Assembly: GCA_946616835.1 (NCBI GenBank)
Contig: CAMOJK010000020.1
Coordinates: 1-33,292, forward strand
Source: an uncultured Lachnospiraceae bacterium
Lineage (GTDB): Bacteria > Bacillota > Clostridia > Lachnospirales > Lachnospiraceae
DNA length: 33,292 nt
Direction of reading: 5' to 3'
Position 1 is the first letter of the stretch. Every line of letters starts with the position of its first letter. Both the position numbers and the translations under genes were made by a program. The notes under the pieces were generated by a model. It did no database searches. It worked only from the letters and a program-made list of their open reading frames with translations, and was not told the origin of the DNA. Of this stretch, positions 1-33,292 are shown in pieces.

Positions 1-1828
1 GGCCCTTTGCCCTGAATGGAAGCCTGTTTCCTCTTGGCAGAAGATAAGCATGTTCTCTTTTGATGCTTAAACTGTCCTCTATCATGCCGTCAGTTATGAG
101 AAGTATCGGGGCATCCTTCGGGAAGTCATCTGCATGCTGCAGCAGGTCTACAGCCGGCTGAAGCACCGTCCCTCCCCGGCCTTTCACCTCTACCCTTCCG
201 GCAATATCGCCCGGCGATATATATCCTGCATCATAAGCCTCGGCATCACAGAAAACTACCCTTGCATAAGGTACCTCCTTTGCCTCTGAATAGCTAGCTA
301 TGGCTCCCAGCGCATAGCCTATGGTTTTGGCACTCATTGATCCGGAAGTATCCACTACCACTCCGTATGTCCGGCTGTATTCCGGTATGTCTGCCGGAAC
401 GTATCTGGGCCTTGGGATATCGGGTGAAGCACCCTGCCTTCTGCTTGGCCTTGCATAGGTATGCCTGGCCTCAAGGGGTTTGAAATATACATCAAACCAC
501 TTGCCAAGCTCCACGTCCCAGGGGATCGGAGGCATTGCAAGAGCCCTTATTTCTTCAATGAGCCCTGCCGGTATCAGTCCTCTCCCCATCCCCAGATGGT
601 ATTCAAGCCCCTGCTGAAGCGCATTCCTGCAGAAATCATCAAGCTTCATTCCTGCAGCACCGTTCTTCCTTTTCCCTGTGTCTTCGCTGAAAAAGTCACC
701 CTTGCCGTAGCCGCAGAAGGTTGACAGCTTCCTGTATTTCCTTATTTCCTTTACAATACGGTCATATATTTCTTCTGCTGACATTCCCTTAAGCTCAGGA
801 TCATAAAGAAGCGTATCACCCGGCATGCTGCCGATACGCATCTCATGAAGCCATCCGTTTATCACGTAGTCGCAGGCCACGTTCCACAGATACCCGTCAC
901 GCCCCTGGCACCGTCCGGCATGATCAAGCCCTGCATGAAGGTACTCATGCGCAAGCACAAACTTAAGCTCCTCTTCCTTTAAGCCGGCTGCCGGATTGAC
1001 ATATATTTCCCTTGCCGTCACGTCAACTGCCGCAACGGATATTTCATTCCTTACGCAGTACCGGCTGTCCTCAATTACCTTAAAACCGGCTGCCAGCCCT
1101 CCAAGCAGGGGATAGTGGCTTATGAACCAGTTTGCAGCCCTTACTGACGCTGTTTCCGTTTTAGGATCACGGTATGAATGGCCTCCTGCATCGCTTACTG
1201 TCTGCGAAACGGAATGTACCAGAGCCCTTGCGAACATGGCTGACGGCGTACCGTTCTTCTGCCAGTCTTTATAAACGACTGGCTTGTCCAGCCCCTGCAT
1301 GTCCGGCTGACCCGGCAGCGCAGTACCGAAATGAAGCCCATCAGGGATGCCACGTTCCTTAAGATGCCAGTATATCTTAAGCTCGCTGTCGCCGGCAGCC
1401 TCCATGCCTGCTGTGTCGCTGCATACAGGGCGTCCAAATTTCACGTCTGAAAGGAAGCGTGCAATGTATATGTCGCACGCTGCATTCCAGAGAAACGGAT
1501 CGAACGACACCTGCCGCTTTACGCTCCCGTCAGACATGAGCTTGTCAAAGGCCGGAAGCTTATCTTCATCAAAATGCCCGAAGGCATAATGAAGCTTGCA
1601 GTGGGCTATCATATATGCCCATTCCTCCGGGGAAAACGGCACGTCCCTGTTTAAGTATATCCGGCCATCCCTGTCAGCGATGGCCGGTGTCTTTCCCATC
1701 TGGTCCTTACCTCTCTCATAACAGCCTCCGTACAACCTTGAGAATAACGGGCTGTTTTTTACTATTTCGATTCCGGCAAGAAGGGCCTCCTCATTGGGTT
1801 TTATCCTCTTTTTTTCATTTCTGTTCAT
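1..1828 (-). CDS. Metallopeptidase-like/VWA-domain protein (DUF2201 type), C-terminus cut by window edge
   Basis: 609 codons are visible and the frame stays open to base 1, so the end lies outside. The ATG at 1828 follows AGGTGG by about 5 bases. A zinc-protease-like HEYLH motif sits at residues 294-298, followed by LWNVACDYVINGWL. A von Willebrand A domain begins near residue 490, with a MIDAS motif DTSGSM (493-498) and later GGT and ITDG. An earlier segment, HCKLH (76-80) plus LWNAACDIYIARFL, looks like a degenerate copy of the protease-like half that lacks the catalytic Glu. The gene starts 8 bases after the moxR-like stop, the usual partner of VWA proteins. By analogy with MoxR-VWA pairs it probably acts as an adaptor or effector of the ATPase; its substrate is unknown. 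Family assignment is good, function is inference. Confidence 0.85.
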   Translation of the reverse strand, partial: MNRNEKKRIKPNEEALLAGIEIVKNSPLFSRLYGGCYERGKDQMGKTPAIADRDGRIYLNRDVPFSPEEWAYMIAHCKLHYAFGHFDEDKLPAFDKLMSDGSVKRQVSFDPFLWNAACDIYIARFLSDVKFGRPVCSDTAGMEAAGDSELKIYWHLKERGIPDGLHFGTALPGQPDMQGLDKPVVYKDWQKNGTPSAMFARALVHSVSQTVSDAGGHSYRDPKTETASVRAANWFISHYPLLGGLAAGFKVIEDSRYCVRNEISVAAVDVTAREIYVNPAAGLKEEELKFVLAHEYLHAGLDHAGRCQGRDGYLWNVACDYVINGWLHEMRIGSMPGDTLLYDPELKGMSAEEIYDRIVKEIRKYRKLSTFCGYGKGDFFSEDTGKRKNGAAGMKLDDFCRNALQQGLEYHLGMGRGLIPAGLIEEIRALAMPPIPWDVELGKWFDVYFKPLEARHTYARPSRRQGASPDIPRPRYVPADIPEYSRTYGVVVDTSGSMSAKTIGYALGAIASYSEAKEVPYARVVFCDAEAYDAGYISPGDIAGRVEVKGRGGTVLQPAVDLLQHADDFPKDAPILLITDGMIEDSLSIKREHAYLLPRGNRLPFRAKG

Positions 1829-1836
1829 TGTGCCAC

Positions 1837-2904
1837 CTATGTCCTGTTCACCAGCCTCGGAAGGTCGCGGACTATCTCTACCATGAACCAGTCAGGGAGC
1901 TTTCCGTCTTCATCTGCGGCTACTGTCATCTGTGCAAGCTCATAGCTGATCTGGGAAAGCTCCTTTATCAGGGCCTTGGCACGGTGAGCAAGGAACTGTC
2001 CGTCCTTTCCCAGCTTTTCCTTGTTCTCCGGAAGCTCCTGGATGAGCTTTGCCCTGAAGGACTGCGTAAGGAAATAAAGGGTATCCCTGTCCTCCGGCTT
2101 TGCGCTCCACCTTGCCTCCCCTTTTATGATCGAGCTCAGCATGTCCTTGTTGCCGAGCGTCTTTATGAACGCAAGGAACATTCCTGCGTGCGAAGCGCTG
2201 ATGCTTCCGTAAGCAAGGACCCGGAGCGTCTCATTGGACACGCTGTTCCCGTCCTCTCCTGCATGGTATTCCTTGAGCGCATCACTGAGCATATGCCAGC
2301 TCCTTGGGGTTGAATAAGGCTCCTCGTTCTTGGTCGGCTCGCTGAAAAGATGGTCCGGGCGCTGGGTGATATAGCTGATCACCCAGGGATGTATGTCATT
2401 CTCATACGCCCAGTCCAGCCACTGGGAGTTGTCTGCTGTCAGCTGCACATGGAACATACGGTTTATGAGCGCCGTTGACATGGTCTTTACTATTGCTCCG
2501 TCCTGTGAACGGTTGCCGGCACCTATCACTACGCTTCCGGTCGGAAGACGGTATTCTCCCACCCTTCTCTCATGTATGAGGCTGTAGAACGCCTTCTGCA
2601 CTTCCTGGGAGCATGCGTTCAGCTCGTCCAGGAACAGCACGTAAGGCTCCTTCCTCGCGATCATCTTAGGCGGCAGGAATTCCGAGGTCTCCCCGTTAAT
2701 CCTGGGTATGCCTATTATGTCCTCCGGTGCCAACTGGGAGCCGAGTAGCGACACGCACTCCATCCCGACCTCATCTGCAAATTTCTGCACCAGGGCAGTT
2801 TTTCCTATCCCCGGTGCTCCCCATATGAATACGGGGCGCGTGGGCGCGATATTCAGAAGAATATCCGATAATTCATTCTGTGTTACTGTAAACGGTAAAT
2901 TCAT
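1837..2904 (-). CDS. MoxR-like AAA+ ATPase
   Basis: 355 residues. Walker A is GAPGIGKT (29-36), Walker B VLFLDE (89-94), and a sensor-like GNRSQDG segment follows, the layout of MoxR/AAA_5 ATPases. The ATG is preceded by AAAGGAAAGGAAAAAT, a good ribosome binding site. It lies 19 bases after rtcB and 8 bases before the VWA gene, so the three are almost certainly co-transcribed. MoxR ATPases generally work as chaperone-like remodelers with a VWA partner, sometimes helping to insert metals or assemble complexes. Here the partner is the downstream metallopeptidase/VWA protein. What the pair remodels is not known; the link with RtcB suggests an RNA or ribonucleoprotein role, which is inference. 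Confidence 0.9.
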   Translation of the reverse strand: MNLPFTVTQNELSDILLNIAPTRPVFIWGAPGIGKTALVQKFADEVGMECVSLLGSQLAPEDIIGIPRINGETSEFLPPKMIARKEPYVLFLDELNACSQEVQKAFYSLIHERRVGEYRLPTGSVVIGAGNRSQDGAIVKTMSTALINRMFHVQLTADNSQWLDWAYENDIHPWVISYITQRPDHLFSEPTKNEEPYSTPRSWHMLSDALKEYHAGEDGNSVSNETLRVLAYGSISASHAGMFLAFIKTLGNKDMLSSIIKGEARWSAKPEDRDTLYFLTQSFRAKLIQELPENKEKLGKDGQFLAHRAKALIKELSQISYELAQMTVAADEDGKLPDWFMVEIVRDLPRLVNRT

Positions 2905-2923
2905 ATTTTTCCTTTCCTTTAGG

Positions 2924-4039
2924 TCAGGCGCTGCCTGCCTTGAAACTGTAAACCGGTTTTATCACTTCCGTGATATCAACGCTGTCTTTTATCGCTTCCT
3001 TGATCTCGTCTATGCTCCGGTACGCAAAGGGTGCCTCATCCAGGGTATCCTTTCCTATTGACGTACAGTAAATTCCCTGCATGGATTTCTTGAATTCTGA
3101 TACTGTATGCCTGTTCATTACATCTTCGCGCTTAAGTACCCTTCCTGCCCCGTGGGGAGCCGAGCAGTTCCATTCATGATTTCCCTTTCCTTTCCCGAGT
3201 ATTATGCCGTCACGCATATTGATCGGTATTATCACCTGCTCGTCCTTTCTGGCTGATATTGCGCCTTTCCTTATCATGGGTACATCGCTGCTTATGTCTA
3301 TATAGTTGTGCACGCAGCTGCAGCGCTCCGTTTCCTTCCACTTCATGCCTCTCAGTATCTCATCCAGCATTGCCCTACGGTTCAGTGCAGCATATTCCTG
3401 CACTACGGCTACATCCTTTATATATTTTTCTGCAAGTTCCCCCTCAAGGTATGTCATCTCGTAAGGAACATCTATCCCTTGTTTTTTCAATGCCTTCTGG
3501 CCTTCCTTGAGATAGTATTCTGCTACTTCCTTTCCAAGATGCCGGCTCCCCGAATGTACCACCACATAGAGAGATCCGTCTTCTCCCCGGTCTGCCTCGA
3601 TAAAGTGGTTTCCTCCTCCCAGGGTGCCTATGCCAAGCATCGCCTTCTCAAGCCTGATATGCTCGGCGCATTCAAGCCTTGCAAAATCAAAGTCTGCGGC
3701 AAATCTGTGCATGTCGCTCCGGATAGCACTTCCTGCCGGTATCCTTCTGTGTACCAGCTTGTCCAGCTGGGCGCAGTCCAGCCTCTTTTCCTTTATCTTT
3801 ACGGCAGACATCCCGCATCCTATGTCAACGCCTACAACCGACGGCAGGATGCGTTCTGTAATGGTTGCCGTAAAGCCGACGGGGCCTACCTTTCCCGGAT
3901 GTACATCAGGCATTACACGGATCCTGCTCCCCTTAAAAGACATGTCATCACAGAGGAGCTTTATCTGTGCCAGAGCATAGTCTTCCACACTGTCAGAATA
4001 GACCAGTGCAGAAGCATACTTTCCTTCTACTGTTTTCAT
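2924..4039 (-). CDS. rtcB: RNA-splicing ligase RtcB family protein
   Basis: 371 residues. RtcB enzymes join RNA ends bearing 2',3'-cyclic phosphate or 3'-phosphate to 5'-OH ends, using GTP and manganese. All key motifs are visible: DIGCGM (72-77, metal-binding Cys75), GGGNHF (141-146), HSGSRH (162-167), VHNY (His244), RKGA (257-260), and HGAGR (296-300), whose His is the expected guanylylated residue. The frame is open 24 codons further upstream, but the ATG at 4039 has AAAAGGAAAATTAT in front of it, while the upstream ATG lies in the terminator hairpin. It is slightly shorter than the roughly 400 to 480 residues of well-known RtcBs. No archease or RtcA gene is visible beside it. First gene of the operon with the MoxR-like and VWA genes. 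Confidence 0.95.
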   Translation of the reverse strand: MKTVEGKYASALVYSDSVEDYALAQIKLLCDDMSFKGSRIRVMPDVHPGKVGPVGFTATITERILPSVVGVDIGCGMSAVKIKEKRLDCAQLDKLVHRRIPAGSAIRSDMHRFAADFDFARLECAEHIRLEKAMLGIGTLGGGNHFIEADRGEDGSLYVVVHSGSRHLGKEVAEYYLKEGQKALKKQGIDVPYEMTYLEGELAEKYIKDVAVVQEYAALNRRAMLDEILRGMKWKETERCSCVHNYIDISSDVPMIRKGAISARKDEQVIIPINMRDGIILGKGKGNHEWNCSAPHGAGRVLKREDVMNRHTVSEFKKSMQGIYCTSIGKDTLDEAPFAYRSIDEIKEAIKDSVDITEVIKPVYSFKAGSA

Positions 4040-4101
4040 ATAATTTTCCTTTTCTATTTTATGTGTGGAAATATCTGAATGCCGGCATGACGGCCGGACA
4101 T

Positions 4102-4129
4102 AAAAATACATCCCTCGACAAGGGATGCA
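4102..4129 (-). terminator. Intrinsic terminator in the rtcB leader (candidate attenuator)
   Basis: On the minus strand TGCATCCCT (4129-4121), loop TGTCG, then AGGGATGTA (4115-4107) make a 9-bp stem with one G-U pair, followed at once by TTTTT (4106-4102). It lies after the promoter and leader ORF and about 60 bases before the rtcB start. It would therefore stop rtcB transcription unless prevented. A second short CCGGC/GCCGG hairpin follows at 4082-4097. Confidence 0.7.
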
Positions 4130-4140
4130 AAGATCATAGC

Positions 4141-4200
4141 TGTCTGATTCAATACTGTACGACAGACGCCGTATTAAGTGTCAGCCTATACTATCAGACG
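4141..4200 (-). promoter_or_regulatory. Alternative base-pairing elements in the rtcB leader
   Basis: Minus-strand RNA carries GTCTGAT (4199-4193), then a second copy of GTCTG (4167-4163), then ATCAGAC (4148-4142). Either of the first two can pair with the third, 7 bp or 5 bp, so they compete. The first copy overlaps the end of the 24-codon leader ORF, so ribosome position could choose between the two folds. That layout is typical of translation-coupled attenuation. The pairings are seen; the switching is inference. Confidence 0.4.
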
Positions 4201-4260
4201 GATGACCTGCACCCTGTCATTAACTGTTGCATGTTTTGTATTGTTCATTTTTGATTGCAT
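4186..4260 (-). CDS. Putative 24-residue leader peptide upstream of rtcB
   Basis: The ATG at 4260 is preceded by a strong AAAGGAGGATGGCC site. The frame runs 24 codons to a TAG at 4186-4188. The peptide begins MQSKMNNTKHATVNDR and ends VIRLIV. No family is recognised and there is no signal peptide or membrane segment. The strong ribosome site in a leader that ends in an intrinsic terminator suggests a regulatory ORF. It has no obvious run of one amino acid; Asn-Asn and a few basic residues are the only mild bias. Confidence 0.5.
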   Translation of the reverse strand: MQSKMNNTKHATVNDRVQVIRLIV

Positions 4261-4304
4261 GGCCATCCTCCTTTCTTTTGGCTTAAAAATTTATGTTACT
4301 GAAC

Positions 4305-4333
4305 ACTATAATATCCTATGCTGTTTTTGTCAA
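4305..4333 (-). promoter_or_regulatory. Sigma-A type promoter of the rtcB operon
   Basis: On the minus strand TTGACA (4333-4328), a 17-base spacer, then TATAGT (4310-4305). It is the best -35/-10 pair upstream of rtcB. The start would be near 4298, giving a leader of roughly 260 bases before the rtcB ATG. Confidence 0.8.
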
Positions 4334-4429
4334 ATGCCTTCATAACCCTTTCTTAATCATTCATAACATAGACTGTATTCAACAATGCGGAGCATGTGTA
4401 TCCTCAATGTATTTCATCCAATGTATGAA

Positions 4430-4552
4430 CTATCGAAATATCTCCAAATAAATCTCTTCGCCATTTTGTATAGTCAATAAAGAATCATCATAATCAAAAA
4501 TGCCGGTGCAACCTAATGCACCGGCACACATGTCACTTAGATATCCAAACAT
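4430..4552 (-). CDS. Small hypothetical ORF, possibly a decayed gene end
   Basis: 40 codons from an ATG at 4552 (GGAG ten bases upstream) to a TAG at 4430. It begins MFGYLSDMCAGALG and has DYDDSLLTIQNGEE in its second half, which reads like real protein. Just past the stop, another frame continues IVHTLDEIH before its own stop, consistent with an old frameshift. It contains the 4501-4526 hairpin, which can instead be read as a terminator, and overlaps another small ORF (4533-4676) in a different frame. Not recognised. Either coding remnant or chance. Confidence 0.3.
   Translation of the reverse strand: MFGYLSDMCAGALGCTGIFDYDDSLLTIQNGEEIYLEIFR
4496..4526 (-). terminator. Probable terminator after the ParDE-like module
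   Basis: A perfect 10-bp stem, TGCCGGTGCA (4501-4510) and TGCACCGGCA (4517-4526), has a 6-base loop and is followed on the minus strand by TTTTT (4500-4496). It ends the transcript of the toxin-antitoxin pair and would isolate it from the rtcB promoter. It also falls inside a small open frame, so it is not beyond doubt. Confidence 0.75.
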
Positions 4553-4676
4553 TTTCTGTTCGCTCCATTTTTCTGTTTGCAACTAGTGAACTTAATATTG
4601 TATAGATATCAGATTCTTCTTCAATCAAAAGTATAACTAATACATTCTCGTAGAATCTTCTGCCAATTTCGCTCAT
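4533..4676 (-). CDS. Small hypothetical ORF overlapping the toxin gene end
   Basis: 47 codons from an ATG at 4676 inside the toxin gene, in another frame, to a TGA at 4533, only 7 bases before the terminator stem. It begins MSEIGRRFYENVLV and contains EEESDIYTILSSLVANRKM. A weak AGGG lies about 9 bases before the ATG. Composition reads like protein beyond the toxin stop, and it sits exactly between toxin and terminator. It may be a small third gene of the module or a chance frame. Confidence 0.3.
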   Translation of the reverse strand: MSEIGRRFYENVLVILLIEEESDIYTILSSLVANRKMERTENVWISK

Positions 4677-4956
4677 GACGAAGAACCCTGATTATATATA
4701 CTGTCCTACTATTATCGTCAACAAAGTAGAAAATAATGGATGGATCGAACAGTTTTTTCAGAATTAACTTCTTTCGATAGTAAATCCCTGTTCCAGTGTA
4801 CAACCGAAACTCATGACCAAGTGCATTTCCTTCCACATCAATTTCATCATTGAATCGGTCCGCACGCTCTCTTCCAAATCGAAGTTCAATGTAATCCGCT
4901 ATGTCAGCTACGTCATAAATAGCCTCCCGTGACCATGCTACACTATAATCACCCAT
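4621..4956 (-). CDS. RelE/ParE-family toxin
   Basis: 111 residues, the usual size for this toxin family. The start reads WSREAIYDVADIADYI, the N-terminal helix typical of ParE/RelE; the end has VYIIRVLRHERNW, matching the family's last strand and conserved basic residues. The ATG overlaps the antitoxin gene by 8 bases (toxin ATGGGTGA within the antitoxin stop region), a translationally coupled toxin-antitoxin layout. Whether it attacks gyrase (ParE) or ribosome-bound mRNA (RelE) cannot be told by eye. Confidence 0.8.
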   Translation of the reverse strand: MGDYSVAWSREAIYDVADIADYIELRFGRERADRFNDEIDVEGNALGHEFRLYTGTGIYYRKKLILKKLFDPSIIFYFVDDNSRTVYIIRVLRHERNWQKILRECISYTFD

Positions 4957-5143
4957 TAGCGGCTACTCCTGTGTTAGTTCGGACAAAACGCCTGGCATCT
5001 CTAATTCTACGAACCTCTGCCATAGCTTCTTCATGTGGCAAAGTCCTCCCTGCCTCTATATCTTCCAGTCCCCTATCCAACATACGGAGCAGGTTAGGAT
5101 CGGCTTCTGACGCATCCTGAATTGTAATCTTCTCATCTACCAT
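4949..5143 (-). CDS. Antitoxin of the ParDE/RelBE-like pair
   Basis: 64 residues, acidic and mostly helical, placed directly upstream of and overlapping the toxin gene. The ATG follows AGGAGGTGGCATT. The segment LPHEEAMAEVRRIRDARR resembles the C-terminal toxin-binding tail of ParD-like antitoxins. There is little room for a classical DNA-binding domain, so self-repression may be weak or need the toxin. Called mainly from size, position and coupling. Confidence 0.7.
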   Translation of the reverse strand: MVDEKITIQDASEADPNLLRMLDRGLEDIEAGRTLPHEEAMAEVRRIRDARRFVRTNTGVAANG

Positions 5144-5230
5144 AATGCCACCTCCTAGTTCCAGAATATATGCACCTATTTCTTCTTATCGTCATTTCAA
5201 ACCGTAATATTAATACTGCAATGACACCAT

Positions 5231-5243
5231 CAACTCTCAGTTG
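5231..5243. repeat. Short inverted repeat upstream of the ParDE-like pair
   Basis: CAACT, CTC, AGTTG: a 5-bp perfect inverted repeat about 90 bases before the antitoxin start. It could be an operator for the pair. The rest of 5144-5346 is AT-rich and shows no ORF with a ribosome site. Confidence 0.25.
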
Positions 5244-5346
5244 AATTGTAACAGAATTTCAGAGTTTTCTCAACAAATTCACCCTATACGATTTTTTATT
5301 AATCAAATGATTTTGTTTTCTACTTGCATCAAGTAAAAACTGAAAT

Positions 5347-5748
5347 CTACTCAGTCCAGTTTTCAACTTTGAGGTCACTCACTCTTTTGAATTCCTTCAC
5401 ATTGTTAGTGACAACCTTATAACCCAAAGACATTGCATGACCGGCAATCATCATATCGAGTGGGCCTATCGGTGTTCCCTTTTTCTCCAGATCCGCTCTA
5501 ATCTTTCCGTAGCATTCAGCAGCATCTACATCAAAATCCAGTATTTCGATATTTGCCAAAAGCAGAGAAAGCGCAAGTCTATTCTTATCAATGGCTGCAC
5601 TTTTCTCGACACCATGCACAAGCTCTGCGTATGTTATAGATGATATACATACATCAGCCGGATCAACTTCCTGTAATTTCTGAAACACCTTTTCCGGCTT
5701 ATGCTTAATTGCATAGATGCATATATTGGTATCAAGCATATATCTCAT
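5347..5748 (-). CDS. vapC: VapC-type PIN-domain ribonuclease toxin
   Basis: 133 residues. It has the PIN-domain acidic residues Asp6 (MLDTNIC), Glu42 (SITYAELVHG) and Asp98 (GPLDMMIAGHA), then TNNVKEF (114-120) at the usual fourth site. VapC toxins cut initiator tRNA or rRNA. Its start overlaps the end of vapB by 4 bases (the ATGA arrangement). The family and pairing are clear; the RNA target is not predictable. Confidence 0.92.
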   Translation of the reverse strand: MRYMLDTNICIYAIKHKPEKVFQKLQEVDPADVCISSITYAELVHGVEKSAAIDKNRLALSLLLANIEILDFDVDAAECYGKIRADLEKKGTPIGPLDMMIAGHAMSLGYKVVTNNVKEFKRVSDLKVENWTE

Positions 5749-5975
5749 AACGATTCACGCTCCTGTACCATATCCTTTGTCCTTCCTTCCGCCATGAAAT
5801 CATCAGAAAACATGTCTATTGCTCTCATAAAAGAATCCCACTTATTTTGCTTTGGAAGCAGAATTACGATATCTCCTATTTTATTCACCATGACCTCATC
5901 TGATGAAAAACGACATTCCTTTGGAAGTCTGACTGCCTGACTTCTTCCATTTTCAAAAACCTTTGCTGTCATCAT
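5745..5975 (-). CDS. vapB: VapB-type AbrB-fold antitoxin
   Basis: 76 residues. The motif KVFENGRSQAVRLPKECRF is the swapped-hairpin (SpoVT/AbrB) DNA-binding domain of VapB antitoxins; the acidic C-terminal half would bind VapC. The ATG at 5975 has GGAAGGTG upstream; the longer open frame to 6029 would run through the promoter and is unlikely. It probably represses its own promoter through the inverted repeat at 6001-6020. Confidence 0.9.
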   Translation of the reverse strand: MMTAKVFENGRSQAVRLPKECRFSSDEVMVNKIGDIVILLPKQNKWDSFMRAIDMFSDDFMAEGRTKDMVQERESL

Positions 5976-5999
5976 ATTGATCACCTTCCTTTCACTTTT

Positions 6000-6029
6000 A
6001 GTATATACCAAGATATAGACCAAAATCAA
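6000..6029 (-). promoter_or_regulatory. vapBC promoter with overlapping operator-like repeat
   Basis: On the minus strand TTGATT (6029-6024), an 18-base spacer and TATACT (6005-6000). The spacer holds an imperfect inverted repeat, GTATATAC, CAAG, ATATAGAC (6001-6020), matching at 6 of 8 positions. AbrB-fold antitoxins commonly bind such repeats, so this is a plausible autorepression site. Confidence 0.55.
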
Positions 6030-6265
6030 TAGAAATCTTTACAATGCATCATTTCCATTTTAAAACAATCTCTGGGTACCCAAAACGGTATCTATTCGCC
6101 CAGTTTTTCCATTTTCATTTAGTATCATCACATCCAAAAATCACGGAAAATACAGCACTCTACGAACTGGCAATTCTTCCAAAAAGCCAAAACACATAGT
6201 AGCTTACAAAGTACTCTACCGCATTCTCCGGGAAAAACTCTTTGAACTCACATTTGCCATTGTAA

Positions 6266-6508
6266 AAGTCTTGCCGGAACCCGCTTGCTGAACTGAACTT
6301 TCAGATTGGCAATAACATCTCTGTCAGCTTTGAGGAGGGGACGCTGATAATAACTAAGGCAGAACTCCAACAAAATAATTAGAAAAGACGTGCAGAGGTT
6401 GAATTTCCTCTACACGTACTCATTTACGCAAACAAAAAACGCTTTGCGAAAGCAAAACGTCTTCAGGAACTCCTTTTACACGTGGCAGATGAGCTATTAT
6501 CAATATAG
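6266..6508 (+). pseudogene. Broken SymE-like toxin remnant
   Basis: From 6266 to the TAG at 6380-6382 the plus strand reads NPLAELNFQIG, NNISVSFEEG, TLIITKAE. This resembles the conserved C-terminus of SymE-type toxins (a 'WL..aGF..G..v.V....G.L.I' pattern). The 80 or so bases before it read as protein only in other frames (KVLYRILREKLFEL), so the N-terminal half is frameshifted, and no start or ribosome site is visible. After the stop the same frame stays open for 41 more codons (AEVEFPLHVLIYANKKRF) to 6508. Best explained as a decayed gene. Confidence 0.4.
6381..6417 (-). terminator. Minus-strand intrinsic terminator
   Basis: Minus strand: ACGTGTAGAGG (6417-6407), an 8-base loop, CCTCTGCACGT (6398-6388), an 11-bp stem with one G-U pair, then CTTTTCT. 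It follows the small 42-codon ORF at 6463-6591 and would separate the epimerase side from vapBC. Confidence 0.6.
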
Positions 6509-6591
6509 CCGTTTTTCGGATCCTTATCAATAGGATTCACGAAATCGTGAAAAACTTCGGCTTCGTTCTTATCCGTTACAGGAGCCCCCAT
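6463..6591 (-). CDS. Small hypothetical ORF before a terminator
   Basis: 42 codons from an ATG at 6591 to a TGA at 6463, starting MGAPVTDKNEAEVF and containing DFVNPIDKDPKNGY. It reads like protein and is followed 46 bases later by an intrinsic terminator. In frame and upstream of the ATG lie further sense codons (LGFCGTGNSK), so it may be the tail of a larger broken gene. Only a weak GGGA is seen as a ribosome site. It is antisense to the end of the SymE-like remnant, so at most one of the two is functional there. Confidence 0.3.
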   Translation of the reverse strand: MGAPVTDKNEAEVFHDFVNPIDKDPKNGYIDNSSSATCKRSS

Positions 6592-6868
6592 TTTGCTGTT
6601 CCCAGTACCACAAAATCCCAAAAACACAGAAAAACAGCGCTTAGATTGGTAGCTTCTTTACGGAAACAAAGTGGTCGCTTAAATTCAGCAGTTCACTGCT
6701 GGCCCTGCGGAATAGCTCTATTACTCCTGTTCCGTTAAATAATCATCCACATCAAATTTTAGATTTTTATAATAATAACATTCTTTCTTTCTGATCCATG
6801 GATCTGCTCCTTACTCCTACTGCCTGAACAATATCACTGCGATATGCGTTCAGGCAGTATGCCATTTA
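6592..6868. other. Intergenic DNA with palindromes, no convincing gene
   Basis: No frame here has both a ribosome site and protein-like content. Near-perfect palindromes are CAGCAGTTCACTGCTG (6686-6701) and GATCCATGGATC (6793-6804); a related one, TTCACGAAATCGTGAA, lies at 6536-6551. The stretch 6030-6265 on the other side is likewise gene-poor, with only a short minus-strand frame (MILNENGKTGRIDTVL) without a ribosome site. Confidence 0.5.
6819..6858. repeat. 40-base long hairpin after the epimerase gene
   Basis: ACTGCCTGAAC (6819-6829) pairs perfectly with GTTCAGGCAGT (6848-6858); inside it ATATC/GATAT makes a second 5-bp stem around the loop ACTGC. It starts 11 bases past the epimerase stop. 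No U-run follows on either strand, so it is not a textbook terminator; it may protect a transcript 3' end or be a small repeat element. Confidence 0.6.
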
Positions 6869-7897
6869 TTACGGCCTCAGTTCTGCCTTTGCCTTATCCA
6901 GCACACTGATCACCCTGTCGCACCATTCGTCAAACTCAGGATCTTCTACCTGGCACTCAGGATGCTCCATGACGTATTTAAGTGCGATGCGGACACCCTG
7001 GTCATAACGGACCGTAGTTTTCATGTCAGGTACTGCGCGTTTAAGCTTGCTGTTATCAAAAACAACTGACACCGCCTTGTCTCCGATAAGGCTTCCCTCA
7101 AAATCAAAGCCATAAGGATCCCCTGCTGCCGAAAGGAATTCCGATGACACATGATAAGCTTTCAGCTCAACACCAAGCGCATCCGCAATGGTTGCATATA
7201 TCTGGTTCCAGCTTAAGGTCTCATCACCGGTTATCTGAAAAGCCTCCCCGATAGCGTGCCGGTTTCCCATAAGCCCTGTGTAACCGATAGCAAAATCCTT
7301 ATTAAAGGTAACTGTCCACAGGGAAGTTCCATCCCCCTGTATAATGACAGGCTTCCCATCCATCATCCTCTTTATAACCTGCCAGAATCCTTTCTTTCCG
7401 TGGACTCCTAACGGTATATGCCTCTCATCATATGTATGGCTGGGCCGCACTATGGTAACCGGGAATCCCTCTTCCCGGTACTTCTTCATCAGGAAATCCT
7501 CACATGCGATCTTGTCTCTTGAATACTGCCAGTGGGGATTTGCTAACGCAGTACCTTCCGTAATAACATAGCTTGCTGCAGGCTTATGGTATGCTGATGC
7601 GGAACTTGTAAAAATATACTGCCTTGTTTTTCCTTTAAACAGTCTGTAATCCCTTTCTACATCTTCTACTTTAAATCCGATAAACTCGCATACCGTATCG
7701 AAAGTCATCCCGCTTATCTTTTCTGCCACGTCACCTTCATCATGGATATCGGCCACAATGCTGTGGACACCTTCCGGGAGTTCCTCATTCCTGCTGCCCC
7801 TGTTTAAAAGCCATACTTTCCAGTCAGTCTCCTCTGCCAGACGCTTTACAATAGCCATGCTGATCTGTCCTGTTCCTCCGATAAACAACGCCTTCAT
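6869..7897 (-). CDS. NAD-dependent epimerase/dehydratase (extended SDR family)
   Basis: 342 residues. GGTGQIS (7-13) is the nucleotide-binding glycine motif of the Rossmann fold, TSSASAYHK (98-105) holds the catalytic Ser/Thr strand, and YSRDK (125-129) is the catalytic YxxxK. RPSHTYDERHIP later in the chain is typical of sugar-nucleotide epimerases. The ATG has GAGGGAGGTATCGGCAA upstream. It stands alone, without other sugar-nucleotide genes, so its substrate cannot be named. It is followed by the 6819-6858 hairpin. Confidence 0.85.
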   Translation of the reverse strand: MKALFIGGTGQISMAIVKRLAEETDWKVWLLNRGSRNEELPEGVHSIVADIHDEGDVAEKISGMTFDTVCEFIGFKVEDVERDYRLFKGKTRQYIFTSSASAYHKPAASYVITEGTALANPHWQYSRDKIACEDFLMKKYREEGFPVTIVRPSHTYDERHIPLGVHGKKGFWQVIKRMMDGKPVIIQGDGTSLWTVTFNKDFAIGYTGLMGNRHAIGEAFQITGDETLSWNQIYATIADALGVELKAYHVSSEFLSAAGDPYGFDFEGSLIGDKAVSVVFDNSKLKRAVPDMKTTVRYDQGVRIALKYVMEHPECQVEDPEFDEWCDRVISVLDKAKAELRP

Positions 7898-8015
7898 TTG
7901 CCGATACCTCCCTCTATTATGATATGTTTCCGCATCAGTTTACACTATATAATACTTTTCATATATTTGCTGATAAGAAAAATTATCCCCACAGTAGAAC
8001 ATTACGCCCCAGGGA

Positions 8016-8177
8016 TCATGATAGAGACTTTATATCATTTAAATTGCGTATCTTAAGCTTGTCATTAACTGTTCCAATAATTATTATATACGCAAGTATG
8101 ATGATAAGCAGAATCTGTATACTCATGGATAAAATTATAATGTAAAAACTGATTTTTGTCTTTACTCTGTGCTTCAT
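8016..8177 (-). CDS. Small single-pass membrane peptide of 53 residues, unknown function
   Basis: ATG at 8177 with AGGGGATTATA upstream; TGA at 8016. After a basic start (MKHRVKTKIS) comes one long hydrophobic segment at about residues 11-37 (rich in Ile and Leu, ending LAYIIIIGTV), then a short polar tail (NDKLKIRNLNDIKSLS). Positive-inside logic puts the N-terminus in the cytoplasm. It is divergent from the SulP gene and upstream of the epimerase gene in the same direction. It could be a small regulatory membrane protein, a type I toxin-like peptide, or the truncated start of a sensor. No family is recognised. Confidence 0.55.
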   Translation of the reverse strand: MKHRVKTKISFYIIILSMSIQILLIIILAYIIIIGTVNDKLKIRNLNDIKSLS

Positions 8178-8263
8178 TATAATCCCCTATCTCATCAATT
8201 TAAAAATATCCACAAAAAAATCATTATTTTTTATAAAAAGTGCTACAAATCTATTTTCAGCGG

Positions 8264-8272
8264 TGCTATAAT
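8264..8272 (+). promoter_or_regulatory. Extended -10 promoter of the SulP gene
   Basis: TGCTATAAT gives a perfect TATAAT (8267-8272) with an extended TGn element; the -35 region is poor. The start would be near 8279, leaving a leader of about 138 bases. Confidence 0.65.
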
Positions 8273-8284
8273 GCGTGGGCGTGC

Positions 8285-8311
8285 CTGACTCAGACGCGAA
8301 CCGTCAGTCAG
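8285..8311 (+). promoter_or_regulatory. 5'-end hairpin in the SulP leader
   Basis: CTGACT (8285-8290) pairs with AGTCAG (8306-8311), then GACG (8293-8296) with CGTC (8302-8305) around the loop CGAAC, with a CA bulge. It sits within a few bases of the predicted transcript start and could stabilise the mRNA or bind a regulator. No known riboswitch class is recognised, and no U-run follows. Confidence 0.45.
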
Positions 8312-8416
8312 CCGTATATATTAACCTGTATGCAAAGTATGTCTGAATAAACAGATATATTAAGCAGATACGGATCAAACAGATATTATTAAATAATTAC
8401 AGATAAGGAAAAAACC

Positions 8417-10078
8417 ATGAACAGCAAAGACAAAATAAAACCCATGCTCTTTAGCACAATGAAGCACTACAGCGGAAAGCAGTTTGTGACCGACTTTGTA
8501 AGCGGCATAATTGTGGCAATAATCGCCCTGCCCCTTTCGATAGCCCTGGCACTAGCATCGGGCGTACGTCCGGAGGAAGGCCTTTACACAGCCATTGTTG
8601 CCGGATTCATAATCTCCTTCCTGGGGGGAAGCCGTGTGCAGATTGCAGGACCTACCGCCGCCTTTGCCACCATAGTAGCCGGGATCGTAGCCAGAAACGG
8701 AATGGAAGGTCTTATGTTGGCAACCATCATAGCCGGCATCCTGCTGATACTCATGGGAGCTTTCAGACTTGGCGGTCTTATAAAATTCATACCTTATACC
8801 ATTACCACAGGTTTCACCTCCGGCATAGCTGTTACAATACTTATAGGACAGCTTAAAGATTTCCTGGGACTTACTTACCCTGCCGGTACCGAGACCATAG
8901 AGACTATGGACAAGATAAAAGCCATTGTCTTTAATATATCAACATTCAATCCCTATACTCTGCTTGTAGGTGGCATAAGCCTTGTGATACTGATACTCTG
9001 GCCCAAGGTCAGTGAAAAGATCCCCGGCTCGCTGATAGCCGTTATCGTAGGAATACTCCTGGTAAAATTCACAGCCATGCCCGTAAACACAATCGGCGAT
9101 CTCTACACCATAAGCAACAGTCTTCCGACCTTCCATATGCCTGAATTTAGCCTTGCCGCAGTTAAGGAAGTGGCATCAGACGGCTTTACCATAGCTATTT
9201 TGGCAGCTATTGAATCCCTGCTTTCCTGCGTTGTAGCAGACTCAATGATAAACTCCCATCACCGTTCCAATATGGAGCTTATTGCACAGGGAGTGGGAAA
9301 TATCGGTTCAGCCTTATTCGGCGGCATCCCCGCTACCGGTGCTATCGCAAGAACCGCAGCCAATATAAAGAACGGGGGCCGCACACCCATCGCCGGAATA
9401 GTACATGCCATAGTGCTTGTGCTAGTCCTCGTAGTACTGATGCCCTATGCATCACTTATCCCCATGCCCACAATAGCAGCGATCCTTTTTATGGTTGCCT
9501 ATAATATGTGCCAGTGGAGAACCTTTGTGCATCTCTGCAAGACAGCTCCCAAGAGCGACATCATAGTACTGATCACGACTTTCGTACTTACAGTTGCTTT
9601 TGACCTAGTAATAGCTATCGAAGTAGGAATGGGAATAGCACTGATACTCTTCATGAAACGCATGAGCGAGGAAACACATATCGAAGGCTGGGTTTCTTAC
9701 GATCCCGATGAGGATCCCGATGGTATGAACTTAAAGCCCCTGCCCAAGCATGTCCGTGTATATGAGATTTCCGGTCCGCTCTTCTTCGGTGCAACTGACC
9801 AGATTGCTGCCATCGATTTCAGCAAGAGTACAAAAGTCATAATCTTGAGGATGCGCGGTGTACCTGCACTTGACGCTTCCGCTATGCACACCCTTGAAGA
9901 ATTCCATGGAAGGTGCAAAGAAGCCGGGATCCAGCTTGTGTTCTCTCATGTCAACGAGCAGCCCATGCACACGATGCAGAAGGGCGGCTTTGTAGAACTT
10001 ATCGGCAAAGAAAATTTCCGTCCCCACATAGATGATGCCGTAGACTGGGCCGGGGAGTTGGTAAAGAAAAACGACTAA
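8417..10078 (+). CDS. SulP-family anion transporter with C-terminal STAS domain
   Basis: 553 residues, typical for the family. The N-terminus FVTDFVSGIIVAIIALPLSI starts the membrane core, and GSRVQIAGPTAAFATIVAG is the SulP signature region. Roughly a dozen hydrophobic segments follow to about residue 420. The C-terminal 100 residues (GPLFFGATDQIAAIDF through ALDASAMHTLEEF) are a STAS regulatory domain. SulP proteins carry sulfate, bicarbonate or other anions; the substrate cannot be read from sequence. The ATG follows AAGGAAAAAACC. The only clear plus-strand gene; it converges on the AlkD-like gene with 9 bases between stops and no visible terminator. Confidence 0.93.
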   Translation: MNSKDKIKPMLFSTMKHYSGKQFVTDFVSGIIVAIIALPLSIALALASGVRPEEGLYTAIVAGFIISFLGGSRVQIAGPTAAFATIVAGIVARNGMEGLMLATIIAGILLILMGAFRLGGLIKFIPYTITTGFTSGIAVTILIGQLKDFLGLTYPAGTETIETMDKIKAIVFNISTFNPYTLLVGGISLVILILWPKVSEKIPGSLIAVIVGILLVKFTAMPVNTIGDLYTISNSLPTFHMPEFSLAAVKEVASDGFTIAILAAIESLLSCVVADSMINSHHRSNMELIAQGVGNIGSALFGGIPATGAIARTAANIKNGGRTPIAGIVHAIVLVLVLVVLMPYASLIPMPTIAAILFMVAYNMCQWRTFVHLCKTAPKSDIIVLITTFVLTVAFDLVIAIEVGMGIALILFMKRMSEETHIEGWVSYDPDEDPDGMNLKPLPKHVRVYEISGPLFFGATDQIAAIDFSKSTKVIILRMRGVPALDASAMHTLEEFHGRCKEAGIQLVFSHVNEQPMHTMQKGGFVELIGKENFRPHIDDAVDWAGELVKKND

Positions 10079-10087
10079 AGAAAGATC

Positions 10088-10786
10088 TTATTTAACCTTC
10101 AGAGTCTTCAGATACGTTTTCTGCTCTGCAGTGATACGGTTACTTTCCACGGCTTTCTGTATGGACTTATTGTGTGTCCATGCGTCCAGACGTCTTTCCT
10201 CAATAAAAGGAAGTATGGTCTCGTACTGCTTTGCAAGAGCGGTGGCAAAATACCATGCAATCATCATATTGATATAGTACTCTTCGGAACGGATCGCTGC
10301 AGCCAGCGCCGGATACTTCGGATCAAAATCCTCATCCAGGTAATGCTCCATTAACATCCCTATTCCAAACCTGACAGTATAGGTATGATCACTTTCTATC
10401 CACACCCTTATCTGATCTAACAGTTCTGTCCTGTGCTTTTTGAACACCTTCGGCGACATCTGGTCACAGGTAGCCCAGTTGTCAACATAAGGAAGAAATC
10501 TGTTCAGTTCTTCAATGCATCTGTCATAATCCTTCATTCCGGAAATGATAAAAGCATGAAGCTGATTTTCGTCAAAATATTTATGAGGCAGGGAATTTAA
10601 AAATACCGCGATATCCTCCTGCTTTGCCAGGGCCGATGCATATTTTCTAAGATCCGGCGTACGCACACCGATAAAACATTTCGCATCCACCGTTGGTATC
10701 AGCTTAGACTGAAAATCCCGGTATTCCGTATCCTGCAGTTCAAACAGATGCTCTGATATCTCCCTGCACTTTTTCGAACTCCCCAT
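10088..10786 (-). CDS. AlkD-like DNA alkylation-repair glycosylase
   Basis: 232 residues of helical HEAT-like repeats. Residues matching the Bacillus cereus AlkD active site are visible: Trp104 and Asp108 (NWATCDQ), Arg139 (TVRFGIG) and Trp178 (IAWYFA), at nearly the same spacing as the known Trp109, Asp113, Arg148 and Trp187. AlkD removes bulky or positively charged alkylated bases without flipping them. The ATG has a GAGGGGGAACGG site. It is the last gene of the run that includes murI, and shares a DNA-repair theme with ung upstream. Confidence 0.85.
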   Translation of the reverse strand: MGSSKKCREISEHLFELQDTEYRDFQSKLIPTVDAKCFIGVRTPDLRKYASALAKQEDIAVFLNSLPHKYFDENQLHAFIISGMKDYDRCIEELNRFLPYVDNWATCDQMSPKVFKKHRTELLDQIRVWIESDHTYTVRFGIGMLMEHYLDEDFDPKYPALAAAIRSEEYYINMMIAWYFATALAKQYETILPFIEERRLDAWTHNKSIQKAVESNRITAEQKTYLKTLKVK

Positions 10787-10834
10787 CCGTTCCCCCTCTT
10801 TTATGGAATGAGTAATAATCTATTCTGCGTCATT

Positions 10835-11632
10835 CTATTCTGCATCCAGATGCTGCAAAAGCTTTTCATAAAATGCCGCCGTCTCTGTCCCGGTCACCTC
10901 TCTACCGGAAACAAAATACCTGACATACCCTTTCCCCTCACTCTTTGCTCCGTTTTCCGACATAATGTGCTGAAGGTTCCTTATGGTTCCCTCCGCCCCG
11001 TCTATCATTATCAGTTCCTTTTTAAAAAATGGCCTTAATGCCCTTTCGAAATGGTTGAAATGCGTGCAGCCAAATACAAGTATGTCGTAGTCCTTAAGCT
11101 CCACACCGTTTTCCGAATGCTCAGAAATATATTTATCCAGTTCCTTTGAAATATATGAGCTGACACTTTCCGAATCAAACTCGCCACGCTCCGCAAAGCT
11201 TACAAGCTCAGGCAGTGCAAGCATATCCACTTTATGCCTGTCATCCACTCTGTCTAAAAGATCCCTGAATTTTTTTTCTCTTACTGTTATGGGAGTAGCG
11301 ATAACAAGAATGCGACCGTCAGAATTCATTTCCACCGCCGGCTTTACTGCAGGCTCCACACCAATGATGGGCACAGAATATTTTCCTCTCAGAAGATTGG
11401 CTGCAACAGAGGTTGCCGTATTGCAGGCAATAACAATAGCTTCGCACCCCTGTTCCAGAAGAAACTCAACCGCCTCATCGGAGTATTCCGCTACTTCTTC
11501 TTTATCCCTTATCCCATAGGGAACATGATCCGAATCCGCATAATAGAAATATGCCTCATCCGGCATGACATGTAAAGCCTCATGAAGTAATGTGAGTCCT
11601 CCGACACCGGAGTCAAACATACCTATCTTCAT
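10835..11632 (-). CDS. murI: Glutamate racemase
   Basis: 265 residues. It makes D-glutamate for peptidoglycan. The start FDSGVGGLTLL holds the catalytic Asp7/Ser8, Cys70 (ACNTAT) and Cys189 (FGCTHF) are the two catalytic cysteines. Most family members have GCTHYPLL; here it is GCTHFNHF, a mild departure. It begins 5 bases after the pseudouridine synthase stop; the ribosome site AAGGGGAA lies rather far upstream, so it probably relies on coupling to the gene before it. Confidence 0.92.
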   Translation of the reverse strand: MKIGMFDSGVGGLTLLHEALHVMPDEAYFYYADSDHVPYGIRDKEEVAEYSDEAVEFLLEQGCEAIVIACNTATSVAANLLRGKYSVPIIGVEPAVKPAVEMNSDGRILVIATPITVREKKFRDLLDRVDDRHKVDMLALPELVSFAERGEFDSESVSSYISKELDKYISEHSENGVELKDYDILVFGCTHFNHFERALRPFFKKELIMIDGAEGTIRNLQHIMSENGAKSEGKGYVRYFVSGREVTGTETAAFYEKLLQHLDAE

Positions 11633-11637
11633 CTATT

Positions 11638-12363
11638 TCACACTTTCCCCTTTTGGAGAGCTTTTTTCAATGCACTTACCTGCTTATCATCCAGGATACT
11701 GTACTCACCGGGCCTTAAATCACCGAGTCCGACATTTACCACCCTGACACGCTTAAGGGACTTTACCTCATAATTCTCGGTCTTCCACATGCGTCTTATC
11801 TGCCTGTTCAATCCCTGGGTAAGCACCATCCTGACCACATTTCTGCGGATCTTTTCTATACGGCAGGGCCTGGTCTTCTTCTGAATATCAGTCAGGTAAA
11901 CACCCTTGGACAGCCGCTCAACAGCGTCCTGAGTTACCTCATGGTCAAGATATACTATGTACTCCTTCTCATGGGCATTCTTCCCACGCATCATCTCTTC
12001 AATAAGAGCACCGTCATTAGTCAGCAGTAACAGACCTTCTGAATCCTTATCCAGACGTCCCGCGTAAGTCAGCCTTTCTTTCAAATCGATATAGTCAAAG
12101 ACTGTCTCCTCCGCATGCTCATCCGCTGCTGTTACCGTGACACCCTTAGGCTTATAAAAGGCTACCACGATCTTTCTCTCAGGTCCCTTTACAAGCACGC
12201 CATTTGCAATGATGTCCTCACTACCGGTAACCGTATCGCCAAGATGTGCCTTTTTGCCGTTTACGCTGACCTTACCTGCTTCGATGAGCCTGTCTGCCTC
12301 ACGCCTCGATGCAATACCGCACTCCGCAAGATATTTATTTAATCTGACATAACCTGATTCCAT
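11638..12363 (-). CDS. Pseudouridine synthase, RluF-like (RsuA/RluB/RluF family)
   Basis: 241 residues. An S4 RNA-binding domain (about residues 5-60, LNKYLAECGIASRREAD) is followed by the catalytic domain with GRLDKDSEGLL (102-112; Asp105 catalytic) and GLNRQIRRM. HEKEYIV and 'RVRVVNVGLGDLRPGEY' fit RluF, which modifies 23S rRNA in E. coli, better than RsuA or RluB. It lies in the same run as lysA and murI. The exact target uridine is inference. Confidence 0.85.
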   Translation of the reverse strand: MESGYVRLNKYLAECGIASRREADRLIEAGKVSVNGKKAHLGDTVTGSEDIIANGVLVKGPERKIVVAFYKPKGVTVTAADEHAEETVFDYIDLKERLTYAGRLDKDSEGLLLLTNDGALIEEMMRGKNAHEKEYIVYLDHEVTQDAVERLSKGVYLTDIQKKTRPCRIEKIRRNVVRMVLTQGLNRQIRRMWKTENYEVKSLKRVRVVNVGLGDLRPGEYSILDDKQVSALKKALQKGKV

Positions 12364-12404
12364 TTTCCGATTCCGTTTCTGATGCTCTGCTTAACCTGAA
12401 ACCA

Positions 12405-13676
12405 TTATTCCGCCAGATCTGAAAACTCGGGGAAACAGTCAAGGGTTGCAAAATAATCCTTCGGTTCTTCCCTGCGTCTTATCAACTGTACACTGCCGTC
12501 TTCCTTAAGCAGAAGCTCCGCACTCTTTAACTTTCCATTGTAATTGTAACCCATTGAAAATCCGTGGGCACCGGTATCATGGATTGCAATGTAGTCACCG
12601 ATCTCTATCTCGGGAAGCATACGGTCTATCGCAAACTTATCGTTATTTTCGCAAAGAGATCCCGTCACATCATACTTATGGTCACAGGGAGCATCTTCCT
12701 TCCCAAGTACTGTTATATGATGATATGCACCGTACATTGCAGGACGCATAAGGTTCACCGCACAGGCATCCACACCTATGTAATCCTTGTATATCTTCTT
12801 TTCATGAATAACTTTGGTAACAAGCATGCCATAAGGTCCGGTCATGAAACGTCCCATCTCGGTATAAATCTCAACATCGCCCATACCGGCAGGCACAAGT
12901 ATCTCATCATAAACTTTATGTACTCCCTCACCGATAACTTTTATATCATTAGGTGTCTGCTCCGGCTTGTAAGCAATGCCGACTCCGCCGGAAAGATTTA
13001 TGAAATTAAGGCTTACGCCTGTCTCATTCTTTATTTCAACTGCCAGCTCAAAAAGCTGTTTTGCAAGCACAGGATAATAATCATTGGTAACGGTATTGCT
13101 TACAAGGAAAGCATGCATGCCGAATTCTTTTACACCCTTATCCTTAAGTATCCTGTATGCCTCAAAAAGCTGTGCCTTAGTCATGCCGTACTTTGCATCA
13201 CCGGGATTATCCATAATGCCGTTACTTATGGTTACAATGCCGCCCGGATTGTACCTGAGGCTCAGTCTTTCGGGAAGCTTTCCGAGAACCTTTTCAAGGA
13301 ATGCTATATGTGAAAAATCATCAAGGTTTATGGTCGCCCCGATCTTTGCCGCATATTCAAAATCCTCTGCCGGCGTATCGTTTGAAGAAAACATTATGTC
13401 ATTGCCTGTAATGCCGCACTTCTCGGCAAGCATAAGTTCCGTAAGGGAAGAGCAGTCTGAACCCACACCGAACTCTTTTAATACCTTCATAATAAAAGGA
13501 TTGGGCTCCGCCTTTACCGCAAAAAACTCCTTATATCCCTTATTCCATGCGAAGGCTTCCTTTACTGCTGCCGCATTGGCCCGAAGTCCCTTTTCATCAT
13601 ATATATGAAAAGGCGTGGGGTACATCTTTACTATCTCCTCGATCTGTGCTTTGCTAAAAAAAGGTTTCTTTTCCAT
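12405..13676 (-). CDS. lysA: Diaminopimelate decarboxylase family protein
   Basis: 423 residues, fold-type III PLP enzyme. FFAVKAEPNP (51-60) carries the PLP lysine (Lys55); SCENNDKF-type SLCENNDKF near residue 345 supplies the catalytic Cys; GDYIAIHDTGAHGFSMGYNYNG is the usual C-terminal region. It would turn meso-diaminopimelate into lysine. The open frame extends 22 codons further up, but the ATG at 13676 has AAGGAG ten bases before it. Other decarboxylases of the family (arginine, carboxynorspermidine) are possible but the DAP type is the best match. Confidence 0.78.
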   Translation of the reverse strand: MEKKPFFSKAQIEEIVKMYPTPFHIYDEKGLRANAAAVKEAFAWNKGYKEFFAVKAEPNPFIMKVLKEFGVGSDCSSLTELMLAEKCGITGNDIMFSSNDTPAEDFEYAAKIGATINLDDFSHIAFLEKVLGKLPERLSLRYNPGGIVTISNGIMDNPGDAKYGMTKAQLFEAYRILKDKGVKEFGMHAFLVSNTVTNDYYPVLAKQLFELAVEIKNETGVSLNFINLSGGVGIAYKPEQTPNDIKVIGEGVHKVYDEILVPAGMGDVEIYTEMGRFMTGPYGMLVTKVIHEKKIYKDYIGVDACAVNLMRPAMYGAYHHITVLGKEDAPCDHKYDVTGSLCENNDKFAIDRMLPEIEIGDYIAIHDTGAHGFSMGYNYNGKLKSAELLLKEDGSVQLIRRREEPKDYFATLDCFPEFSDLAE

Positions 13677-13827
13677 AGTTTTCGTTCTCCTTAGTTTTAT
13701 ACTCCTCCGGCCGCTTTCCTTCCGGTATATCTGATACATCACAATATGCTGAACCCTTAAGGCTCCATCCTCTGCCTCTCTATCTTCAAATACTTTGAAA
13801 GGTTTTGAACATCTCCTGCAACCGGAT

Positions 13828-14499
13828 TCAGTCTTCTATCTGCCAGTCTATTTCTTTCACACCGTGGCTCCTTAAAAACTCATTTGCACGGCTGAAATGC
13901 CTGCATCCGAAAAAGCCTCTGTACGCGGACAGCGGGCTTGGATGCGGTGCCCTCAAAACCAGGTGAGCCGGATTATTTAACATAGCTGCCTTTTTGCCCG
14001 CAGGACTTCCCCACAGCATAAATACTATAGGTCGGTCCTCCTCATTGACCTTTTCTATCACAGCATCCGTAAATGTCTCCCAGCCTATCCCTCTGTGGGA
14101 CATGGACTCATGTGCACGAACTGTCAGTACGGTATTTAAAAGCAGTACCCCCTGCTTAGCCCACTTGGTCAGGTCGCCCGATGCAGGGATGCTGCACCCA
14201 AGGTCATCATGAAGCTCCTGATATATATTCTGCAGCGAAGGTGGAGGCTCGGTAGGTTTCTTTACTGAAAAGCACAGTCCATGTGCCTGCCCTTCGTTTA
14301 TGTACGGATCCTGCCCCAGTATCACCACCTTGACCTCATGCAGAGGTGTCAGGTGAAAAGCGTTGAAAAGGTCTGCTGCCGGCGGATATATCAGATGTGA
14401 ATGATATTCATCCCTGACCTTCTGATAAAGTCTTTTGTAATAATCCTTATTAAATTCAGCCGACAGAGCCTCGGCCCAGTCATTGGATATAGGTGCCAA
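13828..14499 (-). CDS. ung: Uracil-DNA glycosylase
   Basis: 223 residues. It removes uracil from DNA. The catalytic Asp64 lies in GQDPY (62-66) and His186 in APHPSPLSAYRGFFG. Most Ung proteins have GQDPYH; here the residue after Tyr is Ile67 (GQDPYINEGQAHG), an unusual substitution next to the active site. The start is a TTG codon with AAGGTGGGAAT upstream; no ATG is nearby. It begins 14 bases after the hisF stop. Confidence 0.93.
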   Translation of the reverse strand: MAPISNDWAEALSAEFNKDYYKRLYQKVRDEYHSHLIYPPAADLFNAFHLTPLHEVKVVILGQDPYINEGQAHGLCFSVKKPTEPPPSLQNIYQELHDDLGCSIPASGDLTKWAKQGVLLLNTVLTVRAHESMSHRGIGWETFTDAVIEKVNEEDRPIVFMLWGSPAGKKAAMLNNPAHLVLRAPHPSPLSAYRGFFGCRHFSRANEFLRSHGVKEIDWQIED

Positions 14500-14513
14500 A
14501 TTCCCACCTTCCT

Positions 14514-15275
14514 TTACAGCCTCACGGATACTCCGCGGTCTCTTAAGTATTTCTTCAAGTCTTTTATTTCCAGCTCTTTAAAATGGAAAAGTGATGCCGC
14601 AAGAGCTGCGTCAGCACCACCTTCTGTCAGCGCATCATAGAAATGTTCCATCGTTCCAGCTCCGCCTGATGCTATCACGGGTACGGAAACATTCTCCGAT
14701 ATTGCCTTTGTAAGCTCGATATCATATCCTGCCTTGGTCCCATCGCAGTCCATGCTCGTAAGCAGTATCTCTCCCGCCCCCAGGCTGCAGGCCTTCATAG
14801 CCCACTCCACGGCATCTATACCCATATCTACTCTTCCGCCGTTTTTATAGATATTCCAGCCATCAGAACCTTCACGCCTTTTTGCATCGATCGCCACTAC
14901 CACACACTGTGATCCGAATTTATCCGCAGCATCGGATATAAGATCAGGATTCATTATCGCTGCGGAATTAACAGATATCTTGTCTGCGCCTTCACGTAAC
15001 AGTGCCCTGAAATCATCAACGGTCCTGATCCCGCCGCCTACAGTAAAAGGTATGAACACCTGCTCGGCAACACGCCTTACCATGTCCACCACCGTAGCCC
15101 TTGCATCGCTTGATGCAGTTATATCCAGGAAAACCAGCTCATCGGCACCGGCGGCATCATAAGCCGCAGCTACACTTACCGGATCACCGGCATCCACAAG
15201 ATTGACAAAATTTATCCCCTTAACAACACGCCCGCCGTTTACATCAAGGCAGGGGATTATCCTCTTAGTGTGCAT
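14514..15275 (-). CDS. hisF: Imidazole glycerol phosphate synthase, cyclase subunit
   Basis: 253 residues, a TIM barrel. Catalytic Asp11 (PCLDVNGG) and Asp130 (AIDAKR) are present, as are the phosphate-binding loops FTVGGGIR and IASGGAG. It uses ammonia from HisH to make imidazole glycerol phosphate and AICAR in histidine synthesis. The ATG has GAGGTGACTTTTA before it. It lies 11 bases after hisH; the rest of the his pathway is not in the window. Confidence 0.96.
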
Positions 15276-15286
15276 TAAAAGTCACC

Positions 15287-15892
15287 TCATAGTTTAATAA
15301 AATTCTCAAGTATCTTTAGTCCCACCGACGAGCTCTTCTCCGGATGGAACTGGGTTGCGAACACATTTCCCCTTTCCACGGATGCATGTATATGCGTCCC
15401 ATACTCTACGGAAGAAGTCACTATGCTCTCATCATCGGCTTTCAGGTAAAAAGAATGGACGAAATACACATATGAGCCTTCATCTATTCCATTTAATAAT
15501 ACGGACTTATTCTCCAGATGCAGCGAATTCCAGCCTATCTGGGGGACTTTTATCCCGTCTGTTGCAGGTATCCTAAGCACCCTTCCCTTGAAAATCCCCA
15601 AGCCCTCTTTTCCGGGAGACTCTTCGCTTCCTTCAAAAAGAAGCTGCAATCCAACGCAGATAGCCATGAACGGGGTGCCTGCATCTATAACCTGATGGAT
15701 CACCGGCACAAGACCGTATTCCTCAAGCTTCCCCATGGCATCACCGAAAACCCCAACCCCCGGGAGCATGACCTTGTCCGCTGATTTGATAACAGCAGTA
15801 TCTCTGGTGACAACAGCCTCTTCCCCGAAGGACAATACTGCCTTTTCTACGCTTTTTATATTACCTGCATCATAATCTATTATGGCTATCAT
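15287..15892 (-). CDS. hisH: Imidazole glycerol phosphate synthase, glutaminase subunit
   Basis: 201 residues, class I glutamine amidotransferase. The triad is Cys79 (AICVGLQ), His183 and Glu185 (TQFHPEKSS). PGVGVFGDA and WNSLH are typical HisH motifs. The ATG has AGAGAAGC in front. It begins 17 bases after the stop of the large acidic membrane protein, implying the two are on one mRNA. Confidence 0.96.
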   Translation of the reverse strand: MIAIIDYDAGNIKSVEKAVLSFGEEAVVTRDTAVIKSADKVMLPGVGVFGDAMGKLEEYGLVPVIHQVIDAGTPFMAICVGLQLLFEGSEESPGKEGLGIFKGRVLRIPATDGIKVPQIGWNSLHLENKSVLLNGIDEGSYVYFVHSFYLKADDESIVTSSVEYGTHIHASVERGNVFATQFHPEKSSSVGLKILENFIKL

Positions 15893-15909
15893 AGCTTCTC
15901 TTTCTTTTA

Positions 15910-18651
15910 CTAAAACTGTGTACTCTCTATCTGCACCTTAATGTTATCATCCGTGTCAACAATTATATTCGTTGAATTCTGTTCAGGTGAATTCTGTTCC
16001 GCTGCGTTCTCTTCCGCCCTGTCATTTTCCTGCGTATTTGACTCCGTATCATCCTCCCGTGCAGGCTCTTCTGCGGTGCTGTTTTCAGATACCGCCGTCT
16101 CATCCGAACCGTTTGGATCAGTGCCATTCTCAAGTATGTACTGTTCTTCTTCGGGAAGCATATCGGGAAGACCTGCCTCCGAAGGATCGCTCTCTTCAGC
16201 TGCTTCCGGTGCTGCGTTTTCTCCCCCGCCAAGACCGTACATCGCATTCACTGCATCCTGCATCTTCACGTATGGTTCACCGCGCAGTATGGCATTTACC
16301 GCACCGGTGTAGTCAGTCTTGCTATAACCGATTATTTCCATAGCCTGTTCTTCCGACACGCCATAATCATTCTGAAGTGCGAGCAGTATACTGTCTCTGG
16401 TGGAATCAATGTCGCCTATCACCCCTAATGTCTCTGCGTCGGATTTAAGTGCTTCGTAACGCTTTAAGCCCTGGAAGAGAGCATCAAGAGCCTTATCATT
16501 CATTCCCATAGCCTTATACTGTCCGTATGATTCATACTTACGATCCATAAGTATGATAGTCTTGGAACGGTCATATATCAGCTGGTCGCTTTCATTCAGC
16601 TTCTTTCCATACATGGAATAAAAAGCTTCTTTATAATCATGATCGTAGTATGCCGTTCTTGCAGATTTCATAACATTTGCCTTAGGCAAAATTACAGCCA
16701 GTACTATGACCGCAGCCAATACAGATACAGCAAAAGCAGCAGTTCTTATGATATATTTTTTCGGTATCTTTGGCCCCTGCTCTGCTTCTCCTGCAGGCTT
16801 TTCTTTTTTAGGTTTCTTTTCTCTGGGTTTCTTTGGCTTCTTTTCCTTAGGTTTCTTTTCTTTCTTTTTCTTCTTTTTCTTGCCCTTTTCCTCCCCTTCG
16901 GCATCAAGCTCGTTCAGTATCTGCTTGTTTTCATCGCTGAGCTTAGTGGCATTTTCTTCGGGAGATCCTTCTTCATCTTCCTCGTAAAATACTGCCTCTA
17001 AAAGAGTAGCTATAAGGCCTTTCTTTTTTTCGCCCTTCTCTTTTTTCTTCTTTTTATTATTCTTACTGTCTGTGGCATCATCACCGCTGTCTGCACCGGC
17101 AGCAGGATCATCTGAGACTTCACCAGGTATATCCGACACATCATCCAATAGCTCCATATCTGACGATACGCCGCTGTCAGTTTCTTCAACTGACACATTT
17201 CTCTCAGCTTCTGCTTCTGAATCTGATTCTGTGTCTTTGTCCTTTTTATTTTTTCCGAAAAGCTTCGCAAAGAAGGAACCCTTTTCCTTCTTTTTCTTTT
17301 CTTTCTTTTTCTTCTTCCGGGATTTCTTTCCGCCTTCAGACTCTTCTTCGTCAGAATCATCATCAAAGCTACCCGGACCGACATCCGGCTCTTTTAACAG
17401 ATCGGCACTCAACGCCTCGTTATTGTCAGATTTCTCAAGAACTTCTTTTATATCGCCAAGATCCCCGTCCAGCACATCCATATCGGAAAGCATATCAAGT
17501 ATGTCTGCATCCCCGTCAGTACTCGGCATGCTCTCCCCCGGGACATCCGCCTCTGCGGCGGCTATGCGTGCCTCAATGTCATCAGGATCCATATCTGCCA
17601 GTGCACTTAAATCACTTTGTATATCTTCATTTCCCGTGCTATCGCTTTTAAGAAGGGACATCAGGTCATCAGCTTCACCCTCAGCATCAACATCTTCCGA
17701 GAAATCAGAGATAGCTTCATCATCAATACTACCTGCTTCACCGACACCGGATAACAGATCATCGACTGCGTTGATATCAGCGATCCCACTGATATCATCA
17801 GCCGCATCAGCTTCTGCCTCATCATTATCGGCAGGTTCTGCTTCCGGTACCTCATAATCGCCTGTATCTTCCTGAACCTCTTCCGATAAATCCTCCGGGA
17901 TATCTTCCTGCATTTCAGTTAATGCATCACTTAACTCACCATCGCTTTTTCCTTCATCTGAATAAGCTTCTGCATTCTCTTCACCGGCCAGAGTTTCATC
18001 AGTCAAAACCTCATCAGGCTGATCATCACCATCTAATGCCCCGACTCCCTCAAGAACAGCATCCGCTCCGCTTACAGGTTCTGTAACACCGGGCATATCT
18101 TCACTGCTATCAAATGCAGTGTCTTCTGTATCAATTCCATTGGATGCATTTTCAGCACTATCGAATGTGTCTTCACTGCCTTCAACTGCGGTGTCATAAG
18201 CACCTGTTCCATCAGATGCGATATCTGCAGTATCGGATATATCTCCGATTCCTGAAACATCGCCCAAAGGCTCTGCAGCTTCGGGAACATCACCGGGTAT
18301 ATCGTACCCTGCGCCCTCACCGGTAGGAAGAACGCTGTCATCAGCATCCTCCTCAAATGCTTCGATCTCACTTGCAAGCTCATCAGCAGATATGCCATCC
18401 AGATTAAAATCCTTTGCCCCCTGTGAGTTTAGATCCAGCTCCGGCATATCAAAAACCTGCGGCACAACAAAATCACCGGAAGATTCCTCTGTTTCTGTAG
18501 CAGGATTTTCCTCTGTTACTGTCGAGTCTGATGTATCTTCCAATACTTCGGTAACAACGGGGTCCTTTTTTTCTTCCGGTTTCTTATTATCTTTTTTAGG
18601 ATTTAATGCCTGAGCAAGTAATTGATCAAGGTACTCTTCTTCTGCACTCAT
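15910..18651 (-). CDS. Large acidic and lysine-rich single-pass membrane protein, unknown function
   Basis: 913 residues. The ATG at 18651 follows GAGGATTTTGAT; a 46-codon longer frame would run through the promoter. Residues 1-435 are low-complexity and dominated by Asp, Glu, Ser and Ala. Three lysine blocks follow at about 440-470, 527-550 and 580-620 (runs such as KKKKKEKKKK), the first two next to short hydrophobic pieces (GSFFAKLFG, GLIATLLEAVFY). One membrane segment lies at about 633-655. The outer part (656-830) is helical with a YDHDYKEAFYSMYG repeat-like segment, then a disordered acidic tail. Not recognised beyond that. The charge layout suggests a scaffold that bridges membrane and cytoplasm. 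First gene before hisH. Confidence 0.75.
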   Translation of the reverse strand: MSAEEEYLDQLLAQALNPKKDNKKPEEKKDPVVTEVLEDTSDSTVTEENPATETEESSGDFVVPQVFDMPELDLNSQGAKDFNLDGISADELASEIEAFEEDADDSVLPTGEGAGYDIPGDVPEAAEPLGDVSGIGDISDTADIASDGTGAYDTAVEGSEDTFDSAENASNGIDTEDTAFDSSEDMPGVTEPVSGADAVLEGVGALDGDDQPDEVLTDETLAGEENAEAYSDEGKSDGELSDALTEMQEDIPEDLSEEVQEDTGDYEVPEAEPADNDEAEADAADDISGIADINAVDDLLSGVGEAGSIDDEAISDFSEDVDAEGEADDLMSLLKSDSTGNEDIQSDLSALADMDPDDIEARIAAAEADVPGESMPSTDGDADILDMLSDMDVLDGDLGDIKEVLEKSDNNEALSADLLKEPDVGPGSFDDDSDEEESEGGKKSRKKKKKEKKKKEKGSFFAKLFGKNKKDKDTESDSEAEAERNVSVEETDSGVSSDMELLDDVSDIPGEVSDDPAAGADSGDDATDSKNNKKKKKEKGEKKKGLIATLLEAVFYEEDEEGSPEENATKLSDENKQILNELDAEGEEKGKKKKKKKEKKPKEKKPKKPREKKPKKEKPAGEAEQGPKIPKKYIIRTAAFAVSVLAAVIVLAVILPKANVMKSARTAYYDHDYKEAFYSMYGKKLNESDQLIYDRSKTIILMDRKYESYGQYKAMGMNDKALDALFQGLKRYEALKSDAETLGVIGDIDSTRDSILLALQNDYGVSEEQAMEIIGYSKTDYTGAVNAILRGEPYVKMQDAVNAMYGLGGGENAAPEAAEESDPSEAGLPDMLPEEEQYILENGTDPNGSDETAVSENSTAEEPAREDDTESNTQENDRAEENAAEQNSPEQNSTNIIVDTDDNIKVQIESTQF

Positions 18652-18724
18652 ATCAAAATCCTCGGTGTCGTAACCTGCTAAAAACCACTTTTTGCAGCAG
18701 CGCGTGAATATACACGACCAATTC

Positions 18725-18753
18725 ATTTTACCATAAATCTGCTGTATTTGTAA
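18725..18753 (-). promoter_or_regulatory. Promoter of the large membrane protein-his-ung run
   Basis: Minus strand TTACAA (18753-18748), 17-base spacer, TAAAAT (18730-18725). It is about 75 bases before the chosen start. Confidence 0.6.
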
Positions 18754-18832
18754 CAAAATCTTCTGTCCGCATGCACTCCTGCACCGCACAGAGCTGACCT
18801 CTTATCGGATTCCCTATTTCCTGTCTAATCAT

Positions 18833-18862
18833 AAAAAGCACCCCTTCAAAAGAAGGGATGCT
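18833..18862 (-). terminator. Intrinsic terminator after cheV
   Basis: Minus strand AGCATCCCTTC (18862-18852), loop TTTT, GAAGGGGTGCT (18847-18837), then a T-run to 18833. The 11-bp stem has one G-U pair. It starts 28 bases after the cheV stop and isolates cheV from the next operon. Confidence 0.92.
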
Positions 18863-18890
18863 CCGTTAATTTCGCTATTATATCACTTTA

Positions 18891-19808
18891 CTATTCAGCC
18901 TCAGCGTTTCCGTTTATGCCAAGAATATTATCGATAGTACGCACAAGATTTCCTATCTCAGGCTTGGTAAGCTGTGCATCCGCACCAAGCTGCTCACCCT
19001 TGCGACGCATTTCTGTATTTATCAGAGATGAGAAGATTACAACAGGGATATCCTTTAATTCATCATCTTCTTTTATGAGTTTTGTAAGCCTGTGCCCATC
19101 CATCTGTGGCATCTCGATATCGGTGATAACACACTGGCAGTTCTTTGCAATGGTGCCCTGTGCTTTCCACATTGCAAGATGATCCCATGCCTGCTGGCCG
19201 TTCTCGGTATGTGTAGTATTCACATATCCGGCCCTGCGGAGGCTCTCAACTATAAGCTTATTAAGCAGTGCTGAATCTTCAGCTATAAGGATAGGTGTCT
19301 CATTTCTTGAACGCCTGCCCATCTCATCGATCTCCTGTACCTTGAGGCCGGTCTCCGGATTGATATCAGTAACGATCTTCTCGAAATCGAGAATGATTAT
19401 AAGCTTTCCGTCTTTCTTTATGATACCGGTGGATACACCGTCTTCGGTATTATTGATAGTCGAATCAGGCTTTATGATCTCAGTCCAGGATACACGGTAT
19501 ATTCCGATAACGGAATCAACATGAAATGCCATATTAAGTCCGTTGAAATTAGTGATAATGAAGAGTCCCTTAGGCTCTGACTGTCCTCGCTGAAGGCAGT
19601 TCTTAAGGTCTATTGCTGTAATCATGCTTTCACGAGGCATGAACACGCCCTCTACCGAAGGATGTGAATTAGGAACCGGAGTTACTGCCTGGTAAGGAAT
19701 TATCTCACGAATCTTGGCAACATTTATTCCGTAGGAATTGCCATCAAGCATGAACTCAAGAATCTCCAGCTCATTGGTGCCGTTTTCAAGTAGTATCTTT
19801 GTATCCAT
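18891..19808 (-). CDS. cheV: Chemotaxis coupling protein CheV (CheW-receiver fusion)
   Basis: 305 residues. A CheW-like domain (about 10-150, LEFMLDGNSYGINVAKIREI) couples receptors to CheA. A receiver domain (172-300) has the acidic pair Glu177-Asp178, phospho-acceptor Asp230 (VITDIEMPQMDG) and the Lys of LTKPE. A GTG three codons upstream keeps the frame open, but the ATG at 19808 has AGAGGTGGAGCGT before it. Flanked by its own promoter and terminator, so transcribed alone; no flagellar or other che genes are near. Confidence 0.94.
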   Translation of the reverse strand: MDTKILLENGTNELEILEFMLDGNSYGINVAKIREIIPYQAVTPVPNSHPSVEGVFMPRESMITAIDLKNCLQRGQSEPKGLFIITNFNGLNMAFHVDSVIGIYRVSWTEIIKPDSTINNTEDGVSTGIIKKDGKLIIILDFEKIVTDINPETGLKVQEIDEMGRRSRNETPILIAEDSALLNKLIVESLRRAGYVNTTHTENGQQAWDHLAMWKAQGTIAKNCQCVITDIEMPQMDGHRLTKLIKEDDELKDIPVVIFSSLINTEMRRKGEQLGADAQLTKPEIGNLVRTIDNILGINGNAEAE

Positions 19809-19902
19809 ACGCTCCACCTCTTCTGTTTTTTCATTAAGAAACAGCTGCTAAACAAAACGCTGTTCCTGAATCGCTCAAGCTATCTCTCACGACATCATGA
19901 AC

Positions 19903-19931
19903 ATTATACAAAATATTCTTTCAAAAGTCCA
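19903..19931 (-). promoter_or_regulatory. cheV promoter
   Basis: Minus strand TGGACT (19931-19926), 17-base spacer, TATAAT (19908-19903). A sigma-A type, not a flagellar sigma-28 type, promoter. The start would lie about 90 bases before the cheV ATG. Confidence 0.7.
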
Positions 19932-19958
19932 CTTATTTTGTCTATTTTTATCCAATAG

Positions 19959-20750
19959 TTATGGCTCAAGCGATAACTCGGCACGGTCAGTACCATTTCT
20001 CATCACCATAGTTACCGAAGACACATCCGATTTTGACTCCTCCACCTCTATTAAAAGCACCAGCTCGTCGTCCGCACCGGCTGATATTGTCTCACGGCAT
20101 GACGATAGGTCATTTAAAAGCAGGGTGGTAAGCGCAGCTTTTGTACTTCCGTCCCCCAGTTTAAATGCAAAATGCGAATCCAGTGAAGCCATATCCAGCA
20201 GCTTATCCTCACCGGATGAATTAACTGCCGAAAATTTAAAGACAACAAGCTTATTTCCCGGGGATGCTGTCACGATTCCCTGCCAGTCCCCCTCCGCTGT
20301 AGCCTCCGGATACTTATCACAGACTGTATATCCTGCGCTCTCAATATCTATGCCGCTTATTCCGAAAAATTCATCTATATCAGTATAAACAGGCTCCGGC
20401 GGAAGCACTTCAGATGAGCCGTCTCCCGAATCCCCGTCACTGTCCTTATCCTCTTCCTGCCTTGCAGCTTCCTCCTGCCTGCGTAGTTCTGCCGCCTGTG
20501 CCTGCATCGCTGCCTTTCGTTCCAGCTTTGCCTGCTCTTCCGCATATTCTTCTTCGGTCACCATCGATTCTGAGTAATTTGCATCATATTTTAAAAGCAG
20601 CCCCGCCGCATACTCTTCAACCTTCCGCATATCTTCCTCCGGAAGATCAGGGATTGCATTGCCACAGCCACAAAGACTTAGCATCGCCAGACCGAGGATC
20701 AAAAATCGAATCGTTCTTTTCAGTTTTTTCGGATTTTTCTGAATTTTCAC
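19959..20750 (-). CDS. Lipoprotein of unknown function
   Basis: 263 residues. A basic start (KIQKNPKKLKR), a hydrophobic stretch and the lipobox LCGC (26-29) mark Cys29 as the lipidated residue, so it is anchored outside the membrane. A helical Glu/Gln/Ala-rich stalk (about 60-105) and an acidic linker lead to a C-terminal beta-rich domain (about 145-260, KLVVFKFSAVNSSGED) resembling DUF4352/DUF5067 immunoglobulin-like domains. The start is GTG with GAGGAAGAAA before it. It lies downstream of the sensor kinase gene, with a TATAAT at 20807-20812 between them, so it may have its own promoter. Confidence 0.75.
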   Translation of the reverse strand: MKIQKNPKKLKRTIRFLILGLAMLSLCGCGNAIPDLPEEDMRKVEEYAAGLLLKYDANYSESMVTEEEYAEEQAKLERKAAMQAQAAELRRQEEAARQEEDKDSDGDSGDGSSEVLPPEPVYTDIDEFFGISGIDIESAGYTVCDKYPEATAEGDWQGIVTASPGNKLVVFKFSAVNSSGEDKLLDMASLDSHFAFKLGDGSTKAALTTLLLNDLSSCRETISAGADDELVLLIEVEESKSDVSSVTMVMRNGTDRAELSLEP

Positions 20751-20806
20751 TTTCTTCCTCTTATTTACATTGCTTTAACATGTACATACCTGCACACTGA
20801 AAAGCT

Positions 20807-20812
20807 ATTATA
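20807..20812 (-). promoter_or_regulatory. Possible -10 element before the lipoprotein gene
   Basis: Minus strand TATAAT about 55 bases before the GTG. No good -35 hexamer lies 16 to 18 bases upstream, so it is only a candidate. Confidence 0.35.
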
Positions 20813-20871
20813 CAATCTTAACCGGACAACTAAGACAATTCTATCATTTGCAGACAGCTCCGACAAGTAGG

Positions 20872-22356
20872 CTATTTTGTGGCGAATTCGCACCAGAATT
20901 CCACTCCATCATCATAATTTATCACGCCATACCGCCCCTTCATGGACTCCATTATAGCTTTCACAATAGAAAGTCCCAGTCCGCTGCCGCCATATTCCCT
21001 GGTCCTTGCTCTGTCCACTTTATAGAATTTTTCCCAGATTCTGTCCAGGCTTTCCTCTGGAATAGGAGTACCGCTGTTAAAAACACTTACTCTTACAGCA
21101 TCACCTTCATGATCTGCCTTTATATGTATCTCCTTTTCACCACTGCAATAATGTATTGCATTGCTGATATAGTTCCTTAAAGCCTCCTCCGCCTGATACT
21201 CGTCAGCCCATACAAACAAGCCTTTTTTCTCTGTATAAAAAATCTTTATTCCTGCTTCCTCTGTCACCACCGCAAAGGACTGTATGCAGTTCACGATAAG
21301 CTCATTTATATCGAAGCGTTCCATCACCATTCCATCCCTGCCGCTCTCTACCTGGTTTAATAATATGAGCCGCTTAACAAGATGGTCCATTTTTTCAGCT
21401 TCATCCATTATCACATCACAATAGAATTCACGGCTTTCTGAGTCCTCATTTACTCCCTCCTTAAGCCCTTCGGCATATCCTTTTACAAGGGCTATGGGAG
21501 TCTTGAGCTCATGGGAAACATTAGCTATAAACTCTGATCTTCTCTCATCAGCACGCTCCCTTTCCTCAATATCCTTTAACAGCTCCAGCTGCGTGCTCTT
21601 AAGGTCTGATATGGTAGTTTCCAGCTTTTCAGACATTGAATTGATATCAGCCCCCAGCATGGCTATTTCTTTTGCACCTCTGCCGTCATATTTTTCGCTG
21701 AAATCAAGCTCACTGACCTGCCTGGAAATCCTCGACAGCTTTTCCACGGGATCTGTTATCTTTTTGGCTGCAAACCAAATTACTACAGCCGACACCAGAA
21801 CGGCAATTATGCCGACTATATGGAAAAATCGTATAGACATCTTTACGCTTTCCCTTATACTCTCCATTGGCGTCCTGATAAGGAAAAAATTATCAATATC
21901 CATATTTCCCCATATTATCATATATTCACCGCCGCTATAGGAGTCCCTCACTTTGGATATCACATAGTTTTCAGCGCTGGCCAGTATTTCTGAACTGCTC
22001 TGTTCCCGTTCAAAGATTAAGCCTCTGAGCTGCATTGTGATTTGTTCTGAATCACTCATGGTTGAGTATACGGTATTAGACGCAGCATCCGTTATTATGA
22101 AATCCATATTATTGATGCTGCATATTTTGATCATTTCCGAATTAAATTCATCGGTTCCGATGGTTCCTGCATCATAGCTGCTTTTCAGCGTCGTATAGGT
22201 CTCCACCAGTTTTTTTTCTTTATCCCGGAGATAAAAATCCTCCAGAAAAAAAGCATTAACAACACCGCAGACAGCCACCGTCCCAGCAAGCAGCAAAACA
22301 AAAATAAGAATAAGCTCTCCTTTTAAGGAAATACTATACTTTTTAATCTGAAGCAT
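20872..22356 (-). CDS. Sensor histidine kinase
   Basis: 494 residues. Membrane segment 1 at about 12-34, an extracytoplasmic sensing domain of about 140 residues, membrane segment 2 at about 178-197, a HAMP linker, a HisKA domain with His282 in NVSHELKTPIALVKGY, and a HATPase_c domain ending in GSGLGLSIVKAIME. The ATG overlaps the end of the regulator gene in a different frame; a TTG twelve codons up is an alternative. Partner of the OmpR-type regulator just upstream. The signal is unknown; no transporter or wall target lies beside it except the lipoprotein downstream. Confidence 0.92.
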   Translation of the reverse strand: MLQIKKYSISLKGELILIFVLLLAGTVAVCGVVNAFFLEDFYLRDKEKKLVETYTTLKSSYDAGTIGTDEFNSEMIKICSINNMDFIITDAASNTVYSTMSDSEQITMQLRGLIFEREQSSSEILASAENYVISKVRDSYSGGEYMIIWGNMDIDNFFLIRTPMESIRESVKMSIRFFHIVGIIAVLVSAVVIWFAAKKITDPVEKLSRISRQVSELDFSEKYDGRGAKEIAMLGADINSMSEKLETTISDLKSTQLELLKDIEERERADERRSEFIANVSHELKTPIALVKGYAEGLKEGVNEDSESREFYCDVIMDEAEKMDHLVKRLILLNQVESGRDGMVMERFDINELIVNCIQSFAVVTEEAGIKIFYTEKKGLFVWADEYQAEEALRNYISNAIHYCSGEKEIHIKADHEGDAVRVSVFNSGTPIPEESLDRIWEKFYKVDRARTREYGGSGLGLSIVKAIMESMKGRYGVINYDDGVEFWCEFATK

Positions 22357-22363
22357 GTCCGAC

Positions 22364-23044
22364 TCACTTCTCCGGTTCAAACTTGTATCCAAGACCCCAT
22401 ATCGTATGTATATAGCTGCCCCTTACCCCCAGCTTGCTCCTGAGTTTCTTCACATGGGTATCTATAGTCCTGGCATCTCCGAAATAATCATAATTCCATA
22501 CACTGTTAAGTATCCTTTCTCGAGACAGGGCAATGCCCTTATTCTCCATAAAGTACACTAACAATTCAAATTCCTTGACGCTTAATTCTATCGGTTCTCC
22601 ATCCACATATACGATATGTGCAGTCTGATCCACCCGTATTGCGCCGCATTCTACCATTTCCTCACTGGCCGGCTCAGAAGTACGCCTGAGTATCGCTTCC
22701 ACTCTCGCAACGAGAATCTTTGGTGAAAAGGGCTTTGATATATATTCATCAACTCCAAGTTTAAATCCTAAAAGCTCATCCTTTTCTTCTGCCCTTGCTG
22801 TCAGCATTATGATTGGAAGATCTGAGGATTTCCTTATCTCCCTGCAGACTTCCCAGCCGTCCATTTCCGGCATCATTACATCCAGGATCATCAGAGAAAT
22901 ATCTTTTTCCCTGTAGAAAATCTCCATGGCCTGTTTTCCATTCTCTGCTTCCAGCACACTATAGCCCGTTTTAGTAAGAAAGTCTGACAGAAGCTTTCGC
23001 ATCCTGCTTTCATCATCCACAATCAGTATTGTCTGTTTTGACAT
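22364..23044 (-). CDS. OmpR/PhoB-family response regulator
   Basis: 226 residues. Receiver domain with acidic pair Asp10/Asp11, phospho-acceptor Asp55 (MILDVMMPEMDG) and Lys104 (SKPF). The C-terminal winged helix reads LSVKEFELLVYFMEN and DARTIDTHVKKLRSKLG. The ATG at 23044 lies 8 bases after AGAAGG; a GTG three codons up is possible. It starts 19 bases after the membrane protein gene and overlaps the kinase start. Confidence 0.94.
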   Translation of the reverse strand: MSKQTILIVDDESRMRKLLSDFLTKTGYSVLEAENGKQAMEIFYREKDISLMILDVMMPEMDGWEVCREIRKSSDLPIIMLTARAEEKDELLGFKLGVDEYISKPFSPKILVARVEAILRRTSEPASEEMVECGAIRVDQTAHIVYVDGEPIELSVKEFELLVYFMENKGIALSRERILNSVWNYDYFGDARTIDTHVKKLRSKLGVRGSYIHTIWGLGYKFEPEK

Positions 23045-23063
23045 TGTCATCACCTTCTGTATT

Positions 23064-23678
23064 TTACTGAGCCTGAATTTCTGCAGTCTTTTCCCGAAGA
23101 GCAGCCTCCCTCTCTGTCAGCTCTGCATCCCAGGCCGCATATTTATTCTGGAGTGCAGTTTCATAATTCAGAATATTAGGAGTATCGCTCTTGAAAGCTA
23201 TAATAAACATTACTACGATAGCTGCTGCAAGAAAAGCTATCACTATCCTATGTGACAGTATTTTATTTCTGCTTTCCTGTTTTTCGCGCCTCAGGCTCCG
23301 TCTCAGTTTATTAAAATTCTCCTCCGTAAGCTTAAGATCATTCACACCATCATTTACATTTTCCCGTGTCCTTGTTATCCCCGTAAACATTTCTACCGGG
23401 ATCCCCTTTAATTCATGATCTAACTCTGTGGAGTGATCTTTAAGAAAACCGTACATTTCATACATGTATACCAGTCCTTCGGGTGTACGCAATGATGATG
23501 CATTTATCATCTTGTCATAAAGGAGATGCACCACCTTTGGCTTAGAATAATCTATCTGCTGCTCCAGCTTCTGTATGCGCTTAAGCTCTCTTTCAGCATC
23601 ATCAGCAACCACTTTATCCTCATAAGAAAAGGCCCCAAATTCAAACCTTTCTTTTTTTTCTGAATCTTTATTTTTCAT
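23064..23678 (-). CDS. Single-pass membrane protein of unknown function upstream of a two-component system
   Basis: 204 residues from the ATG at 23678 (GGTGAATGGG upstream); a GTG three codons up is possible. The first 140 residues are charged and helical, including coiled-coil-like stretches (DDAERELKRIQKLEQQIDY and a second one before the membrane). A membrane segment lies at about 144-162 (RIVIAFLAAAIVVMFIIAF), then a short helical tail with AELTEREAALREKTAEI. The N-terminal bulk is probably cytoplasmic. First gene of the operon with the regulator and kinase, so it may tune or be controlled by that system. Not recognised. Confidence 0.75.
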   Translation of the reverse strand: MKNKDSEKKERFEFGAFSYEDKVVADDAERELKRIQKLEQQIDYSKPKVVHLLYDKMINASSLRTPEGLVYMYEMYGFLKDHSTELDHELKGIPVEMFTGITRTRENVNDGVNDLKLTEENFNKLRRSLRREKQESRNKILSHRIVIAFLAAAIVVMFIIAFKSDTPNILNYETALQNKYAAWDAELTEREAALREKTAEIQAQ

Positions 23679-23718
23679 CCCATTCACCCACAGATCACAT
23701 TACTGCCATACATCAATG

Positions 23719-23727
23719 ATTATACCA
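23719..23727 (-). promoter_or_regulatory. Extended -10 promoter of the membrane protein-regulator-kinase operon
   Basis: Minus strand TGGTATAAT: a perfect TATAAT (23724-23719) with the TGn extension. The -35 region is weak. It lies about 40 bases before the start codon. Confidence 0.6.
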
Positions 23728-23770
23728 GATTTTTGAGTGTATGCTTTCCCGGAAAAATCCTGATGATATA

Positions 23771-23801
23771 TAAAAAAGCCCTTCTGCGTAGCAGAAGAGC
23801 C
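23771..23801 (-). terminator. Intrinsic terminator after nrdR
   Basis: Minus strand GGCTCTTCTGC (23801-23791), a short loop, GCAGAAGGGCT (23787-23777), then TTTTTT to 23772. It starts 18 bases after the nrdR stop and ends the pnp-nrdR transcript. Confidence 0.92.
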
Positions 23802-23818
23802 TTTTACATCCTCACAGA

Positions 23819-24271
23819 TCAGATTCCGAGCGTCTTTTTCAGCTCGTCAACAAATACATTCACATCCCTGAATTCTCTATATACAGAAGCAAACCTGACA
23901 TAGGCAACAGCGTCGATTTCCTTGAGCTTGTTCATAACCAGCTCTCCCACAACACTGCTTGCGATTTCCTTATCCTCCATAGAGAAAAGCTCTGTCTCGA
24001 CTTCATCCACTATGTTGGTAAGCTGGTCCGCACTTATGGGACGCTTGTGGCAAGCCCTGAGTATACCATCTTCTATCTTTCTTCTGTTATACGCTTCACG
24101 ATTGTTATCTTTTTTAATGATGATAAGCGGTATTGTCACCACTTTCTCAATCGTGGAAAAGCGCTTATTGCACTCAAGGCAGATCCTGCGGCGTCTGATG
24201 GAAGAATCATCATCCGCCGGTCTTGAATCTGATACTTTTGTTTCAGCATATCCGCAAAAAGGACATTTCAT
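23819..24271 (-). CDS. nrdR: Transcriptional repressor NrdR
   Basis: 150 residues, the family size. A zinc ribbon with Cys3, Cys6, Cys31 and Cys34 (MKCPFCGY, CLECNKRFST) precedes an ATP-cone domain. NrdR binds NrdR boxes upstream of ribonucleotide reductase genes according to ATP/dATP levels. The frame is open 10 codons further up but the ATG at 24271 has AGAGGG before it and starts the conserved MKCPFC. It begins 14 bases after the pnp stop. No nrd genes or NrdR boxes are seen here. Confidence 0.96.
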   Translation of the reverse strand: MKCPFCGYAETKVSDSRPADDDSSIRRRRICLECNKRFSTIEKVVTIPLIIIKKDNNREAYNRRKIEDGILRACHKRPISADQLTNIVDEVETELFSMEDKEIASSVVGELVMNKLKEIDAVAYVRFASVYREFRDVNVFVDELKKTLGI

Positions 24272-24285
24272 AGTACAACCCTCTG

Positions 24286-26379
24286 TTAAATCTGTGAACA
24301 ATCCTTGATGGAGAAGCTCATGCGTCCCATCTTATCCTTACCGAGGCAGACCACCTTCACTTCATCACCAATAGCAAGCACATCCTCTACCTTATCGATC
24401 CTGCGGTCTGCAATCCTTGAAATATGAACCATTCCCTCCTTGCCGGGAGCAAACTCAACAAAGCAACCGAAGTCCTTTATGGAAACAACCTTTCCGGAGA
24501 AAATCTGACCAGCCTCAAAATCAGTAACAATGGTCTCAATCATCTTCTGTGCCTCAGCCATTGCGTCCTTATCTGTACCGCAGATACTTACTGCACCTTC
24601 CTCATTGATATCAATCTTCACGCCTGTGCGTGCTATGATCTCGTTAATGGTCTTACCTCTCTGACCTACTACATCACCGATCTTCTCAGGATCGATCTGG
24701 ATGCGGTTGATCTTAGGTGCATATGCATTGACTTCCTTCCTGGGCTCAGCTATGGCCTTCTTCATGCAGTTCTCCATAATGAAGAGTCTGGCATCACGGC
24801 ATCTTGCTATAGCGCCCTCTACGATAGGACGGGTCAGACCATGGATCTTGATATCCATCTGGATAGCTGTGATACCATCCTTAGTACCTGTTACCTTGAA
24901 ATCCATGTCGCCGAAGAAATCTTCCAGACCCTGGATATCAGTAAGCAGTACAAAATCATCATCAGTCTCGCCTGTTACAAGACCACAGGAAATACCTGCA
25001 ACCATCTTCTTAATAGGCACACCTGCTGCCATAAGAGACATACAGGATGCACAGGTAGAAGCCATTGATGTGGAACCGTTAGATTCAAATGTCTCGGACA
25101 CAGCCCTTATTGCATAAGGGAACTCTTCCTCTGAAGGAAGTACCGGAAGAAGCGCACGCTCAGCAAGCGCACCATGACCGATCTCACGGCGTCCGGGGCC
25201 TCTTGATACCTTTGTCTCACCTACGGAATATGCAGGGAAATTGTACTGATGTATGTATCTCTTATTCTTTACGAACTCGTCAAGTCCCTCGACCTTCTGA
25301 ACCTCGGAAAGAGGAGCAAGCGTAACGACATCACAAATCTGAGTCTGTCCTCTGGTAAACATAGCTGAGCCATGTACTCTGGGGATGATATCAACCTCAG
25401 CAGCAAGAGGTCTGATCTGTGTCAGCTCTCTTCCGTCAGGACGCTTGTGATCCTTAAGGATCATTTTGCGTACAGTCTTCTTCTCATACTGGTAAACAGC
25501 CTCATCTATGAGAGGAAGCCACTCTTCCTTGTCAGCAAACTTCTCTGCAAGGGTATCCTTGAGATTTCTGATGCGTGCTTCCCTCTCCTGCTTCTCAGGT
25601 GAGAACATAAGCACTTCCATATCTGCAGGAGGCTCAACCTCTTTAATAGCAGCGAAAAGTTCTTCAGGAATAGCACAGCTTGTATACTCATGCTTCTCCT
25701 TACCAACCTCGGCAACGATTCCCCTGATCCACTCGATAAGCTTCTGGTTTTGATCATGAGCCATATAGATAGCCTCAAGCATCCTTGACTCGGGAATCTC
25801 GTTTGCACCGGCCTCGATCATTATTACCTTCTGTGATGTAGAAGCAACGGTAAGCTTTAAGTCACCCTTGTTCCATGCTTCCTGACTAGGATTGATGATA
25901 AACTCACCGTTATCATCCATACCAACCTGTGTCATTGCACAGGGGCCATCGAAGGGGATATCTGAAATACATGTAGCAATAGCAGAACCCAGCATAGCTA
26001 CCAACTCAGGTCTGCACTCGGGATCAACACTCATTACGAGGTTATTGAGAGTAACATCATTTCTGTAATCTTTCGGGAATAAAGGTCTCATAGGACGGTC
26101 AATAACACGACTCGTAAGTACCGCATTCTCAGATGCCTTACCTTCACGCTTGTTGAATCCACCGGGCATCTTACCTACTGCATAGTACTTCTCCTCATAC
26201 TCAACTGAGAGAGGGAAGAAATCGATACCATCACGAGGCTTTTCGGATGCAGTTGCTGTTGAAAGCACTGTGGTATCCCCGTAATGCATAAATGCTGCTC
26301 CGTTTGCCTGTGCAGATACCCTTCCGATATCAACGGAGAGTGTCTTGCCGCCTACTTCAATACTGTAAGTTTTAAACAT
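24286..26379 (-). CDS. pnp: Polyribonucleotide nucleotidyltransferase (PNPase)
   Basis: 697 residues. Two RNase PH-like domains (about 10-140 and 310-540, with the helical domain between), a KH domain with VVGQRGKTINEIIARTG (about 555-615) and an S1 domain (about 620-690, GKVVSIKDFGCFVEF). It degrades RNA 3'-to-5' using phosphate and is a core part of RNA turnover. The ATG at 26379 follows AGAAGGAGGAAAA; six codons upstream another ATG is within the ribosome site. Downstream of rpsO, the order seen in many bacteria. Confidence 0.97.
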   Translation of the reverse strand: MFKTYSIEVGGKTLSVDIGRVSAQANGAAFMHYGDTTVLSTATASEKPRDGIDFFPLSVEYEEKYYAVGKMPGGFNKREGKASENAVLTSRVIDRPMRPLFPKDYRNDVTLNNLVMSVDPECRPELVAMLGSAIATCISDIPFDGPCAMTQVGMDDNGEFIINPSQEAWNKGDLKLTVASTSQKVIMIEAGANEIPESRMLEAIYMAHDQNQKLIEWIRGIVAEVGKEKHEYTSCAIPEELFAAIKEVEPPADMEVLMFSPEKQEREARIRNLKDTLAEKFADKEEWLPLIDEAVYQYEKKTVRKMILKDHKRPDGRELTQIRPLAAEVDIIPRVHGSAMFTRGQTQICDVVTLAPLSEVQKVEGLDEFVKNKRYIHQYNFPAYSVGETKVSRGPGRREIGHGALAERALLPVLPSEEEFPYAIRAVSETFESNGSTSMASTCASCMSLMAAGVPIKKMVAGISCGLVTGETDDDFVLLTDIQGLEDFFGDMDFKVTGTKDGITAIQMDIKIHGLTRPIVEGAIARCRDARLFIMENCMKKAIAEPRKEVNAYAPKINRIQIDPEKIGDVVGQRGKTINEIIARTGVKIDINEEGAVSICGTDKDAMAEAQKMIETIVTDFEAGQIFSGKVVSIKDFGCFVEFAPGKEGMVHISRIADRRIDKVEDVLAIGDEVKVVCLGKDKMGRMSFSIKDCSQI

Positions 26380-26431
26380 TTTTCCTCCTTCTGCCATTAA
26401 AGGCTTCTTGCGGAATCCGACCTCCCGAAAA

Positions 26432-26475
26432 CACTGAAGAAAACAATTCTTGTTTTTACTTCGTTCTCTTCAGTG
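26432..26475 (-). promoter_or_regulatory. Long hairpin in the pnp leader
   Basis: Minus strand CACTGAAGA (26475-26467) pairs perfectly with TCTTCAGTG (26440-26432); between them AAACAA/TTGTTT (26455-26441) forms an inner hairpin stacked on the 3' arm. It lies about 50 bases before the pnp start. In E. coli a leader stem cut by RNase III mediates pnp autoregulation, so a like role is possible here. Confidence 0.5.
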
Positions 26476-26555
26476 GTCTCGCGAATGGCCATCATCCATT
26501 TTGCAACTGTTCAGCATCTGCCGATTCTTCCAGCCGCATCCTTTTTTCATATATG

Positions 26556-26594
26556 CAAAAACGGATGGCAACATCTCATTCTGCTGCCAACCGT
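26556..26594 (-). terminator. Intrinsic terminator between rpsO and pnp
   Basis: Minus strand ACGGTTGGCA (26594-26585), a 14-base loop, TGCCATCCGT (26570-26561), one mismatch, then TTTTT. It starts 19 bases after the rpsO stop and probably lets only part of rpsO transcription reach pnp. Confidence 0.75.
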
Positions 26595-26612
26595 CTTTAA
26601 CATTCGGAACAA

Positions 26613-26879
26613 TTATCTTCTTAAGCCAAGCTTCTCAACGATTGCACGGTATCTCTCAATATCAACATTCTGGAGATAATTGAGAAGTCCACGCCTGCGT
26701 CCGATCATCTGATACATACCGCGTCTTGAGTGGTGATCACCGGGGTGACTCTTAAGATGAGCTGTAAGCTCCTCGATCCTTGCTGAGAGTACTGCGATCT
26801 GTACTTCAGGAGATCCTGTGTCTCCCTCTGAGCGAGCATACTCTTTCATAATTGCCTGTTTCTTTTCTGCTGAAATCAT
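26613..26879 (-). CDS. rpsO: 30S ribosomal protein S15
   Basis: 88 residues, standard length. The signature [17 protein letters not shown] and [21 protein letters not shown] are unmistakable. It binds 16S rRNA early in 30S assembly. The ATG has AAAGGAGAAAAGAA upstream, and a strong promoter with a roughly 105-base leader precedes it; that leader holds several short hairpins (for example CCGT/ACGG), where S15 might repress its own translation. Confidence 0.98.
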
Positions 26880-26992
26880 TTCTTTTCTCCTTTACTTTTA
26901 ATTCAGCCGGATCCGTGAGTACGGTCGGAAGTCCATATTCTCAGAACCGGTTAGGTTAACGTAATGCAGACACTGTGTCCACACAAATGCGT

Positions 26993-27021
26993 ATTATACC
27001 ACTCCGTTTTTGAAATGTAAA
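26993..27021 (-). promoter_or_regulatory. rpsO promoter
   Basis: Minus strand TTTACA (27021-27016), 17-base spacer, TATAAT (26998-26993). One of the strongest promoters in the window. It lies only 10 bases past the stop of the NlpC/P60 gene. Confidence 0.85.
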
Positions 27022-27031
27022 CATCAAAAAT

Positions 27032-28210
27032 CTAGGGCAATAATGATACCATCTTAGCCGGCTGTCGGTAATACATGCTGGATATCTTTATTCCTGTCTT
27101 TGGACTAGATGCATGTAAAACCTGTCCATTGCCGATATAAATGCCCACATGGTTTATGCGTCCGCCTTTGGAATAAAATATCAAATCCCCGGGGCGTATA
27201 GTGGAATCATCCACTTTGGTCCCGTAATTTGCCTGGGTAGCAGCATGATGCGGAAGAGTTACACCGTATTTTTTATATATACTAAGCACAAACCCTGAGC
27301 AATCGCACCCCTTCGTAAGAGATGTGCCGCCCCACACATAAGGATTGCCCACAAACTGCTTGGCATATTCAACCAGGCTGACCCTGGTATCCGATATACC
27401 GTTGCCATATAAGAGTTCCTTCATGGTAACAGCTGTTGCAAGCTTTTCTTCTATACATACATAATCAAGAGAAACATAAGCGGTCTCGTCATCCAGCTCG
27501 AACTGTACCCAGCCATCAGCATACCCCGTCACCAGCATCTCCTCACCCTCGGGAATCAGAGTAATGACGGGAGCCTCGGTATTAGGCTCCTCCCTTACTC
27601 TCAGGGTAGTGGTATTGACTACTGCAATAGTATCTATAACCTCACGGGCCTTAGCAAGTGCTGCTGTTCCGGTAAGAAGATATTCTGCGCTGACATAGCC
27701 CTCCACAGAGCCGGATTTAATATGCGCCCAGCCGTCTTCCGTAACATCAAGAATTTCACATGCTGCTCCGTTTGACATCTTGCCCACCAGATCTCCGTCA
27801 ACAGGCGCCTTACGCACATTCAAATGGTTATCAACAACTGCAATGCCAAGATTCTGGTAACCGTAGATACTTATCTCCTCTTCTATGGCATTCTGCTGTG
27901 AAATTACCGCATCAATATCCGCCTCTATCCCCGCCAATGCGCAGGGATTGCCTGCATCAACATATCCTGTAACACCTACGGCCGCATTTCTGCTAAGCGC
28001 CTGCATTATAGGAAGGTCAACTACTTTAAGAGCTTCATCGTCCGATAGGGACTCATCAGAAAGGTCAGCTAACGACAGACTATCCTCAGAAACAGCAGGA
28101 ATGTCTGCATCATCATCCAGCCACTCCTGTCCAAACATCAAAACCATTAATAAACATATAACCGCAACGGAGCCTGCCGCAGCGGTAATTTTAAGTCTCT
28201 TTCTATTCAT
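27032..28210 (-). CDS. SH3-domain NlpC/P60 cell-wall peptidase
   Basis: 392 residues. An N-terminal hydrophobic stretch (about 7-27) acts as signal or anchor, followed by an acidic linker. Two bacterial SH3 domains (about 118-180 with NHLNVRKAP, and 192-255 with TTLRVREEPN) bind wall or peptide. The C-terminal NlpC/P60 domain has Cys304 (GCDCSGFVLS) and His354 (INHVGIYIG), a gamma-glutamyl-diaminopimelate-type endopeptidase. It likely trims peptidoglycan outside the cell. No ribosome site precedes the ATG; the promoter -10 ends only 8 bases before it, suggesting a leaderless mRNA. Confidence 0.92.
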   Translation of the reverse strand: MNRKRLKITAAAGSVAVICLLMVLMFGQEWLDDDADIPAVSEDSLSLADLSDESLSDDEALKVVDLPIMQALSRNAAVGVTGYVDAGNPCALAGIEADIDAVISQQNAIEEEISIYGYQNLGIAVVDNHLNVRKAPVDGDLVGKMSNGAACEILDVTEDGWAHIKSGSVEGYVSAEYLLTGTAALAKAREVIDTIAVVNTTTLRVREEPNTEAPVITLIPEGEEMLVTGYADGWVQFELDDETAYVSLDYVCIEEKLATAVTMKELLYGNGISDTRVSLVEYAKQFVGNPYVWGGTSLTKGCDCSGFVLSIYKKYGVTLPHHAATQANYGTKVDDSTIRPGDLIFYSKGGRINHVGIYIGNGQVLHASSPKTGIKISSMYYRQPAKMVSLLP

Positions 28211-28218
28211 GATATTAC

Positions 28219-28247
28219 ATTATATAGCATTATGCGGACAAGTTTAA
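28219..28247 (-). promoter_or_regulatory. Promoter abutting the NlpC/P60 start codon
   Basis: Minus strand TTAAAC (28247-28242), 17-base spacer, TATAAT (28224-28219), then 8 bases to the ATG. A start site the usual 6 to 8 bases past the -10 falls at or next to the ATG. Confidence 0.55.
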
Positions 28248-28290
28248 CCAGGAATTACGGTAAACCTGAAACCATATCCGCAAGGCATCT

Positions 28291-29931
28291 TCACTCTGTA
28301 TTTTCTCTCTTTATGATATAGACAGCGATATTAAACGCGTGGTCACCCACCCTCTCAAGCGAGGTTGCAACATCTGAAAAGATCATTCCTGCCTCAGGTG
28401 AACACTCCTGCCTTGTAAGCCTGTCCACATGATGCTGCTGGATTTCTTTTTCCTTGGCATCAATGGCATCTTCCATGGCAGACATACGCTCCATATCTTC
28501 CTCGCTGCCGGAACCCACGATAACTTTTATCGCCTGTCCCATCAGGTCGTTTACCAGATTAAGCAGCTCCGTCATTTCCTTTATGGCATCATCACTGAAT
28601 GATGCTCCCGTTTTCTTCCTGCGTTCTGCAAATTCCGCAATATTTTCAGCATGGTCGCCTATACGTTCAATATCATTGGCCACATGGAAAAGGGACCCCA
28701 AGCCCTGAAGGTCGTCTATAGGAAGCGGAGACTGGTTTATCTTGATAAGATAACCGGTTATTGACCTGTTTAAGAAATTGATATTTTCCTCCATGTCCCG
28801 GACTTCCTGTATATCCTCTTCATCCAGAGTAACCAGCGCGTTCATGGCACGGTTTAAGTTGTCGCTGGCAAGGGAAGCCATTCGTTCCAGCTCCTTGAGA
28901 CCATCAACTACAGCAGTCGAAGGATTGAAGATCACCTTATTGCCGATATACTTAAGCTGGAAGGTATCCCTGTAACCAACCTTCTCGTCTTTTCCGGGAA
29001 TAATAAGATAAGTAAGCTTTACTATCCAATTTGAGAAAGGAAGAAGCATTATAACCTGTGAAATCTTTATGATAGTGTGCGCATTTGCCACAAATCTTCC
29101 CTCATCTGCTGAGAAACTATGCAGCCACATCGAAATGGGATCAACGGCAATCTGAAAAATAATGAACATTATCACTGTACCGATCACATTGAACAGAAGG
29201 TGGATCATAGCCGCACGCTTTGCATCTTTCTTACCTGCAAGCGATGCCAAAAGTGCAGTGGTGCAGGCACCTATGTTACATCCAAGCACTATATACAGAC
29301 AGATGTTTACATCCCCGAATAAGCCCTGCTGTGCCATAAGGAGTACCAGCGATACTGTAACAGAAGAGCTCTGTACAATAGCCGTTATCACCAGACCTGC
29401 TATCACAGCCAAGAACGGATTTTCAAGTCCTGAAAGAAGATTTATCACCTGTTCGGAATCCTTAAGAGCACTCATACCCGAAGACATGGTGGAAATACCT
29501 AAGAAAAGTACGCCGAAGCCGGCAACGATATCAGCGATTCTCTGTACAAACTGATTCTTTGCCACCATTGATACCACAACGCCTGTGATAAGTATGATAG
29601 GTGCATATGCTGAAAGATTAAATGAAACAAGCTGTGAAGTAACAGTAGTACCGATATTGGCACCGAATATGACACCGGCTGCCTGAAACAGAGTCATAAG
29701 ACCTGAGTTAACGAAGCTCACCACCAGAGATGTACAGGCTGATGACGACTGCATTATCGCCGTAAATATAAGCCCCACCAGCATTCCGGTTACCCTGTTC
29801 GTGGTAAACATCTCCAGTATGCCACGAAGCTTTGCACCGGCTGCCTTTTCAATACCTTCACTCATCAGCGTCATGCCCATCAGGAACAGGCCCAGTCCTG
29901 CGCATAACGACATTATCTCTGCGAAACCCAT
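28291..29931 (-). CDS. Na/phosphate symporter with PhoU-like C-terminal domain
   Basis: 546 residues. Two inverted membrane repeats each carry the family's QSSSA/QSSSV motif (61-65 and about 188-196) and a GANIGTT / GCNIGAC motif. About eight to ten membrane segments fill residues 1-310; residues 340-540 are helical PhoU-like repeats (GDHAENIAEFAERR, VGDHAFNIAVYI). It would import phosphate with sodium, with the PhoU part sensing or tuning activity. The ATG has GAGGATTGAG before it. Promoter overlaps an inverted repeat at 30025-30055. Confidence 0.93.
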   Translation of the reverse strand: MGFAEIMSLCAGLGLFLMGMTLMSEGIEKAAGAKLRGILEMFTTNRVTGMLVGLIFTAIMQSSSACTSLVVSFVNSGLMTLFQAAGVIFGANIGTTVTSQLVSFNLSAYAPIILITGVVVSMVAKNQFVQRIADIVAGFGVLFLGISTMSSGMSALKDSEQVINLLSGLENPFLAVIAGLVITAIVQSSSVTVSLVLLMAQQGLFGDVNICLYIVLGCNIGACTTALLASLAGKKDAKRAAMIHLLFNVIGTVIMFIIFQIAVDPISMWLHSFSADEGRFVANAHTIIKISQVIMLLPFSNWIVKLTYLIIPGKDEKVGYRDTFQLKYIGNKVIFNPSTAVVDGLKELERMASLASDNLNRAMNALVTLDEEDIQEVRDMEENINFLNRSITGYLIKINQSPLPIDDLQGLGSLFHVANDIERIGDHAENIAEFAERRKKTGASFSDDAIKEMTELLNLVNDLMGQAIKVIVGSGSEEDMERMSAMEDAIDAKEKEIQQHHVDRLTRQECSPEAGMIFSDVATSLERVGDHAFNIAVYIIKRENTE

Positions 29932-30018
29932 CTCAATCCTCGTCTCCCGGGATACTCCCAGTCTTCTAAATCACTCTTATATAATCAACTCATCCTACTC
30001 ACACATCATAGAGTTTAA

Positions 30019-30055
30019 ATTATAGTGTAAAAAGTGGCAATATGTATTTTTACAC
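30019..30055 (-). promoter_or_regulatory. Promoter with perfect inverted repeat before the Na/Pi symporter
   Basis: A TATAAT (minus strand, 30024-30019) touches a perfect 9-bp inverted repeat, GTGTAAAAA (30025-30033), 13-base gap, TTTTTACAC (30047-30055). The repeat covers where the -35 should be, and the -35 itself is poor, as expected for a regulated promoter. The regulator is unknown. Confidence 0.6.
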
Positions 30056-30094
30056 AAAAGATTATTCCCTACTTTGCTTTTCGTAGTAAAATTG

Positions 30095-31012
30095 CTAAAT
30101 CCTACGCCCTGCTATATCTGCCCTAAGCACATTTTTAAGTTCATACAGATCCGCAAATTTCTGTTCCGGACGCCTGAACTCACGCAGCATAACATTGATC
30201 ATTTCGCCATATATATCCCCGGAAAAATCCAGCAGGTATGACTCAATATTCACCTTTTTATCATCCTTAACAGTCGGCTTGCAGCCTATGTTTGTCACAG
30301 CCTTGAATACCCGTCCGTCGGAAAGTTCCACATCAGAATAATACGCACCATAAGGGGGTATCACCCGTCCAGGAAGCGGCTCTATATTAGCGGTCGGAAA
30401 ACCAATCGTCCTTCCAAGCTGTTTTCCGGTCGTTACTATTCCTCTGAATGAATATGGACGCCCCAGCATTTCTTCCGCAGTACGCATATCGCCGCCGGCC
30501 ACAGCATTCCTTATGGTGGTGGAGCTTACCACAAATCCTCCATAGCGCACTTTATCAACCATGACAGTTTCATATTCAAGCTCTGTCTTCAGGCTGTCCA
30601 GCAGGCTAAAATCGCCCTTTCCGCCTTTTCCGTAGGACAGGTCCGATCCTGCTGCGATAAATCCCATATTCAGCTGTTCCTTCAGGCATTTCCTTATAAA
30701 GAGTTCCGGCTCAACAGCTGAGGTCTCCTCATTCATAGGATACTCTATCAGCATATCTATCCCGTATGACTCAAGATATTCTCTTTTCTCATCCCTTGTC
30801 ATTAATGCTCCACAATCCGGTGCTCCAAAAAAGATTTCCGGTGAAGGCTCAAAAGTAAAGATAACTGTTTTTAACCCTTTTTCACCGGCCTTTAACAGTT
30901 CCGAAAGTATCTTTTTATGTCCGATATGGATGCCGTCGAATTTTCCTATTGCAACGGCAGTCTTTTCTTTTACGCTGATTTCCTTAGGATCAGTAACTAT
31001 CACCATGCTCAT
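30095..31012 (-). CDS. ribF: Bifunctional riboflavin kinase/FMN adenylyltransferase
   Basis: 305 residues. The N-terminal adenylyltransferase domain has GKFDGIHIGH (23-32). The C-terminal riboflavin kinase domain has RTIGFPTANIEP and, near the end, NIESYLLDFSGDIYGE. It makes FMN and FAD. The start overlaps the truB stop by 4 bases (ATGA), with GAGAAG upstream. Standard member of the nusA-operon tail. Confidence 0.96.
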   Translation of the reverse strand: MSMVIVTDPKEISVKEKTAVAIGKFDGIHIGHKKILSELLKAGEKGLKTVIFTFEPSPEIFFGAPDCGALMTRDEKREYLESYGIDMLIEYPMNEETSAVEPELFIRKCLKEQLNMGFIAAGSDLSYGKGGKGDFSLLDSLKTELEYETVMVDKVRYGGFVVSSTTIRNAVAGGDMRTAEEMLGRPYSFRGIVTTGKQLGRTIGFPTANIEPLPGRVIPPYGAYYSDVELSDGRVFKAVTNIGCKPTVKDDKKVNIESYLLDFSGDIYGEMINVMLREFRRPEQKFADLYELKNVLRADIAGRRI

Positions 31013-31911
31013 AAAAACATCTTCTCCGGGACAAAAGCCCTTCTGTTTGATTTATACGCATATACCGCCACAAAATTCCCACGGTCGTTTATAACTCTTA
31101 TCCTGTCTCCATCTACCGGTATTTCTCCACCGGCAGTTTCAAACGCATCCAGAGGAAGCATGTTACCGTTATCTATTGCCACTGCCATTTCAGTCTTAAC
31201 CCTAAATGCCGGAATATCCATAAAGAATGTCTCTGTCGGAAGTATCAGTTTCCCAACGCTTCCATTCTTTGCCGCCGCCTCAATCTCAGACAGTCTATAG
31301 GCTTTATCAATATAAAAATCACCGCTGCGTGTTCTTATCAAATGTTCCATTACCGCGCCGCAGCCCAATTTTTCACCTATATCCCGGCATAGTGACCGTA
31401 TATATGTACCCTTACCGCATTCGATGCTCATGGTCACTTTATCACCATCAATATCCCCGATTACAATGGAATATATATCCACATGTCTTGGTGTACGCTG
31501 CACCGTTCCTCCGGCTCTGGCAATATCGCAAAGCTTCCTTCCGTTTACTTTTATTGCGGAATACATAGGGGGAAGCTGGTCATACCCACCCACAAAAGAC
31601 ATGACCGTATTTCGTATATCATCTGGTGTACAGTCAACTGCAGATGTCTTTAACACCACACCACTCATATCCTCGGTATCAGTTTCCACTCCCAGATGCA
31701 TCACACATTCATAAACCTTCACCTTGTCCACTAATGTCTCAACAAGCTTTGTGGCATTTCCAAGGCACACCAAAAGCACGCCCTCCGCATCCGGATCGAG
31801 CGTGCCTGTATGACCGATTTTTTTCTGATGAAGTATTCCTCTGAGCTTGGCAACCACATCAAATGAAGTAAAGCCGGCCTCTTTATAAACATTTATAGCA
31901 CCGTTATACAT
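31009..31911 (-). CDS. truB: tRNA pseudouridine-55 synthase
   Basis: 300 residues. KIGHTGTLDPDAEGVL carries the catalytic Asp39. GGYDQLPPMYSAIKVNGRKL and the CGKGTYIRSLCRDIG segment are further TruB motifs. It modifies U55 in the T-loop of tRNAs. Its ATG lies 3 bases past the nrnA stop with no clear ribosome site, so translation is probably coupled. Confidence 0.96.
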   Translation of the reverse strand: MYNGAINVYKEAGFTSFDVVAKLRGILHQKKIGHTGTLDPDAEGVLLVCLGNATKLVETLVDKVKVYECVMHLGVETDTEDMSGVVLKTSAVDCTPDDIRNTVMSFVGGYDQLPPMYSAIKVNGRKLCDIARAGGTVQRTPRHVDIYSIVIGDIDGDKVTMSIECGKGTYIRSLCRDIGEKLGCGAVMEHLIRTRSGDFYIDKAYRLSEIEAAAKNGSVGKLILPTETFFMDIPAFRVKTEMAVAIDNGNMLPLDAFETAGGEIPVDGDRIRVINDRGNFVAVYAYKSNRRAFVPEKMFL

Positions 31912-31914
31912 ATA

Positions 31915-32868
31915 TCACAGCTGCTTGGAAATTTCTGTCAGAAGGATATAAACCATATCCTCCATTGCGCCCCTGTAGTCACACCCTGCTGCCCTCACAT
32001 GACCGCCGCCACCAAGACTTTCCGCAACCTTTGCCACATTCACATTATCTGTTGATGCCCTGAGGCTCGCTTTATACAGCCCCGGCGCTTTTTCATAAAT
32101 AAAAACAGCACATTCTATCCCATGGATATTCCGCAGTTCATTGACAGCACCATCTGTGTCATCCTTGCCTGCACCCATGGCATCCATAAACCGCTTGTCC
32201 GCAGTTCCAACTATCACTCTGTCTTCCAGGTATCTCCTGGCATTCAAAAGCACCTGTGCCTGAAAGCGACTTTGGACATAAGTCTTCACATAAAAGGTCT
32301 CATCCAGAAGCATCGGAAAGTCAAATCCGTATGTGATAAGCTTCCCGGCAATCTCCATAGTCCTCCGGGATGTATTGGAAAACCTGAACACGCCGGTATC
32401 GTGCGCCATTCCCATATAGATAAGTTCTGCTATTACGGCATCCACCCGACTCTCATCCATAAGTTCATACAGGACCTCTGCACACGAAGACACTTCCGGA
32501 CACACATGATTAACCATTGCAGAGCCTTCCTTATTGCTTATATGATGATCTACATTCAAGGTCTTAGCAGCAGATTCAAAATATTTTATAGCCTCACCTA
32601 TTCGTTCTTTACTACCGGTTGTATCACATACTATGAAAGCATCAAAGGGCTCCCTTTCCGGGAAATCGCAGATTAGGCATTCACGTTTCTTTATCTTCGC
32701 AAAAGATCTGCCGGGATCTTCCAGAAACACTTCCTTCTCTGCATCCGGCATACAGATTTCCAGATAATGCAAAAGAGCCAGGCAGGAACCTACACAGTCC
32801 CCGTCCGGCCTTATATGTCCTGTAATGCCTATTCTTTTTGCACCTTCCAGTTCCTTCAGAAGATCCAT
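31915..32868 (-). CDS. nrnA: DHH-family phosphoesterase, NrnA-like
   Basis: 317 residues. The metal-binding motifs are His18, Asp22, Asp24 (GHIRPDGD), Asp82 (CDTTG), the DHH triad 107-109 (NVDHHISN), and in the DHHA1 domain GGGGHVRAAGC. NrnA cleaves short RNA oligos and dephosphorylates pAp. It has a GGAGGCGGAT ribosome site, and sits between rbfA and truB, its usual place in Firmicutes. Confidence 0.93.
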   Translation of the reverse strand: MDLLKELEGAKRIGITGHIRPDGDCVGSCLALLHYLEICMPDAEKEVFLEDPGRSFAKIKKRECLICDFPEREPFDAFIVCDTTGSKERIGEAIKYFESAAKTLNVDHHISNKEGSAMVNHVCPEVSSCAEVLYELMDESRVDAVIAELIYMGMAHDTGVFRFSNTSRRTMEIAGKLITYGFDFPMLLDETFYVKTYVQSRFQAQVLLNARRYLEDRVIVGTADKRFMDAMGAGKDDTDGAVNELRNIHGIECAVFIYEKAPGLYKASLRASTDNVNVAKVAESLGGGGHVRAAGCDYRGAMEDMVYILLTEISKQL

Positions 32869-32897
32869 ATCCGCCTCCTAAAAAGCCTATAACGGTT

Positions 32898-33287
32898 CTA
32901 TTCCTCTTCGCCGCGTTTCTGACGCATCATTGCATCTTCTTTAGAAACTTTATCTATCACACTGTTCATATGATTGCCATAAGCAATGGAATGATCAGCC
33001 ACAAAAGTAAGCTCCGGCGTATTACGCAGATTCAATTCTCTTGCAAGCTCCCTGCGCATAAAACCCTCTGCACACTTAAGCCCCTTCAAAGCCTCCTTCT
33101 CCTGCTCCTCATCGCAGAGAAAGCTCACCCACACTTTACAGGTCTTAAGATCCGGTGCCACTATTACATCCGTAACAGATGTAAATGCCGGCACCCTGGG
33201 ATCCTTTATTTCACTGCGGATAAGCTCTGCCAGGACCTTCATAACTTCGGAATTGATCCTTGTATTTTTAATACTGTCTTTTTTCAT
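32898..33287 (-). CDS. rbfA: Ribosome-binding factor A
   Basis: 129 residues. A KH-like fold with EIKDPRVPAFTSVTDVIVAPDLKTCKVWVS and the basic RRELARELNLRNTPELTF region, both RbfA hallmarks. It aids 30S maturation. The start lies 5 bases from the window edge, so its ribosome site cannot be checked. infB would be expected just outside. Confidence 0.95.
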   Translation of the reverse strand: MKKDSIKNTRINSEVMKVLAELIRSEIKDPRVPAFTSVTDVIVAPDLKTCKVWVSFLCDEEQEKEALKGLKCAEGFMRRELARELNLRNTPELTFVADHSIAYGNHMNSVIDKVSKEDAMMRQKRGEEE

Positions 33288-33292
33288 TGTTC

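Follow-up and report, generated by a model that had tools for sequence, protein, structure and literature searches.

The window analysed here is the whole 33,292-nucleotide stretch of contig CAMOJK010000020.1 from an uncultured Lachnospiraceae bacterium. On its minus strand lies an operon for the RNA ligase RtcB and two partner proteins, preceded by a leader that contains a short open reading frame (ORF), an intrinsic terminator and the strands of two helices, P1 (anti-antiterminator) and AT (antiterminator). The parts are as follows.

4305..4333, minus strand: promoter TTGACA-17-TATAGT, with TTGACA at 4333-4328, a spacer of 17 and TATAGT at 4310-4305
4267..4273, minus strand: Shine-Dalgarno (SD) sequence AAGGAGG of the leader ORF, unchanged across the 12 rows of alignment A2
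4186..4260, minus strand: leader ORF of 24 codons (MQSKMNNTKHATVNDRVQVIRLIV), ATG at 4260, stop codon TAG at 4186
4256..4268, minus strand: putative 5′ strand of P1 (end of the SD and start codon), from folding and covariation
4200..4211, minus strand: putative 3′ strand of P1, within the leader ORF, its bases shared with AT, from folding and covariation
4193..4215, minus strand: putative 5′ strand of AT, from covariation; its last 7 nt, GUCUGAU (4193-4199), include the first pairing arm of an earlier note
4121..4148, minus strand: putative 3′ strand of AT (AUCAGAC...AUGAUC..UGCAUCCCU), from covariation; its end is the 5′ arm of the terminator
4102..4129, minus strand: intrinsic terminator, a 9-bp stem including one G-U, then T5
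2924..4039, minus strand: rtcB, RNA ligase, ATG at 4039 after AAGGAAA (Pfam RtcB, E 7.8e-57)
1837..2904, minus strand: MoxR-like AAA ATPase, second gene (Pfam AAA_5, E 1.8e-13)
2..1828, minus strand: DUF2201_N metallopeptidase-like and VWA-like protein, third gene, running off the contig end; the VWA-like part is below the Pfam cut-off

The promoter matches the consensus at 11 of 12 positions and ranks first among 6 promoter-like sites in 2.8 kb, a number equal to the shuffled expectation of 6.3. An extra in-frame ATG lies two codons 5′ of ATG 4260, and by another count the terminator stem has 10 pairs and a 3-base loop. The earlier note, made from the letters of the window, had described a near-consensus promoter, a 24-codon ORF with a strong ribosome site, a 9-bp terminator with T5 and a first pairing arm (GTCTG, 4199-4195) overlapping the end of the ORF, and all four are present at these positions. 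A small hairpin (4097-4082) follows the terminator, also inside the span marked by that note. The window contains no tRNA. Beyond the rtcB promoter, farther upstream on the minus strand, are a ParE-like toxin gene (4621-4956), a PIN-domain (VapC-like) gene (5347-5748) and an antitoxin-like gene (MazE, below the Pfam cut-off; 5745-6029). Between the ParE-like gene and the promoter stands a hairpin of 11 pairs (4500-4527, minus strand), strong and terminator-like, that ends in a T-rich tail. That a toxin of RNA-cleaving type adjoins an RNA-repair operon may be a coincidence.

Relatives were taken as the best 80 of 389 rtcB loci, of which 79 were examined beside the window (L065 has no upstream DNA and was set aside); the nearest named ones in this set are mostly Lachnospiraceae and Ruminococcus records. 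The attenuator layout of leader ORF and terminator before rtcB, proposed in the earlier note, proved to be conserved. In 59 of these 79 loci (best 80 of 389) and in the window, making 60 of 80 sequences, rtcB is preceded by a leader ORF of the SD-ATG pattern, 22-33 codons long. The terminator is present in 58 of the 60 leaders (absent in L062 and L078), and a promoter-like site occurs within 95 nt upstream of the leader SD in 52 of the 60, against 10.4 expected from mononucleotide shuffles. Three more leaders were recovered by covariance model R1 among 11 pattern misses searched. The leader of L112 stands directly before rtcB, and those of L115 and L118 are each separated from it by one gene: a 304-codon ORF, kinase-like by eye (L115:1960-2997), and a MATE transporter gene (L118:1388-2973). 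Nine other misses searched with model R2 gave no match, and 17 of the 79 relatives (best 80 of 389) are without a detected leader. All nine same-genus rtcB loci (L002-L010) match R2 at E 2e-9 to 0.003, and all nine carry a Cys-rich gene of 62-71 codons between leader and rtcB; the small protein of L002 has no match in Pfam.

When 1,105,692 bases on both strands of 81 sources (the window and L049-L128) were scanned for SD-ATG, short ORF, P1 and terminator in this layout, 54 distinct places were found, comprising 51 rtcB leaders, L115, L118 and one other, on the other strand of L056. The same locus has a RAGATH-18 RNA (L056:1005-1071, minus strand; Rfam RF03064, 67.6 bits) on the strand opposite to the rtcB leader, about 1.7 kb away from it. 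A DNA search with the window's leader in 299 family genomes returned, besides itself, short matches of 22-64 bases in 17 genomes, and a search against plasmids returned none. We regard it as very probable that the leader is real, conserved and an attenuator. The leaders fall into a GGUGA type (Ruminococcus) and an AAGGAGG type (mostly Lachnospiraceae), the latter including the window. Alignment A1 holds 33 of 40 GGUGA-type leaders and A2 holds 12 of 16 AAGGAGG-type leaders, aberrant ones being omitted; in both, conservation lies mainly in the SD, the AUG, the helix strands and the terminator. A third alignment, A3, holds 36 R2 matches (33 distinct) and was fitted to P1 and the terminator, not to AT.

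In P1, the SD and AUG of the leader can pair with the complementary 3′ part of the same ORF. The strands are GGUGAACACCAUG with CAUGGAGUUUGCC in the GGUGA type, GGAUAACC with GGUUAUCC in the AAGGAGG type, and GGAUGGCC.AUGC with GCAGGUCAUCC in the window. The duplex energy falls below that of dinucleotide shuffles with z < -2 in 54 of the 60 leaders (median z -3.1). In A3, 89.9% of the P1 cells pair, two-sided change is seen at 7 of 8 pairs, and the covariation score is 0.379, compared with 0.235 (sd 0.023) for shuffled and at most 0.097 for slid alignments, although the fit of A3 to P1 and terminator favours the P1 count and the shuffles ignore relatedness. Scored over P1, P2 and the terminator, A1 shows two-sided change at 9 of 23 pairs and a score of 0.161, where shuffling gives 0.113 (sd 0.006) and sliding no more than 0.100, but one slide yields 8 two-sided pairs. 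For P1 alone in this GGUGA-type alignment, two-sided change is found at 2 of 12 pairs, and 5 are invariant. Strands were also exchanged between leaders in a swap test, whose set was reduced from 45 matches to 42 distinct ones and, after removal of 5 lacking the SD-ATG pattern and 9 lacking a terminator, to 28. Its outcome for P1 is modest, the leader's own strand ranking in the best 5% in 7 of 28 and, for the GGUGA type, in 1 of 40.

The reading frame gives a further line of evidence. Leaders were picked by the SD-ATG pattern and P1 energy with the frame ignored, and frame 0 is open through the 3′ strand of P1 in 60 of 60, compared with 1 for frame +1 and 7 for frame +2, counts in which the relatives are non-independent. 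Frame +2 is the fairer control because frame +1 is often closed immediately by the TGA within ATGA. The stop codon follows 0-27 nt beyond the P1 3′ strand. A conserved small ORF had been put forward in the earlier note as a check on its proposal, and these counts supply it. They also weigh against another account of the leader, in which it would be a ligand-binding riboswitch or a protein-binding leader with the SD and AUG incidental. Conserved helices and a terminator are features of riboswitches too, and AAUA in the middle of the ORF loop, nearly invariant in the 33 Ruminococcus-type (GGUGA-type) leaders of A1, is unexplained by P1, AT or the terminator. Nevertheless, with the frame open in 60 of 60, with other conservation lying mainly in the SD, the AUG, the helix strands and the terminator, and with no Rfam family at gathering score (0 matches in the window; none at the leaders of 12 loci, T-box included), we consider such an account very improbable.

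The second helix, AT, would join the 3′ end of the window's ORF (4215-4193) with 4148-4121, up to and including the 5′ arm of the terminator. Folded alone, the 95-nt AT stretch of the window reaches -31.3 kcal/mol (z -2.7), and in the shuffle test the helix reaches -28.0 kcal/mol (z -2.7). Of 16 AAGGAGG-type leaders, 15 have an AT better than its shuffles (z < -1.65; median -2.9), and of the 42 remaining leaders, the GGUGA group, 8 do (median -0.5); one of these 8, L069, nearly duplicates L068 and is of AAGGAGG type by its SD. In this comparison the AT strand of L061 was placed by hand, and L062 and L078, which have no terminator, were left out, as they were from the ribosome-free and start-masked folds described below. 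An AT confined to the terminator arm had been tried and was abandoned (median z -0.8 in 58 leaders); once the tested strand was lengthened upstream, the long AT emerged, and this in the AAGGAGG type only. In the swap test the own strands of AT average -24.7 kcal/mol against -17.0 for swapped ones and come within the best 5% for 18 of 28 leaders, where 1.4 are expected; the GGUGA type gives 3 of 40. Similarly, in A3, which was not fitted to AT, 80.2% of the AT cells pair, and two-sided change is seen at 6 of the 10 core pairs, a number also reached in 42 of 500 shuffles. The covariation score of AT is 0.173; shuffled alignments give 0.127 (sd 0.013) and slid ones no more than 0.085. The covarying stems for which the earlier note had advised a search are therefore found both in P1 (7 of 8 pairs) and in the AT core (6 of 10). 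The leader SD is imitated by AGGAUA, frequently found before the terminator, so that UUAUCC has two possible partners. As read from the sequence, AT is mutually exclusive with P1 and with the terminator in the window's branch.

The earlier note had placed the choice between structures elsewhere, in two exclusive pairings of GTCTG with CAGAC. Both alternatives do exist in the window, CAGAC at 4146-4142 being able to pair with GTCTG at 4199-4195 (the ORF end) or at 4167-4163, but GUCUG:CAGAC was rejected as the switch because GUCUGAU:AUCAGAC folds with P1 and the terminator and also in the antiterminator state. The whole leader of the window folds as P1, a middle stem containing GUCUG:CAGAC, and the terminator; in the AT fold the middle stem is retained and the 3′ strand of P1 is used. 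In an alignment with two same-genus leaders the alternative arm 4167-4163 has no counterpart. The exclusive pair is P1 versus AT, which the earlier note had missed. What sequence comparison establishes is the set of elements, the competition between two helices, selection on the reading frame and the link to the operon.

The effect of a ribosome was calculated by masking its footprint codon by codon in 27 of 39 leaders, those with the terminator 10-100 nt after the stop codon; the folds are at equilibrium and nested, and they permit P1 to close around a ribosome in mid-ORF, an arrangement that is sterically doubtful. For the window, the predicted probability of the terminator is 0.93 without a ribosome. 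It lies at 0.20-0.31 with codons 1-5 in the P site, is 0.49 with codon 6 there and returns to 0.85-0.93 for codon 7 and all later ones. Averaged over the 27 leaders, the probability is 0.66 with no ribosome and 0.35 with one at codon 1. With the ribosome at codon 1, 11 of 27 leaders drop by more than 0.3 and 16 of 27, for example L063, do not; from codon 6 onward, drops of that size are confined to 0-3 leaders. In L168, the closest relative of the window's leader, the terminator probability falls at codons 15-24 too. Of 17 AAGGAGG-type leaders, whose mean goes from 0.80 to 0.43 when the start is masked, 8 drop by more than 0.3; of 41 GGUGA-type leaders, with a mean of 0.93 both before and after masking, none does. 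Because none of these 41 drops, the claim of read-through is limited to the window's branch, where it is probable from the modelled folds that the polymerase would read through when a ribosome is held near the leader start.

The following course of events may be proposed, in which we infer the direction of the response, the translation of the ORF and the inducing condition. Without a ribosome, the SD and AUG would pair with the 3′ part of the ORF as P1, so that the antiterminator strand is occupied, the terminator forms and transcription would end before rtcB. A ribosome running through the ORF would cover the 3′ strand of P1, AT could not form, and the terminator would again win. A ribosome held at the start or the first codons would keep P1 open and leave its 3′ strand free; the freed strand could then pair with the 5′ arm of the terminator as AT, and RNA polymerase would read into rtcB. 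Because only a ribosome held early would open P1 and leave the 3′ strand free, the signal would be slow or arrested early elongation, as might be caused by ribosome-targeting drugs or by loss of tRNA. We put at roughly 0.7 the probability that, in the window and its AAGGAGG-type branch, the leader is a ribosome-mediated transcription attenuator of the rtcB-AAA-DUF2201 operon.

A response of the opposite sign is also conceivable. P1 and AT might coexist as a pseudoknot in the absence of a ribosome, and failed translation of the leader would then give read-through. Inspection by eye of several AAGGAGG-type leaders places AGAGG, where AT is strongest, immediately 5′ of the P1 3′ strand, without any need for the two to overlap. 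However, the second half of AT and P1 share the UUAUCC strand, and nested folding of 58 leaders without a ribosome gives mean probabilities of 0.62 for P1 and 0.90 for the terminator. This arrangement is accordingly held to be quite unlikely, and read-through on early ribosome arrest is kept as the preferred reading for the window's branch.

The Ruminococcus branch may employ a further helix. In its GGUGA-type leaders the 3′ strand of P1 also pairs, as P3, with a segment between the terminator and the rtcB SD; in L125 the strands are GUUUGCCUGUAUA with UAUACAGGCAGAC, and L087, L116 and L119 are other examples. P3 ranks in the best 5% of the swap test in 9 of 40 GGUGA-type leaders versus 1 of 13 of the AAGGAGG type. 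In the GGUGA type the rtcB SD is predicted to be equally open with and without masking (0.48-0.53).

The genes that follow related leaders elsewhere bear on what is sensed. In 397 family genomes, with few candidates scored per genome, R2 gave 39 matches at E <= 0.01. At E <= 1.2e-7 there are 21 loci (one per genome, the window included), of which 16 precede rtcB and 5 an AAA gene, the latter being the next ORF of at least 80 codons in L145-L148 and L155; L137, L141 and L143 have the same scores and places as L056, L057 and L055. In L138 and L150 rtcB is shortened, and the leader there still matches the model. Among weaker R2 matches, L158, L159 and L161 lie before rtcB, L160, L162, L163 and L164 at other genes, and L165 and L166 have no rtcB by tblastn. 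Within the genus, 9 of 35 genomes have an R2 match at E <= 0.001, all of them among the 10 with this rtcB (E < 1e-140); the tenth, G030, has a weak match in its rtcB locus (E 0.003), and the other 25 have none at E <= 0.001. Two of the genus genomes, G001 and G005, contain two leaders each, one upstream of rtcB and one, much like that of the window, before an AAA gene (L168, L169). The window's own genome also has a weak match, L167 (E 0.3). In G009 a weak, remnant-like R2 match with its terminator precedes an AAA gene (L179:52-201; E 0.003 in 3 kb), and L179 has an inverted repeat at its contig end; L180 gave no R2 match.

Model R1 matches 8 of the 397 family genomes. In L129 (around 1501-2958) the leader precedes an MFS gene (Pfam MFS_1), distantly like Mef with a score far below the cut-off of the Mef(A) model, and in L130 (around 1501-1691) an ABC-exporter-like ORF, so judged by eye; neither locus contains rtcB, nor was rtcB found by tblastn at the matches L131-L136. 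Leaders before MFS, ABC-exporter-like and, as in L118, MATE genes point to general translation stress or ribosome-targeting drugs.

The earlier note had suggested, in particular, that the leader detects cut tRNA. In such a variant the same attenuator would be tuned to RNA damage, the loss of tRNAs cut in the anticodon loop stalling the leader ribosome and inducing the ligase. The regulated enzyme mends such cuts, and the Salmonella rtc operon is reported to respond to tRNA fragments (PMC7790460). Asn is also commoner in frame 0 of the ORF loop, at 14.5% against 6.9 and 8.1% in the other frames. The excess is nevertheless mild by a positional model (109 seen, 85.9 expected), Tyr, Met and Phe show a greater one, and no run is formed; a test of the trp type found no run of codons for a single amino acid shared among the leader peptides. 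A codon or amino-acid signature in the ORF was weak and was dropped. The peptide itself is not conserved, the same RNA strand being read in different frames as KHGVC in most GGUGA-type leaders and as TWSLP, SWSLP or AWSLP in five others, and the transporter genes behind R1 leaders do not suit a damage sensor either. Tuning to RNA damage rather than to general translation stress is thus unlikely, the suggestion of cut-tRNA sensing in particular was not upheld, and general translation stress fits better.

Known leaders lend a precedent to the proposed logic. In the vmlR leader of B. subtilis, for which an anti-antiterminator/antiterminator/terminator logic is reported, a uORF lies inside the anti-antiterminator hairpin together with a competing antiterminator and an intrinsic terminator, as here, and a ribosome stalled at the uORF causes read-through, as is predicted for the window's leader (PMC9226507). 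However, the uORF of vmlR has 3 codons and that of rtcB leaders 22-35, its SD lies in a single-stranded region rather than within P1, and the controlled gene is an antibiotic-resistance ABCF rather than an RNA ligase; the two are likened by parts and logic, not by descent. P3 of the Ruminococcus branch resembles a pairing near the gene SD in vmlR read-through transcripts (PMC9226507). Similarly, bmrB-bmrCD of B. subtilis has a leader ORF, translated there, with predicted anti-antiterminator, antiterminator and terminator, and slowed ribosomes cause read-through into a drug-exporter gene, of the kind found beside a few leaders here; the bmrB ORF has 53 residues and itself contains the terminator, whereas that of rtcB leaders follows the stop codon (PMC4191407). 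The uORFC-6-1 motif, mostly of Bacillales, is a uORF-based candidate attenuator before hflX, a rescue gene for stalled or damaged ribosomes (PMC8632094). The gene differs from rtcB, the likeness is one of description, and rtcB does not occur in the main text of that paper. Enterobacterial RtcR, like this leader, makes rtcB inducible, there by broken tRNAs, but is a protein activator binding tRNA fragments, unlike an RNA leader (PMC7790460). The RtcR family was found in none of the 35 genus genomes (the window's own genome is 86% complete), and among 14 control genomes E. coli was positive. Judged by titles and the beginnings of abstracts in the open-access literature, no rtcB leader of this kind is described among the matches listed, in agreement with the earlier note, nor is any switching of rtcB in bacteria without RtcR.

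A broader reading would make these leaders an undescribed family of attenuator RNAs in Lachnospiraceae and Ruminococcus that links rtcB and its AAA/VWA partner to translation failure and senses the state of the translation apparatus, such as tRNA loss by anticodon nucleases or damaged ribosomes, rather than drugs; we hold this to be doubtful. If true, it would be an RNA-only counterpart of the RtcR system. The AAA/DUF2201 module would likewise be tied to translation stress, since it has its own copy of the leader, apart from rtcB, in two same-genus genomes. For many gut and rumen bacteria the leader offers a concrete, testable answer to how rtcB may be induced without RtcR, and RNA repair would then be controlled in the manner of some drug-defence genes.
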